From a bacterium (lineage in GTDB: Bacteria; Chloroflexota; Chloroflexia; Chloroflexales; Kallotenuaceae): a stretch of 55,293 bases of DNA. The DNA is taken from positions 1-55,293 of the forward strand of contig JADDQF010000051.1 in the NCBI GenBank assembly GCA_016781505.1, given 5' to 3'. Shown here one piece after another: positions 1 through 55,293 of the stretch; within the stretch, counting starts at the first letter, position 1; each line of letters opens with the position of its first letter. Position numbers and translations under genes: made by a program. The notes under the pieces are model-generated. The model saw only the letters and a list, made by a program, of their open reading frames with translations, had not been told where the DNA came from and did not search any database.

Positions 1-82
1 GAAAAGATACGGATGAGTAGTACGAAAGTCCGGGGTGATTCTGGGCTAGCTGGCTAGACGAGGGGAACGGTACGCAAATTGG

Positions 83-88
83 TATAAA
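83..88 (+). promoter_or_regulatory. Possible -10 element for the nucleotidyltransferase gene
   Basis: TATAAA preceded by TTGG lies about 45 bases before the chosen start at 134. No good -35 hexamer is visible 17 bases upstream. The rest of positions 1-82 shows no gene or repeat that I can support. Confidence 0.3.
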
Positions 89-133
89 ATGGCGCCAGGC
101 AGGCTCCACTCATTTGCGTCAAGGAGAAACACG

Positions 134-937
134 ATGAAGGCTATTATTTTGGCGGCAGGCTATGCGACGCGCCTGCGTCCGTTGACGGAGACCATCGCCA
201 AGCCGCTGCTGCCGGTCGGCGGGCGCCCGATGATCGACTATATTTACGACAAAATTGCCGAGGTGCCCGAAGTCGATGCCGTGTATGTGGTCACCAACCA
301 CAAATTTGCCCTCAGCTTCCAAGATTGGTCCGACGAGCATCAAGTCCGTGCCGGTCAAAGCGGGTCGCGGCAGCTCCCCCTGCAGGTCTTTGACGACGGC
401 ACACTCAGCAACGAGGACCGTCTGGGCGCGATCGGCGACATTCGCTTCACCATCGAGCGCGGCAATCTTGCGGGCGACGATTTGCTGATCATCGCCGGCG
501 ATAATCTGTTCGACTTCAGCTTGGCCGATTATGTTCAGTTCTGGCGGGGCAAAGACGACGGCAGCTGCATTGCCTTGTATGAATGCCCGGATATGGAGCT
601 GGTCAAGGAGTACAGCATCGTCGAGCTTGACCCCAACGACCGCGTCACGTCGTTCGTGGAAAAGCCGCAAAATCCTACCACCAACACTGTCGGCATTGCG
701 ACATATATTTACCACCGCGAGCATGTGCCGTTGATCGAACAATATCTCAACGAAGGCAATTCGCCCGACCAACCCGGCAAATATATTGCCTGGCTGCACA
801 AGCGCGTGCCGGTCTACGGCTACCGCTTTGCCGGCGAATGGCTCGATATCGGCAACCGTGAACAACTCCTGTTTGCCGACAATCAAATCCGGGCCAGGAA
901 TGGTCTGCCGCAGCGCGCCGAGTATAGCATCGACTGA
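134..937 (+). CDS. Sugar-1-phosphate nucleotidyltransferase (GalU/RmlA-like)
   Basis: This 267-residue protein is a nucleotidyltransferase that joins a sugar 1-phosphate to an NTP to make an activated sugar for glycan synthesis. The N-terminal nucleotide-binding loop (AAGYATRLRPLT, about residues 7-18, then KPLLPV) is the family signature. AGDN near residue 120 fits the metal-binding aspartate. There is no C-terminal left-handed beta-helix, so it is the short RmlA/GalU-like form. An in-frame start at 89 exists, but the ATG at 134 follows a clear AAGGAG ribosome site and begins exactly at the conserved fold. A strong terminator follows at once, so it is probably monocistronic. The sugar and nucleotide specificity cannot be read from sequence alone. 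Confidence 0.85.
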   Translation: MKAIILAAGYATRLRPLTETIAKPLLPVGGRPMIDYIYDKIAEVPEVDAVYVVTNHKFALSFQDWSDEHQVRAGQSGSRQLPLQVFDDGTLSNEDRLGAIGDIRFTIERGNLAGDDLLIIAGDNLFDFSLADYVQFWRGKDDGSCIALYECPDMELVKEYSIVELDPNDRVTSFVEKPQNPTTNTVGIATYIYHREHVPLIEQYLNEGNSPDQPGKYIAWLHKRVPVYGYRFAGEWLDIGNREQLLFADNQIRARNGLPQRAEYSID

Positions 938-962
938 TTGCGGGAATCAGCAGGCAGCAGCC

Positions 963-997
963 AAAGACCAAAGGATCGGCTCCTTTGGTCTTTGTTA
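963..997 (+). terminator. Intrinsic terminator after the nucleotidyltransferase
   Basis: A perfect 13-bp stem (963-975 with 981-993) encloses a 5-base loop. The 3' arm ends in TTT and runs into TTTGTT. It sits 26 bases after the stop codon at 937. Confidence 0.85.
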
Positions 998-1030
998 TGC
1001 CCCCGTGCCCGTGTTGTGCTGCTTGTGGGG

Positions 1031-1114
1031 CTACACTGCCTCCTGGCAGCAGCGGTAGTAGCCAGCCTTGGTTGCGATCACGACAAAGCAGCCGATCACT
1101 GCGCCACGGATCAT
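1031..1114 (-). CDS. Possible 27-residue hydrophobic small protein
   Basis: An ATG at 1114 overlaps the TGA of the upstream DUF2103-like gene as ATGA, which would allow translational coupling. The 27-residue product has a hydrophobic stretch (GAVIGCFVVIATKAGYY) and ends with a Cys-Cys pair. It resembles a small one-pass membrane peptide but no family is recognised. The overlap and amino acid composition support it. Its small size and the lack of any conservation data keep confidence low. It could be chance open frame in the 3' region of the neighbouring gene. Confidence 0.3.
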   Translation of the reverse strand: MIRGAVIGCFVVIATKAGYYRCCQEAV

Positions 1115-1401
1115 TCCTCGGCGCTGATGATCGCTTTCACGCCCTCGGGATCATGGGTGTACGCGTACAGCTCCTGCACATTGCGCGGCGCCGCGACGGT
1201 GATGCGTAGGCCCGCGTCGATCGGCTGCGCCTTGATGGCGGTGGTTTTGCCCCGGCGCGAGGTAATAACCCCGATCACAATTTTGGTAACTCTGGGATCG
1301 TCCCGCAGCCGCTCAACGACCGGAATCGCGGCAGCAATGAGGGTCGTGTGGCGCCCGTTGAACTTAGGCCCCTTCAGAAGCCCGCGTGTTTTATCTGCCA
1401 T
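1111..1401 (-). CDS. DUF2103-like small protein
   Basis: This 96-residue cytoplasmic protein has the opening HTTLIAAAIPVVERL, which resembles the 'H-T-x-I-P-x-L-x-R-L' start of DUF2103 proteins, annotated as predicted metal-binding. The remainder (TSRRGKTTAIKAQPID followed by beta-strand-like residues) also fits that small basic fold. The family has no established function. The frame is open from 1437, but the ATG at 1401 (MADKTRG) has GAGGAA upstream and starts where homology would begin. It is convergent with the gene at 134-937 and divergent from the thioredoxin gene at 1491. Family assignment is from memory of the motif and is moderate. Confidence 0.6.
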   Translation of the reverse strand: MADKTRGLLKGPKFNGRHTTLIAAAIPVVERLRDDPRVTKIVIGVITSRRGKTTAIKAQPIDAGLRITVAAPRNVQELYAYTHDPEGVKAIISAEE

Positions 1402-1455
1402 GGTTCCTCGCTCCGCTTGTCGGCTTGTGCTCTTCAAGCCGCGTGCCAGCCGGGT

Positions 1456-1461
1456 TATAAT
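1456..1461 (+). promoter_or_regulatory. -10 element of the thioredoxin-TPR gene
   Basis: A perfect TATAAT lies 30 bases before the start codon at 1491, giving a short leader that contains AAGGAG. No convincing -35 was found at the normal distance. Confidence 0.45.
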
Positions 1462-1490
1462 AGGCTGAGGTGTTCAAGGAGTGAAGCAAC

Positions 1491-2342
1491 ATGGCAACGA
1501 ACACAGCGATCATGGATGTTAACGAAGCAGATTTTGCCTCTGCCGTGCTGGAGCGTTCGGCGGATGTACCCGTCGTGGTTGATTTTTGGGCGCCGTGGTG
1601 CGGGCCGTGTCGAGCACTCGGGCCGACTCTGGAGCGGCTGGCGCAGGAGATGAAGGGGGCGTTTGTGCTCGCTAAAGTGAACGTCGACCATAATCCCCGC
1701 CTGTCGAGCCAGTTCGGCGTCCAGGGCATACCGGCAGTCAAGGCTTTCCGCAATGGCAAGGTCGTCGATCAGTTTACCGGTGCGCTGCCTGAACGCCAGG
1801 TCAGAGATTGGCTGCGCAAGCTCGTCCCGTCGCAGGTCGATCAACTGGCGGACGCAGCGGCCCAACTGGCAGCCACCGATCCCAAGGCGGCCGCCGAAAC
1901 CTACCGGCGCGCTCTCGGCATCGACGCGACCCATAGCCGGAGTCTGTTAGGGCTCGGTCGGGCGCTTACGCTGCTCGGTGACGGAAGCGCAGCCGAAGTA
2001 TTGCAGCGCATCAAGATCGGCACCCCCGAGTACCCGATCGCACAAGCGCTGCTGAAGCTAGCGTCGTTTATGGCTGCGGGCGTGGGCGATATCGGGGATG
2101 CGCGGCAGCGGCTGGCGCATAATCCCAAAGATGCCGTGGCGCGCTGGCAGCTAGCGGCCTTGTTGGCGCGTGAGCAACAATGGGCAGACGCGTTACGCCA
2201 TCTGTTAACGATTGTGCAGCAGGATCGCGCGTTTGGTGAAGACGCGGCGCGCCAAGCCATGCTCGCAATCTTTGCCTTGCTAGGCGAGCGTGATCCGGTC
2301 GTTGCGCAGTACCGCCGGCAGCTGGCAAGTGCTGTTTTCTAA
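1491..2342 (+). CDS. Thioredoxin-TPR protein, CnoX (YbbN)-like
   Basis: The 283-residue product has an N-terminal thioredoxin fold (about residues 8-110) with the active site WCGPC (Cys37, Cys40) and the cis-proline motif GIPAV (Pro81). It is followed by helical tetratricopeptide-like repeats to the end (about residues 125-280). This architecture is that of CnoX/YbbN, a holdase chaperone that hands clients to GroEL and DnaK and guards cysteines from over-oxidation. The E. coli protein lacks the full CXXC, while this one keeps both cysteines and so may also act as an oxidoreductase. No signal peptide is present, so it acts in the cytoplasm. The AAGGAG site 10 bases upstream fixes the start. 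Confidence 0.88.
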   Translation: MATNTAIMDVNEADFASAVLERSADVPVVVDFWAPWCGPCRALGPTLERLAQEMKGAFVLAKVNVDHNPRLSSQFGVQGIPAVKAFRNGKVVDQFTGALPERQVRDWLRKLVPSQVDQLADAAAQLAATDPKAAAETYRRALGIDATHSRSLLGLGRALTLLGDGSAAEVLQRIKIGTPEYPIAQALLKLASFMAAGVGDIGDARQRLAHNPKDAVARWQLAALLAREQQWADALRHLLTIVQQDRAFGEDAARQAMLAIFALLGERDPVVAQYRRQLASAVF

Positions 2343-2489
2343 GTGACGCCGGCGAGCAGTGCTCCGGCTCGGTCGGGGCCATCGGTGAGCCACCGACACT
2401 GGTCAGCGCAGGTATTGGTTCGGCGCATCAGGATGGCACTGCGCTTGCTGGTGTAACACAGATTTGGGTCTATCTACAGGTGTTTCCTC

Positions 2490-2867
2490 ATGGCCGCCGT
2501 CCTGATTGTTGAAGACGAAGATGTTTTGCTGGACATGGTCGCTGCGCTGATCGAAGATATTGGGCACCGTCCGCTCCTGGCCACCAATGGTCGCGAAGGG
2601 CTGGCGGTGCTCCAAGCGGAACCTGAACCCCCGCTGCTGATTATCTCGGACGTTATGATGCCGCTGATGAATGGCATTGCCTTTGCCAAGGCGGTTAAAG
2701 CCGATCCACGCTATCAACATGTCCCGATCGTGCTGATGAGCGCTGCCGGTCATGCATCGCCGGAAGGACTGTCCGAGCATTTCGTGCCCAAGCCGTTTGA
2801 GCTTGAAGAGCTCGAACAGCTGATTAACCAATACGCAGACGGAACTATTTCGCGCGGCGCTCACTGA
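2490..2867 (+). CDS. Single-domain response regulator (CheY-like), first in KaiC operon
   Basis: This 125-residue protein is a complete receiver domain and nothing else. The acidic pocket (VEDED, residues 8-11), phospho-acceptor Asp54 in ISDVMMP and Lys101 in VPKPF are all present, so it should be phosphorylated by a histidine kinase. With no output domain, it must act by protein contact or as a phosphorelay intermediate. It starts the cluster and ends only 21 bases before the KaiC-like gene. The kinase encoded at 5530-7584 is the natural partner. No strong ribosome site is visible before the ATG. The 147-base gap upstream holds a short hairpin at 2382-2396 but no clear promoter. Confidence 0.9.
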   Translation: MAAVLIVEDEDVLLDMVAALIEDIGHRPLLATNGREGLAVLQAEPEPPLLIISDVMMPLMNGIAFAKAVKADPRYQHVPIVLMSAAGHASPEGLSEHFVPKPFELEELEQLINQYADGTISRGAH

Positions 2868-2888
2868 AAACAAACGGAGGAGACGGGC

Positions 2889-4384
2889 ATGGCTGATCCG
2901 CCGCCGCACCACACCAACGCCGATTCGCAGGGGGAACACCAGAATGGCGCACCTCGAGACTCAAACACACGGAAGATGAGCGCAGGCCATCCAGCCATTG
3001 ATACCGTGCTCGGCGGCGGCATTCCCCGAAATTCGCTGTATGTTTTGACGGGACCGCCCGGTGCCGGCAAAACGATCTTGGCGCAGCAGATATCCTTCAC
3101 TGCCGCCAAAGCTGGCTCGCGGGTGGTGTACTTTACCAACGTTTCTGAGCCGCACTCGAAAATTATCGAGCATATTCGATCCTTCGATTTCTACATCCCG
3201 GATCTGGTCGGCGACCGCATCCAGATGTACAACATTACCAGCCAGGTCCGCAATAAAGGCTTTAAAGAAACGCTTGATTTTATCGTCGATACGATCCGCA
3301 GCGAAAAAGTGGATCTGGTCGTGATTGATACTTTTCGCGGCCTTAAGCATGTGCTCGACATCAACGCCCGAGCGCGCGGCGCCATCTTTGATGCCGCTGC
3401 ACAGCTGTCGATTTTGGGCTGCACCAGTCTGCTTGTTGGCGAGTACACGCCGCTCGAAGTCCAGACCGAGCCTGAGTTCGCGATTGCGGATGGTATTATT
3501 CATCTGCGCCATGCCACCGAGGGGGCGCAAGAGCAGCGCTCACTGCGCATCGACAAGATGCGTGGAGTGCGCTACCTAGGCGGCGAGCATAGTTTTGAAA
3601 TTAATGATTCGGGCATTCGGGTGTACCCGCGACAAGAAAGTTTAGCGCAAGCGCCGCGCTACCGCGCAACCAACGAGCGCATTTCGACCGGAATTCCCAC
3701 GTTGGATCGGATGATGGAGGGGGGCCGATCCGTTCCAGCAGCACGCTGGTGGTCGGCTCGCCCGGCACCGGCAAAACACTGCTGGCCCTCCATTTTTTGG
3801 CCGCGGGCGCCCCTACGGGAGAGCGTGGCTTAATGGTCTCATTCCAGGAAAATCCTGAACAGCTTCAACTGCGCGCGAGCAACTTCGGCATCGCCGATTC
3901 GCTTGGACTAGACGGTGGGCTGACCGAGGTGCTGTTTTTGTCGCCGGTCGAGCTCAACCTGGATGCGGCGGCTGATCGAATCAGGGAGATCGTGACAGCG
4001 CGCCAGGTGCGGCGAGTGGTGATCGACAGCGTGGCCGAGCTCGAGCCGGCCGTTCGTGATCCCATGCGCTTCGACGATTTCCTGGCGTCCATGGTCGGCT
4101 TCCTGCGGGGCCATGAAGTCACGACGCTGATGACCCGAGAGATTCCGCAGCTGTTTGGTGCGGAGCTGATGATCGCCAGTCGAGGGCTTTCCTACATCGT
4201 GGACAATATCGTGCTGCTGCGCTATATCGAGCTGCTGGGCGAGATTAAGCGTTCGATTGGGGTGCTCAAAGCGCGGGGCAGCGACCATGACAAGCAACTG
4301 CGGGAATTGGTGATCGCGGGTGGCCAGATAACCATCGGTGACCGCTTTCGGAACCTAGCACGGCTGATGACCGGCATGCCCTAG
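2889..4384 (+). CDS. KaiC-like double-domain ATPase, interrupted by a one-base frameshift
   Basis: Two RecA-fold KaiC domains are encoded. The first has Walker A GPPGAGKT (residues 55-62) and Walker B-like VVIDTF. The second has Walker A GSPGTGKT (about residue 290) and VVIDSVAELE. The reading frame breaks between them, near 3716-3726. The first frame runs on to 3833 as non-family sequence, and the second KaiC domain continues in another frame (open from 3749). The break lies in a run of six Gs. Restoring a seventh G gives a smooth EGGPIRSSSTLVVGSPGTGKT-type junction and a 498-residue protein, close to the usual KaiC length of about 520. It is therefore a sequencing error or a recent frameshift. 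The SD GGAGGAG fixes the start. The C-terminus (KARGSDHD) is family-like. KaiB and KaiA were not seen here, so clock function should not be assumed. Confidence 0.85.
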
Positions 4385-4434
4385 CTTGTGACCGAAACAC
4401 CAAGTGGCGATGATGGAGGGCAGGGGGGCACCCT

Positions 4435-4830
4435 GTGACAGTGGGGCAACGGTTTGCAGAACGTCCGCCGGTCGTGCTGGTGATCGATGACGAGGATTAC
4501 GTTGCAGACATGATCGCCAGCGTGCTGGAGCTTGAGGGCATGGTGACGCATGTTGCGTATAACGGGCATGAGGGTCTGGCACAAGCGGAACGCTTATCCC
4601 TGGATCTGCTCGTTATCGACATCATGATGCCGTATATGAGCGGTATCGACCTGATCCTGCATGTACGCGCGCACCCGCCCATGCAGGATCTGCCGGTCAT
4701 TCTGATCAGCGCTGGAGCTCGGCCCCAAGAGCAACTGCCGCATGTTACATTTGTGCCAAAGCCGTTCGATATGGACGAGCTGGTGGAGCTCGTGGTAGGC
4801 ACGATACGCAGCGGAGGCCGGGTAGTATGA
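4435..4830 (+). CDS. Single-domain response regulator, second in KaiC operon
   Basis: This second stand-alone receiver (131 residues from a GTG start) has the acidic residues IDDED (17-21), phospho-acceptor Asp62 in VIDIMMP and Lys109 in VPKPF. It resembles the first regulator of the operon, suggesting duplication or two-branch signalling. It begins 50 bases after the KaiC-like gene, and its TGA overlaps the ATG of the B12-binding gene as ATGA. That points to coupled translation and close functional association. It carries no DNA-binding domain. The exact start is uncertain because a second GTG lies two codons downstream. Confidence 0.88.
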   Translation: MTVGQRFAERPPVVLVIDDEDYVADMIASVLELEGMVTHVAYNGHEGLAQAERLSLDLLVIDIMMPYMSGIDLILHVRAHPPMQDLPVILISAGARPQEQLPHVTFVPKPFDMDELVELVVGTIRSGGRVV

Positions 4831-5489
4831 GCATCGATCTGGAGCAGCAGCTGCGCGCCTTTATCGCCGCTTTGCGCACAGGCAACGAAGCAGCGGCGCG
4901 GGCGGTGGTGGAGCAGCTGCGGTCCCAAGGCGTTGCGCCCAGCACCATCTATTATGAGGTGTTTGCTCCCGGCATGATCACCGTTGGCGATCTATGGGAA
5001 GCGAATGAGCTGTCTGTCGCCGATGAGCACCTCGCTACCGAAATTACGCATCGCCTGATCGGGTTGCTTTCGCCTTCGTTTAATCAGCCGCCCAGCACGG
5101 GGGAGCGCGGCAGCGTGGTTTTGGGCTGTGTTGAGGGGGAACGGCATGTCCTCGGATTGCGGATGCTGGCCGACCTGTTTCGCGAGCAGGGCTGGCGTGT
5201 GTTGTTTCTGGGCGCCGATGTGCCCCAGGCGGACTGGATTCGGTTAGCGCTGCGGGTGAATGCCGATCTGATCGCCATTTCAGCCAGCGCTGAACGACTG
5301 CTCCCGCAGGTAGAAGCCTTGATCGGCGAGCTGCGGGCAGCCTTGCCGCAAACAGCGATCACGGTTGGTGGCGCGGTTTTTGGACGCAATCCCGAACTAT
5401 GGCGGCAGGTTGGCGCGACATTGTACCACCCGAACCCGCAGATGGTTGTGATGTTGGCTTCAGCCCAACGTGTTGTCAACACATCCTAG
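4827..5489 (+). CDS. Stand-alone cobalamin-binding sensor with CarH-type cap motif
   Basis: The 220-residue protein has a four-helix cap (about residues 5-85) and a B12-binding Rossmann domain (about 95-215). The cap carries Trp57, then nine residues, then Glu67-His68, which is the W-X9-EH pattern of the light-sensing CarH proteins that cover the adenosyl face of cobalamin. The Rossmann domain carries E105-x-H107-x-x-G110, the lower-ligand motif (E/D-x-H-x-x-G), plus a conserved VGG near 180. No methyltransferase or MerR DNA-binding domain is present. It sits between a receiver gene (4-base overlap) and a histidine kinase, so it probably feeds light, B12 or redox state into the pathway. Light sensing is an inference from the motif. 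Confidence 0.85.
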   Translation: MSIDLEQQLRAFIAALRTGNEAAARAVVEQLRSQGVAPSTIYYEVFAPGMITVGDLWEANELSVADEHLATEITHRLIGLLSPSFNQPPSTGERGSVVLGCVEGERHVLGLRMLADLFREQGWRVLFLGADVPQADWIRLALRVNADLIAISASAERLLPQVEALIGELRAALPQTAITVGGAVFGRNPELWRQVGATLYHPNPQMVVMLASAQRVVNTS

Positions 5490-5529
5490 CCCAAGCATAG
5501 TGCGGTGTCGCTCCGCAGATTGTAGCTCC

Positions 5530-7584
5530 ATGTCCCAAGATCGATCCATCCCGCCGCTGGACCCTTGGCCGGTTGAACTGGCGCAGGCCGCTGTTGCAGC
5601 GACCCACAATGTGCTGCTCACGCTCGACGCCACCGGCACTATTCAGCACGCGAATCCGGCTGCGCTCCAAGCGCTGTGCCTCCAGTTGCCGGCAGTGTGC
5701 GGACGCCACTTTGTAGACCTGTTAGATGTCGGCAGCCGAGCCAAAGGCCAGCGCTTGCTTGCAGACGTGTTGAGCCATTCCTCCACGGCGGTTGTTGAGC
5801 TTAACCATGTGACCGGCGACGGCAATATCGTGATGATCGGCTATCGCGCCTTGTTGCTGCCGCAGACCGCTGCGGGACCGCAGGTGCTGCTGATTGGCCA
5901 GGCAACCGCCGAGATGGTTGCCACCACCGAACGACTGATCGCCCTGAATCGCCGCTTATCGGCCCTGTTCATGCTCGCCGCGACCGCCTCACGTTCATTA
6001 ATTCTGCCCGATCTGCTGCAGCAAGCTTTGGCCGTGATCTTGACGGAGCTCCAGCTACAGGCGGGCGCGATCCTGTTGGCCGCCGTGCCGGTCGAGCTTG
6101 ATCGCGCCCTTCACGCGCCCCGCGAGCCGCATCAACTGCGGGTGGCTGCGCATCAAGGCTTCGCGCCCGCCTTTGTCGAGCGCCTGGCTGATATCGAGTC
6201 GCTGACCGCGTTTTGGAACACGACCACCCGCGCCGAACAACAATCCGTCGTGCAAGGCACAGCCGACGAGGTAGGCATGCAGGTCTCCGATCTCCTGTAC
6301 GCGACAGGACCCCTGCTGACCGTGGGGGCTACGCCGATCATGGCTGAGACCAATTTGCTCGGCTGGCTGTATGTGGTCACTGATCGCTATGACGCACTGC
6401 CGCCGGATGAGCTAGAGCTGCTGAGCAGCGTGGGCAATCTGCTGGGACCGCCCGTCGAAAACGCCCGCCTCTACGATGCGCTGCGCGAAACCAGCGGCCA
6501 GCTCGGCGCGGTTCTGGACGGCATCGACAGCGGGGTGCTGCTCACCGATCAGGACGGCCTGGTGCGCTATGCCAATGCCCGCCTCGGCTCCTTGCTGGAG
6601 GTCACGGTTGCGGAGTGGCCCGGCCAGCCGCGGGCCGACATTATGCGCTCGGCCTTGCAGCCCGTGACGCAGCACACCGCCCTCTTCGAGGGCGAGCTAT
6701 GGCAAGTTGTGGCCGGTGAGGGCCGAATATTACGGCGCTTTGTCCAGCCCGTGGCAGATCATACCGGCCAACCCCTGGGGTCCCTCGAAGTGTACAGCGA
6801 CGTTACCCAGCTGCTCAAGACGGATCAGCTCCGGGATGAGTTTGTTGCGGCAGCCGCCCACGACCTCAAAACACCGGTCACTGCGGTAAAGGGTTATGCG
6901 CAGATCGCGCTGCGCGTGGCCAGCAAGCTCAACGAGCCTCGCCTGGTGCAACAGCTCACCATGATCAACGCGCGCAGCGACGACTTAGCGCTGCTGATGG
7001 ACTCGCTCCTGGATATGTCGCGCATTCAAGCCGGCCGCTTACAGCTCCAAATCTCGCCAGTGCTGGTGCAGGATTTGGTCAAGCATGTGATCAAACATTT
7101 CGACTTCGACCTGCAGCGTAAGCAGCGCACGATCACCTGCCAGCTGCCGGACGAGCCCTTGGAGGTGGCCTGGGATCGGCACCGTATGGAAGGGGTATTG
7201 ATCAATCTGATCGGGAATGCGCTTAAGTACTCCCCCGACGGGGGTGATATTCACCTCTACGCCCGGCGCATCATGCAAACGGCCGACCAGGGGAGTGATG
7301 CGGTTGAATTAACCGTGACGGATCATGGCATCGGGATTCCGCCGGCTGAGCGTGAGCTGATTTTCCAACGCTTTTACCGCGCGCGGGAGGCCGTTGAGCA
7401 TGGGTTTCGCGGCACCGGCATCGGCCTCTACATCAGCCACATGATCGTACACCTGCACGGCGGCCAAATGCGGGCGGCCGATGCACTCCACGGTGGCCAA
7501 GGCACGACGATGCACATCGTGCTGCCCACCACTGCAGCTTCGGCGCAGCACGCTGGAGGTATGGAGGATTCCCCAACGGTGTAA
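5530..7584 (+). CDS. PAS/GAF sensor histidine kinase
   Basis: This 684-residue soluble kinase has a PAS-like domain (about residues 18-125), a GAF-like domain (about 140-310), a second PAS (about 325-430), then HisKA and HATPase_c. The phosphorylated His444 lies in AHDLKTPVTAVKGY. The ATP pocket shows the N box NLIGNALKYSPDGG, G1 DHGIGIPP and G2 GTGIGLYISH. No membrane segment is seen, so signals are sensed inside the cell. The frame is open from 5470, overlapping the B12 gene, but the ATG at 5530 (MSQDRS) begins 40 bases after the B12 stop and looks better. It is the only kinase in this cluster and the likely donor for the two receivers. Confidence 0.9.
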   Translation: MSQDRSIPPLDPWPVELAQAAVAATHNVLLTLDATGTIQHANPAALQALCLQLPAVCGRHFVDLLDVGSRAKGQRLLADVLSHSSTAVVELNHVTGDGNIVMIGYRALLLPQTAAGPQVLLIGQATAEMVATTERLIALNRRLSALFMLAATASRSLILPDLLQQALAVILTELQLQAGAILLAAVPVELDRALHAPREPHQLRVAAHQGFAPAFVERLADIESLTAFWNTTTRAEQQSVVQGTADEVGMQVSDLLYATGPLLTVGATPIMAETNLLGWLYVVTDRYDALPPDELELLSSVGNLLGPPVENARLYDALRETSGQLGAVLDGIDSGVLLTDQDGLVRYANARLGSLLEVTVAEWPGQPRADIMRSALQPVTQHTALFEGELWQVVAGEGRILRRFVQPVADHTGQPLGSLEVYSDVTQLLKTDQLRDEFVAAAAHDLKTPVTAVKGYAQIALRVASKLNEPRLVQQLTMINARSDDLALLMDSLLDMSRIQAGRLQLQISPVLVQDLVKHVIKHFDFDLQRKQRTITCQLPDEPLEVAWDRHRMEGVLINLIGNALKYSPDGGDIHLYARRIMQTADQGSDAVELTVTDHGIGIPPAERELIFQRFYRAREAVEHGFRGTGIGLYISHMIVHLHGGQMRAADALHGGQGTTMHIVLPTTAASAQHAGGMEDSPTV

Positions 7585-7695
7585 CCTGTGGTTCGGCAGC
7601 TAGCCACTTCCCTAGTCATGCACAGAACTTGGGCTTGGATTCAGTCAGGTATTGGATGCCGATCTGAAGCGTCCCGAGTTGCGCGCCGCCACAAT

Positions 7696-7704
7696 TTTGC
7701 TATG
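7696..7704 (+). promoter_or_regulatory. Extended -10 promoter element of htpG
   Basis: TGC followed by TATGAT lies 41 bases before the htpG start. The -35 is poor, as is common for extended -10 promoters. The 161-base gap after the kinase gene shows no strong terminator. Confidence 0.45.
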
Positions 7705-7745
7705 ATTTGGGCTCGCAAACACCAAACCTTGCGGAGGAGTAGCAT

Positions 7746-9596
7746 ATGACCGATCAGGCCCAGGCGTACACCTTTAAGGCCGAGGTGCAGCAGCTCCTGC
7801 ATATCTTGTCGCAGGCGCTTTACACCGACCGTGAAATTTTTTTGCGCGAACTTATCTCCAACAGCTCCGACGCGCTGCATCGAATGCGCGTCGAGCTCCT
7901 GACCAACAGCGATGTGGTGGACCGCGATGCCGAGCTTGCGATTCGCGTCACAAGTAACGAAGAGGCTAAGCTCGTCACCATCAGCGACACCGGCATCGGC
8001 ATGACCGAGCAAGAGCTGATCGAAAACCTGGGCACCATCGCGCACTCCGGGGCGCGGGCCGTGATGGAGCGGTTGCAAAAAGAGCAGCGCTCGGAGGTGA
8101 TCGGGCAGTTTGGTGTCGGATTCTACTCGGTATTCGCCGTTGCCGACCGCGTGGTTGTGACGTCGCGTTCCTTCCGGCCCGACGCGCAGGCGGTACGGTG
8201 GGAGTCGAGTGGTGGCGACAGCTATACCGTTACCACAGCCGAGCGAACCGGACGCGGCACAACCATTGAAGTGTATCTCAAAGACGACGCCAAGCAGTTT
8301 GCCGAGCCGTGGCAGGTTAAGCAGATCATCAAAAAGCACTCCGATTTTGTCGCCTTCCCGATCTTCTACGGCGACGAAGCGCAGCCGGTCAACCAGACCA
8401 AACCGCTGTGGCGCCGCTCGCCCCGCGATGTCGAGGCCGAGGCCTACAAAGACTTTTATCGCCAGCTGACGATGGATTGGGAGCCGCCGCTCCATCAGCT
8501 CCATCTGTCAACCGACGCGCCGATCGATCTGCATGCCATCCTGTATGTACCGTCGAAGCGCGAGCGCGGCCTGATTGAGCGCCGCACCGAAGGCAAAATC
8601 AAGCTCTACTCGCGCAGCGTGCTGATTCAGGAAGAAGCCAAAGACCTGCTGCCCAACTATTTTCGGTTTGTTGAGGGTGTGGTCGATAGCGAGGACTTAC
8701 CCCTGAATGTGTCGCGCGAGTCGGTCCAGCGCACGCCCGAGATCCAGCGGATTCGTAAAACGCTGACCGGTCGGCTGACCAGAGAGCTGGCCCAAATGGC
8801 CGAAAACCAGGCGGACACGTATCGCACCTTTTGGACCGAGTTCGGTCCCTTTTTGAAAGAGGGCATCGCGCTCGAGCCGGCAAGCAAGGACGATCTGCTG
8901 AAGCTGCTGCGCTTCCACAGCACCCAAGGCGATGAGCTGGTCTCGCTGGCGCAGTACAAGGAGCGCATGGTCGAGGGCCAGAGCGCGATCTATTATGTGC
9001 TGGCCAACGACCTTGAAAGCGCGCGGCGCAGCCCGCACCTGGATGCACTTGAGGCTCGCGGCATTGAGGCGCTCCTGCTGGTCGATCTGGTCGACAGCTT
9101 CATGATCGGCAGCCTGCGCGAGTATGACGGCACGCCGCTCAAGAATGCCGACGACCCCAACCTTGAGCTGCCGGAGCTGGCCGATGAGCAGTCCGTGGAG
9201 GGCGTTGACCAGGCGACATTCGATCAGCTGGCGGTTCGCATCAAAGACGTGCTGGGCGAACGGGTAACCGAGGTTCGGCCATCCAAAACGCTCAAAAACA
9301 ATCCGGCCCGGCTGATTGCAACGGAAGCTGGCGGGCAGCGCGATATGCATCGGGTCCAGCGCCTGCTCAACCGCGAGTATGCCGTGCCGGCCTCGGTGTT
9401 GGAGCTGAACCGCAGCCATCCGTTGATCCGCAGCCTTGCTCAGCTCCATGCCACACACCCGGACAATCCACTTGGCGCGGTGATCATCGAGCAGCTCTAC
9501 GATAGCGCGCTGCTGCTGGATGGGCTGCACCCCAACCCAGCCCAGATGGTGCCCCGCATCCAACAGCTGATGGAGGCGGCCGTGCGGACCGAGTAG
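7746..9596 (+). CDS. htpG: HtpG, Hsp90-family molecular chaperone
   Basis: The 616-residue length is typical for HtpG. The N-terminal ATPase carries FLRELISNSSDALHRMR, DTGIGM and GQFGVGFYSVF, which form the GHKL ATP-binding pocket. The middle domain carries the client/ATP-contact segment SVLIQEEAKDLLPNY and the catalytic-arginine segment DSEDLPLNVSRE. The C-terminal dimerisation domain follows. It is an ATP-dependent cytoplasmic chaperone. GGAGGAG lies just upstream of the ATG. A strong terminator follows at 9617. Nothing suggests truncation or unusual composition. Confidence 0.97.
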   Translation: MTDQAQAYTFKAEVQQLLHILSQALYTDREIFLRELISNSSDALHRMRVELLTNSDVVDRDAELAIRVTSNEEAKLVTISDTGIGMTEQELIENLGTIAHSGARAVMERLQKEQRSEVIGQFGVGFYSVFAVADRVVVTSRSFRPDAQAVRWESSGGDSYTVTTAERTGRGTTIEVYLKDDAKQFAEPWQVKQIIKKHSDFVAFPIFYGDEAQPVNQTKPLWRRSPRDVEAEAYKDFYRQLTMDWEPPLHQLHLSTDAPIDLHAILYVPSKRERGLIERRTEGKIKLYSRSVLIQEEAKDLLPNYFRFVEGVVDSEDLPLNVSRESVQRTPEIQRIRKTLTGRLTRELAQMAENQADTYRTFWTEFGPFLKEGIALEPASKDDLLKLLRFHSTQGDELVSLAQYKERMVEGQSAIYYVLANDLESARRSPHLDALEARGIEALLLVDLVDSFMIGSLREYDGTPLKNADDPNLELPELADEQSVEGVDQATFDQLAVRIKDVLGERVTEVRPSKTLKNNPARLIATEAGGQRDMHRVQRLLNREYAVPASVLELNRSHPLIRSLAQLHATHPDNPLGAVIIEQLYDSALLLDGLHPNPAQMVPRIQQLMEAAVRTE

Positions 9597-9616
9597 TCGG
9601 CGCGCAACCGCAGATC

Positions 9617-9656
9617 AACACGCAGGGCGGCTTGTGTGCCGCCCTGCGTGTTTGTG
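9617..9656 (+). terminator. Intrinsic terminator of htpG
   Basis: A perfect 15-bp stem (9617-9631 with 9638-9652) closes a TTGTGT loop and is followed by TTTGTGTTT. It starts 20 bases after the htpG stop. Confidence 0.88.
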
Positions 9657-9668
9657 TTTGACTCCCGT

Positions 9669-9926
9669 TTAACGCCGCTCGGCGGTATCCAACATCACGC
9701 CCAGCGCCAACGCGACCCGGCAGTCAAGGCTGCGACTTGGATCACGGCGCAGATCCAGCTCGTAGCGGTCGAGCAGCGTGAGCTTGCGGTTAAACACGCC
9801 CACCGGCTGCCCACCCTGCAGGTAAACAAAATTGGTCCGTAGCAGCGGCAGCAGTAGCGTACCGAGGGCGCCCAGCTGACTACATGTACGGCGCAGAATC
9901 GAGCACAGCAAGGAACCTTGCGACAT
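9669..9926 (-). pseudogene. C-terminal remnant of a LURP-one/scramblase-like protein
   Basis: The 85-codon frame ends with YLQGGQPVGVFNRKLTLLD, then RYELDLRRDPSRSLDCRVA and LALGVMLDTAER. This matches the closing strands and the final buried helix (LALAVxLDxxE) of LURP-one-related or phospholipid scramblase-like (Tubby-fold) proteins. The N-terminal half of the fold is missing and the first 30 codons do not match, so this looks like a truncated gene. The region between 9927 and 10122 on the same strand shows only short open pieces (some Trp-rich and hydrophobic) broken by stops. The family call is by motif only. It could still be expressed as a small unrelated protein. Confidence 0.4.
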
Positions 9927-10122
9927 ACTTCGGTTACGCTACACGATCACCGCGGCGGCAACAATCGTCCAGCAGTACCAGCCCAGGCCCTGTTTTTGTC
10001 AGCCTGGAAGAAGGCGGCGCTGTTTGACGAACGTGTAGGGCCACCAGTACAATCCACCCACCCGCGGCCGAGCGTTGTAGCCGCAGGTAGCCCAGGCCTT
10101 CAATCAGCAAAGTAACAAGCAT
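9927..10122. other. Gene-free stretch with broken coding-like fragments
   Basis: No intact gene is seen. On the minus strand, one frame reads LYWWPYTFVKQRRLLPG-stop and then GLGWYCWTIVAAAVIV-stop, directly upstream of and in frame with the 9669-9926 remnant. These pieces look membrane-protein-like but cannot be assigned. The last bases include the leader of the exonuclease gene. Confidence 0.35.
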
Positions 10123-10644
10123 ATGGCGACACGTCCGTATTCGGCCTACCTGGATATCGAAACCGCTTTTGACGGCTCGATCACCGTTATTGGCGTTTAT
10201 CGTCCGGACAGCGGCACGTTTCAGCTTGTGGGCAACGGGGTAACCGACGTTAATCTGTATCGGGCGCTGGACGAGGTTGAAACCATTTACACCTACAATG
10301 GAGGCAGCTTTGATCTGCCGGTTATTCGGCGGTGCCTCCTGGCTGACCTTAAGCGCGATTTTCGGCACCACGACCTGATGCGCGACTGTTGGAAACATGG
10401 CCTCAAAGGCGGCCTTAAAAAGGTGGAGCTGCAGCTGGGAATTGCCCGTAGCACCGCCGGGATGAGCGGGTGGGATGCGCCCCGGCTGTGGCAGCGCTAC
10501 CAAAAACGGGGCGATGCGGCCGCGCTGGAGCTGCTGCTGCGTTACAATCGCGACGATATCGTGCATCTGCCGCGACTTAAGGCGCATTTGCACGCCCTTC
10601 CAGAGGAGCCGCTGCACGAAGGCTTAACAGTGTGGGCAGGCTAG
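10123..10644 (+). CDS. YprB-type RNase H-like 3'-5' exonuclease
   Basis: This 173-residue protein is a DEDD-type RNase H-fold nuclease like the YprB domain (RNase_H_2). The expected acidic residues are visible: YLDIET (Asp11, Glu13), YNGGSFDLP in the middle, and RYNRDDIVHL near the C-terminus. The helix pair LKGGLKKVELQLGI followed by a Gly-Trp-Asp is also typical. Such proteins are predicted 3'-5' exonucleases of unknown substrate, often small and stand-alone as here. The gene stands alone, with the kinase gene about 100 bases downstream. The ribosome site before the ATG is weak. Confidence 0.82.
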   Translation: MATRPYSAYLDIETAFDGSITVIGVYRPDSGTFQLVGNGVTDVNLYRALDEVETIYTYNGGSFDLPVIRRCLLADLKRDFRHHDLMRDCWKHGLKGGLKKVELQLGIARSTAGMSGWDAPRLWQRYQKRGDAAALELLLRYNRDDIVHLPRLKAHLHALPEEPLHEGLTVWAG

Positions 10645-10754
10645 CACATGTTACGTGTTACCATTCTGAGTACGATAGGCGGGCGTCACACCAGCACACG
10701 CTGTGGCCATTGGACAAATGGTGCTACTAGCCGCCGAGGAGATTGAGCGAACCC

Positions 10755-12596
10755 ATGCAATCACGAGTGCTCAACGGGCGCTATGAGCTATTGACTCCAC
10801 TTGGCCAAGGTGGGATGGCAACGGTGTACCGTGGGCGTGATCTGCGGCTTGGCCGACCCGTCGCCATAAAGGTCCTGCACAACTATTACGCGGCAGACGA
10901 CGAATTTTTGCAACGCTTCGCCCACGAGGCGATGTCGGCCGCCAACCTATCCTCGCATCCAAATATTGTTGACGTGTATGATGTCGGGCAGGACGGCGAC
11001 CTCAACTATATCGTCATGGAGTTGATCGAGGGCCAGGACGTTAAGGTTCTGATCAACAAGGCGGCTCCACTCCAAACCACGCAGGCGATCAACATTGCGA
11101 TCCAGGTAGCCGAGGGCTTGGATTACGCCCATCGCCGTGGACTGGTGCATCGTGACGTTAAGCCGCAGAATATGTTGCTCACGCCGGATGGGCAGGTTCG
11201 TATTGCCGACTTTGGCATCGCTAAATCGCACCTGTCGACGGCGGTAACACAGGCCGGGATCACCTTTGGCACGGCCGACTACATTTCACCGGAACAGGCC
11301 CAGGGCCTGAACGCGACACCGCAATCGGACATTTATAGTCTGGGCATTGTGCTGTACGAGATGCTCACCGGGCACCTGCCATTCACGGCCGATACGCCCA
11401 TGGCGGTGGCGATTCAGCATATCCAAAAGCCACCGCCGCCGCTCCGCCAGTGGAATCCCAGCGTTCCGCCGGCCTTGGAAGCGCTGGTGCTGCGTACGAT
11501 TGCCAAGGACCAGCAGCAGCGGCCCGGCAGCGCCAAACAATTTGCGCAGGAGCTCAGGGATTTTCTGGCCGGGCGCTGGCAGCAAACCGAGGCTGTGCCT
11601 ACGCCGCGGCCACCCCATAACCGCCGACCCGCGCCCGCTCCCGCCGTTCCGCAAAGCTACCAGCCACGTCGTCCCGCGCCGCGGCCGCAATACGTGCCAC
11701 CGCCACCGCCGATGGCCGTTGCGCCGCCAGCGCGCGGCGGCCTCGGTTTTGGTACGCTGTTGCTTGGCTTGTTGCTGCTGGGGGGCCTGCTGGCGCTGGC
11801 CTATGTCGCGTTCAGTCCCACCGGATCGAGCTTATTCAACTTTGATGGTGGCAGCGTTGCCGGTCCGGTTGCCACTGAGTCGCCACCGCCGTCCACCCAG
11901 CCAACCGCGACTCCACAACCTGAACCTACGGGTACGCCCGTGCCGGTGGTTCGAGTGCCGAACTTTGTCGGTCAGCCTGAAGCAACCGTGGCAACTGAGC
12001 TGCTGCCGCAGCTCAAATTGGTCCGCGGCTTTGACCCAAATAATCCGGCCTTGCAGCCCCGCTTTGATACTGCCGCCCGGGGAACGGTGATCGAGCAAGC
12101 GCCGTCGCCGGGCTCGGAAGTGCCGGAAGGCACTCCTGTGACGGTCGTTATCAGCCTGGGCCCGCTGCCTAATGTCGTTGGCCAGTCGTTTGATGCGGCG
12201 CAGGCAACGCTGCAAGAGGGCGGGCTGACCGTTCAACGGCAGGACGCGCCCAGTGGGGCAGTGCAGGCCGGGTTGGTGGCAGGGCAAAACCCACCGGCCG
12301 GCGCAGCCCTGGCGCGGGGCAGCACCGTCAGCCTCACCGTCAGCTTGGGTGATGTGGTCGCGTTTCCCGATGTGATCGCGAATGACACGCCGATTGACCG
12401 GGCGCGTCAGCTTGTCGCTGCGGCAGGGTTTAATATTGTGGCGGAGGATGGGCAGGGTCCGGAACGATTAGCCAACTTCGCTTCGTTTCTGCCCTTCGAG
12501 GTTGTCAGCGCAACCGCTAATGGTCAGCCGATCGACATCCGCGGCGAGTTCGTGCCCCGCGGCGCCGATGTAATTCTGGCTTTCCGTACGCCCTAA
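10755..12596 (+). CDS. PASTA-type Ser/Thr protein kinase (PknB/PrkC family)
   Basis: The protein has a cytoplasmic Hanks-type kinase domain (about residues 10-270) with GQGGMATVYRG, catalytic-site Lys in VAIKVL, HRDVKPQN, DFG and SPEQA. A Pro-rich linker follows, then one membrane helix (about residues 327-354) and an outside region with PASTA repeats: VRVPNFVGQ..., PLPNVVGQS... and a third, weaker VAFPDVIAN... unit. PASTA domains bind peptidoglycan fragments or lipid II, so the kinase likely couples wall state to cell growth. A TTG at 10743 is also in frame, but the ribosome site GAGGAG abuts it, so the ATG at 10755 is chosen with moderate certainty. Third-repeat degeneration is noted. Confidence 0.9.
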   Translation: MQSRVLNGRYELLTPLGQGGMATVYRGRDLRLGRPVAIKVLHNYYAADDEFLQRFAHEAMSAANLSSHPNIVDVYDVGQDGDLNYIVMELIEGQDVKVLINKAAPLQTTQAINIAIQVAEGLDYAHRRGLVHRDVKPQNMLLTPDGQVRIADFGIAKSHLSTAVTQAGITFGTADYISPEQAQGLNATPQSDIYSLGIVLYEMLTGHLPFTADTPMAVAIQHIQKPPPPLRQWNPSVPPALEALVLRTIAKDQQQRPGSAKQFAQELRDFLAGRWQQTEAVPTPRPPHNRRPAPAPAVPQSYQPRRPAPRPQYVPPPPPMAVAPPARGGLGFGTLLLGLLLLGGLLALAYVAFSPTGSSLFNFDGGSVAGPVATESPPPSTQPTATPQPEPTGTPVPVVRVPNFVGQPEATVATELLPQLKLVRGFDPNNPALQPRFDTAARGTVIEQAPSPGSEVPEGTPVTVVISLGPLPNVVGQSFDAAQATLQEGGLTVQRQDAPSGAVQAGLVAGQNPPAGAALARGSTVSLTVSLGDVVAFPDVIANDTPIDRARQLVAAAGFNIVAEDGQGPERLANFASFLPFEVVSATANGQPIDIRGEFVPRGADVILAFRTP

Positions 12597-12612
12597 ACAA
12601 CACACCATAGAT

Positions 12613-12658
12613 CGGCGAGGCAAGCATCACAAGCTCGTCCTGGATGCCCGGCTCGCCG
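12613..12658. terminator. Hairpin between the convergent kinase and rel genes
   Basis: An outer 7-bp stem (12613-12619 with 12652-12658) and an inner 5-bp stem (12624-12628 with 12643-12647) form a two-tier hairpin between the convergent stops at 12596 and 12676. There is no long T tract. It probably serves as a two-way terminator. Confidence 0.5.
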
Positions 12659-12675
12659 TACTTGGTGCTCGTACG

Positions 12676-14925
12676 TTACGCAATGGATGAGCGCTCGCGA
12701 TGTGCTTCGATCACATCCGGCACCCGGTTCAGCTTGTCCAAGATGGTCGTTAGCTGCGCCAGGCTATCGACCATCAGCGTCGCGGCCAGCGTAGCCCGAC
12801 CGGCGTGCCGATTTTCGACCTGCTGCACGGTTGAGATGTTAATGCCTAAGTCGGCGACGGTGCTGGTTATGTCACGCCATAGCCCGACTCGATCCCAGGC
12901 TTCGATGCGCACGGGTACCGGATAGGCCTGCTTGGTTTCGTTCGCGCCCCAGGCTACGTCCATCAGACGGTCTCGATCCCGCTCGTGCAAGATGTTATGA
13001 CAATCGCCGCGATGGATCGTCAAGCCCTTGCCGCGCGTCACAAAGCCAACAATCGTGTCGCCCTCGATCGGGTTGCAGCACTTCGCCAGCCGGGTATGGA
13101 CATCATTCGTGCCGCGTACCTGAATCCCAATGTTGGTCGGCTCGGCGCGCCGGGGTGCGACTTCGGGCAGTTTGGCCAGCGGATCGTCGTTTTGCTGCGA
13201 GGCCTTCTGCTTGGCCAGCACCTTGCGCAGCAGCTCCCGCGGATGATGGTCGCCGATGCCAATCGTAAAAAAGAGCTCTTCGACATTCTTGATGCCGTTG
13301 GTATCGGCGATCTCGTCGAAGGGCAAGGCCATGCCCATCCGCTTCAGCTCGCGCTCCAGCATGTCCCGGCCGGCCGCGATGTTTGCGCCGCGCTCCTGCC
13401 GCCGGAACCAGCGGCGAATATGATTCTTGGCGTTGGTCGTCTGGACAAACTCCATCCAATCGCGACTCGGCCCGCGCGGTTGCTTGGTCGTGGTGATCGA
13501 CACCACTTCGCCGTTGTCGAGCTGGTAGTGCAGCGGAACTTGACGGTTGTTGACCCGCGCGCCAATACAGTTGTTGCCGACATCGGAGTGAATGCGATAC
13601 GCAAAGTCAACCGGCGTCGAGCCGCGCGGCAGATCGATGATTTTGCCCTTGGGCGTGAAAACATAGACCTGCTCTTGCAGCATCTCGGTCTTGAGCGCTT
13701 CCACAAAGTCCCGGTCTTCGTCGATCTCGCGGCGCCATGCAATCAGGTTGCGCAGCCACTGCAGCTTGGCGTCGTTGGACGCCTCGGCTTTGCGTCCAAA
13801 TCCTTCTTTGTAACGCCAGTGCGCGGCGATGCCATGCTCCGCGACCTCATGCATCTCGTGGGTCCGAATCTGCACCTCGCACGGTTGCCCGCCCGGCACC
13901 ATGATCGTGGTGTGGAGCGACTGATACATGCTTTCTTTGGGCATCGCAATGTAGTCGTCAAACTCGTTCGGGATGGGCGCCCAGCGCGCATGAACAACGC
14001 CAAGCACGCGGTAACACTCCGCCTTCGACTTAACGATCACCCGCACCGCAAGCTGGTCGTAAACCTGGTCGAGCGGCACGCCCTTGCGGTCCATTTTGCG
14101 CCAGATCGAGTAGATATGCTTGGGCCGGCCGGTTATTTCCGCGTGAATGTCTTCTTTATCCAGCTCTTGGCGCAGCCCGGCAATCACGCGCTGAATAATC
14201 TTTTCACGCGCGTCGCGGCGCAGCTGCATCTGCCGGCTGATCGTCTCGTATGTTTCGGGGTGCAGGAAGCGGAATGATAAATCTTCCAGCTCCCACTTAA
14301 TCTGCCAGATTCCAAGACGGTGCGCCAGCGGCCCGTATATCTCCAACGTTTCGCGGGCGATGCGCTGCTGCTTGTGCTGCGGCATATGGTCAAGCGTCCG
14401 CATGTTGTGCAGCCGGTCCGCGAGCTTGATCAGCACCACCCGCGGGTCGTCCGCCATCGCAATAAACATTTTGCGATACGAGCCGGCCTGGGCGTCTTCC
14501 TTGGTGCGGCCTTCGATCACCTTTAACTTGGTCAGCCCATCCACGATCGCGGCAATCTCGCTGCCGCACTTTTCCCGGATCTGATCGAGTGAGATCGTGG
14601 TGTCTTCTACGACATCATGCAGCAACCCAGCCGCGATGCAGGCTGGGTCGAGCTTCAGGTCGATCAAGATATGGGCAACCGCAATCGGATGCTGAATATA
14701 CGGCTCGCCAGATTTCCGACACTGGTCGGCGTGGGCGACTTCCGCAATCTTGAAAGCCGTGCGCACAACATGCTCGTCAAAGGTCGGGTAATAGGAGCGT
14801 AGCCGGCGCAGGAGGCCTTCTGGATCGGCGTGCGGGAGCGCTGCCGTAGCAGCATGCAGCTCCGCCATTTTGGTCCCATGCGCACGGTGGGCAGTGTCTT
14901 CGCTTATGGTGGTAGTGGGTTCCAT
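12676..14925 (-). CDS. rel: Rel, (p)ppGpp synthetase/hydrolase
   Basis: This full-length 749-residue RelA/SpoT protein has an HD hydrolase (HPIAVAHIL and HDVVEDT), a synthetase with YQSLHTT, a TGS domain (VYVFTPKGKIIDLPRGSTP) and a C-terminal ACT domain (VPVRIEAWDRVGLWRDI). It makes and degrades the stringent alarmone. The hydrolase motif is intact, so it should be two-way. Oddly, the synthetase has the acidic EFDDY motif seen in synthetase-only RelA rather than the RxKD of most bifunctional Rel proteins. The ATG at 14925 has GGAG about 8 bases upstream. A TTG one codon earlier is also possible. A strong promoter lies at 15021-15050. Confidence 0.95.
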   Translation of the reverse strand: MEPTTTISEDTAHRAHGTKMAELHAATAALPHADPEGLLRRLRSYYPTFDEHVVRTAFKIAEVAHADQCRKSGEPYIQHPIAVAHILIDLKLDPACIAAGLLHDVVEDTTISLDQIREKCGSEIAAIVDGLTKLKVIEGRTKEDAQAGSYRKMFIAMADDPRVVLIKLADRLHNMRTLDHMPQHKQQRIARETLEIYGPLAHRLGIWQIKWELEDLSFRFLHPETYETISRQMQLRRDAREKIIQRVIAGLRQELDKEDIHAEITGRPKHIYSIWRKMDRKGVPLDQVYDQLAVRVIVKSKAECYRVLGVVHARWAPIPNEFDDYIAMPKESMYQSLHTTIMVPGGQPCEVQIRTHEMHEVAEHGIAAHWRYKEGFGRKAEASNDAKLQWLRNLIAWRREIDEDRDFVEALKTEMLQEQVYVFTPKGKIIDLPRGSTPVDFAYRIHSDVGNNCIGARVNNRQVPLHYQLDNGEVVSITTTKQPRGPSRDWMEFVQTTNAKNHIRRWFRRQERGANIAAGRDMLERELKRMGMALPFDEIADTNGIKNVEELFFTIGIGDHHPRELLRKVLAKQKASQQNDDPLAKLPEVAPRRAEPTNIGIQVRGTNDVHTRLAKCCNPIEGDTIVGFVTRGKGLTIHRGDCHNILHERDRDRLMDVAWGANETKQAYPVPVRIEAWDRVGLWRDITSTVADLGINISTVQQVENRHAGRATLAATLMVDSLAQLTTILDKLNRVPDVIEAHRERSSIA

Positions 14926-15020
14926 CAATGCGCTCCATCCCCGCTAAACCCTATGTCGCAGCCGCCGTCCGGCGCACCTCTGGGTCGCGATACCCGGGGC
15001 GCTGCACACGGGTGTCCGGT

Positions 15021-15050
15021 AGCATAGCATGGCCATCGAAGGGCTGTCAA
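15021..15050 (-). promoter_or_regulatory. Sigma-70 type promoter of rel
   Basis: On the minus strand TTGACA (15045-15050) is separated by 18 bases from TATGCT (15021-15026), which also has an upstream TGC. This predicts a leader of about 90 bases before rel. Confidence 0.72.
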
Positions 15051-15110
15051 GGAAATTATGTCAACTACAAGGATTTACGGAGACTTGCGGGAATCAGATG
15101 TGTGACGGAC

Positions 15111-15136
15111 AAAATCACGCACGGCCATGCCCGTGC
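15111..15136 (-). terminator. Terminator-like hairpin after the small membrane protein gene
   Basis: A 6-bp GC-rich stem (15119-15124 with 15131-15136) is followed on the minus strand by GTGATTTTG. It sits 26 bases beyond the stop at 15162. Confidence 0.5.
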
Positions 15137-15161
15137 ATGAGCAACGGAGGGGCGCGGCATG

Positions 15162-15413
15162 CTACTCTGCTTGTTCCTGCGCGGACGAATCCTGCAGCTC
15201 TGCAAGCGTTCGCAATGCCCGCCCTGCAAGCAGGCTAAGGAGCACACCTAGCGCGAGCCACAACGCCAAAAGGAGCCAGCGAACCCAGCCCGCGGACAGC
15301 AGCGTGAGCAGGCCGAAGACACAAAATGCCGGCCCCAGCAAGGAGCCGACAAGCAAAAGCGCCCGCAGGCGCTGCCGCAAGTGCTCAGGCGGCAAGGGAT
15401 TGGGTCTCGCCAT
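15162..15413 (-). CDS. Small two-helix membrane protein, unknown function
   Basis: This 83-residue protein has a basic N-terminus (MARPNPLPPEHLRQRLRA), two hydrophobic membrane helices (about residues 18-38 and 42-62) and an acidic, Glu/Gln-rich tail. No family is recognised. The frame is open from 15446, but the ATG at 15413 is preceded by GGAA at a suitable distance and begins the protein-like sequence. The intergenic region downstream holds a hairpin, and the gene lies just downstream of the LuxR-type regulator, 74 bases away on the same strand. It may be cotranscribed with the protease cluster. Confidence 0.6.
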   Translation of the reverse strand: MARPNPLPPEHLRQRLRALLLVGSLLGPAFCVFGLLTLLSAGWVRWLLLALWLALGVLLSLLAGRALRTLAELQDSSAQEQAE

Positions 15414-15487
15414 CGGTACGTTCCATAGTTTCGCAGCGCGTGCCACACGGATTTGCGCTCGGGCAAAATTGTACCCGATCTAGCGAC

Positions 15488-16105
15488 TTATAACACGATC
15501 AAGCCACGGCGCGCTCCGGCGCGGACCGCCTCGGTGCGGCTGGCAACACCCAGCTTGGCATAGATCGCCGACACATGAAACTTAACGGTATGGTCGCTGA
15601 TGTGCAGCCGTTCGGCAATCATCTTGTTGGCCAGTCCCTGACCGATCAATTGGAGCACTTCCTGCTCACGCTGGGACAGCGGCTCGACCAGCGGCTCTGT
15701 TTCACGGATCATCGGTGAGCTTGGTGCAGCAAAGAGCTGTGGCACGATATGCGGATGGATCACCGTTAAGCCGTGGTACAGCGCCTGCACCGCCGCGATC
15801 AGCTCGTCGGCAGCTGCATCTCCAGGCAGCACGCCCCAGGCGAACGGAGCAGAAAGGGGAGCTGCGACACCATCCCAGTCGTCAACCACAAACAATACGC
15901 CGCGTAACCCGTCCGGTGTGGCGTGCAACGTGTCCCGCGGCTGGCTATGCACCACAGCAACATCCGCCCCGGCTAGTGGCCGATGTTCAAGATCGTCTGG
16001 AGCTGTGCCATCGCCAACCACTTCGAGTGCGGCGTCCGACGCCAGCAGTACGCGCAGACCGGCTCGTACTGCTGGCGATTGGGCAATGATGGCGACCGCG
16101 ATCAC
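15488..16105 (-). CDS. LuxR/NarL-type regulator with a degenerate receiver
   Basis: The 205-residue protein has an N-terminal receiver-like fold (about residues 1-115) and a C-terminal LuxR helix-turn-helix (about 140-205: LSQREQEVLQLIGQGL, then HISDHTVKFHVSAIYAKLG). The receiver lacks its key residues. The usual phospho-acceptor Asp is replaced (AVVHSQP, His53), and the N-terminal acidic pair is absent (IIAQS). It should therefore not be phosphorylated in the normal way. It starts with GTG inside the stop of the upstream protease (4-base overlap), so the two are probably translated together and linked in function, for example in stress response. The overlap fixes the start. Confidence 0.85.
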   Translation of the reverse strand: MIAVAIIAQSPAVRAGLRVLLASDAALEVVGDGTAPDDLEHRPLAGADVAVVHSQPRDTLHATPDGLRGVLFVVDDWDGVAAPLSAPFAWGVLPGDAAADELIAAVQALYHGLTVIHPHIVPQLFAAPSSPMIRETEPLVEPLSQREQEVLQLIGQGLANKMIAERLHISDHTVKFHVSAIYAKLGVASRTEAVRAGARRGLIVL

Positions 16106-17034
16106 GACACCGCCCGCAGGCTTTGCGGCGCATCCAACGCCACATTCACCGTCTGGAGCACGCCGCCGCGGAGCAAGCGCAGCTGAATCTGCGACCCAAG
16201 CGGCTGCTGGGCCAACGCATACTTGAGGGTATGTTGATCCGCAACCGCCGTTTGGGCAACATCCAGCAGCACATCGCCGAGCAACACGCCGCCGCGCTCC
16301 GCTGCGCTGTCAGGCTGGACCGCCACCACCAGCAGCCCCAAGCTGTGCTGCGTCGCTCCCTGCAGTGGCGCCGGCAGCACGACGGGCTGAACGCCAACGC
16401 CCAGCACCGGCTGCTGCCCTTCGGCCACCGCCAAAAACTGCGTAGCGATATGGCTGGGAATCGCCACACCGAGATCGCCGCCAAAGATCATCGCGTTGAT
16501 CCCGATCACACAGCCCCGCGCATCCAACATCGGACCACCCGAATTACCGGGCGCAAGCTGGACATCCGAGCGAATATACTCGGCCTTGCCGCGCCGCCAG
16601 CCCGTCTCAATCGCCCCGATGCCGCTGATAATACCCGCGGTGACAACGCCGCGCTGGCCCCATGGGTTGCCGATCGCGATCACCAGCTCACCTACCCGCA
16701 CGCTTTGCGACGGGCCGATCTCGGCTGCTCGTAGTCCGACAATGTCAACCTTAAGCGCGGCTAGATCAAGCACCGGATCACGGGCAATCACCGTTGCCCG
16801 CAGCTCTCGGTTATCGCTCAACAAGACCTTGGCGTGTTCGCGGTTGGCAACCACATGCTGGTTGGTCATGATGATGCCATCGCTGCGCCAGATCACGCCC
16901 GAGCCGGAGCCATGGTTGCCGCTGCGTACCTGGATCACACTATCCTTAACTTCACCCACCAGATCGGCCAGTGCGTCGGCAATGCTGCCCGGCAGCCGCC
17001 CATCCACCAGTGGCTCTTCAACTTCAGCAATCAT
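16102..17034 (-). CDS. Trypsin-like serine protease with C-terminal PDZ domain (cytoplasmic)
   Basis: This 310-residue HtrA-like protease has the catalytic triad His60 (TNQHVV), Asp90 (VLDLAAL) and Ser165 (APGNSGGP), followed by a PDZ domain (about residues 215-300). The expected oxyanion-loop residues are present. There is no signal peptide and no N-terminal membrane anchor, which is unusual because most HtrA/Deg proteases are periplasmic or membrane-bound. Either it works in the cytoplasm or it leaves by an unknown route. It is the middle gene of a run with the second protease (61 bases upstream) and the LuxR regulator (4-base overlap downstream). The two proteases look like a tandem duplication that has diverged. 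Confidence 0.88.
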   Translation of the reverse strand: MIAEVEEPLVDGRLPGSIADALADLVGEVKDSVIQVRSGNHGSGSGVIWRSDGIIMTNQHVVANREHAKVLLSDNRELRATVIARDPVLDLAALKVDIVGLRAAEIGPSQSVRVGELVIAIGNPWGQRGVVTAGIISGIGAIETGWRRGKAEYIRSDVQLAPGNSGGPMLDARGCVIGINAMIFGGDLGVAIPSHIATQFLAVAEGQQPVLGVGVQPVVLPAPLQGATQHSLGLLVVAVQPDSAAERGGVLLGDVLLDVAQTAVADQHTLKYALAQQPLGSQIQLRLLRGGVLQTVNVALDAPQSLRAVS

Positions 17035-17095
17035 AGTAGCTCCGCTCTGCTTCGCTGTTGACTAGCAGCCGTATGTCTCACCCGCACTCCCGCTG

Positions 17096-18001
17096 CTAGC
17101 CGCGTGCCCCAATGGTGACGGTAATATTGCGCAGCTCACCGCCGCGAATAATCTGCGCCGGCTGCGCCTGACCGATTTTGTCGCCGGTCAGCAACGCCTG
17201 CAGGTCGTCGGCATCTTCCACGATCTGGCCGTTCATGGTCACCAGAATGTCGCCCAGGAACAAGCCCGCGTTTGCCGCGGGGCTATGGGGCTCGACATGC
17301 AGCAGCAGCAGGCCGACGTTAAGCCTGGTTCCATTGATCGTCGGCGCATTATCCGGCAGCTTCACCGGCTGCGAGCTGATGCCGAGATACCCCCGCTTGA
17401 GGGAGCCGTGCTGCGTCAACGTTTGCGCCGTTTGCCAGGCAATCGCGGCCGGGATGCCCAGAGCAGGGCCGTTGGTGAGACCGGTCGTGGTCATCCCAAC
17501 CACTGCGCCATCAGCGGTAATCAGGGGGCCGCCTGAAAAACCGGGATACGGCGTCGCATCGGTTCGGATCACGCGCTCCAGCATACCGCCGCGTCCGCCG
17601 CGCCATGGCCCACCGACGGCGCTGACAATACCCAGGCTGGCCATCGGTCCATCCTTGGTTGGCCGTCCGACGGCCAGGATTAGCTGGCCGACCCGTGCTT
17701 CGGTGCTGGCTTGCATGGCGGGCTCAAGCGTCACGCCGCTTACCCGCAGCACGGCAATATCCGACGCGGGATCGCGTCCTGCCACCTGGGCCTTGGCTTC
17801 GGTCCCGTCATGGGTCACGATCGCAATATCTTCGTCCCGCTCGACCACATGATCGGCGGTAAGCACCAGATCGTGCGCGATGGCGATACCGGTGGCGGGA
17901 TAACGCTGCCGGCCGTTGACCAGCACCGTGGAGCGGGCCGCACGTTCGACCGCGTCCGCCATTTGGGTTGAAAGCTCGGCCAGCACTGTTGATGCACTCA
18001 T
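17096..18001 (-). CDS. Second trypsin-like/PDZ serine protease (cytoplasmic)
   Basis: This 301-residue paralogue has His51 (LTADHVVE), Asp81 (ASDIAVLRV) and Ser156 (PGFSGGPL), with Gly-Phe before the serine instead of Gly-Asn. A PDZ domain follows (about 205-295). Like its neighbour it lacks a signal peptide or membrane helix. The frame is open from 18142, but the ATG at 18001 follows GGAGG and gives the natural N-terminus. The proteins share the same layout but differ in much of the sequence, so their substrates probably differ. The 180-base upstream gap contains a possible -10 (TACACT) but no good -35. Confidence 0.88.
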   Translation of the reverse strand: MSASTVLAELSTQMADAVERAARSTVLVNGRQRYPATGIAIAHDLVLTADHVVERDEDIAIVTHDGTEAKAQVAGRDPASDIAVLRVSGVTLEPAMQASTEARVGQLILAVGRPTKDGPMASLGIVSAVGGPWRGGRGGMLERVIRTDATPYPGFSGGPLITADGAVVGMTTTGLTNGPALGIPAAIAWQTAQTLTQHGSLKRGYLGISSQPVKLPDNAPTINGTRLNVGLLLLHVEPHSPAANAGLFLGDILVTMNGQIVEDADDLQALLTGDKIGQAQPAQIIRGGELRNITVTIGARG

Positions 18002-18182
18002 TGCAGTCCTCCATTTGGACGTGTTGGATGGTGACAGTGTAGCGCGCGCCGGGGCATGCGGCATCGGAGAGTTGGAGAGGCCAAACCTGGAAGTTCGGCT
18101 AGGAGGTCTGGCTAGCCAATCATGTTTAAGCTCGAGCAGCACGCCGCCTGAGTTACGCCGGCGATTGTTCCCAAAGGAGCAC

Positions 18183-18581
18183 TCAAGCCAAGGCTTCGCC
18201 GATCACAGCATCAGCCTCGATCTCAACCAGCATCCGTGGATCGATCAGCCGTTGGACCTCAACCATCGTTGCGGCAGGCCGAATCGTGCCAAAGACCGCT
18301 CCATGTGCGCGGCCAATCTGTTCCCAGTTGGCGATGTCGGTAACATAGATGCGAGTGCGCACCACATGCTCCAAACGAGCACCGGCCTTTTCCAGCGCCG
18401 CCTGGATGTTTCGCAGAATTTGCACAGTTTGGGCAGCCGCATCGCCGCTGCCGACGACAGCACCATTGGCATCCGTCGCTGTGGTGCCAGACACATAGAC
18501 GAACGGACCAACTCGCACCACGCGCGAATACCCAACGATCGGCTCCCATGGCGTACCCGTGCCGAAATTTGTTCTATTCAT
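18183..18581 (-). CDS. RidA/YjgF-family protein lacking the catalytic arginine
   Basis: This 132-residue protein is a compact Rid domain ([16 protein letters not shown] near the N-terminus, [20 protein letters not shown] at the end). In true RidA enamine/imine deaminases an Arg in the PAR motif binds the substrate. Here the motif reads RPAATMVEV, so that Arg appears to be missing and classic deaminase activity is doubtful. It fits the Rid4-7-type branches, whose roles are mostly unknown. The ATG at 18581 overlaps the end of the upstream FGGY kinase gene by 8 bases, so it is likely cotranslated with it. A longer open frame to 18839 is antisense-like and was ignored. Confidence 0.85.
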
Positions 18582-20085
18582 CGCTGTGTAGCCTTTGATA
18601 CAGCTTGGCTTGCCGTGCACGAGCTTCCTGATGCTGGGCGTAGCGCTGGGGATCAGGTTGGAAGGCCGGCTTGAGCAGGAGCGGCCGGTCGTCAAAGCTT
18701 CTGATCCGCCCGAGTGAACGTAGGGCAACCAATGCAACACCGCGGCTGGTCGTTTCCGGCTCGGCGCTGATCGCCACCGGTAGCCCGAGCGCATCCGCGA
18801 TAAGCTGACCCCACGCCGGAACATGTTTGAGACCGCCACCGCTGGCCACGACCAGTGGGTTTTCGCCGACCGCTGGACGCAGCAGTTCGGCGATTGCCGC
18901 CCAGCGATAGGTCACTCCTTCCAAAGCGGCGCGTGCCAGATCCAGCGCCGTGGTCGCCGTCCCGATCCCCGTAATCGTCGCGCGCGCGGCACCACTCCAG
19001 CCGGGACTACGCTCACCCGCCACAAACGGCAACACAATCAAGCCATGTCCGGCATGTTCGGGCTTCAACAAAGCTTCGTTGAGCGCAGGAGCGTCAAGCT
19101 GCAGGGTTTGCAGCGCCCAGGAAAGCACATTTCCACCCTCGCTCGTGGCACCGCCCAGCAAGGGCCGGGTCCGATCCACCCGGTAACACCACAACCCCAG
19201 GGGAACGACGGGATCGCCGGGCAGCACCGCTCGCAGAGCACCCGAGGTGCCGACGCTGAGGGCGATCCGTTGCCGATCCACACAGCCACTTCCCAGGTTG
19301 GCGGCCGCGCCATCGCCGATTGCGCTGAACCACGGCACGGCCGCGAGCGCCGGCCAGCGCTGCACCCAGGTCTCGCGCAAGCCACTCAACAGCTGATCCA
19401 CATCCGCCAGACTACCGAGCTGCGCGCCGTCAACCGGAAGCTCGTTCAGCAGCTCAGCGTCCCAGGTCAGCTCCCTGCGGTTGAGCAAGCCAGTCCATGC
19501 GGCAAATGAATAGGTCAGATGGGAGCGGCCAAGGAACGTTTCAAACAGCCACTCGCCAACGCTGCTCCAACGCTGCACGCGGTTCATCAGCTGCGCATCG
19601 CTCTGGGCGAGCCAGCGCAGCAGCGCCGGCCAATAGCTTGTGCGCAGGGGACAGCCGGTTCGCTGGAGCACCGCCTGCTCATCCATCGATTGGCGCAGCT
19701 GATCCGCCGCGGGATCGCTTCGGGTGTCGGCATAGGTGAAGATCGGAGTACAAGGCTGACCTGTGGCATCCAGTCCGACGAGGTTGGCAGCATAGGTGGT
19801 GCAGCCCACAGCTGCGATCTGTGCCCGGAGGGGACCGGCCGCAGCCAGCGCAGCGTCCACGCAACGCGTCACCCGTTGCAGCAATGCCCGCGGGTCATCG
19901 GTCGCCGTGCCGTCGGGCGCAACGTCGAACGCGCTTTTCTCGCGCACAAGCGTGCCCGGCACCATGTTCGCCGTGGCATCAAACAAAACAGCCCGTGTGG
20001 ACGAGCTACCAATATCCAGCACCAGAATAAACGGCGGGTTGGCCGCGGGGAGGCCAGGCGCAAAAGACGTAGGGTGTTGCATCAT
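18574..20085 (-). CDS. FGGY-family carbohydrate kinase (gluconokinase/xylulokinase-like)
   Basis: This cytoplasmic kinase phosphorylates a sugar or sugar acid with ATP. The first ATPase-fold domain begins [16 protein letters not shown], the phosphate-binding loop of the FGGY/actin-like fold. The C-terminal half carries [11 protein letters not shown], a serine-rich loop, and [22 protein letters not shown], the ATP-side motif. The closest subfamily looks like gluconokinase or xylulokinase, but the substrate cannot be fixed. Several ATGs occur at the start. 20085 or 20082 is chosen because earlier ones (to 20136) precede the fold by non-family sequence. No clear ribosome site is visible. The RidA gene starts inside its last codons. 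Confidence 0.85.
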
Positions 20086-20185
20086 ACATTGCAGCATACC
20101 GTATGGCTGCAAGGATGGTACAGTGGAGGCGAACACGAGGCGCAGATGACGGCACTGCCAGCATCAGCGAGCAGGTGCGACAAGG

Positions 20186-20878
20186 CTACTCCCGTCCAAA
20201 CCGGTAGCCAACCCCCCGCTGCGTATGAATATACCGCGGGGTAGCTCCATGCGGCTCCAGCTTGTTGCGGAGCTTGCGGATGCGGACCCAGAGCGAATCT
20301 GGGTCGCCTTCTTCGCCAGCGCCCCAGGCTTTGCGCAGCAGTGTGGCGCTGGGCACAATTGTGCCCGGCCGCTGCATCAACAAGAAAAGAATGCGAGCCT
20401 CGATCGGCGTCAGGGCGATCTGTTCACCCGCAACCCACATCAGGCGGTGCCCAAAATCAACCGTTAGATAATCATCGACAACAACGCGCTCACCCGGATG
20501 CAGACCGCCTTCATAAAAACGGGCCAATAGCCGATTAAGTCTGGCCCGCAGCACGCCGTAGCTGAACGGTTTGTGCATGTAATCATCGGCGTACTGTTCC
20601 AGCCCCTTAATCGTGGTTTGCTCATCGGTAATCGATGTTAGGATCAGAATTGGAATTTCGACGGTACGTCGCAGCCGCTCGGCGAGTTCAAAGCCCGTCA
20701 TATCAGGCATCATCAGATCCAGGATCGCTGCGTCGGGCCACCGTTGGTTGACCTTTTCGAGCGCACTCTCGCCATCCTGTGCAGTCACTACCTCGAAACC
20801 GTCAGCCAGCAATCCAGCTTCCAGCGAGCGCCGCACCACGACGTCGTCATCAGCGACCAGTAACCGCCATTTGCTCAT
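20186..20878 (-). CDS. OmpR-family response regulator
   Basis: The 230-residue protein has a complete receiver (acidic VADDD, phospho-acceptor Asp54 in AILDLMMP, Lys in HKPF) and an OmpR/PhoB winged helix (about residues 130-228, with ALTPIEARILFLLMQRPG and HTQRGVGYRF). It should bind DNA when phosphorylated. Its ATG lies inside the last 29 bases of the upstream hybrid kinase gene, so the two form a coupled two-component pair. Its target genes cannot be read here. Confidence 0.93.
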   Translation of the reverse strand: MSKWRLLVADDDVVVRRSLEAGLLADGFEVVTAQDGESALEKVNQRWPDAAILDLMMPDMTGFELAERLRRTVEIPILILTSITDEQTTIKGLEQYADDYMHKPFSYGVLRARLNRLLARFYEGGLHPGERVVVDDYLTVDFGHRLMWVAGEQIALTPIEARILFLLMQRPGTIVPSATLLRKAWGAGEEGDPDSLWVRIRKLRNKLEPHGATPRYIHTQRGVGYRFGRE

Positions 20879-22472
20879 GGTGTTTGCCCTCGAGAGGAAT
20901 TGTAAAATGAATGGTTGTCCCTATGTTCAGTTGGCTTTCCGCCCAAATTTTGCCGCCGTGCGCTTGCACAACTTCGCGGCAAAAATCCAGCCCTAAGCCC
21001 GAGCCATGGCGGGAACTTGTTTGCCGCGAACGAAAAAAGCGGTCAAAAATATGCGCAACATCCTCAGGCACGATCCCGGCTCCAGTATCCCGTACCGAGA
21101 ACTGTGCCTGTGTGTGATCCGCAGAATAGGCCGCCGTGACATGCACACTGCCTTTGCGCGTAAACTTGATTGCGTTGTTGACCAGGTTGATCACCACGCG
21201 GGTCAGTTTTTCCACATCCGCTACGATCTTGAGCTCAGTTGGAACATCGATGGTCAACGCGATATTGCGCTCGGCTGCCGCGCCCGCGAGTTGATCCAAT
21301 ACGCGATCCCGTAACTTGAGCGGCTTAAGCTCCTCGTGAGTCAGCTCCAATAACCCGGATTCCGCGCGGTACACATCAAGAATATCGCTGATCAGTTCTT
21401 CTTGGGCGCCACAGGCCCGGCGGGCCATGTCGATAAATTGCTGATCGGATTCGCCCTTCATGCTTGTGCTCAACACATGTAGACAGCCTAAAACACCGGC
21501 CAACGGACCACGGAGATCATGGGTGAGCATATGCACAAAATACTCGCGAGCTGCCTCCGCCTCCTTGAGCTGGGTGTACAAATTCGCGTTATGCAGCGCC
21601 GTAATCACCTGTGTCGCGACTGTTAACACGATGGGGAGCTGCTCGGGACTGAAGCGGTACGGCTCGCTATGCGACAGCGTCAGCACTCCCAGCTCGATCC
21701 GGTCGCGAATCAGCGGAATGGCAAAAGCTGTGCGCGTTCGTACCAAGTTTTCATGGAGCGGCAGCCAGCGACGATCCCCAAGGGTGTCCTCAACCAGCTG
21801 GGGCTTGCCTGTGCGAAGGGCGAGACCAGCCAAACCATTTGCGATGACCTGTACACTCGCGTCGGGCACGGGTGGGACAAACGTGGGAACTGGCGCGACG
21901 ATCGTGCGCCACGTCTTCGCCTTCACATCCTTGATGATCACACTGCCGTGCGTGGCACCGATCATGTTGACCATCAGGTTCAACGTTTCGCTGATGATCT
22001 GATCGACATCCAGCGTGCTGTTGAGCTGTTGTCCGATCAGGTACAACATCTCGTTCTTGTTTCGCTCTTGAACGAGTTCGTCTTGCACTTGCTTGAGCCG
22101 CAGGAGCGCGCGCACTTTGGCAATCAGTTCCGCGCTTTGCACAGGCTTGGGCAAGAAATCGTCAGCTCCGATATTTAAGCCCTGCACTTTATCCGAAATA
22201 TCCTGTTTCGCGGTGATCAGCATGATTGGAATGTAACCGCGCGATACGTCGGCCCGCAAAGCTTGCACCACGTCGTAGCCACTCATGCCCGGCATCATCA
22301 CATCCAGCAGAATCAGGTCAGGCGCAACAAGGCGCACCAGCTCAAGTGCTTCGGAGCCATCGCTGGCGGTCGTGATCGAGTAACCGTGGGAGCTCAGCAT
22401 CATGCGGAGCAAATCCAAATTATCTTCGTGATCGTCAACGATCAGGATTTTGGCACAAGCTTTAGCACTCAT
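20850..22472 (-). CDS. Receiver-GAF-histidine kinase
   Basis: This 540-residue soluble protein starts with a receiver domain (IVDDHED, Asp57 in LILLDVMMPGMSG), followed by a GAF domain (about residues 150-300), HisKA with His318 in THDLRGPLAGVLG and HATPase_c (LVNNAIKFTRKGSVHV, DTGAGI, GSGLGLDFCREVVQAHGG). The N-terminal receiver lets another kinase control this one, as in a phosphorelay. No membrane helix is present, so it senses an internal or relayed signal. AAAAGGAAA precedes the ATG. Its 3' end overlaps the OmpR regulator gene by 29 bases, marking them as a pair. The 275-base upstream gap shows no other gene. Confidence 0.92.
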   Translation of the reverse strand: MSAKACAKILIVDDHEDNLDLLRMMLSSHGYSITTASDGSEALELVRLVAPDLILLDVMMPGMSGYDVVQALRADVSRGYIPIMLITAKQDISDKVQGLNIGADDFLPKPVQSAELIAKVRALLRLKQVQDELVQERNKNEMLYLIGQQLNSTLDVDQIISETLNLMVNMIGATHGSVIIKDVKAKTWRTIVAPVPTFVPPVPDASVQVIANGLAGLALRTGKPQLVEDTLGDRRWLPLHENLVRTRTAFAIPLIRDRIELGVLTLSHSEPYRFSPEQLPIVLTVATQVITALHNANLYTQLKEAEAAREYFVHMLTHDLRGPLAGVLGCLHVLSTSMKGESDQQFIDMARRACGAQEELISDILDVYRAESGLLELTHEELKPLKLRDRVLDQLAGAAAERNIALTIDVPTELKIVADVEKLTRVVINLVNNAIKFTRKGSVHVTAAYSADHTQAQFSVRDTGAGIVPEDVAHIFDRFFRSRQTSSRHGSGLGLDFCREVVQAHGGKIWAESQLNIGTTIHFTIPLEGKHHEQMAVTGR

Positions 22473-22747
22473 GCGCTGTGGTTTCCTTTTCCCTGCACCA
22501 AGATGCTTCTAGCCATTTTCCTGCCATGTCTGCTTATCACAACGTACCAAGGCGCCGAAGGTTACCGCCCCCAGGGTCCGCATACCAATTTGCGCAGCGT
22601 TGCCCACGGATTCCGTCAAATGCTGTGCCAAAATTCGCAACGAATTGCAATACGCTGAGGTCACTCGTGCGCTGTCAGGGTGAGCATACAACGACCGCGT
22701 CAAGGCCGACAGACAGCGGTTGTCCCACTTGAGCTACTGCATTTGGA
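22473..22747. other. Gene-free leader region of the hybrid kinase
   Basis: This gap between the WalJ-like gene end and the kinase start shows a good ribosome site next to the kinase. No firm promoter, terminator or RNA gene was found. Several short frames run through it but none has a start signal or family-like sequence. Confidence 0.4.
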
Positions 22748-23566
22748 CTAGCAGATATGGAACAGATCGCTTTGCTGTAAGGCCTGATCGCTGTGCCAGC
22801 TGGCACTTGGGCGGTCGCGTTGGGCAACCGACAGCGAGAGCGGAGGGAGGGCGACCATCTCAAGATAATTGCGGACAAACTGGATCACGCTGCGCGGATG
22901 ATCGTTAGCTTTTTCGGAAAGGTGCGCCAGCCACACGTCACGTGGTCGGCCGTCCTGCATGATTGCTTCAAGCAACTGCGCGGCCTGCAGATTCGAAAGA
23001 TGGCCCTGGTCGCTCAAAATTCGATGCTTTGTGCTCCACGGATACACCGTCGCCAGCAGCCGCTCACGGTCATGGTTTGCCTCGACGACCACAAGGTCCG
23101 CCTCTTGCAGGGCAGGCACCATGTGCGCTTGCACATGCCCACAATCAAGCGCTATGCCTACCGTCCACATGCCGTGCCGCAACAAAACACCCACCGGCTC
23201 GGCGGCGTCGTGGGGGATCGGAAAGCTCCAAAGCTCGGCATCGCCAACGGTGATGCCATCGACATGGCACAGTCGAACATCCACCCCCTGCAGGACTGAA
23301 CCGAGGGCGCGCGCCGTGCCGGCTGTGCAAATAACGGGCACCGCAAACCGGCGCGCCAGTGCGCCAACACCTTGCGCATGGTCATGATGCTCGTGCGATA
23401 CGACGATGCCGCTAAGCGTATGCGGCTCAACGTCATGCTCGCGCAGCTGACGCTCGAGTTGACGAGCGGACAGCCCGGCATCGACAAGCAAGGTATCCTC
23501 CGTGGTGCGGACAAGAAATGCATTGCCGCTGCTACCACTAGCTAATGATCGTACATGGAGACTCAT
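22748..23566 (-). CDS. Metallo-beta-lactamase-fold hydrolase, WalJ (YycJ)-like
   Basis: This 272-residue cytoplasmic protein opens with LASGSSGNAFLVR, which is typical of WalJ/YycJ proteins. It carries the metal-binding motif SHEHHDHAQGV, later His and Asp ligands (IPHDAAEP, ALDCGH, EANHD) and HRILSDQGHLSN. WalJ is a metal-dependent exo/endonuclease-like enzyme implicated in DNA repair (mismatch) and envelope control in Firmicutes, and its role elsewhere is less clear. The frame is open from 23812, but the ATG at 23566 starts the family sequence. It has no ribosome site. Instead TATAAT sits 7 bases upstream, so the mRNA is probably leaderless. Confidence 0.87.
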   Translation of the reverse strand: MSLHVRSLASGSSGNAFLVRTTEDTLLVDAGLSARQLERQLREHDVEPHTLSGIVVSHEHHDHAQGVGALARRFAVPVICTAGTARALGSVLQGVDVRLCHVDGITVGDAELWSFPIPHDAAEPVGVLLRHGMWTVGIALDCGHVQAHMVPALQEADLVVVEANHDRERLLATVYPWSTKHRILSDQGHLSNLQAAQLLEAIMQDGRPRDVWLAHLSEKANDHPRSVIQFVRNYLEMVALPPLSLSVAQRDRPSASWHSDQALQQSDLFHIC

Positions 23567-23573
23567 CGCTGGG

Positions 23574-23579
23574 ATTATA
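23574..23579 (-). promoter_or_regulatory. -10 box of a probable leaderless WalJ-like transcript
   Basis: On the minus strand TATAAT is followed by 7 bases and then the ATG at 23566. Transcription would begin at or next to the start codon, and no ribosome site is present. Confidence 0.6.
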
Positions 23580-23681
23580 GCATGTGTCCTGTTGCCTAGC
23601 AGCCCGTCCCGTTCGCACGTATGCTTGGAAGCGGAGTTTGTCCGCAACCCTTGCGCAATGGCTAGCTGTGCACCGTAAGCA

Positions 23682-23716
23682 ACACAGCCCGTTGCGCAAT
23701 GCGCAACGGGCTGTGT
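23682..23716 (-). terminator. Intrinsic terminator of ssb
   Basis: A perfect 16-bp stem (23682-23697 with 23701-23716) with a 3-base loop lies 23 bases beyond the ssb stop and is followed on the minus strand by TTGCTT. Confidence 0.82.
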
Positions 23717-23738
23717 GCGTGAAGGGCAAGGAAAATTG

Positions 23739-24125
23739 TTAGGCGCTAGCTTCGCCCATTGTCGCATCATCGAGCGACGAACGAGCATCCAAAAAGATAA
23801 TATCTTCCGCACGCACGTTGACGCGCTTGCGCTTGTTGCCGTCGCGATCTTCCCAGGTATCCGTACGCAGACTGCCCGTGACGCGCACGCGGCTGCCTTT
23901 ACGCAGATTCGCGCCTACCGTCTCGGCCAGTTGGTCCCACGCGACCACGTCCAGCCAATCGGTATCATACGTCCACGAGCCATCTTCGTTCCGGCTGCCG
24001 AGGCGCTTCGTGGCCACGCTGAACTCCGCGATGGCAACGCCTGAAGGCGTGAAGCGCTGTTCCGGATCGTTGCCCAGCCACCCAATAATCTCGACGTAAT
24101 TGACCGTGCCCTTGATTGGTTTCAT
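23739..24125 (-). CDS. ssb: Single-stranded DNA-binding protein
   Basis: The 128-residue protein is an OB-fold SSB that coats single-stranded DNA during replication and repair. It shows GNDPEQRFTPSGVAIAEFSVAT, TDWLDVVAWDQLAE, GSRVRVTGSLRTDTWEDRDG and the final strand VNVRAEDIIFLD. The long flexible tail ending in DDDIPF found in many SSBs is absent. This protein ends soon after the OB fold in DDATMGEASA, so the usual docking tail for partner proteins is missing or changed. CAGGAG lies before the ATG. The gene stands next to a protein of unknown function carrying a duplicated helical module. Confidence 0.93.
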   Translation of the reverse strand: MKPIKGTVNYVEIIGWLGNDPEQRFTPSGVAIAEFSVATKRLGSRNEDGSWTYDTDWLDVVAWDQLAETVGANLRKGSRVRVTGSLRTDTWEDRDGNKRKRVNVRAEDIIFLDARSSLDDATMGEASA

Positions 24126-24227
24126 CTCGTTGCTCCTGTAAATACTCGGTAACCCTGTTGTGTATGCACTCTATTCAAGCATGTTTGGTGTGGATCGTCC
24201 ACATGACCTTGGTAACGTTGCAAGGAG

Positions 24228-24260
24228 GAAAAAGGTCCTGCTTTTGTGAAGCAAGACCTT
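24228..24260 (-). terminator. Intrinsic terminator of the duplicated-module protein gene
   Basis: On the minus strand a stem AAGGTC-ttGCTT pairs with AAGC-agGACCTT (24232-24260, one internal mismatch site) and is followed by TTTCCTCC. It lies just past the stop at 24266. Confidence 0.75.
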
Positions 24261-24265
24261 GGCCT

Positions 24266-25006
24266 TTAGGCTGCCCGACGGGTAGTGGCGGGCCGGAGTT
24301 GACGAGGGCGCTGCTGCCACTCGCTGAGCAGTTGGCCCGCTTCGTCCATCGACAGCTCGGCAATGGGCCGGCCACCGTAACGGGCGCGCAGCTCGCCTTC
24401 CACGTCGATGCCGCGCTCCTCGATCAATCGCTCCAACGCGCGTACCTGGCGCTGGGTTGCTTGTTCGCCAAGGGGCAGAATGGCCTGGCGATCAATTGCT
24501 ACCGGCGCTGCCACCGCGGCCGGCACCGGCAGTGCTCCGGCGTCAGCATCCTCCGACTCACCGGTTACCGCGGCAGTTCCCGTAGCGATCTGCTTGAGCT
24601 CGTCGATCAGCTCCGAAGCTTCGCGCTTGGTCAGCGTCAGCAGATTCAGCATCCGATCGGACGCAAAGGACGACAGCCGCTCATGGTCCCAGTTAAGCTC
24701 TTTGAGCAGGTAGTCCATGTAGGCGCGCTGTTTCTCGCTCGCAGGTGCATCCGGCTCGCGAATCTGTACCGGCAGTGGCTGCGCTACCACCTGTTCCCGT
24801 AAAACACGCAGTTGGCCCTCGACCGCGCTGCGCTGGGCCTCGTACATCCGCAGCCCAGTCGTGACTGCCTGCGCGATCTGCTCGTCGCTGGCGGTAGGTG
24901 GTAGGCTGATGGTTTCTTCAACGGTATAATAATCGTCGCCAACCTTGATCGCCGCGCGCAGCGTGCGCGTGACCATCGTTTGTACCGGCTGTTCACTTCT
25001 CGACAT
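24266..25006 (-). CDS. SSB-neighbour protein with two related helical modules
   Basis: This 246-residue cytoplasmic protein has no family that I recognise outright. The N-terminal third (to about residue 70) looks like a small alpha/beta domain. Then two helical modules (about 89-140 and 183-232) appear related. Both start with Ala-Ser/Thr-x-x-Gln, continue with a Leu-rich helix, an acidic/Gly linker, a Leu-Thr/Leu-Ser turn and end in EASELIDELKQ or EAGQLLSEWQQ. Such modules occur at the C-terminus of some phage and bacterial ssDNA-annealing or repair accessory proteins. Its place beside ssb and its own promoter support a DNA-metabolism role, but this is inference. The linker between modules is Ala/Pro-rich. 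Confidence 0.75.
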   Translation of the reverse strand: MSRSEQPVQTMVTRTLRAAIKVGDDYYTVEETISLPPTASDEQIAQAVTTGLRMYEAQRSAVEGQLRVLREQVVAQPLPVQIREPDAPASEKQRAYMDYLLKELNWDHERLSSFASDRMLNLLTLTKREASELIDELKQIATGTAAVTGESEDADAGALPVPAAVAAPVAIDRQAILPLGEQATQRQVRALERLIEERGIDVEGELRARYGGRPIAELSMDEAGQLLSEWQQRPRQLRPATTRRAA

Positions 25007-25058
25007 CGTGACATCCTCCGTTTCAGATCCTGGCTCTGGCTCGTGTTATGTATAGTTT

Positions 25059-25087
25059 AGTATAGCACATTCGTTCACTTAAAACAA
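25059..25087 (-). promoter_or_regulatory. Promoter of the duplicated-module gene
   Basis: TTGTTT (25082-25087) and TATACT (25059-25064) are separated by 17 bases on the minus strand, about 50 bases before the start codon at 25006. The upstream bases are A/T-rich. Confidence 0.7.
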
Positions 25088-25155
25088 GCCTTTAGCCGAT
25101 TGTGAACATGTATTTACGTGCTTCCTGTTTCACATAAATCTAGTCTAGCGGAAGC

Positions 25156-25176
25156 TTGTGACAGGTACGGTCACAA
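25156..25176. repeat. Inverted repeat between two minus-strand genes
   Basis: TTGTGAC-N7-GTCACAA forms a perfect 7-bp palindrome with a short spacer. It lies 13 bases past the stop of the histidine phosphatase gene and about 70 bases upstream of the -35 at 25082. It could be an operator or a weak terminator. Confidence 0.45.
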
Positions 25177-25188
25177 TATGACCCGGCC

Positions 25189-25782
25189 CTACAGGTGAGC
25201 ATAATCGTTGAGCACCACGATCTGCGGATTGCCACCGAATTCGATCAGCGATAGCGCACAATTCTCCGGCGCATAATCACGCCAAGCACCGCCATGGCCT
25301 ACCGACCAGATCGAGAGGGCGGTGCTGATCACGCCGCCATGACTAACCGCCACAATCGTCTCCCAAGGATGAGCCATCACCAAGCCATACAACGTGCCCA
25401 TGATGCGCTCAACAAACTCGCGCGCCGACTCACCGCCCGGATAACGTTGGTCCGGATCACGAGGCGCTGCCACGGTCAGCTGTACCGACAAAACTCCTTC
25501 AAGCTCGCCGAGGTGCATCTCCTGCAGCCCATCCCGCGGCCGCGGCTCCAGCTCCAGCACCTCACCGATCACCGCGGCGGTAAGCCGGGCGCGGAGCAGC
25601 GAGCTGGTGTAGACAGCTTGTACCACGGGATAATCACGTTTGATCCGCGCCGCTATGGCAGCCGCTTGCTGCCGCCCGCGCCGGGTAAGCGGGTCATCGC
25701 CGCGCCCCTGCATACGCCCGGCAACATTGGCCTCGGTTTCGCCATGCTGGACCAAGATAAGCCGAGAAACGGACGAAGTCAT
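25189..25782 (-). CDS. Histidine phosphatase-superfamily enzyme (phosphoglycerate mutase-like)
   Basis: This 197-residue phosphatase carries the catalytic histidine motif LVQHGETEAN (in place of the classic RHG), then YTSSLLRARLTA, EMHLGELEG and the second histidine VSHGGVIST. It belongs to the branch-1 phosphoglycerate mutase/phosphatase superfamily and could be an acid phosphatase or a cofactor-pathway phosphatase. The substrate is not readable. The frame is open from 25800, but the ATG at 25782 follows AAAGGA. It is followed by a palindrome at 25156-25176. The thioesterase gene lies upstream on the same strand about 85 bases away. Confidence 0.88.
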   Translation of the reverse strand: MTSSVSRLILVQHGETEANVAGRMQGRGDDPLTRRGRQQAAAIAARIKRDYPVVQAVYTSSLLRARLTAAVIGEVLELEPRPRDGLQEMHLGELEGVLSVQLTVAAPRDPDQRYPGGESAREFVERIMGTLYGLVMAHPWETIVAVSHGGVISTALSIWSVGHGGAWRDYAPENCALSLIEFGGNPQIVVLNDYAHL

Positions 25783-25867
25783 GCCGGATCCTTTGCGCAT
25801 AGCCCGCCATTGTCAGGTGGGCCTAAAGTGACTGCTTCGGGCTTCACCAGCGCAGGTAGCGCCGGAG

Positions 25868-26281
25868 TTACTCCAACGCCGCGTTGTCATGGGCAACCGC
25901 GTCCCGAAAGGCCTGCGGGACGGCTTCGGAGCGGCCCGCGGCGTAGTTAAACCATACCTGCACGGTTCGGCCACGCGCCAACAGTTCCGCGGTTGCAGGC
26001 CGCTGCAGGCCATACTCCATCACAAAGCTTTTGGTACCGATCTCGCTTACCCGCACCCCGATCAGCAGATCGTCGTTGAAGTAGGCCGGCTTGAGGTATG
26101 TGACAGTCGCCTCGGCCACAATAAAGGCTAGATCTTGAAGCCTGGTACCACCACTCAGCTGCAGGCCGTAGCCAACCCGCGCGTGCTCGAAGTACGTAAG
26201 ATACACCGCATTGTTAACATGGCCGAGCACATCCAGATCGCGGAATCCGACTCGCAGCGGCATGGTGTAAGGGTACGCCAC
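25868..26281 (-). CDS. Acyl-CoA thioesterase (4HBT hot-dog fold, YbgC-like)
   Basis: The 137-residue length and the sequence (FRDLDVLGHVNNAVYLTYFEHAR at residues 13-35) match YbgC/4-hydroxybenzoyl-CoA thioesterase-type hot-dog proteins, where the Asp in the DxxGHVNN motif attacks the thioester. VTYLKPAYFNDDLLIGV is the typical second strand pair. It likely hydrolyses an acyl-CoA or acyl carrier protein substrate in the cytoplasm. It lies about 100 bases downstream of the peptide-deformylase-like gene. The start codon is not backed by a strong ribosome site. Confidence 0.87.
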   Translation of the reverse strand: MAYPYTMPLRVGFRDLDVLGHVNNAVYLTYFEHARVGYGLQLSGGTRLQDLAFIVAEATVTYLKPAYFNDDLLIGVRVSEIGTKSFVMEYGLQRPATAELLARGRTVQVWFNYAAGRSEAVPQAFRDAVAHDNAALE

Positions 26282-26379
26282 AGATTCCTCCTCGCCCTAC
26301 ATGTTGTGTAAGCCCCGCCCTCCCAACCTCACGCTCACGTTTCAGCAAAAACCTGGCGCGGCCGATGAGACCAAGCTGT

Positions 26380-26904
26380 CTAACCGGTTGGCGGCTGCGC
26401 TGTTCGTTGCCGTGCACGTTCTCCGGCCGTACATATGGTTGCAAGATCGGGCTCGCGATCAAGCCAAACTAAGCCATCCAGGTGATCGATCTCGTGCTGG
26501 ATCAGGCGGGCAAGCTCGCCGTCAACGTCGAAGCGCTGGGCAGCGCCGGCTGCATCCTCGGCTACCACCACGACTCGTTCGGGACGGTAGACCTGGCCCC
26601 AGATCGAGCCAAAGGCGATGCACCGCTCGTACTCGACCGTTTGGGTCCGGCTCCATGATTCAAAGCGCGGATTGATCAGCACCAGCCGCTGCGTTTCATA
26701 GGTTAACACAACGACGCGCAGCGCCACACCGACGACCGGCGCGGCTAATGCACGGCCCCAGCCGTGGCGCTGCCGGAAATCGTCCAAGGTGTCCCATAAG
26801 TCCCCAAGCAACGCCTGGATCTCGGGAGCTGCAATCTGATCGACCGGCTGCGCCGGCTGACGCAGCCGTGGATCCCCTAGCTCAAGCGTTTGAAGCACGG
26901 GCAT
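26380..26904 (-). CDS. Divergent peptide deformylase-like protein
   Basis: The 174-residue protein has the deformylase fold. HEIDHLDG (the HExxH metal site) and a central Cys in ERCIAFG, the counterpart of EGCLS, can bind the metal. Motif 1 is changed: the usual GxGxAAxQxG reads GRALAAPVVG, so the Gln that contacts the substrate is replaced by Val. That casts doubt on normal N-formyl-methionine removal. It may be a second, altered deformylase, and a standard def gene may exist elsewhere in the genome. Its start is at the ATG at 26904. The isoaspartyl peptidase gene ends 31 bases upstream on the same strand. Confidence 0.78.
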   Translation of the reverse strand: MPVLQTLELGDPRLRQPAQPVDQIAAPEIQALLGDLWDTLDDFRQRHGWGRALAAPVVGVALRVVVLTYETQRLVLINPRFESWSRTQTVEYERCIAFGSIWGQVYRPERVVVVAEDAAGAAQRFDVDGELARLIQHEIDHLDGLVWLDREPDLATICTAGERARQRTAQPPTG

Positions 26905-26935
26905 TGTGAACTCCTTGGTTTATGGACGGCTGCCG

Positions 26936-27877
26936 CTACTCTTTAGCCGTTAAGTCGACCACCAGCCGGGGCTCTTCCACAGGCGTCGTCATCTCCGGCG
27001 TCATCCATACGAAGGTCCGCCCGGGGACCGTGGTCATGCCAATCGGCCGGCCATCCCGATTGATCGCCACCAAATTCATGATCGCATGTTCGGGCGCATC
27101 CGTGGCCGCCGCAAGATCACGCATGGCTTGACGGCACGCTTGTTCCAAGCCAAAGCCAAGCCGTTGATACAACACAACCGAGTGCGCCGTACTACAGCGC
27201 AGCGCGAGCTCACCCCACCCCGTGCAGGCACACGCGCCATAGCGATTATCCGCATAATTACCGGCGCCAATGATCGGGGAATCGCCGAGACGACCAGGGT
27301 ACTTCCAGGCCCAGCCACTGGTACTCACCGCGCAAGCGATATTGCCTGCGCTATCCTGAGCGATGAAATTTACCGTACCCGCCGCGTGCTCGGGGTCGGC
27401 AGTAATGCGGGCGAGACGGGCCAAATTTCCCGCGATGCCATCATTGAGCCAGTCGCGCTTGTCTGCGGGCAGCGCACCACTCAGCCCTTGCCGGTACACT
27501 TCCGCGGCTGCCTCGGTCAGCAAGTTTTCCTGCTCAAAGCCCATCTCGGCCGCAAAGCGCGCAGCGCCCTCGGCGGTCAGCAACACATGGGGCAGCTCTT
27601 CCATGACCTTGCGCGCAACCGATATCGGGTGCTTGTAGCCTTTGAGCGCGCCGACGGCGCCCGCATGGAGCGTTCGCCCGTCCATGATCGACGCGTCGAG
27701 CTCGACCTCACCCAGCAAGTTGGGATAGCCGCCATAGCCAACTGTGTGGTCGTCTGGATTTGCCTCAACCAGCCGCGTCGCCGCCTCAACAGCATCCAGC
27801 GCGGTGCCGCCATCACGCAGAATCGCGACCGCTGCCTGTATGCCTACAATCCCATTCGCACTTGTCACAATAATCAT
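26936..27877 (-). CDS. Ntn-hydrolase, N4-glycosylasparaginase/isoaspartyl peptidase type
   Basis: This 313-residue protein belongs to the N4-(beta-N-acetylglucosaminyl)-L-asparaginase/isoaspartyl peptidase family. A precursor cleaves itself before a catalytic Thr, here near residue 169 in AAGTVNFIA, and the processed chains form the active site. GDSPIIGAGNYAD and GWGELALR supply substrate-binding residues, and GYGGYPN and SIMDGRTL are typical N-terminal segments. It could process glycoasparagine or isoaspartyl/beta-aspartyl peptides. No signal peptide is seen. The start at 27877 gives MIIVTSANGIVGI and a near-complete N-terminus, with no strong ribosome site. Confidence 0.87.
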   Translation of the reverse strand: MIIVTSANGIVGIQAAVAILRDGGTALDAVEAATRLVEANPDDHTVGYGGYPNLLGEVELDASIMDGRTLHAGAVGALKGYKHPISVARKVMEELPHVLLTAEGAARFAAEMGFEQENLLTEAAAEVYRQGLSGALPADKRDWLNDGIAGNLARLARITADPEHAAGTVNFIAQDSAGNIACAVSTSGWAWKYPGRLGDSPIIGAGNYADNRYGACACTGWGELALRCSTAHSVVLYQRLGFGLEQACRQAMRDLAAATDAPEHAIMNLVAINRDGRPIGMTTVPGRTFVWMTPEMTTPVEEPRLVVDLTAKE

Positions 27878-27982
27878 AGCTGCATGTCTCCGATCATTTT
27901 TCGATTATAGCAGGGGTCCGGGCTTGGCACGGCTGGAGCGCACGCGGGCGCCTGGCGGCAACCAACGCTCCGGCTTTGGGAG

Positions 27983-28909
27983 CTAAAACAGGCGCTCCTG
28001 CTGAACCGTTATGGCCCCTGTCTTGGTGATGCCAAGCGCAGCAGCCAGGGCGCGCGCGCCTGCTTTGCCCGGTCGCAGCCGGCGAACATTGGGCGGGAGC
28101 GCTGCGCCGGGAGCTAAGCCCCAAATAAAGGCGGGCACGCCTAATGAGCGGGCCGCAGCGAGGGTTGGTTCAGCATGCGCCCCGTGCGGCGTGCCGACAA
28201 CCACTGCTCGCGATAGTCCAACCACCGTTGCTGGCAGGCAGGGGATGGCAGCGGCGGCAAGGGCACTGTGCAGCTGTGCCGTTGGCGGCGCTGTGGAAAG
28301 CAGCGTTGTGGCGCCTTGAACCACCTGCTGCCACACATTGGGCGCCAGGCGCTGCCGGGCCAGCAGCAAACCAAAGGGCACACCCAAAAGGCGGGGAGCT
28401 GGGGCATCCGGCGCGATCTCGGGCTCGAACGCGGCTAGGGCAAGCTGGGACAACGCCGAGCGGGACAGCTCGGCCCAGGCAGCTCCGCTCTCCGCGGTAA
28501 ACGCATCCGGCTTAACTACCACCGCCAGCTGCTCCAGCACCGGCCACGCGCCCAGCACATACACGACCATCGGGGGGTGTTGCAGGTCGCGTAAGCGTTG
28601 GGGATAGGTTGGGGCGGCCAGCGGCAGCGGGATAATACCGAGCCGCTGCAGGCCCTTAAGACCCGCCGCTACCTGGGGCACCTCGCGTGCGCCCGCCACG
28701 ATTTTGGCGACCAAGGCCGGCGGCACACCCTGCTCCCGGAGCGCACGCGACGACAGCTGCATGATGGCGGTGGCTGAGCCGACCGTTGCCAACAGCTGGA
28801 GCAGCAGGGTTGCGGTCATCCCCGGCAGCTGGCACAGCCAAAAAGCGACCGGATCAGGCTGAAGCTCCGCATTCACAGTGATGTACACTTCTGGTTGTTC
28901 ACGCTGCAC
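27983..28909 (-). CDS. Divergent DprA (SMF)-like protein
   Basis: The 308-residue protein has the DprA layout: a helical N-terminal region (about residues 15-95), the hallmark YPQRLRDLQHPPMVVYVLG (about 104-122), and a Rossmann-like region to about 280. The usual GSR nucleotide-loop motif after the hallmark is missing (VVVKPDAF is there instead), and the RNRxIxGL segment is reduced to LPATVVGLSRAVVV. Classic DprA loads RecA on incoming DNA, but the loss of these motifs suggests a changed or lost function. It starts at a GTG (28909) with no clear ribosome site, so the N-terminus is uncertain. It is divergent from tatA. Confidence 0.72.
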   Translation of the reverse strand: MQREQPEVYITVNAELQPDPVAFWLCQLPGMTATLLLQLLATVGSATAIMQLSSRALREQGVPPALVAKIVAGAREVPQVAAGLKGLQRLGIIPLPLAAPTYPQRLRDLQHPPMVVYVLGAWPVLEQLAVVVKPDAFTAESGAAWAELSRSALSQLALAAFEPEIAPDAPAPRLLGVPFGLLLARQRLAPNVWQQVVQGATTLLSTAPPTAQLHSALAAAAIPCLPATVVGLSRAVVVGTPHGAHAEPTLAAARSLGVPAFIWGLAPGAALPPNVRRLRPGKAGARALAAALGITKTGAITVQQERLF

Positions 28910-28983
28910 GTCACGCTACAGTTGCACGTCCATCGACCGCATTGCCACGTACATTGTAGCAAACGTGCCGCTGAAAACGGCTA

Positions 28984-28992
28984 TGGTATAAT
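28984..28992 (+). promoter_or_regulatory. Extended -10 promoter element of tatA
   Basis: TGG-TATAAT lies 63 bases before tatA. The -35 position is poor, which suits an extended -10 promoter. Confidence 0.55.
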
Positions 28993-29054
28993 GCGCGGGT
29001 GCAAGATCGTATGGGCGCCCTCCGGGCACCCTCTCTGGGCAAAGGAGCACACAC

Positions 29055-29252
29055 ATGATTGCTGGACTTGGTCCTTTTGAATTGTTGATTATTTTGGCGA
29101 TTGTGATCGCGATCTTTGGCGCCGGCAAGCTGGCGGGTATTGGTGGGGCCTTGGGCGGCAGCATCCGCGAGTTCCGGCGCTCAGTGCGTGATGACGAGCC
29201 AGCGCGTCCCACGCTGCGCGACGACGAGCCCCGCGATACTACGCGCGTCTAA
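29055..29252 (+). CDS. tatA: TatA-type twin-arginine translocase subunit
   Basis: This 65-residue protein has an N-terminal membrane helix (about residues 7-21), the FGAGKL hinge motif and an amphipathic helix (ALGGSIREFRRSV) followed by a charged tail. This is the TatA/TatE layout; the protein forms the pore for folded proteins. AAAGGAG precedes the ATG. It stands alone; tatB/tatC are not in this window. A hairpin lies downstream before obg. Confidence 0.9.
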   Translation: MIAGLGPFELLIILAIVIAIFGAGKLAGIGGALGGSIREFRRSVRDDEPARPTLRDDEPRDTTRV

Positions 29253-29277
29253 CGGTGGCACCAAGGAAGGCACGATT

Positions 29278-29301
29278 GAGGGCGCGAGCGGTCGCGCCCT
29301 C
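29278..29301 (+). terminator. Hairpin between tatA and obgE
   Basis: A perfect 10-bp GC-rich stem (29278-29287 with 29292-29301) and GCGG loop lies 25 bases after tatA. It lacks a T tract, so it may attenuate rather than fully stop transcription. Confidence 0.5.
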
Positions 29302-29365
29302 GTTGGCATGATACAGAACGATGGAGCGAGCTCGGCGCTTAGGGCGGCGGGCGCTGGAAACACAC

Positions 29366-30667
29366 ATGGCTGATTTGATCGACCAAGCCCGAATCCTCGT
29401 CAAAGCCGGCGACGGCGGCGATGGGATGGCTACCTTTCGCCGCGAAAAATTCGTTCCGCGTGGTGGACCGAATGGCGGCGACGGCGGAAGCGGAGGCAGT
29501 GTGTACCTTGAAGTTGATCCTCAACTCAACACACTGCTGAAATTCCAGTACGAAACCAAATTTGCAGCTGAGCGAGGCCAGAATGGTGGCTCAGCGCGGA
29601 AAACCGGCCGGAGCGGCAAGGATTTGGTGATTACCGTCCCGCCCGGCACCCTGGCCCGAACCACCATTGACGGTGAAACCTACGAGGTCGACCTGGTAGC
29701 GCCTGGTCAACGTTTGTTAGCCGCCCGCGGCGGCAAGGGTGGCCTGGGCAACGTCCATTTTGCCAATTCCGTCCAGCAAGCGCCGCGGATTGCCGAGCTT
29801 GGCCAGCCCGCGGAAGAACACGAGCTGGAGCTGGAGCTCAAGCTGATCGCCGACGTTGGACTGGTTGGCTATCCGAACGCCGGCAAATCAACCCTGCTGA
29901 GCGCGATCAGCGCCGCGCGGCCCAAAATCGCCGCCTATCCGTTTACCACCCTGGTACCGAACCTGGGCGTGGTCGAAGTTGGCACACAAACGTTTGTGGT
30001 CGCCGATATTCCGGGATTGATCGAGGGAGCGCATACCGGCATTGGACTGGGACACGATTTTCTGCGTCATGTCGAGCGCACGCGCGTCCTGATTCATGTG
30101 GTCGATGTGGCCGGCACGGAAGGCCGCGATCCGTTGGACGATTTTCAGCAGATCAACGAAGAATTGCGACTGTACCAGCCCCAGCTGGCGGAACGACCGC
30201 AGGTGGTGGCGCTCAACAAGCTTGATCTGCCGGATGGGCAGGCGCAGTTTGAGCGGGTGCGTAAAGCGCTGCCGGTAGCCAAAGAAAATATCTTCGGCAT
30301 CTCGGCGGCCACCGGTGAAGGCATTCAACCGCTGGTCCGGCGCGTGGCCGAGATTTTGCGCGACATGCCCAACCCCAATGCGAACCTGCCGCGCTCCGAC
30401 GAAGTGTTGCAGTGGCCGGTGCCGCAGGTCGATCCCAATGCCTTTACCATCACGCCGGAGCAAGATGGGTTCCGGGTGCGCGGCCAGAAGATCGAGAAGC
30501 TGGTCTCGATGCTGAACTTTGCCCAGCCCGAGTCGATTGATCGTCTGCAACGGAACCTGGAAGCAGCGGGGATTTCGGAAGCGCTGCGCGAGGCAGGTAT
30601 CCAAGAAGGCGATACGGTCTACATCGAAAAGGCCGCGCTTGCGTGGAGCGAGGAACTCGGAGCGTGA
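29366..30667 (+). CDS. obgE: Obg GTPase
   Basis: This 433-residue protein has the Obg glycine-rich N-terminal domain ([20 protein letters not shown]), a GTPase domain with G1 [12 protein letters not shown]3 [12 protein letters not shown] and G4 ALNKLDLP, and a C-terminal OCT domain (about residues 350-430). Obg proteins act in 50S ribosome assembly and growth control, and bind ppGpp. The start at 29366 (MADLIDQ) is the family N-terminus, and the upstream frame to 29321 is ignored. Its stop overlaps the GTG start of the glycosyl-phosphotransferase gene (GTGA), tying it to the surface-sugar locus. Confidence 0.95.
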
Positions 30668-32229
30668 GCGGGGTGGAAGCACCACAATCGCATCTCGCCA
30701 CCGCGGCGCCGCTCCCCAGCGATGGGCAGCATACAGATATGCCGCTGCCGGGTATGCGCTCGACAGCGCTGCCGGTCAACGTGCGACGGGCGCGGCGGCA
30801 ACGGCTGGAAACCAGCGTGTTGGTGGCGCTGGATGCGCTGGCGATTGTGGGCGGAGGGCTGCTGGCATACTGGCTGCGCTATGTCGTCCAGCTCGATTTC
30901 GGCCGTGAGCTTTTCTTTTATCAACCGCTGGAACGCTTCGGCCGGCTGATCTTGTTGCTGCTCGGCACGACGCTGGCGCTGCTGTGGCTCAAAGGCAGCT
31001 ATCAGCAGCCGCGCAATGCCGCCTGGCTGGGACAGCTGGGTACGCTTGCGAGCAGCACCTTGACGGCGGTTGGATTGTCGATCATCCTCACCTTTTTGTA
31101 TCGACCCAATCAATTTTCTTCCCGCCTGATCTTTATCTACGCGGCCGTGTTGATTTTCGGGCTGCTGGCACTGGGACGGCTCTTGATTGTCAGCTGGCGC
31201 CGGTGGCAGTGGCGTGCCGGGCGGGATCTGGAGCGGGTGCTGGTTGTGGGTGGCACCGGGCTAGGCCGCGAGGTCATGGCCAGCCTGTCTGATAGTGCCG
31301 CCACCGGCTACTGCCTGGTTGGGTATGTCGCTGATCCACCCGATCCCGACGCGCCTGCGCCGCGCTTTACCGCCACAACCTCGGCCCCGCATCTTGGACC
31401 ACTCGCCGCCCTGCCGATGGAGGTGGCCCGGCAGGGGATCGACCATATCATTGTTGCCCTGCCGTTTTGGCAGCACAAAGCGCTGCCGACGGTGGTGCTG
31501 ATGTGTACGCAGCTTGGCATTGATTTTCAGGTCGTGCCCGACTTTTATGAGCTGTCGTTTGACCGGGTGACCATTCAGGAGCTGCGGGGCACGCCGTTGA
31601 TTGGGCTGCGGGAAAACCGCATCAAGGGCGCGAACTACTGGCTGAAACGCATCCTTGACGTGACCTTGGTGCTGCTAACCTTGCCGCTCTGGGGCCTGCT
31701 GGCGCTGCTGATCAGCGTGGCGATCAAGCTGACCTCACGCGGGCCGATCCTGTACACCCAAACCCGCATCGGCCGGCACGGCCATCCCTTTGAGTTTCTG
31801 AAGTTCCGGACCATGGTGGTCAACGCGGACGAGCTGAAGGCCGAACTGCTAGCCCAAAACGATGGCAGCGGCCCGATGTTCAAAATGAAGCACGATCCCC
31901 GCGTAACGCCGATAGGGCGTGTGCTGCGCAAGTATAGCTTGGACGAAATTCCGCAGTTTTTGAATGTGCTGCGCGGCGATATAAGCCTGGTGGGTCCACG
32001 GCCGGCCATCCCCGAAGAAGTGTTTCAGTACGAGACGTGGCATCGGCGCCGCTTGGAAGTAACGCCCGGCATCACCGGGCTGTGGCAGGCGACAGGTCGC
32101 TCGGATACCAGCTTTGACGAGATGGTGCGCCTCGACATTTATTACGCCGAACATTGGTCGTTGTGGCTGGATGTCCGCATCTTGTTGGCCACCATTCCGT
32201 CCGTGCTGAGTGGCCGTGGCGCATACTAG
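30664..32229 (+). CDS. Polyprenyl-phosphate sugar phosphotransferase (initiating)
   Basis: This 521-residue membrane protein starts a lipid-linked glycan by moving a sugar 1-phosphate to undecaprenyl phosphate. It has four to five N-terminal membrane helices (about residues 50-190), a Rossmann-like CoA-binding-type segment ([13 protein letters not shown]) and the C-terminal bacterial sugar transferase domain (about 320-515) with [32 protein letters not shown] and [13 protein letters not shown]. It belongs to the WbaP/CpsE family. The GTG at 30664 shares bases with the obgE stop. It opens the exopolysaccharide locus. Confidence 0.93.
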
Positions 32230-32364
32230 TCGGCTGGCAGCGTCCGAAAGTACTGTCGATCACCAGCGAAACAAGCCACTGCCTTGGTGGTTCTGGCAGA
32301 ATACAATTTTAGTTCCAAGAGAACATATCCAGTTAGCTTACGTTTCTCGTTGTAAAGGAATGGT

Positions 32365-33339
32365 ATGCGCGTTTTGATCACCGGCGGCGCCGGCTTTATC
32401 GGCTCACATTTGTGTGAGCGGTTTTTGCAAGAGGGCCACGACGTTATTGCGATGGATAACCTGCTGACAGGCAATGCCGAAAATATTGCCCATCTCTTTG
32501 GCAACGACCATTTTCGGTTCGTCAAGCACGACGTGACCCACTATATCTATGTGGCCGGTCCGATTGATGCTATTTTACATTTTGCGTCACCGGCCAGCCC
32601 GATCGACTACCTCGAATTACCGATTCAAACCCTGAAAGTGAACGCGTTAGGCACGCACAATGCGCTCGGTCTCGCGATGGAAAAGGGAGCGCGCTTTCTG
32701 CTGGCGTCGACGTCGGAGGTGTATGGCGATCCGTTGATCCATCCGCAGCCGGAGTCCTACTGGGGCAACGTCAACCCGGTCGGGCCGCGCGGCGTGTACG
32801 ACGAGGCGAAGCGCTTCGCCGAAGCGATCACGATGGCCTACCACCGCTCGCATGGCCTTGAAACACGCATCGTGCGCATCTTCAACACGTATGGGCCGCG
32901 CATGCGCTTGGCCGATGGACGGGTAGTGCCCAACTTTATTCAACAGGCGCTGCGCCACGAGCCGCTCACGGTGTATGGCGATGGCGGCCAAACGCGCTCG
33001 TTTCAGTACGTGAGCGATCTGGTCGAGGGCCTGTATAAGCTGCTGCACTCCGACGAGGTCGATCCGGTCAACATCGGCAATCCGCGCGAGTTTACAATCC
33101 GGCAGTTTGCCGAGCTTGTCAACGAAGTAACCAACAATCCGGCCGGCATCACCATCAAGCCCGATCTACGCATCACCGACGATCCGCAAACCCGACAGCC
33201 GGATATCACTCGCGCCTGCTCGATTCTGGGCTGGGAACCGGCGGTCGAGATCGAGGACGGGATTCGCTTAACCGTTCCGTATTTCCGTGAGCAGCTGCGT
33301 CGGCTTGGCCAGCTACCGCCCGACAGACATTCCACCTAA
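32365..33339 (+). CDS. NAD-dependent epimerase/dehydratase, UDP-glucuronate decarboxylase-like
   Basis: The 324-residue short-chain dehydrogenase has GGAGFIGSH (residues 7-15), STSEVYGDP and the catalytic Tyr-x3-Lys [25 protein letters not shown] and [16 protein letters not shown] are typical of UXS, the enzyme that turns UDP-glucuronate into UDP-xylose, so this is the favoured call. AAAGGAA precedes the ATG. It lies 135 bases after the phosphotransferase gene, and only 12 bases separate it from the next gene. Confidence 0.88.
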
Positions 33340-33351
33340 GGCCAGGATGAC

Positions 33352-34872
33352 ATGGCTTCGCTCAATACTCAGCACCGGCGTGAATGGCTAGGTACCGGCC
33401 TCGCGCTGGCAGCCGCAGTGCCGCTCGTGTTGGCGCTGGCAGCGCTGCCGCTTCCATTTGCCGCAGCGCTGGTGGCCGGCTTAACGGTGGTCACGCTGAT
33501 GGTGGTCGAGCCGGCCTTTGGCTTGTATGCGGCCGTGTTGTCGGTGCCGGTGCAAGACCTGGTGCAGCTTCCGGCCGGCTTAACCGTGACCCAGGCGGTG
33601 GTAGTTCTGGCGTTCGGCGTGTGGCTGTTACAGGTTTTGGCCTATCCTGAGCGCCGCGTTGAGCTTCCGTTGCTCGGACCATGGCTGGTTTTCCTGGCCG
33701 TGCAGCTTGCTTCCATCGTCTTCACGCCATACTCAAAGCTCGAAGGCGTGCTGCAGTTTGCCCGCTGGGTGGCATCCTTTCTGGCGTTTGTGCTCACCCT
33801 CGGCACCATCACCAGCCGCTGGCGGGCCTGGGGGCTGGTCGTTGCGTTGTTGGCCGGACCCGGTTTAGCCGCGCTGTATGGATTGGTTCAATTCGGAATA
33901 CCTGGCCTCGCTCCCGCGAGCTTTTTGATATTAGGCGGCCGTTTTGCGCGGGCATCGGCAACCTTTGGCAAGCCAAATCCTTTCGCGGGCTACCTTAACA
34001 TGGCCTGGCCGCTGGCAACCGCGCTGGCCGTTTATTTTTTCACGCAGCGTGCAGGACTCCAAACCGCTGCGGGGCAGGAGCGGCCAAGGCTGGCCGGCAA
34101 CAACGCCCGATTCGGTCGTCCTGCTCCAGCCGCAACAAAGCAAGGTTGGGGATCGCGCTTGCTTGTTTTACTGTTTGGCGGCTTTGCGCTGCTGCTTTTG
34201 GGCGGTTTATTCGCGTCGTACTCCCGCGGCGGGTGGCTAGGCGCAGTGGCCGGGCTGGGGGTACTAGCGATCGTGGGAGGACGGCGCACCGCGGTGCTGG
34301 CAGGCCTAGCGGTTGTGCTCGGGTTACTGGTCGGGCTGCTGGGCGCGTTCAGCGTCTTGCCGCCCGCGTTGACCGACCGCCTGGGCACCATCACCAACAA
34401 TCTCCGCATCTTTGACGCCGGCGAGATCCCCGTCACGCCCGAAAATTTCGCGATCGTGGAGCGGATGGCCCACTGGCAAGCGGGCTGGCGCATGTTTCAG
34501 GCCCACCCGCTGTTGGGCGTAGGCGTGGGCAACTTTAACGCTGCCTATCCAACCTATTTTGTCGCCCCCTGGTCGATCTCGCAGGGCCACGCCCACAACT
34601 ACTATATTCACACGCTGGCCGAAAGCGGTCTGTTCGGCTTGCTCGCTTACCTGCTGCTGGTTGGCGTGCTACTCCGGGAAGCCCTACACACACGGCAACG
34701 TCTAGCCGGGACCGCCTGGGGGGCGGCAATGGTGGGCGTTTGTGGTATCATTGCCGCCGTTGCTGGGCATAATGTTTTTGAAAATCTGCATGTGCTCAAT
34801 CTGGGCATTCAGCTCAGCAGTGTGTGGGGCTTAGCGATCATTGCACAGCGCTGGAAAGAGGAACAGGCATGA
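33352..34872 (+). CDS. O-antigen ligase/polymerase-family membrane protein
   Basis: This 506-residue protein has about eleven to twelve predicted membrane helices and a large outside loop (about residues 330-430) with RMAHWQAGWRMFQAHPLLGVGVGNF, which contains the His and Gly motif seen in WaaL/Wzy-type proteins. It would link or polymerise glycan repeat units outside the membrane. Its stop overlaps the next gene's ATG (ATGA). Substrate and direction cannot be told from sequence. Confidence 0.85.
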   Translation: MASLNTQHRREWLGTGLALAAAVPLVLALAALPLPFAAALVAGLTVVTLMVVEPAFGLYAAVLSVPVQDLVQLPAGLTVTQAVVVLAFGVWLLQVLAYPERRVELPLLGPWLVFLAVQLASIVFTPYSKLEGVLQFARWVASFLAFVLTLGTITSRWRAWGLVVALLAGPGLAALYGLVQFGIPGLAPASFLILGGRFARASATFGKPNPFAGYLNMAWPLATALAVYFFTQRAGLQTAAGQERPRLAGNNARFGRPAPAATKQGWGSRLLVLLFGGFALLLLGGLFASYSRGGWLGAVAGLGVLAIVGGRRTAVLAGLAVVLGLLVGLLGAFSVLPPALTDRLGTITNNLRIFDAGEIPVTPENFAIVERMAHWQAGWRMFQAHPLLGVGVGNFNAAYPTYFVAPWSISQGHAHNYYIHTLAESGLFGLLAYLLLVGVLLREALHTRQRLAGTAWGAAMVGVCGIIAAVAGHNVFENLHVLNLGIQLSSVWGLAIIAQRWKEEQA

Positions 34873-35825
34873 ACACATACCTGGTGACAGGGGGCGCTGG
34901 CTTTGTCGGTTCCCACCTGTGCGACGCACTGCTGGCGCGCGGCGACCGCGTGATCGGCGTCGATAACTTTAATGACTATTACGATCCGGCACGTAAGCGC
35001 CGCAACGTCGCGGCTGCGCTCAACCATCCGCAATTTACCCTGGTTGAAGCTGATATTCGGGACGATGCGGCGATCGACTCAATCGTCACGACCCATCGAC
35101 CGGTCAAAATTGCCCACTTAGCGGCGATGGCGAGCGTCTCATACTCGGTGCGCAATCCCAAAATCTACCAGGACGTCAATATCCACGGTACGCTCAATAT
35201 TTTGGACGCAGCCCGCCGGAACGACTGCCAGGGAGTGGTTGTTGCCTCGACGAGCTCGATCTATGGCCGCACCGACAAAATTCCGTTCGTGGAGACGGAC
35301 CCGACCGATCTGCCGCTAGCGCCGTATCCTGCCAGCAAAAAGGCGTGCGAAGTGTTGGCCGCCGCGTACTTCAACTCATACGGCTTGCCGTCAACCTGCG
35401 TACGCTTCTTCAATGTGTACGGCCCGCGCGGACGCCCGGATATGACGCCCTACATGTTCACGGACGCCATCGCCAATGGCCGGCCGATCACCTTGTATGA
35501 CGGGGGTCGACCGCGGCGGGATTGGACCTATGTGAGTGATATTGTTGCGGGCGTGGTGGCGGCGCTGGATGCCGACCTGGGGTATGAAATCATCAACCTT
35601 GGCCGCGGCGAGCCAGTGATGATGCGTGATTTTGTGACCATCATCGAAGAGCTGGTCAATCACGAAGCTCAGATACGACCGGCGCAGTTGCCCGTCAGCG
35701 AGCCCGTGGTCACCTTTGCGGATGTGAGCAAGGCCCGGCAATTGCTTAGCTACAACCCCCAGGTCTCGGTAGCGGAAGGTTTAGCGAGACTTTGGGAGTG
35801 GTATCAACAAGAAGTAAGGAGCTAA
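34869..35825 (+). CDS. NAD-dependent epimerase, UDP-glucuronate 4-epimerase-like
   Basis: The 318-residue protein starts MNTYLVTGGAGFVGSHLCD and has VIGVDNFNDYYDPARKR, which is the mark of UDP-glucuronate 4-epimerases (CapI/LspL), then STSSIYG and the YPASKKACE Tyr-Lys pair. It would make UDP-galacturonate. Together with the UXS-like enzyme upstream, it points to a glycan built from uronic acids and pentoses. The open frame begins earlier (34824), but the ATG at 34869 overlaps the ligase stop and is preceded by GGAACAGGC. Confidence 0.9.
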   Translation: MNTYLVTGGAGFVGSHLCDALLARGDRVIGVDNFNDYYDPARKRRNVAAALNHPQFTLVEADIRDDAAIDSIVTTHRPVKIAHLAAMASVSYSVRNPKIYQDVNIHGTLNILDAARRNDCQGVVVASTSSIYGRTDKIPFVETDPTDLPLAPYPASKKACEVLAAAYFNSYGLPSTCVRFFNVYGPRGRPDMTPYMFTDAIANGRPITLYDGGRPRRDWTYVSDIVAGVVAALDADLGYEIINLGRGEPVMMRDFVTIIEELVNHEAQIRPAQLPVSEPVVTFADVSKARQLLSYNPQVSVAEGLARLWEWYQQEVRS

Positions 35826-35893
35826 CGTGCTAAGCTGCAGGCGAGCTTGGGCCCAGCTACGAGCAACCGCCGGAACTTGGCCTTGATGACGTC

Positions 35894-36964
35894 ATGAGTA
35901 CGACCACCGTGCCGATCAATGAGAACGAGGACGGTCCGCACCACGAACACGAAGCGACGGAGGAGGTTGCCGAGCGGGGATTTTCGCTCAAAGAGCGCCT
36001 CCTCAATATTCGTACGCTGATCAGCCTGGCCGCTGCGGTAGCGGTGATCGCGTTTGTTATTCGTGGGTTCGACCTCGACGTAGCCGAGACGTGGCAGCAG
36101 ATGCAGCGCATCAACCTGGGGTTGTACCTGCTTGCGTTTGTTATTTTTTATCTGACGTTTCCGCTGCGCGCTCTGCGCTGGCGCATTCTGCTGCGTAATG
36201 CCCAGTTTCCGGTTGACCAAGGCCGCCGCTCCTGGGCATCCCTTCCGGCGCTGACCGAGTATATCGGCCTGTCGTGGTTTGCAAACTGTGTTGTGCCGGC
36301 CAAGCTAGGCGATGCCTATCGCGGCTACCTCCTTAAGCATAACGGCAACGTTTCTTTCTCGCGGACCTTTGGCACGATCTTCGCCGAGCGGCTGCTTGAT
36401 ATGATCGTGCTGTTCACGCTGCTGGTCCTGTCCGCGTGGAGCGTATTCGGCACGCACCTGCCGGCCAGCGCCCGCTATGTCTTTATCTTCGGGCTGGCGC
36501 TTGTCGTCGCAATTGTGTCCGGCTTGGCCGCCATGCGCTTCCTCAGTCCTTATATTCGGCGGATTGTACCGACGCGGCTGGAACGCGTATATGGCTCGTT
36601 TGAGGCGGGCACGCTCGGCTCGCTCAAGGCGCGCAGCTTACCCATACTGTTCTTGTTGACCTCGGCCGTTTGGATGTGCGAGTCGTTGCGCTTGTTTCTG
36701 GTGATCGAGGCGATGGGTGGTCTGCGGCTTGGCTTGCCGGCAGTGATCTTTGTCGCGTTGATGGGCTCGCTGCTTACCACAGTGCCCGCGACTCCGGGCG
36801 GCCTGGGTTTGGTTGAAGGCGGGATCATCGGCGTACTGCGCTCGTCGCTGTTCGGGGTGACCACCAGCATCGCCGGCGCGGTCGCACTGCTGGATCGCTT
36901 GATCAACTATTGGAGCATCGTGCTCTTCGGCTTTGTGTTGTACCTGTTCTCCAAACGGAAATAA
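35894..36964 (+). CDS. Lysylphosphatidylglycerol synthase TM region/flippase-like membrane protein
   Basis: This 356-residue protein has an acidic hydrophilic N-terminus (to about residue 40) and about seven to eight membrane helices. Its sequence (ALRWRILLRNAQFP, AKLGDAYRGYLLKHN, FSRTFGTIFAERLLD, TPGGLGLVEGG) matches the UPF0104/LPG synthase TM-region family. These proteins act as flippases or in lipid/glycan transport. In this sugar locus a lipid-linked glycan flippase is attractive but unproven. The ATG at 35894 has no strong ribosome site. Confidence 0.82.
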   Translation: MSTTTVPINENEDGPHHEHEATEEVAERGFSLKERLLNIRTLISLAAAVAVIAFVIRGFDLDVAETWQQMQRINLGLYLLAFVIFYLTFPLRALRWRILLRNAQFPVDQGRRSWASLPALTEYIGLSWFANCVVPAKLGDAYRGYLLKHNGNVSFSRTFGTIFAERLLDMIVLFTLLVLSAWSVFGTHLPASARYVFIFGLALVVAIVSGLAAMRFLSPYIRRIVPTRLERVYGSFEAGTLGSLKARSLPILFLLTSAVWMCESLRLFLVIEAMGGLRLGLPAVIFVALMGSLLTTVPATPGGLGLVEGGIIGVLRSSLFGVTTSIAGAVALLDRLINYWSIVLFGFVLYLFSKRK

Positions 36965-37045
36965 GCTAGCCCGGGCTATCATCCAGCAGCCGAGGACAGC
37001 AATGCGCCATGGTGCTGGGTAGTAGCGCAGGCGCCGTCCCGACCC

Positions 37046-38209
37046 TTGAAAATCGCACTCGACTACAATGCAGCGCTGCGGCAACCGGCCGGTATTGGCC
37101 GCTATACCCGCGAGCTGGTGCGTGCTTTTTTGCGGCTGAATACGGGCGCCGAGCTTGTGCTCTTTTATGCAGCCCGTGATTTGCCGCCCGACCACCCGGG
37201 GCTCCATGCGCTACGGGAATTACAGGCCGAGTTTGCTCAGGTACGCGCCGCGCCGATCCCATTGGGCGAGCGCTGGCTAACCATTGTGTGGCAGCGGGCA
37301 CGGCTGCCGCTACCGGTCGAACGGTGGACCGGGCCCGTCGATCTGGTGCACGCCCCCGACTTTGTGCTGCCGCCCGTCCGTCGCGCGCCGACGCTGTTGA
37401 CGGTGCATGATCTTACGTTTCGGATTCACCCCGAAACGGCCCATGCCAATCTGCGGCGCTATCTTGATCGCGCAGTGCCGCGTTCGCTCCGCCGGGCAAC
37501 GCATGTGGTGGTCGACTCCGAGAGTTCGCGGCGGGACTTGGAGCGGTTGATGCAAGTGCCGCCGGCCAAGGTGTCGGTGCTGTATCCGGGTGTGGGGCAG
37601 CATTTTCGACGCGTTACGGCTGAGGATAAGCTCGCAGCCGTACGCCACAAGTACGAGCTGCCGGAGCAGTTCTTGTTTTTCATTGGGACGCTGGAGCCGC
37701 GTAAGAATCTGGAGCGGCTGATGCAAGCCTTTGAGCGGGTACGCTCCACACAACATGTCCCGCCGTTTGAGCTGGTGCTGGGAGGCAAGCCGGGCTGGCT
37801 GTCCGCGCCGATCCTGGAGCGCGCCCGCCACACGCCGGGAGTACGGCTGCTTGGACCTATTGCCGAAGACGACCTGCCGGCGCTGTACACGCTGGCGAGC
37901 GGCTGTGTGTATCCCTCGCTCTACGAAGGATTTGGCTTTCCACCGCTTGAAGCGCTCGGCTGCGGCACGCCAGCGCTGGTGGCCAACACATCGAGCTTGC
38001 CAGAAGTTGTCGGCGACCTCGGCATTTTGGTCGATCCAATGGATATCACCGCGATCGCACACGGCATCGAGCACCTGCTTACCGAGCAAACATTGTGGAT
38101 GGAAGCGGCCACGCGCGGACCCTCCCAGGCAGCTAAGTTCACTTGGGAGCGCGCCGCCGAGCAGCTCTGGCACATCTACCAAACGATTGGGCAGACCACT
38201 ACCCCCTAG
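37046..38209 (+). CDS. GT4-family glycosyltransferase
   Basis: The 387-residue protein is a GT-B-fold glycosyltransferase of family 4. The N-terminus (MKIALDYNAALRQPAGIGRYTREL) is typical, and the donor-binding half has FFIGTLEPRKNLERLMQAF, then PSLYEGFGFPPLEAL, the E-x7-E retaining motif. It probably adds a mannose, rhamnose or related sugar to the growing surface glycan. It begins with TTG at 37046, without an obvious ribosome site, and a better upstream in-frame ATG is not seen. It is the last sugar gene of the locus. A 130-base gap follows. Confidence 0.88.
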   Translation: MKIALDYNAALRQPAGIGRYTRELVRAFLRLNTGAELVLFYAARDLPPDHPGLHALRELQAEFAQVRAAPIPLGERWLTIVWQRARLPLPVERWTGPVDLVHAPDFVLPPVRRAPTLLTVHDLTFRIHPETAHANLRRYLDRAVPRSLRRATHVVVDSESSRRDLERLMQVPPAKVSVLYPGVGQHFRRVTAEDKLAAVRHKYELPEQFLFFIGTLEPRKNLERLMQAFERVRSTQHVPPFELVLGGKPGWLSAPILERARHTPGVRLLGPIAEDDLPALYTLASGCVYPSLYEGFGFPPLEALGCGTPALVANTSSLPEVVGDLGILVDPMDITAIAHGIEHLLTEQTLWMEAATRGPSQAAKFTWERAAEQLWHIYQTIGQTTTP

Positions 38210-38274
38210 CCACTGTGCCACCCAAACCGCCAAAGCGTGGGGTGGCGTAGCCATTGCTGTAACACATCTGCCTT

Positions 38275-38303
38275 TTGGGACGTAACTACCCATGCAGTAT
38301 GAT
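38275..38303 (+). promoter_or_regulatory. Promoter of the PAP2-like gene
   Basis: TTGGGA (38275-38280), a 17-base spacer and TATGAT (38298-38303) lie about 40 bases before the start. A hairpin (GCCACCC/GGGTGGC) upstream near 38220-38255 could end the sugar operon. Confidence 0.6.
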
Positions 38304-38341
38304 GATTCAACAGCAACTCGAAGGAAACGTGGAGTGGATAC

Positions 38342-38962
38342 ATGCCAGCGATCGACCAATTTGGTAATCCCGTCAGACAAGATAACGCGTATCGTATTGG
38401 ACGCGCGCTCTCGCAAATATTTCATCCCATCACGAACGGCATTGCATCATTTCTGGTGGTTGGCGCGTATGCCGGCGATTTCGTAGACGCGCGGCTGCTG
38501 GGGCTGGGCTGGGCGCTAACAGTGATCGCCCTGATCGTGCTGCCGCCGACCTTGTACTTTTATTTTCGGCTGTTTCGTGGCCACTACAGCGACGACGACG
38601 TTTCGGAACGAAGCCAACGGCATGGGCTCTATTTTTTCGCCCTCGGGTCGGTTCTGCTGGCGACAGTAGCCCTGTACGCCCTCAGCGTGCCACTGATTTT
38701 TCTGCGGCTAATCGGCGCAACCATCGGTATTACCGTACTGTGCATGCTGATCAATTTCGTGTACAAGGTCAGCGTTCATTCGGCTTCGATCGCCACGCTG
38801 GCCGTGCTCACCACCCACTATATGGTGCCGCTGGGCATCGTCGTTTGGTTGGTGGCGACGGCGCTCGGCTGGGCCAGAATCCGGACCGGCAATCATACCA
38901 TCGGCCAGGTGCTGACCGGCTGGGGCATTGCCGCCATCTGTATTTTCTTGGCCCTGCGTTGA
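38342..38962 (+). CDS. PAP2-like integral membrane phosphatase
   Basis: This 206-residue protein has about five membrane helices. The C-terminal half shows VYKVSVHSASIA and ARIRTGNHTIGQVLTGWG, which resemble the second and third motifs (SxHxx and R-x5-H-x3-D) of the PAP2 phosphatase family, although the final Asp is replaced (Gln-Val) and the first K-x6-RP motif is not clear. It may be a lipid phosphatase for undecaprenyl pyrophosphate or a diverged membrane protein. The ribosome site GGAG lies before the ATG. Confidence 0.65.
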   Translation: MPAIDQFGNPVRQDNAYRIGRALSQIFHPITNGIASFLVVGAYAGDFVDARLLGLGWALTVIALIVLPPTLYFYFRLFRGHYSDDDVSERSQRHGLYFFALGSVLLATVALYALSVPLIFLRLIGATIGITVLCMLINFVYKVSVHSASIATLAVLTTHYMVPLGIVVWLVATALGWARIRTGNHTIGQVLTGWGIAAICIFLALR

Positions 38963-39010
38963 CCAGGCGACGAGCAGCCAGGCGCAGGAATACGTATAAG
39001 CAGTTACAGC

Positions 39011-39898
39011 TTAGCTCGGAGGGTCAAGCCGGACCCGGACCGCTTCAAGCACCGCATCATCCGGACCGAGCATAATGACCTGCACTTGTGTCCCCGCTGG
39101 ATTATTCGCAAGGTTTGCCTCGAACGCACACGGCAGCCCTGGTTGATACCACAGCAAGCGCGCCTCCACCGACTCCACAACATTGTCGGCGCTGTCGAGC
39201 AGCCGCACTAAAACTTTGGCCGGCGGGCCTGGCGCAAAGCCCCGCACGGCAATGGTTGGTTCGCTGCCGCGGGCAAAGGGGCGCGGCGTATCCAAGGTGA
39301 GCTGCGAGACGCGCGGAAAGCGTCCGAGCACGTTAATTGGTTGGCTGGCCTCGGCTACCGAGGTGCTATCCGGCCCTGACCATACCGCATGAACGGTGAA
39401 AGGGCGTGGCGTTGGCGGCAAATCCACCGGCAGCTCGCCCGTAAATGCCAAGCCATCGCTCACAACTGTGGTCACGGCAACAATCGGCGGTGGACCCAAC
39501 GATTGACCGTCGGGCGAACGCAGCTCAACCGTAACCGTACCAGCTGTCGCATTGGCAACTTTGCCCGCAACCGAAATCGTACCCGGCACAAACTCGTTGG
39601 GCAGCGGCCGCTCGATCAGCAGCACCGGCGCTGCAACAGGCGCACTGGTCGGCGTGGTGGTAGGCATGGGCGTGACCGTCGGGATCGGCGTCAACGTGGC
39701 GGTCGGCAAGGGCGTTGGGGTCAAGGTTGGCTCCGGCGTCCAGGTTGGCGTAGCTGCAACTGGTGCCGACGATGCTTCTGCGCTACCAATGGTGGCTACG
39801 CTCAGGGCGGATCGCTGGGCTGTTGGTGTTGGCTCCGCCGGCACCGTGACTTGACAGGCGGTGAGCAGCAACAGCAAGAGCAGGCAAAGACGACCCAT
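39011..39898 (-). CDS. Secreted lipoprotein with Gmad2-like immunoglobulin-type domain
   Basis: This 295-residue protein has a signal peptide with lipobox LLLTAC (Cys about residue 15), so it is likely lipidated and exported. A Thr/Pro-rich linker (about 40-90, PT repeats) leads to a domain (about 90-180) with PVLLIERPLPNEFVPGTISV and LAFTGELPVDLPPT, like the Gmad2 immunoglobulin-type fold of sporulation and surface proteins. The last part (180-290) has beta-rich sequence. The function is unknown. It is probably a wall- or membrane-surface protein. GAGGAAC precedes the ATG and a promoter lies upstream. Confidence 0.82.
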   Translation of the reverse strand: MGRLCLLLLLLLTACQVTVPAEPTPTAQRSALSVATIGSAEASSAPVAATPTWTPEPTLTPTPLPTATLTPIPTVTPMPTTTPTSAPVAAPVLLIERPLPNEFVPGTISVAGKVANATAGTVTVELRSPDGQSLGPPPIVAVTTVVSDGLAFTGELPVDLPPTPRPFTVHAVWSGPDSTSVAEASQPINVLGRFPRVSQLTLDTPRPFARGSEPTIAVRGFAPGPPAKVLVRLLDSADNVVESVEARLLWYQPGLPCAFEANLANNPAGTQVQVIMLGPDDAVLEAVRVRLDPPS

Positions 39899-39934
39899 GA
39901 AGTTCCTCGGCGTAAGCGGGGGGACGACATTTCA

Positions 39935-39963
39935 AGTATCTCAAGCACAGGACCCGTGGCCAA
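39935..39963 (-). promoter_or_regulatory. Promoter of the lipoprotein gene
   Basis: TTGGCC (39958-39963) and GATACT (39935-39940), 17 bases apart on the minus strand, lie about 40 bases before the lipoprotein start. Confidence 0.5.
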
Positions 39964-40052
39964 CGGCCCAACAACAACAGTATGCAGCAACGGAACTGGT
40001 TGGCGGACCCGTCGGGGAACGGTTACCCAATCACCAGACACACAGGGCTAGC

Positions 40053-42242
40053 CTATAAATTGGCTCGTAAGCGGCGCTGCAGGCCCGAAAAACGCTCGGT
40101 CACCCGGTTATTGTTGACCGCAATCGCAATAGCTTGAACATCGCCGGCCAGGACCACGACTTGCTTGGCCCGCGTGATGGCCGTGTACAGCAGGTTACGC
40201 TGGAGCAGCAGGCCGTGCGCCTTGAGCAGCGGCACTACCACTACCGGATACTCGCCGCCCTGCGATTTATGAATGCTGAGCGCGTACGCCAACTGCAGCT
40301 CATCCAAAAAGGCCCAGTCGTACAGCACCTCACGCACGCTGCGGGCCTCTTCAAAGCGGACCGTTAAGGTCCGTTCGCGCTCATCCAGCGCCACGATCTC
40401 GCCCACATCGCCGTTGTACACGTCAAGGTCGTAATTGTTACGCACCTGCATGACGCGGTCGCCGAGGCGAAAGATCGTATCGCCCCACAGCTGCTCAGGC
40501 TTGCTGGGATGCGGCGGGTTGAGCGCGGCCTGCAGCAGCTTGTTAAGCGCTTGGACGCCAGCCGGACCGCGATGGGTCGGCGACAACACCTGGATTGCTC
40601 GGCGCGGATCGACGCCGAAGCGCCGAGGAATGCGCTCGCAGACCAAATCGACCACCAGCTCGGCACAGGGCTCGGGCTGCGGCTTGGGGAAAAAGAAAAA
40701 GTCACTTAAGTCGCGCAGCTCGGGCTGTTCGCCATGATTGATGCGGTGGGCATTGGCGATAATACCGGAGCCTTCAGCCTGGCGAAACACCCGGTCAAGA
40801 TGGACCGGCGTGACCGCCCAGCTCTCGATCAGGTCGTGCAGTACGTTGCCCGGCCCGACAGAGGGCAGCTGATCGACATCGCCCACAAAGAGTACGTGGG
40901 CCGTAGGCGGAACCGCTTTAAGCAGGCTGTTGCACAGCACAACGTCCAGCATCGAGGCTTCGTCCACGATCAACATATCACACGGCAGGGGATTATCGCG
41001 GTTGCGCTTGAACTGAGACTCGCCCAGCGGCGAGTATTCAAGCAGCCGGTGGATCGTGCGGGCCTCGGCTCCGGTTGCTTCACTCAAACGCTTGGCCGCA
41101 CGGCCGGTTGGCGACGCCAGCACATAGCGCTGCTTGAGCATATCCAGCAGCAGAATTAACGCGCGCAGCGTCGATGTTTTGCCGGTACCGGGGCCGCCGG
41201 TCAGCACGACCAGCTTATCGGTGAGCGCTGCTCGGACGGCGGCCTGCTGCTTTGGGGTCAGCTCAACGCCCATATCGCGGTGCACCGTGGCCCAGACGTG
41301 CGGCCAGGGCAGCTGCTTGGCACGGGTCAGCAGCCCTGACGGGGTTGCCTGAATCGTCTTGATGGCGTTGGCCACCCCCTCCTCAGCGTAGCACAGCGGT
41401 CGCAGATAGACATGCTGCATCCCGTCGACATCGTCGACCCGCACGCCGCTCGCCTGCTCTCCCGCGGCATCCAGCCGTTGTAACGTCGTCACAATCGCCG
41501 CCTCGTCAACTTCCAGCAGCTTAGCCGCCCGTGGCACAAGCTCACCGCGCGGCAAGAAGCAATGGCCATCGTTGGCAGCCGTGCTGAGAACGTGCCGCAG
41601 ACCGGCCCCCAGCCTGAAGGGGTCGTCGTGGCGCACGCCCTCAGCATGGGCAATTTGGTCGGCCGTCAAAAAGCCGATCCCAAACACTTCGTCGGCCAGG
41701 CGATACGGCTGCTGCTGCACAATCTCGAGCGCAGCCTCTCCATAGTGCCGGTAAATTTTGACGGCGAGCGACGGGGTAAGACCATGCCCTTGGAGCAGCG
41801 TCATCAGCGCTTTGATACCCTGCTGCTCGTTCCAAGCCCGCACAATATCATCTTTTTTGCGGCCAAGACCACGCACTTCGCTGAGCCGTTCGGGCTGCTG
41901 CTCGATCACGCGCAGCGTATCCACGCCAAAGGTCGCCACAATGCGCTCAGCCATCTTCGGCCCGATGCCCTTGATCAGGCCGGAGCCAAGATATTTGCGG
42001 ATGCCCTCGACCTCGGTCGGCAGCAGCGCGTGCCACGTTGCCACGGTGAACTGGCGCCCATGCTCCGGATGGCTGCTCCACTCGCCTTCCAGGCGCAGCG
42101 CCTCGCCCACCTGGACGCCGATCAGCTTGCCCACGACCGCGACCAGATGGCGCTTCCCCGCGGGCTGCACCCGCGCAACAGTGTAACCTGTTTGGGAATT
42201 GTGATAGGTGATGCGCTCTAAGGAGCCTTCAAGTATAGCCAT
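40053..42242 (-). CDS. recD2: RecD2-type ATP-dependent DNA helicase
   Basis: This 729-residue superfamily-1B helicase is RecD2-like: an N-terminal OB-like region and helix-hairpin-helix segments (about residues 60-200, including YLGSGLIKGIGPKMAERI), motif I GGPGTGKTST, VDEASMLD, VGDVDQLPSVGPG, and the C-terminal motif YALSIHKSQGGEYP with LLYTAITRAK. RecB/RecC partners are not seen here, which suits the stand-alone RecD2 of many non-proteobacteria, used in DNA repair and 5'-3' unwinding. The ATG at 42242 starts MAILEGSLERI. No obvious ribosome site is seen. Confidence 0.93.
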   Translation of the reverse strand: MAILEGSLERITYHNSQTGYTVARVQPAGKRHLVAVVGKLIGVQVGEALRLEGEWSSHPEHGRQFTVATWHALLPTEVEGIRKYLGSGLIKGIGPKMAERIVATFGVDTLRVIEQQPERLSEVRGLGRKKDDIVRAWNEQQGIKALMTLLQGHGLTPSLAVKIYRHYGEAALEIVQQQPYRLADEVFGIGFLTADQIAHAEGVRHDDPFRLGAGLRHVLSTAANDGHCFLPRGELVPRAAKLLEVDEAAIVTTLQRLDAAGEQASGVRVDDVDGMQHVYLRPLCYAEEGVANAIKTIQATPSGLLTRAKQLPWPHVWATVHRDMGVELTPKQQAAVRAALTDKLVVLTGGPGTGKTSTLRALILLLDMLKQRYVLASPTGRAAKRLSEATGAEARTIHRLLEYSPLGESQFKRNRDNPLPCDMLIVDEASMLDVVLCNSLLKAVPPTAHVLFVGDVDQLPSVGPGNVLHDLIESWAVTPVHLDRVFRQAEGSGIIANAHRINHGEQPELRDLSDFFFFPKPQPEPCAELVVDLVCERIPRRFGVDPRRAIQVLSPTHRGPAGVQALNKLLQAALNPPHPSKPEQLWGDTIFRLGDRVMQVRNNYDLDVYNGDVGEIVALDERERTLTVRFEEARSVREVLYDWAFLDELQLAYALSIHKSQGGEYPVVVVPLLKAHGLLLQRNLLYTAITRAKQVVVLAGDVQAIAIAVNNNRVTERFSGLQRRLRANL

Positions 42243-42293
42243 GAACCACGTTTACCTGCGCGTTGTATGCCATTATTGTACCAGCCGCGGCAG

Positions 42294-42323
42294 GTGGAGG
42301 GCACGTTTGTGTGGGCCCTCCAC
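42294..42323. terminator. Hairpin between the GH2 and recD2 genes
   Basis: A perfect 9-bp stem (42294-42302 with 42315-42323) with a 12-base loop lies between the GH2 stop (42352) and the recD2 start (42242) on the minus strand. No T tract follows, so function is uncertain. Confidence 0.45.
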
Positions 42324-42351
42324 GAACATGCACGAGCTTCCAACGGACAGA

Positions 42352-44148
42352 TTACAGAGATGGTGGCGCTGTGCGCAGAATACCCGGCGGGACAAGCAGC
42401 CGGCCGGTCTTGAAATCGATCAAGCCATTCCGCTCGTCCTCAATATTGGTTGCCTGGGTGTACACATCGCCGGCAATCGGCTGTGCGCGCAGCGCTTGCT
42501 TGTAGGCGACAATCTGTTCGGCGCGAGCGTCGAGCTCGGCGGGACCACCATAGCCTTCCCAGCCAAAGCCGCCCCACTCGGAAACAACCAGCGGCACCTG
42601 TCCCTCATAAAAGAAAGGATCGCCCACAACCAAGCTTTCCGCAGTCACCGAAGGATCGCCGTGACACAGTCGATCCAGGGCATCATCCCAACCAGCCTCC
42701 GTATTCTGGTAAATATGCGCGGTCAGCAGGTCGGACTGCAGCGCGCCATTGACCGACACATGCCGCCAGCCGTCGTTGTCGACGATCAGCAGCTGGGGGC
42801 AATGCACATGAAGGTAGTCGTATAACCGTGCAAGGTAGTCACGCGTCGCCTGATTGGCGGCAACATCCTGAATGCCCCAATCCTCATTGTACATGCTCCA
42901 GATCACCACGGACGCGTGCGAACGGATCACGCGGGCCATGCGGCGCATCTCGGCCCAATGGTTTTCTCGGCTGCGCTCGCTGGACGAGTGAGGGCTGGGC
43001 ACCTCCACCCATAGCAGCATGCCCAGCTCGTCGGCGAGGTCGAACATGCGTGGATCAATGCCGGCGATATGGATCCGCACCAGATTACAGCCGAGCTTGC
43101 GCATCGCCTCAAGGTGCTGCTTGATCTGTTCCCAGGTCGCCTCAGCCGGCTGATACAGGATCCCATCCAGATAGATTGGCTCGTTGTTCAAAAAGATTTG
43201 GCGGCCGCGTGCCTCGATCTTGCGCATGCCCCAGCGCGCGCTGATCTGCGACACATGGCTGTCCGCGCCCACAAGTTGCGCTGTGACCCGGTACAGGTAT
43301 GGTGTTTGGACGGACCAACACTGCGCCTCGGGCACAACAACAGCAACCTGCTGATGTTTAGTTCCCGGCTGCAGATCGAGTGGCCACTCACGCGCCACCA
43401 GCACCTCATCGTCGTCGGCGGACTGCACAACCAGCTTCAGCATATAGCGGCCCGCGTCGTACACGCGAGTCGTGAAATCAAAGGTAACAACGTTGCTTTC
43501 GATCTGACTATGGACGCCTAAATAAGAGCGTAAGCGATTCCGCTCGACAACTTCCAACCAGACCGAGCGCAACGCACCACTGGTGGTTTGATACCAGATG
43601 CCGCCGCGCTTATAAATACGCGATGCCTGCTTGCCGCGCGGGATCTCGCTGTCGAGCGAATCCGAGATACGCACGGTCAGCCGGTTGATCGGCAGCAGCA
43701 GCTCACGAGGTAATTCATATGAAAAGGAGGTAAATTCGCCCACATGGACTGCCTCGCCCTCGACTGTGAGCAGCGGCGTGCCGTTGAGCCAAACCTGGGT
43801 TTCATAGCCGACCGCCCCGAATGTGACCTGGACCAGTTCGTCCGCCCAGGCCGCGGGCAGCTCAAAGGTGCGCTCGTACCAGGCGACGACTTCATCTTCC
43901 CAGGGCAACGCCAGGCCGGCTTGGAGCTGGCTTTCAATCGAGCCGGGCCACTGGGTTGTGCCAGAGTAGGTGTGGCCAGCCTCCCAATGTTCCGCCAGGC
44001 CGCGATTGGCCAGGTCCAGCTCAAACTGCCACGTGCCATCCAGCAGCAGCGGAGCGCCGACGCGGTTAATCGTGCGTGGCAGTGGGTTCAAATACCGAGC
44101 GGTGACGTCGTAGAATTCGGGCGGGGATGTAAGTGCGCGTTGTGCCAT
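42352..44148 (-). CDS. Glycoside hydrolase family 2 enzyme
   Basis: This 598-residue cytoplasmic enzyme has a GH2 sugar-binding jelly-roll domain (about residues 20-190), an immunoglobulin-like domain (about 195-310) and a TIM-barrel catalytic domain (about 320-595). RRVIRSHASVVIWSMYNEDWG-like sequence holds the acid/base Glu of the NE pair, and VPLVVSEWGGFGWEGYGG holds the likely nucleophile Glu. Family 2 has beta-galactosidases, beta-mannosidases and beta-glucuronidases; the sugar is not readable. No signal peptide is present, so it would act on internal oligosaccharides. It may use the glycans assembled at 30-38 kb, but that is inference. Confidence 0.88.
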   Translation of the reverse strand: MAQRALTSPPEFYDVTARYLNPLPRTINRVGAPLLLDGTWQFELDLANRGLAEHWEAGHTYSGTTQWPGSIESQLQAGLALPWEDEVVAWYERTFELPAAWADELVQVTFGAVGYETQVWLNGTPLLTVEGEAVHVGEFTSFSYELPRELLLPINRLTVRISDSLDSEIPRGKQASRIYKRGGIWYQTTSGALRSVWLEVVERNRLRSYLGVHSQIESNVVTFDFTTRVYDAGRYMLKLVVQSADDDEVLVAREWPLDLQPGTKHQQVAVVVPEAQCWSVQTPYLYRVTAQLVGADSHVSQISARWGMRKIEARGRQIFLNNEPIYLDGILYQPAEATWEQIKQHLEAMRKLGCNLVRIHIAGIDPRMFDLADELGMLLWVEVPSPHSSSERSRENHWAEMRRMARVIRSHASVVIWSMYNEDWGIQDVAANQATRDYLARLYDYLHVHCPQLLIVDNDGWRHVSVNGALQSDLLTAHIYQNTEAGWDDALDRLCHGDPSVTAESLVVGDPFFYEGQVPLVVSEWGGFGWEGYGGPAELDARAEQIVAYKQALRAQPIAGDVYTQATNIEDERNGLIDFKTGRLLVPPGILRTAPPSL

Positions 44149-44377
44149 AACTAAAGCCTCATTGCTTTTGCCAAAACCATAGCCCTACACTCCCGATAGC
44201 GTATTGCTTGGCCCAACCGCGGGGAAGCACGTGTAGGTTTCTACATATGTTAATACGCACAAAAGGCAAATTTGGATATGTGCTGCGTAAAATTCTGATG
44301 AAAATTCGTGGGGGGGGTGGTACCCAACCATGGGCGGATGGGCATGAAGCAGGCACATAATGCGAGCAGTTTACATA
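44149..44377. other. Gene-free region upstream of the GH2 gene
   Basis: This 229-base gap is less GC-rich than its neighbours and holds a run of seven Gs (near 44311-44317) and small palindromes (TGTAG-N4-CTACA near 44240). I found no gene and no firm promoter; it likely carries control sites for GH2. Confidence 0.35.
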
Positions 44378-44971
44378 TTAAGCGTGAGCTAGAACGGCCG
44401 CTTTGGCTGGAACGCGTTGTCGCGGTCCCAGCCGTTCGTCAGCCAGGAGCTGATGCAAACGATTGAGCGCGCGATGCTGCAACACCTTCACGGCTCCAAC
44501 CGAGCGCTTCATGGTCATCGCCGCCTCTTCGTTGGAAAGGCCAGCAAAAAAGCGCAGAGTAACCACAAGTTGCTGCTCTGGCGTCAACCGATGTAACGCT
44601 TGCCGCACCGCAAGATTGTCTGCAACCGTGCCCGCCGTATCACGCGGATCGGTCAGCTGCCACTGATCGCTCAACGAGAGCTGCGGGTGATGCTGACGCT
44701 GGCGCACGAAATTAATGACCATGTTGTTGGAGATCGCGTACAGCCAGGCCGCAAACGAAGCCAGACCGCGATATTCAAAGCGCTTGATGCTACGCCACAC
44801 GTTCACAAAAATTTCCTGTACACAATCTTGAGCTGCTTCCGCATCGGCAAGGCGAACATAACAGTAGCGCCGGATGGCCTCGGCATATGACAGGTACAGC
44901 TCCTCCATCGCCTGTGAATCACCGGCTTGAATTGCAGCGATACATGCTGCCAGCTCCTTGTCTCCCAGCAT
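44378..44971 (-). CDS. ECF-type RNA polymerase sigma factor
   Basis: The 197-residue protein has sigma region 2 (about residues 20-95: LYLSYAEAIRRYCYVRLADAE, then VNVWRSIKRFEYRGLASFAAWLYAISNNM) and region 4 (about 125-180: RLTPEQQLVVTLRFFAGLSNEEAAMTM then SVGAVKVLQHRALNRLHQLL). It directs RNA polymerase to stress-type promoters. The frame is open to 45061, but the ATG at 44971 follows GGGAGGAA and is well supported. No anti-sigma gene is next to it, and a long inverted repeat lies upstream. Confidence 0.92.
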   Translation of the reverse strand: MLGDKELAACIAAIQAGDSQAMEELYLSYAEAIRRYCYVRLADAEAAQDCVQEIFVNVWRSIKRFEYRGLASFAAWLYAISNNMVINFVRQRQHHPQLSLSDQWQLTDPRDTAGTVADNLAVRQALHRLTPEQQLVVTLRFFAGLSNEEAAMTMKRSVGAVKVLQHRALNRLHQLLADERLGPRQRVPAKAAVLAHA

Positions 44972-45001
44972 ACTGTTCCTCCCACCGCTGCACGCTGTTG
45001 G

Positions 45002-45075
45002 CTTCGGGTTTGTGCGCGTAACAGAATGATAGTGGCCGTGTATCGCAAGCAGGTGATGCACTCACAACCCGAAGC
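45002..45075 (-). repeat. Inverted repeat in the leader of the ECF sigma gene
   Basis: GCTTCGGGTT (45002-45011) and AACCCGAAGC (45066-45075) form a perfect 10-bp inverted repeat 54 bases apart, with 3 further pairs (TGTG/CACA) if a bulged base is allowed. It lies between the sigma gene start at 44971 and its upstream region. It could be an operator pair or an RNA hairpin with a large loop. Confidence 0.55.
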
Positions 45076-45203
45076 TAGCCATTCGTCAGCCAACTGTTAG
45101 CCATCCGCAAGACAACCGCTATGGACGAACGGATTGGCTGTTTCCAGCCGGCACGCTGGAAAAAACGGCATACGCATCGCCGTTGGGACACCGATTAAGG
45201 TGT
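45076..45203. other. Intergenic region between divergent sigma and dehydrogenase genes
   Basis: No gene is seen. It holds a hairpin TTTCCAGC-N6-GCTGGAAA (45141-45162) and two near-identical TAGCCATxCG copies (45076-45085 and near 45100). It likely contains the sigma gene promoter, which I could not place firmly. Confidence 0.35.
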
Positions 45204-45233
45204 TTGCATGTCCGCAGCTGTTTGTGCTACACT
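45204..45233 (+). promoter_or_regulatory. Promoter of the 2-oxoacid dehydrogenase operon
   Basis: TTGCAT (45204-45209), an 18-base spacer and TACACT (45228-45233) with an extended TGC are present. This gives a leader of about 160 bases before the E1 alpha gene. Confidence 0.55.
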
Positions 45234-45326
45234 AAAATTGATGACACTACACATGCCGTCAATGAGGATGGGTGCGGTTGTGTCTCGCTGGGTGCCCATC
45301 GCGCGCTTCGGCGAGATCACAGTCGT

Positions 45327-45404
45327 ATGCAAAATGCAATTAAGCAGCGCCTCGGCCTCGCCGCAGGCGCATTGTTTGTTGTGATTGTGGAGAGCTGGCT
45401 ATGA
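45327..45404 (+). CDS. Possible 25-residue hydrophobic leader ORF before E1 alpha
   Basis: An ATG at 45327 opens a 25-codon frame (MQNAIKQRLGLAAGALF then VVIVESWL) with a basic start and a hydrophobic core. It stops with TGA overlapping the ATG of the E1 alpha gene (ATGA). The E1 alpha ribosome site (GGAGAG) lies inside it. It may couple translation, or it may be a chance open frame. No clear ribosome site of its own is seen. Confidence 0.25.
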   Translation: MQNAIKQRLGLAAGALFVVIVESWL

Positions 45405-46432
45405 CCAACCTGCAGGCAAGTGGCGTTTCCGCCGGCCTTGAACACACGGATTTATTGGCAATCTTTGAAAAAATGTTGCTGGCGCGCTCGTTGGATGAGC
45501 GGCAGTGGATTCTGAACCGACAGGGCAAGGCGCCGTTTGTGATCTCTTGCCAGGGACACGAGGCGGCCCAGGTCGGCAGTGCCTTTGCCTTGACGCCGGG
45601 TAAGGATTGGGTGCTGCCGTATTACCGCGATCTTGGCGTGGTGTTAACGCTGGGCTACACGCCGACCGAGGTTATGCTGGGCCTGTTCGCGCGGGCTGGC
45701 GATCCCAACAGCGGTGGACGGCAAATGCCGGCCCATTATGGCTACCGCAAGCTCAAGATTGTTTCAGGCTCATCGCCGACGGGAACGCAGGTGCCCCACG
45801 CCGCCGGAATTGGGCTTGCGATCAAAATCCACAATGAGCTGGCCGGCCGAATTGTGGACGATGCGGTCGCGTGGGTGTCGTTCGGCGAAGGTACCAGCAG
45901 CCAGGGCGAGGTTCACGAGGCGATGAACCTGGCGGGCGCGCATGCTTTACCAGTTATCTTTGTGTGCGAAAACAACGGCTATGCGATTTCGGTGCCGCAG
46001 CGGCAGCAGATGGGCGTTGAGGACGTTGCGGATCGGGCCGCCGGCTATGGCTTTCCGGGCGTCGTGGTAGACGGCACCGACCCGGTTGCGTGCTTTGAAG
46101 CAACACAGGCTGCTGTTGAGCGGGCACGACGCGGCGATGGCCCGACGTTGCTTGAATTCAAGTGTCTGCGCCTCACACCGCACTCGTCCGACGACAACGA
46201 CCGCACCTATCGTCCGTCCGACGAACTTAAGGCGATCAAGCAGCACGATCCCATTGACCGCTTTGCGGCGTATCTCAAGGCCGAAGACATTTTGACCGAC
46301 GCGCATGAGCGGGAGCTGCGCGAGCGGATCAAGCACCAGGTCAACGAGGCAACCGCGGCCGCCGAAGCAGCGCCCTTGCCGGATCCCAGCACGCTGCTTG
46401 AGCATGTCTTCACCTCCCAAGCACGAGACTAG
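45401..46432 (+). CDS. 2-oxoacid dehydrogenase E1 component, alpha subunit
   Basis: The 343-residue protein matches E1 alpha of pyruvate or branched-chain 2-oxoacid dehydrogenase. The thiamin-diphosphate motif runs through FGEGTSSQGEVHEAMNLAG to ENNGYAIS, and the sequence RKLKIVSGSSPTGTQVPHAAG is typical of the branched-chain/pyruvate group. It pairs with E1 beta (46504) to decarboxylate the substrate and pass the acyl group to lipoyl-E2. GGAGAG lies 7 bases before the ATG. The substrate, pyruvate or branched-chain oxoacid, is not settled, but the E1 alpha/beta split and the sequence favour the latter. Confidence 0.9.
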   Translation: MTNLQASGVSAGLEHTDLLAIFEKMLLARSLDERQWILNRQGKAPFVISCQGHEAAQVGSAFALTPGKDWVLPYYRDLGVVLTLGYTPTEVMLGLFARAGDPNSGGRQMPAHYGYRKLKIVSGSSPTGTQVPHAAGIGLAIKIHNELAGRIVDDAVAWVSFGEGTSSQGEVHEAMNLAGAHALPVIFVCENNGYAISVPQRQQMGVEDVADRAAGYGFPGVVVDGTDPVACFEATQAAVERARRGDGPTLLEFKCLRLTPHSSDDNDRTYRPSDELKAIKQHDPIDRFAAYLKAEDILTDAHERELRERIKHQVNEATAAAEAAPLPDPSTLLEHVFTSQARD

Positions 46433-46503
46433 CCGTCACCCGCTAGCCCACCGACCGCAAACACGTTGAAGCGTAGCTGGAAAGCACTGGATACACAACC
46501 GAT

Positions 46504-47490
46504 ATGGCAGAGTTATCACTGATCGAAGCGCTGCGGGCCGGCATCGACGAATCGATGGCGGCGGACGAGCGTGTCTTTGTTTTTGGCGAAGATGTCGGCA
46601 AGCGCGGCGGCGTTTTTCGCGTCACCGAAGGCTTACAAGCCAAATACGGGCCATGGCGCGTCATCGACTCGCCGCTGGCCGAGGGCGTGATCGTGGGCGC
46701 GTGTACCGGCGCCGCGATGTCTGGAATGCGGCCAATTGCCGAAATTCAGTTTGCCGACTTTATCTGGCCAGCGATGAACCAGATCGTGAGCGAGACCGCG
46801 CGGATTGCTTACCGCTCGAATGGCGATTGGAATGTGCCGCTGGTGATTCGCGCGCCGTATGGCGGCGGGATTCATGGCGCGCTGTACCACTCGCAGTCGG
46901 TTGAAGCCTTTTTTGCGCATGTGCCAGGCCTCAAGGTTGTGGTGCCCGCCACCCCCTACGATGTGAAAGGCCTGATCAAGAGCGCCATTGCCGACCCCGA
47001 CCCGGTGATGTTTTTTGAGCACAAGAAAACGTACCGGTTGATCAAGGGCGAGGTGCCCGACGGCGATTATTCGGTTCCGATCGGCAAAGCCGACATCAAG
47101 CGGGAGGGCGACGACCTGACCGTGATCACGTATGGCTTGATGCTGCACTACGCTCTGGAAGCGGCGGAGCAGCTCGCCCAGACGGATGGCCTGAATATCG
47201 AGGTGCTTGACCTGCGCACGGTTCGGCCGCTTGATACGGAAATGATCTTCAACAGCGTGCGTAAAACGGGCAAAGTTTTGATCGTGCACGAGGACAACCT
47301 GACCGGCGGGATCGGCGGCGAGTTGGCCGCCCTGATCGCCGAGCACGCCTTTGAATATCTTGACGGACCGATCATGCGTCTTGCCGGCCCGGATGTGCCG
47401 GCCATGCCCTTTGCAGCAACGCTGGAAGAAGCCTTTATGCCCTCACCTGAGCGCATCGCCGCCAAAATTCGTGAGCTGGCAGCATATTAG
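46504..47490 (+). CDS. 2-oxoacid dehydrogenase E1 component, beta subunit
   Basis: This 328-residue protein starts MAELSLIEALRAGIDESMAADERVFVFGEDVGKRGGVFRVTEGL, condensed here as the family N-terminus: EALRAGIDESMA and FGEDVGKRGGVFRVT. GGGIHGALYHSQSVEAFFAHVPG and DLRTVRPLDTE complete the transketolase-like E1 beta fold, and VHEDNLTGGIGGELAA is the C-terminal domain signature. It assembles with E1 alpha into a heterotetramer. It lies 71 bases after E1 alpha, and the E2 gene is 92 bases downstream, past a repeat element at 47495-47570. Confidence 0.93.
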   Translation: MAELSLIEALRAGIDESMAADERVFVFGEDVGKRGGVFRVTEGLQAKYGPWRVIDSPLAEGVIVGACTGAAMSGMRPIAEIQFADFIWPAMNQIVSETARIAYRSNGDWNVPLVIRAPYGGGIHGALYHSQSVEAFFAHVPGLKVVVPATPYDVKGLIKSAIADPDPVMFFEHKKTYRLIKGEVPDGDYSVPIGKADIKREGDDLTVITYGLMLHYALEAAEQLAQTDGLNIEVLDLRTVRPLDTEMIFNSVRKTGKVLIVHEDNLTGGIGGELAALIAEHAFEYLDGPIMRLAGPDVPAMPFAATLEEAFMPSPERIAAKIRELAAY

Positions 47491-47494
47491 GCCA

Positions 47495-47570
47495 CAGGTT
47501 TCAGGCATCAGGCTTCAGGCAGTTAGTTAATTCTGCAGCCTGTTGCCTGATGCCTATTGCCTGTTACCTT
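47495..47570. repeat. Inverted heptanucleotide-repeat element (STRR-like)
   Basis: Four tandem 7-mers of the form CAGGNNN (CAGGTTT, CAGGCAT, CAGGCTT, CAGGCAG; 47495-47522) face four to five 7-mers of the form NNGCCTG (47536-47570). The two arms pair in an imperfect hairpin. It fills the E1 beta-E2 gap and ends at the E2 ribosome site. Confidence 0.7.
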
Positions 47571-47582
47571 TTCAGGAGCACC

Positions 47583-48965
47583 ATGGCCCTCGAATTCAAG
47601 ATGCCCAAGTTGGGCGAGAGCGTAACGGAAGGCACCATTGGCCGCTGGCTGAAGCAGCCGGGTGAAGAGCTTGAGCAGTACGAGCCAATGCTGGAGGTGA
47701 CGACCGACAAGGTCGATACCGAGGTGTCCGCGCCGATCAATGGCACACTGTTGGAGATTTTGGTGCCCGAGGGCGAGACGGTTGCGGTGGGCACGGTGAT
47801 CGCACGACTGGCCGATTCCGACGAGGTGGCAAGTACCGGGGCGTCAAATGGAGCCACCCCGGCAGCATCCGCTGCTCCAGCGCAGGGTGGTCCGGCCAAT
47901 AAAGCGCCCATTTCACCGGCCGTGGCGCGGCTAGCCGCCGAGCATGCGATCGATCTGCGGCAGGTGCCGGGAACTGGCGCGGGAGGGCGCATCAGCAAAA
48001 AGGACATCGAGGCATTTGTTGCCGCGCGTAAGGCAGGTCAGGCAAGCAGCGCTCAACCTGCCGCAGCGACCACAAGCCCTGACGCAACGCCCGACAGCAC
48101 GCTCGCTACAGCTGCCACGCGGGAGGTCGAGGCTGAGCTCCACCAAGCACTGCAGTCGGGACCTGAGGCCCTGGCTCAGGCTGACGCAGCCGCAGCGATG
48201 AAGCAGCCACAACCAGCTTCCGGCGACACGTTCAGCACAGCGCAGCCGAAAGCACCCGCCGCTGCCACGCTCGGCCCCGACGATGAGCTTGTACCCTTGT
48301 CGCCGATGCGCCGGGCGATTGCCGATCATATGGTACGCTCGAAACGTACTGCGCCCCACGTTACCACGGTGATGGAGGCGGATCTTAGCCGCGTCGTGGC
48401 CCACCGCGAGCGGCACAAGGGCGATTTTGAGCGCCAAGGCGTGAAACTAACCTTCACACCCTACTTTGTGCAGGCGGTCGTCGCGGGGCTGCAAGCCGTG
48501 CCCATCGTCAATGCCAGCTTCGGCGACGACGGCATCGTGATGCACCAGCGCCTCAACATCGGTGTGGCGGTCGCCATTCCGGATGGTTTGATCGTGCCTG
48601 TGATCAAAGACGCCGACGAAAAAAGCCTGCTAGGCTTGGCGCGGGCGGTCAATGATCTGGCGGAACGGGCGCGCTCACGCCGCCTCCAGGCGGACGATAC
48701 CCAGGGCGGCACCTTCACCATCACCAACCATGGCGTGTCCGGCTCGCTCTTTGCCATGCCGATCATTAATCAGCCGCAATCCGCCATCCTGGGCGTGGGT
48801 GCGATGCAAAAACGGGTGGTGGTGGTCAGCGAAAACGGACTGGATGCGCTGGCGATTCGGCCGATGTGCTATCTGAGCCTGACCTTTGATCACCGCCTGA
48901 TCGACGGCGCTACGGCCGACAGCTTTTTGGGGCAGGTCAAGCGCACGCTGGAACAGTTCCAGTAG
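47583..48965 (+). CDS. Dihydrolipoamide acyltransferase (E2)
   Basis: The 460-residue protein has one lipoyl domain (about residues 1-78) with Lys43 in EVTTDKVDTEV, an Ala/Pro-rich linker, a peripheral subunit-binding domain (about 110-150: ISPAVARLAAEHAIDL then GTGAGGRISKKDIEAFV), a second long linker, and the catalytic domain (about 235-460) ending with the active-site His in TFDHRLIDGA. It forms the core of the complex and passes the acyl group to CoA. Only one lipoyl domain is present, as in branched-chain or many Gram-positive complexes. AGGAG precedes the ATG at 47583. An earlier frame start (47550) lies in the repeat. Confidence 0.93.
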   Translation: MALEFKMPKLGESVTEGTIGRWLKQPGEELEQYEPMLEVTTDKVDTEVSAPINGTLLEILVPEGETVAVGTVIARLADSDEVASTGASNGATPAASAAPAQGGPANKAPISPAVARLAAEHAIDLRQVPGTGAGGRISKKDIEAFVAARKAGQASSAQPAAATTSPDATPDSTLATAATREVEAELHQALQSGPEALAQADAAAAMKQPQPASGDTFSTAQPKAPAAATLGPDDELVPLSPMRRAIADHMVRSKRTAPHVTTVMEADLSRVVAHRERHKGDFERQGVKLTFTPYFVQAVVAGLQAVPIVNASFGDDGIVMHQRLNIGVAVAIPDGLIVPVIKDADEKSLLGLARAVNDLAERARSRRLQADDTQGGTFTITNHGVSGSLFAMPIINQPQSAILGVGAMQKRVVVVSENGLDALAIRPMCYLSLTFDHRLIDGATADSFLGQVKRTLEQFQ

Positions 48966-48970
48966 ACGAT

Positions 48971-49015
48971 ACGGCGGATCAGACGGCTATGTTGCGCAGC
49001 CATCTGATCCGCCGT
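48971..49015. terminator. Bidirectional terminator between E2 and the m5C methyltransferase gene
   Basis: An 18-bp stem (48971-48988 with 48998-49015, one mismatch) with a 9-base loop lies between two convergent stops. No long T tract is present on either side, but the hairpin is strong. Confidence 0.65.
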
Positions 49016-49034
49016 GTAATCTGTCGCTCTGGCC

Positions 49035-50471
49035 TCAATGCTTACCGCGTAAGCCCTTGGGATAGAAATTTTTAACCGTTCCCTTCACCCGCCGCCCCCA
49101 GCCAAGTGGCCAGCCATCAAGCGTGACCAGCGCCCAGCCATCAGGGCCAGGCTGGTTTAGTGTCTCGCCGCGCAGATAACGTTCTACCTCAGCGGCTTGC
49201 AACACGATGATATTGCGGACATCGTCGCCGGTAAGCGCCAAAGCCAGCGCGTGCGACGGCTCGAAGCGGCCGGGCTTGCTGGTGCCTAACCATAGGCCAG
49301 CCCGCACCACGCGCAGTCCGCTCAGATCAAGCAGATCGGCCGGATGGAGATACACGTGCTCACCGACTGTTTTGATCCGGTCGGACGGCAGCGGCGTGGT
49401 TAAGCATGTCTGCGCAAATACGTACCAGGCGTCGACCGGTATGGGCGTGACGGTTTGACGCGGGAGCGACTGTGTTCGTTCAGACTTGATCCTGATGCGG
49501 TATGGAGACGGATGGGCAGCTGCTGCCGACGCTGCAGGTGCGCTCGCGCTGTTGCGCAGCAGCGCGATGAAGTGGCCTTCGCCCTGCAAGCGCTGCGGCC
49601 ATAACCGTACAGCGCCCGCAAGCTCAGGGAGGGGTGGTACGCTCCATTCGGGACGTGCTCGCGCAAAGCCGTGGTTTGCCGGTATTGGCACGAGCTCCCA
49701 GGCGGGATGGGATTGGAGAAAGGACGCAATCTGCTGCTCATTTTCCTCAGGCGCGAACGTACAGGTGCTGTACACCAATAGCCCGTCGGGCGCAACCAGC
49801 CGGGCGGCCTGCTCCAGCACAAGACCCTGGCGTAGGGCACAGCCCTGCACATGTTCAACACTCCACTCATCGCGAGCGGCCGGATTTTTGCGGAACATGC
49901 CCTCGCCGGAACAGGGCGCATCCAGCAGCACGCGGTCAAAGGCCGGGCCGAAGTGTTCCGCCAGGCGCTCGACCGACTCGTTCGTAATCACGACGTTGCG
50001 TGCGCCCCAGCGCTCCAGATTCTCCCCAAGCGGCTTGATCCGGCTAGACTCCACCTCATTCGCCACCAGCAGACCTCGATCCCCGCCGAGCAGCGCCGCA
50101 ATTTGGGTAGTTTTGCCGCCCGGCGCGGCGGCCAGATCAAGCACACGCAGGCCAGGCCGAACGTCGAGCGCCTCCACCACGGCCATTGCCGAGGGCTCCT
50201 GAATGTAGTACAAACCGGCAGCATGATACGGATGCTTGCCCGGTCGTGCGCCAGGGGGAATGAAAAAGCCCACAGGACACCACGGCACCGGCTCCAGCTC
50301 GAAAGGCGCGATCTGTTGCAGGCGCGCGGGATCGAGCTTCAAGGTATTGGTACGCAGCCCTCCCGACGGTTGCTGCGCGTACGCTGCCAGAAAAGCGTCA
50401 GCTTCAGCGCCCAGCAGCGCGCGCATGCGCGCCACAAATGGGGCAGGCAGCCATGCTGCGGTTGTTGTCAC
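49035..50471 (-). CDS. RsmF/NSUN-type RNA m5C methyltransferase
   Basis: This 478-residue protein has an N-terminal substrate-binding region, a class I methyltransferase (about residues 95-300) with AAPGGKTTQIAALLGG (SAM-binding), motif IV DAPCSGEGMFRK and motif VI YSTCTFAPEENE, the two cysteines of RNA (cytosine-5) methylases. The C-terminal third (about 310-478) contains a PUA-like/RNA-binding segment. It most likely modifies 16S rRNA as RsmF does. The GTG start at 50471 gives MTTTAAWLPAPFVARM. It sits on the opposite strand between E2 and E3 of the dehydrogenase complex. Confidence 0.9.
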   Translation of the reverse strand: MTTTAAWLPAPFVARMRALLGAEADAFLAAYAQQPSGGLRTNTLKLDPARLQQIAPFELEPVPWCPVGFFIPPGARPGKHPYHAAGLYYIQEPSAMAVVEALDVRPGLRVLDLAAAPGGKTTQIAALLGGDRGLLVANEVESSRIKPLGENLERWGARNVVITNESVERLAEHFGPAFDRVLLDAPCSGEGMFRKNPAARDEWSVEHVQGCALRQGLVLEQAARLVAPDGLLVYSTCTFAPEENEQQIASFLQSHPAWELVPIPANHGFARARPEWSVPPLPELAGAVRLWPQRLQGEGHFIALLRNSASAPAASAAAAHPSPYRIRIKSERTQSLPRQTVTPIPVDAWYVFAQTCLTTPLPSDRIKTVGEHVYLHPADLLDLSGLRVVRAGLWLGTSKPGRFEPSHALALALTGDDVRNIIVLQAAEVERYLRGETLNQPGPDGWALVTLDGWPLGWGRRVKGTVKNFYPKGLRGKH

Positions 50472-50528
50472 GATCCACCTGTGTTAATCCTAGCAGCGAA
50501 CCATCGCTGAAAGCGCCAGTTAACGCTA

Positions 50529-50537
50529 TGGTATCAT
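50529..50537 (+). promoter_or_regulatory. Extended -10 promoter element of lpdA
   Basis: TGG-TATCAT lies about 130 bases before the lpdA start. It resembles the tatA element. No good -35 is seen. Confidence 0.4.
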
Positions 50538-50665
50538 AGGACGAGGGGAGTTAAGCGCCAACAACTCCGGGCACAACATTCGACGATAGCGCGGGCACGC
50601 CGTCGGCCGTGGTTGTGGGCGAGCGCCGCGGCCTTTGCAGCCTATGCTGTCGCGTGGAGGATTCA

Positions 50666-52066
50666 ATGGCTGATACACAGTACGATCTGGGCGTGATTGG
50701 GTCGGGGCCGGGCGGCTATATCGCGGCGATCCGGGCTGCCCAGCTGGGCATGAAAGCGGTCGTCATCGAGGCCGGTGAGCTGGGCGGGGTGTGTCTCAAC
50801 GTCGGCTGCATCCCATCCAAAGCCTTTCTGCATACCTCGCATCTGCTACAGGAAGCCAAGGAGGGCAAGCGCATCGGCGTGGTGGCCGACAATGTGCGGC
50901 TCGACTTCGGCGCGACCGTGAGCTTTAAAGAGCGGGTGGTCAAGCAAATGACGGGCGGCGTCGGCAGCTTGCTCAAGAAAAACAAGGTCGACGTGATCAA
51001 AGGCTTTGGTCGTCTGACGGGCCCGAACAGCATCAGCGTGCAAGCCGAGGCGGGTGAGCAAGCAGTTAATGCTAAAAATATCATTATCGCTACCGGCTCT
51101 CGGCCAACCTCGCTGCCCTTCGCCAAGATCGACGAAGACCGAATTTTGTCCAGCACGGGTATTTTGGCGCTCAAGGAAGTGCCGCAGCGGTTGGTCGTGA
51201 TCGGCGGCGGCGTGATCGGCGTGGAGATGGCTACGGCCTTTCATGGTTTCGGTAGCCAGGTTACCATCCTGGAAGCACTGCCGCGGCTGATTCGGCTGGC
51301 GGACGAGGAAATCAGCGCGGAGCTGCTGCGCGCGTTCCAGCGCCGAGGCATCAAGGTTAACCTCAACGTCAAGGTCGGCGGTGTGGACCCGACCGAAAAC
51401 GGCGTGGCGGTGATGTACACCGATGCCGAGGGCAAGGAGCAGCGCATCGAGGGCGACAAGCTGCTGGTGGCAGCGGGTCGTGCCGCGCTAACCAAAGACA
51501 TTGGCCTGGAGCAGGTCGGCGTGGAAACCGATGAGCGCGGCAACGTCAAGGTCAACGAGATGATGCAAACCAACATTCCGTCGATCTTTTCGATTGGCGA
51601 CTGTGTGGCCAAGACCGGTCTGGCGCATGTCGCGTCTGCCGAAGGGGTGTTGGCGGCCGAGTTCATGGCTGGGCACCATGTCACGCCGATCAACTACGAC
51701 AAGGTACCGGCGCCCTACTGGTGCAACCCGCAGATCGGGCATGTTGGGCTGACGGAAGCTCAGGCTCGTGAGCGCGGCTACGACGTCAAAGTCGGCAAGT
51801 TCCCGTTCTCGGCCAACGGCCATGCCACCATTCGGACCGAGCGTACCGGCTTCGTTAAGATCGTCGCCGACAAAAAGTATGATGAAGTGCTCGGGATTCA
51901 TATCATCGGCCCGGAAGCGACCGAGCTGCTGGGCGAGGCGGTGATGGCGCTGTCGCACGAGGCGACGGGCGAGAGCTTGGTCCATACCATTCACGCCCAC
52001 CCGACGCTGTACGAAGCGATTGGCGAAGCGGGTCACGCATTGTTTGAAGGACCGCTCAACGCGTAA
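50666..52066 (+). CDS. lpdA: Dihydrolipoamide dehydrogenase (E3)
   Basis: The 466-residue flavoprotein has FAD-binding GSGPGGYIAAI, the redox-active disulfide GGVCLNVGCIPSK, NAD-binding GGGVIGVEMA and the C-terminal HAHPTLYEAIGEA His-Glu pair of the partner subunit. It reoxidises the dihydrolipoyl arm of E2, giving NADH. The frame is open from 50609, but the ATG at 50666 follows GGAGG and begins MADTQYDLGVIGSG. It is the missing fourth component of the complex encoded at 45-49 kb, set apart by the RsmF-like gene, so it may serve other lipoyl complexes as well. Confidence 0.95.
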   Translation: MADTQYDLGVIGSGPGGYIAAIRAAQLGMKAVVIEAGELGGVCLNVGCIPSKAFLHTSHLLQEAKEGKRIGVVADNVRLDFGATVSFKERVVKQMTGGVGSLLKKNKVDVIKGFGRLTGPNSISVQAEAGEQAVNAKNIIIATGSRPTSLPFAKIDEDRILSSTGILALKEVPQRLVVIGGGVIGVEMATAFHGFGSQVTILEALPRLIRLADEEISAELLRAFQRRGIKVNLNVKVGGVDPTENGVAVMYTDAEGKEQRIEGDKLLVAAGRAALTKDIGLEQVGVETDERGNVKVNEMMQTNIPSIFSIGDCVAKTGLAHVASAEGVLAAEFMAGHHVTPINYDKVPAPYWCNPQIGHVGLTEAQARERGYDVKVGKFPFSANGHATIRTERTGFVKIVADKKYDEVLGIHIIGPEATELLGEAVMALSHEATGESLVHTIHAHPTLYEAIGEAGHALFEGPLNA

Positions 52067-52085
52067 CGACACGGATGCGCCGCGG

Positions 52086-52135
52086 TCTTGGGTGAAACAG
52101 TGCCACGCCAGCGGTGGCAGTTCCAGCACCCAAGA
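52086..52135. terminator. Nested hairpins between convergent lpdA and nth
   Basis: An outer 9-bp stem (52086-52094 with 52127-52135) encloses a 6-bp hairpin (52101-52106 with 52114-52119). It sits between the stop at 52066 and nth end at 52147, and may end transcription in both directions. Confidence 0.55.
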
Positions 52136-52146
52136 TCGCCGCGTTG

Positions 52147-52824
52147 TTATCTGCTGCGGGTTACTCCAATCCGCGCGCAGTAGGCCGCGACCGGGCACGT
52201 GCTGCATTTGGGCGAGGTTGGATGACAAATATTTTGCCCCAGCGTCACCAGCAGCCCGTTGATCGCGATCCAATGCTGCGGTGGCAGCTGGCCGCGCAGG
52301 ACGAGCTCGGTCTCTTCGGGCGTCTTGGTTTGAATATAGCCCCAACGGTTGCAAATGCGATGCACATGGGTATCGACGCAGATGCCCGGCAAGCCAAAGC
52401 CCATCGTTAACACCAGATTGGCTGTTTTGCGGCCTACGCCCGGCAGCTCCAGCAGCGCATCCAACTCCTGGGGCACTGCCCCGCCGTGACGCTCCAGCAG
52501 CAGCACGCTTATCTCACGAATGGCCCGTGCTTTGTTGCGATAAAAGCCTACCGGATAAATTAATGCTGCAAGCTCGGATTCGGATAGTGCCAACATTGCG
52601 GCGGGTGTGTCGGCGACGGCGAAGAGTCTGGGCGCGACCACCGCGGTGAGCGTATCTTTGGTACGCAGACTCAGGATCGTCGCGATCAAGATCCGGAAAG
52701 GCGTTTGGCTGTTGGCGCCCATATCATCGATCAGCGGCTGCGGAAAGGCCGGCATTGCCGCGTGCAAAACGTCCATCACCGCGTCAATCGGAAACGTCCG
52801 CGATATTTCGCTTGGTGCATTCAT
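52147..52824 (-). CDS. nth: Endonuclease III
   Basis: This 225-residue DNA glycosylase/AP lyase has the HhH motif LPGVGRKTANLVL with the catalytic Lys, VDTHVHRICNRWG with the catalytic Asp, and a C-terminal 4Fe-4S site C-x6-C-x2-C-x5-C (CHPTSPKCSTCPVAAYC). It removes oxidised pyrimidines in base-excision repair. Two other upstream ATGs are in frame (to 52857), but the ATG at 52824 has TATCAT 7 bases upstream and no ribosome site, so the transcript is probably leaderless, and this start fits the family N-terminus. Confidence 0.92.
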   Translation of the reverse strand: MNAPSEISRTFPIDAVMDVLHAAMPAFPQPLIDDMGANSQTPFRILIATILSLRTKDTLTAVVAPRLFAVADTPAAMLALSESELAALIYPVGFYRNKARAIREISVLLLERHGGAVPQELDALLELPGVGRKTANLVLTMGFGLPGICVDTHVHRICNRWGYIQTKTPEETELVLRGQLPPQHWIAINGLLVTLGQNICHPTSPKCSTCPVAAYCARIGVTRSR

Positions 52825-52831
52825 GGCCAAC

Positions 52832-52837
52832 ATGATA
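52832..52837 (-). promoter_or_regulatory. -10 box of a probable leaderless nth transcript
   Basis: TATCAT is followed by 7 bases and the nth ATG, on the minus strand. No ribosome site is present. Confidence 0.4.
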
Positions 52838-52853
52838 CCGCGAGAACGACGCC

Positions 52854-54029
52854 TCATGTTGCGACGATTGGCCGGCGCTCCGCCACAAGCCGCTCCAGCA
52901 GAGTGACGGCGTGCGCCGGTGCCGGCAGAGCGGCGATCTCGTCGCGTAGACGCTCGGCAGCCTGACGATAGGATGAGCTTGCGACCACCGTTGCGACGGC
53001 CTCACGCACACCTGCTGGTGTTGCCTCCATGGCGTCCAGAACCTGTGCCACTCCCAGCGCGGCACAGCGCGCGGCGTTGAATGGTTGATCCGCGCCCAAT
53101 GGAATCAGTACCATCGGCAGGCCATGCGTCAACGCGCCTAACACACTCCCCGATCCACCATGCGAGAGCACCAGATCGCAGCGGGGCAGCACCGATCCCT
53201 GCGGAATGTAGCGCTCGATCCGAACGTTGGGAGGCTGCGGCCCAAACTCGGCCGGGTCGATCTCGCGGCCCACAGTGGCGATAACATTGCAGGGAAGATC
53301 ATGCAGGCCTGCGAGCACGCGCGCAAACAGATCGCCGGACTCGAGGTTAAACACAGTGCCGAGCGTAAAGTACACGGTCGGGCAGTCGTGCCGGAACGTT
53401 GGCCAGACCAGTACGGGGGTGCTTGCCTCCGGCACAAGGGCGAGCGGACGGAACAGGTGAGCCGTAGCAGGCAGTGGAAAGGCGGGGTCGCGATAGCTGG
53501 GCGGAAACGGCGACAGCGTGAGATAACGGCTCAGCATGCGTAGTTCGGGATCCGGAGGCAGTCCATGTTGAGCGCGCAGCGCGTTTAGTGGCTCGGCGAC
53601 CACACTGTGACGAACGAACGAGCCCGCGGCGATAACCAGCACCGTTGCATACGGCAGGCCAAGTCGCTCGGCGCTGATCATTGCGCCGAAATCGACCTCG
53701 TCGCATACCAGAAGATCGGGCAGCCATTCGGCGCACAGCACGAGCAAGGTGCTCGCACGTTCACGGGCAATCCGATATGCATAGCTTTCACGTAAGGCTT
53801 TGTCTTCCCGCTCCGCATTCACAGCAAGCAGCGGGAGCCGCTCGTGAGTGCTACGAACGGTAGCCCCACCCGTGTCGAACGCGGTGAAGCCCGCAGCTTC
53901 CACTGTCGGCACCATGGCTGCTTGGGCTGCAAACGCCACGCTGTGACCCGCGGCTTGAGCGGCACGCGCAATCGGGACGAGTGGCTCGAAGTGACCGCTG
54001 CCACCGGCGAATGTACACAGGATACGCAC
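52854..54029 (-). CDS. GT1-family (UGT/MGT-like) glycosyltransferase
   Basis: The 391-residue protein has the GT-B fold. The N-terminus MRILCTFAGGSGHFEPLVPIARA holds the acceptor-side Gly-rich and His motif of MGT/erythromycin-type glycosyltransferases. The C-terminal donor-binding domain carries LVLSHGGSGSVLGALTHGLP and PLGADQPFNAARC. It likely glycosylates a small hydrophobic compound or lipid. The GTG at 54029 has AAGGA upstream and gives MRILCTF; the frame continues to 54164 without a family match. It is 29 bases from nth. Confidence 0.87.
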   Translation of the reverse strand: MRILCTFAGGSGHFEPLVPIARAAQAAGHSVAFAAQAAMVPTVEAAGFTAFDTGGATVRSTHERLPLLAVNAEREDKALRESYAYRIARERASTLLVLCAEWLPDLLVCDEVDFGAMISAERLGLPYATVLVIAAGSFVRHSVVAEPLNALRAQHGLPPDPELRMLSRYLTLSPFPPSYRDPAFPLPATAHLFRPLALVPEASTPVLVWPTFRHDCPTVYFTLGTVFNLESGDLFARVLAGLHDLPCNVIATVGREIDPAEFGPQPPNVRIERYIPQGSVLPRCDLVLSHGGSGSVLGALTHGLPMVLIPLGADQPFNAARCAALGVAQVLDAMEATPAGVREAVATVVASSSYRQAAERLRDEIAALPAPAHAVTLLERLVAERRPIVAT

Positions 54030-54222
54030 GGCAATGTCCTTGTCAATTCTTCGAGAGCTGTTAACAGCAGCTAGCTCAGCGGTACGCGTGCCAGCGTACC
54101 TTGCCCGGCATCGACTCAATACCACGACAGCGCCAGCGGGCTTAAACACCAATGACTGCTGCAATCACACCCTGTTTCCCGAAAAGTAGCCGCATCGCTT
54201 GCACCATAACATCGGTTGAGTG

Positions 54223-54499
54223 TCACGTCGATTGCTGCGCCATAATTTCTTGGAGTTCCTGCTCCTTGTCTAACCGAGCCCGTATTGCGATTGGTGCAGC
54301 CAGATGCCGCCAGATAGTCGCCCCGTCACGTTCCACCGTAAAAAAGTCATGGAAGAGTTCAAGCGCCGTCACTGCACCGCCCTGATACGGCTCCAAACGC
54401 ACCGGATCAGCTACCTGTACGAAGCCTGCCTGATGCTTTCGCGTTTTTCATCGCTTCGGCCTGCCCAACATTTACACTCCACAGGTGCATCAACGCCAT
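54223..54499 (-). pseudogene. Decayed MOSC-domain (YiiM-like) gene with internal deletion and frameshift
   Basis: On the minus strand an AGGAG ribosome site precedes ATG at 54499, reading MALMHLWSVNVGQAEAM then KNAKASGR, like the N-terminus of YiiM-type MOSC proteins (SVNVGx...NAKASG). The frame ends at 54407. In another frame from about 54450 the sequence QAGFVQVADPVRLEP, VTALELFHDFF and the final DKEQELQEIMAQQ ends at 54223, resembling MOSC C-termini (VQVGD...VxELF). The central domain with its Cys is missing. Two parts of one gene thus seem joined after a deletion of over a hundred codons. An extended -10 (TGG-TATTCT) is seen upstream. It should be non-functional. Confidence 0.55.
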
Positions 54500-54730
54500 C
54501 GCTCCTGTTCAGCACATGTCTTAAACGAGAATACCACGACCAGTCCAAAACAAGTGATTTTAACATCCGACCGACGAGTCAGATTGTGGACTCACACACG
54601 GGAGAGCCACCGCCTGGATGAGCAAAGCATCATGCGTAGCGATGGGGCGAGTCGCCTTTGCCTACGGCGCATCACTGGCACAAACGTTGCAACGCCTGCA
54701 TTAGTTCCACAATCGGCGTAGGAGGCAAGG
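54500..54730. other. Intergenic region before the SRPBCC gene
   Basis: It holds the promoter of the decayed MOSC gene and the leader of the SRPBCC gene, with GGAGG near 54720. I found no other gene and no firm plus-strand promoter. Confidence 0.35.
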
Positions 54731-55195
54731 ATGAGCAACATTCAAGAATCAGTTGATGTGGATGTGCCAGTGCGGACAGCCTACAATCAATGGACACAGT
54801 TTGAGGAATTTCCTCAGTTTATGGAAGGGATCCAGGAAGTTAAGCAGCTGGATGACACCCATATGCACTGGCGCGCCAATATCGCCGGGAAAGAAGAGGA
54901 GTGGGACGCGGTCGTGACCGAGCAAGTTCCGGATATGCGGGTGGCGTGGACCAATACAACGGGCGCTCGCAATGCTGGCGTTGTGACCTTTCATCGGCTC
55001 GGCGACAGCAAAACACGCGTGATGCTGCAAATAGACTACGATCCAGAAGGTGTGGTCGAAAATGTTGGCGACGCATTGGGCTTGGTGCGGCGCCGGGTCA
55101 AGGGTGATCTTGAACGCTTCAAGACATTCATCGAGTCGCGCGGACATGAGTCCGGGGCATGGCGCGGCGAAGTCAAACAAGATCCTACATCTTAG
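54731..55195 (+). CDS. SRPBCC-family (cyclase/dehydrase, START-like) protein
   Basis: The 154-residue protein opens SVDVDVPVRTAYNQWTQFEEFPQFM, which is typical of the SRPBCC/polyketide cyclase-dehydrase-type ligand-binding fold, and continues with HWRANIAGKEEEWDAVV and GVVTFHRLGDSKTRVMLQID. Such stand-alone proteins probably bind a hydrophobic ligand or affect membrane/lipid state; the role is unknown. No signal peptide is present. TAGGAGG lies before the ATG. A strong terminator follows. Confidence 0.85.
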   Translation: MSNIQESVDVDVPVRTAYNQWTQFEEFPQFMEGIQEVKQLDDTHMHWRANIAGKEEEWDAVVTEQVPDMRVAWTNTTGARNAGVVTFHRLGDSKTRVMLQIDYDPEGVVENVGDALGLVRRRVKGDLERFKTFIESRGHESGAWRGEVKQDPTS

Positions 55196-55237
55196 CTAGA
55201 CTTTATCCATTAAGCTGCGTAACACAATATCGCGGAC

Positions 55238-55272
55238 AAAAACTCCAGCACCAGATGCTGGAGTTTTTGCAC
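55238..55272 (+). terminator. Intrinsic terminator after the SRPBCC gene
   Basis: A perfect 13-bp stem (55238-55250 with 55256-55268) and 5-base loop ends with a run of Ts. It lies 43 bases after the stop. Confidence 0.9.
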
Positions 55273-55293
55273 ATCCCCTTGGCGGCCAAGATA

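Follow-up and report, generated by a model that had tools for sequence, protein, structure and literature searches.

A KaiC-like ATPase operon in Kallotenuaceae with a stand-alone B12-binding protein and a PAS histidine kinase: a candidate split sensor for light or adenosylcobalamin

What unites a B12-binding protein, a KaiC-like ATPase, two lone receivers and a histidine kinase in a single operon, and what might such a set sense? The window analyzed here is a 55,293-nucleotide stretch of DNA from a member of the Kallotenuaceae (Chloroflexota), in which five adjacent plus-strand genes occupy positions 2490 to 7584. Pfam domain identification gave the order receiver, KaiC-like ATPase, receiver, B12 protein and PAS-GAF-PAS histidine kinase, bearing out the domains and order proposed in an earlier, sequence-only reading. 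The first receiver, REC1 (2490..2867, + strand, 125 aa; Response_reg, 6e-15), has an acidic pocket with the phospho-Asp and Lys present. The second, REC2 (4435..4830, + strand, 131 aa; Response_reg, 6e-20), has orthologues in relatives, and its stop codon shares an ATGA with the start of the B12 gene, exactly at 4827-4830 as had been claimed. A scan for promoters and terminators gave no signal above that of shuffled sequences. Together with the receivers and the kinase, HtpG and Trx-TPR proteins make up the operon neighborhood.

The B12 protein (4827..5489, + strand) is a stand-alone protein of 220 aa in which Pfam identified only two domains, B12-binding_2 and B12-binding, i.e. a four-helix cap and a Rossmann fold, and the earlier statement that it has no DNA-binding domain thus holds. 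Both of the motifs noticed there, W57-x9-E67H68 and E105-x-H107-x-x-G110, were found and are invariant across 12 homologues; they include the cap residue Trp57 (codon at 4995..4997, + strand), Glu67-His68 (5025..5030, + strand) and His107 (5145..5147, + strand), the predicted lower axial cobalt ligand. The light-response signature of cobalamin-binding domains consists of the elements GxxW, EH, GxxH and GxxxP (SignatureFinder; PMC11796333), and all four are present, as G54-W57, E67-H68, G104-H107 and G129-P133. The AF2 model (pLDDT 92) had its best structural match in the photocobilin 8j2w (Z 27.6, rmsd 1.6 A, 208 residues) rather than in the DNA-binding CarH, and photocobilins were also the best sequence match (34%). 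Other structural matches were the methylamine corrinoid protein 3ezx (Z 24.4) and the AerR-type 7te2 (Z 21.2). The residue following Trp57, at the position of CarH His132, is Glu58, which is invariant among five orthologues and because of which the bis-His light state of CarH cannot form. Judging from these residues, the photochemistry of the protein would be photocobilin/CtMerR-like, with Glu replacing His132. CarH proper was rejected, as both the MerR-type DNA-binding domain and His132 are missing. The suggestion of a CarH-type light-sensor pocket near phosphorelay parts consequently stands as regards the signature, the photocobilin fold and the PAS1 subfamily of the kinase (see below), but not as regards His132. 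Homologues of the B12 protein include sediment and anaerobic lineages (e.g. Lokiarchaeota, Cloacimonadota and Methanofastidiosum), in whose habitats light is doubtful.

The histidine kinase (5530..7584, + strand, 684 aa; the best start is 5530, not 5470) has the Pfam architecture PAS1-GAF-PAS2-HisKA-HATPase_c. Its H box, AHDLKTPV, and its N and G boxes are intact, as are the Asp and Lys of the receivers. The PAS1 region (5575..5916, + strand) matched an HMM built from the PAS domains of 40 B12-adjacent kinases of other lineages with 33.7 bits (E 8.5e-9); PAS2 and GAF of the same kinase gave no score with it. After deduplication, all held-out local matches (19/19) had a B12 gene no more than 150 bp away, none of 5,639 other ORFs scored, and leave-one-out recovered 33 of the 40 sequences, the kinase PAS of locus L142 being among those lost. 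The PAS fold is supported for this B12-partner subfamily, whose members carry varied outputs, i.e. histidine kinases, GGDEF (L206) and STAS (L050). For some of the matches in other genomes, the contig does not have a B12 gene listed. Scores of PAS1 inside the family are modest (12-34 bits). At E 0.01, a narrower PAS model (A4) missed the window kinase and gave no match in the f1 genomes; the assignment of PAS1 is therefore based on the wider HMM of 40 sequences. By this profile, PAS1 is a member of a PAS subfamily that is tied to B12 genes and almost only found beside them.

We consider it somewhat better than an even chance that these parts form a relay, in which a split B12 sensor for light (or adenosylcobalamin) would drive the PAS kinase, then the receivers and through them the KaiC-like ATPase. 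The first module would be a split photoreceptor, in which the B12 protein binds adenosylcobalamin and in which light, or loss of adenosylcobalamin, alters its shape or oligomer state. It would then dock on PAS1 and the following helix and thereby set the kinase activity, by analogy with AerR and the AppA SCHIC domain, which bind a PAS-helix region of CrtJ/PpsR. In the second, output module, the kinase would phosphorylate REC1 and REC2, which could then attach to the double KaiC-like ATPase and alter either its nucleotide state or its interaction with partners. Cobalamin binding, a light response, contact between the B12 protein and PAS, phosphotransfer and contact between receivers and ATPase are all steps that we infer.

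The same relay may instead receive as its input the level of cobalamin or adenosylcobalamin, or the redox or oxygen state of the cofactor, which we regard as rather unlikely. The signature concerns the pocket, homologues occur in anaerobic and sediment lineages, the Glu after Trp57 precludes the CarH bis-His state, and no photosynthetic reaction center was found in the genome of the host, which is non-photosynthetic. However, CtMerR and photocobilins are light-responsive despite having no His at that position (PMC11796333), and the genome has kept a CarH-like MerR-B12 gene adjoining phytoene synthase, a usual light-response pair. An adenosyltransferase, which favors the split-sensor relay, is also encoded in the genome.

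Absence of the gene set from relatives had been named as an outcome that would count against the sequence-only reading; the order was found to be kept, another genus included. The complete REC1-KaiC-REC2-B12-kinase order occurs in G003 and in G005, the latter belonging to another genus. In two relatives of the same genus, the operon is interrupted by a contig end in one and lacks kaiC in the other. The locus of G001 keeps the order from the KaiC C-terminal domain onward, where its contig starts, and that of G002 keeps everything except KaiC and the first 36 residues of REC2, a deletion that sits at a GCATG repeat. REC1 orthologues were found in G002, G003 and G005, with a weaker one (42%) in G012. 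The latter genome, of another family, has a receiver-KaiC-receiver block without the B12 gene and with a different downstream gene. With the order kept in another genus, and the receiver-KaiC-receiver part even in another family, the arrangement appears to be more than chance. Flanking genes are conserved too, and part of the gene-order conservation is thus background synteny. Pairs of a B12 gene directly 5' of a kinase are widespread, being found in 46 of the 77 loci with downstream room and in many phyla, and KaiC-receiver-kinase clusters recur in the host's own genome. The claim that such parts rarely sit together is accordingly true of the whole set and not of its parts. Since a different family has receiver-KaiC-receiver without B12, and pairs of a B12 gene and a kinase are spread over many phyla, two modules that on gene order are separable have been joined in this operon.

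The KaiC-like ATPase, whose domains together span 2889-4384, is split by a frameshift. Its N-terminal domain (2889..3833, + strand; Pfam KaiC, 5e-35) stops early, and its C-terminal domain (3716..4384, + strand; Pfam KaiC, 2e-32), with the Walker A motif GSPGTGKT, is in another frame. A run of six G (3719..3724, + strand), read directly in the sequence, has one G fewer than the intact frame of relatives. The double KaiC-like ATPase proposed earlier is thus confirmed with respect to both domains, but not as a single ORF. G003, G005 and G012 have an intact single ORF of about 500 aa (67-74% identity), and the two domains are 74% and 80% identical, respectively, to the intact G003 protein. In register, the run forms a -1 slippery heptamer (G_GGG_GGC), at which slippage would restore EGGPIRSSS. 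Given this frameshift and the absence of the gene from G002, some members may be in the course of losing the relay. That the operon as such is decaying or non-functional in the host lineage is, in our view, unlikely: it would account for the frameshift and for the loss at the GCATG repeat in G002, but REC1, the B12 gene and the kinase are undamaged wherever the contigs cover them, three genomes have an unbroken KaiC, and a homopolymer indel such as that at the G run can be an assembly error.

Compared with FEE[ST] and FEES of clock KaiC CI and CII, the catalytic Glu pair is missing from the window protein (VSEP and QEN), with Gln for Glu318 in CII; the phosphosites Ser431/Thr432 read Ser-Tyr, and the C-terminal tail of clock KaiC is absent. 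KaiB was found in none of six family genomes (the host's own and five others; drafts may be incomplete), and the S. elongatus control was detected. With clock residues missing and a genome without KaiB, the ATPase is, from its sequence, probably clock-related and non-clock, and clock KaiC identity was rejected for want of the Glu pair, the phosphosite Thr and KaiB. It is for these reasons improbable that the operon encodes a Kai-type clock or hourglass timer that has diverged and takes its entrainment from a B12 photoreceptor, an idea in keeping with the double KaiC architecture and with KaiB-KaiC operons that contain a B12 gene and a kinase elsewhere. An identity of the B12 protein as a subunit of a corrinoid methyltransferase (MtaC/MttC/MtbC-like), present by chance, was rejected as very improbable: two-domain fold and length are alike (3ezx, Z 24.4), but no cognate methyltransferase gene lies inside or adjoining the operon amid its receivers, kinase, HtpG and Trx-TPR, the light-response signature is complete, photocobilins match best in both sequence and structure, and B12 relatives are linked to kinases across many phyla.

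The preferred split-sensor relay resembles several known systems in part. The photocobilins SasPcob and AbDPcob (PMC10979010), of which stand-alone forms can work via protein contact, share the Trp, the Glu-His and the lower-axial His with the window B12 protein; they have a globin or biliverdin domain, whereas the window protein ends after the B12 fold and has a PAS kinase and a KaiC-like relay as its partners. CarH and CtMerR (PMC4557120, PMC11796333) have the B12 fold and the four signature elements in common with it, but differ in their MerR DNA-binding domain and, for CarH, in His132. In AerR/PpaA and AppA SCHIC with CrtJ/PpsR (PMC9144470), a stand-alone B12-type domain acts on a PAS protein, and the window B12 domain is likewise encoded beside its putative PAS partner; the AerR partner is, however, a PAS-HTH transcription factor instead of a histidine kinase, and the AerR cap (W94/F101) is different. 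The KaiA3-KaiB-KaiC operons of Chloroflexales (PMC11372060) also have a double KaiC-family ATPase near receivers and kinases, but the window lacks KaiB, any KaiA-like domain and the clock residues. Archaeal KaiC-like ATPases tied to two-component systems (PMC5847659) similarly combine KaiC-family proteins with receivers; here, the system is bacterial, the receivers are separate and a B12 sensor is added. The B12 photoreceptors known so far have DNA or a PAS transcription factor as their target, or work via enzymes to which they are fused. If real, a split B12 sensor that a specific PAS domain couples to kinases, cyclases and STAS proteins would be a general and re-wirable light or cobalamin input in bacteria and archaea, and a ready optogenetic part.

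Lastly, B12 genes were also found at true Kai operons. Seen from the kaiB side, a B12 gene was nearby in one of 58 kaiB neighborhoods of a phylum sample (L206), roughly the chance level by estimate, so B12-Kai operons are rare and no rule. Operons of KaiB and KaiC that also include a B12 gene and a kinase were identified in L142, L136 and L126; such operons occur in Chloroflexaceae, Anaerolineae and Acidobacteriota. In the literature searched, we found no published account of Kai operons with a B12 protein and a kinase; earlier descriptions of B12-kinase pairs may exist. Tentatively, the B12 photoreceptor and its PAS kinase may be a portable light input that was repeatedly plugged into KaiC systems, i.e. 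the KaiB-less relay here and the kaiA3-kaiB-kaiC operons of these three loci, in which case the B12 module would be a candidate light input to non-cyanobacterial Kai systems.

The operon (2490-7584), on contig 107 of a draft genome (4.18 Mb) from the order Chloroflexales, consists of five adjacent plus-strand genes: the receiver REC1 (2490-2867), a KaiC-family ATPase (2889-4384), the receiver REC2 (4435-4830), a B12-binding protein (4827-5489) and, last, a kinase of PAS-GAF-PAS-HisKA-HATPase architecture (5530-7584), with successive intergenic gaps of 21, 50, -4 and 40 bases. The sequence-only reading had described this gene set, an ATGA overlap at the B12 start and the W-x9-EH and E-x-H-x-x-G motifs of the B12 protein, all found exactly so in the window, except that its "double KaiC-like ATPase" occupies two frames, not one. 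Of the light- or B12-controlled switch that it proposed, the pairing of B12 protein and PAS kinase is well supported and the output is what we infer, with light sensing, B12-PAS contact and phosphotransfer remaining putative in this operon.

Among 80 loci with relatives of the B12 gene, a kinase lies directly downstream in 46 of the 77 with downstream room. Bacterial records came from Chloroflexota (same-order relatives including Chloroflexus, Oscillochloris and Kouleothrix), Acidobacteriota, Gemmatimonadota, Bacteroidota, Cloacimonadota, Armatimonadota, Spirochaetota, Desulfobacterota, Bacillota and Pseudomonadota, and Lokiarchaeota and Methanofastidiosum were also represented. The N-terminal domains of the B12-adjacent kinases are homologous to one another, matched no Pfam family in the two kinases scanned, and have a PAS fold (model pLDDT 93.5; PAS-B Z 12.6). 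An HMM of this partner PAS, built from 40 such domains (none from the window organism's family), matched 19 held-out ORFs after deduplication, each of which has a B12 gene within 150 bp; of the 5,639 other ORFs, which included those of 58 kaiB neighborhoods, it matched none. As these loci were mostly picked around B12 genes, a whole-genome test matters; it gave 17 matches in 100 genomes, with all five that spanned nearly the full domain close to a B12 gene and several weaker ones not. The first PAS of the window kinase scored 33.7 bits, its PAS2 and GAF gave no score, and other kinases of the family reached 12-19 bits. AppA SCHIC, which contacts PpsR at the helix following the N-terminal PAS (PMC9144470), provides a structural precedent for the pairing. 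Clusters of the type PAS ORF-B12-PAS ORF occur in Chloroflexaceae relatives (L050:7542-8468, L056:4179-6144, L055:11776-13775, L041:6315-8322), and in L050 the partner PAS, which lies next to a B12 gene, is fused to a STAS domain.

The B12 protein carries all four elements of a light-response signature (GxxW, EH, GxxH, GxxxP), and in proteins selected with that signature a response to light was confirmed (PMC11796333). It has Glu at the CarH His132 position, which is variable, i.e. Arg in CtMerR and Gln or Tyr in photocobilins (PMC11796333). Among proteins of known structure, photocobilins and CtMerR are the closest, followed by CarH. Its AF2 model (pLDDT 92) gave Z 27.6 (rmsd 1.6 A) against the photocobilin SasPcob, 23.8 against CtMerR, 21.6 against CarH and 21.2 against AerR; a methylamine corrinoid protein also reached 24.4, so the fold alone is not decisive. 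The host genome contains an adenosyltransferase gene, and no photosynthetic reaction center was found in it. Its CarH-like MerR-B12 gene (C80, L078:2282-4277), in which W+1 is His, adjoins phytoene synthase, probably a classic light-controlled carotenoid switch. In a phototrophic family member (G004:C94, L079:4635-5864), a CarH-like MerR-B12 gene adjoins a fused pufL-pufM reaction-center gene.

Within the family, the full order is kept in G003 and the sister-genus G005, and in G001 from the KaiC C-domain onward, where the contig begins inside kaiC. G002 retains REC1, a shortened REC2, the B12 gene and the kinase, having cleanly lost kaiC and the first 36 REC2 residues (L038:8040-8760; 5-base GCATG repeat at the joint). 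The operon was not found in the phototroph G004. Since flanking genes are also syntenic among these relatives, gene order alone is weak evidence. Stronger evidence is that REC-KaiC-REC also occurs in another family (G012; KaiC 67% identical), where the gene that follows is unrelated, and that many phyla have B12-kinase pairs without KaiC; by these comparisons, two portable modules were joined in this family, and their combination is new.

A clock KaiC identity is ruled against: the Walker A motifs are intact, but VSEP (CI) and QEN (CII) replace the Glu pairs of clock KaiC, SY stands at its phosphosites, its tail is absent, and KaiB was not found in any of six family genomes. Four further double KaiC-like proteins are encoded in the host genome, two adjoining receivers and kinases (L073:4408-8855, L076:1141-6710), and archaeal KaiC-family ATPases tied to two-component parts are known (PMC5847659); together, this makes a non-clock KaiC-like output most likely. 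In L073, a 132-aa protein without Pfam match precedes kaiC, and the second kaiC contains a masked gap. The frame break reflects one base missing, relative to relatives, in the G run at 3719-3724. In register, the run (3719-3725) reads G_GGG_GGC, a -1 slippery heptamer at which slippage would restore exactly the conserved EGGPIRSSS. As G003, G005 and G012, the relatives examined, carry a single ordinary frame of about 500 codons across this site, a sequencing error or recent mutation is the simpler reading.

B12 genes do occur in true Kai operons. The order B12-HK-KaiA3like-KaiB-KaiC is found in Chloroflexaceae (L142:1023-5457; KaiB Pfam 1e-27) and Anaerolineae (L136:129-6744), and in Bryobacteraceae KaiC-KaiB-KaiA3like is divergent from B12-HK (L126:3217-7735); these are candidates for feeding a B12-based light signal into real Kai systems. 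Such clusters are rare: among 58 kaiB loci drawn from the phylum, only one has a B12 gene nearby, and no paper linking B12 photoreceptors with Kai was found in the open-access literature searched. In L206 (833-2985), a GGDEF protein with the partner PAS (74.9 bits) directly follows a B12 gene, about 5 kb from kaiB-kaiC.
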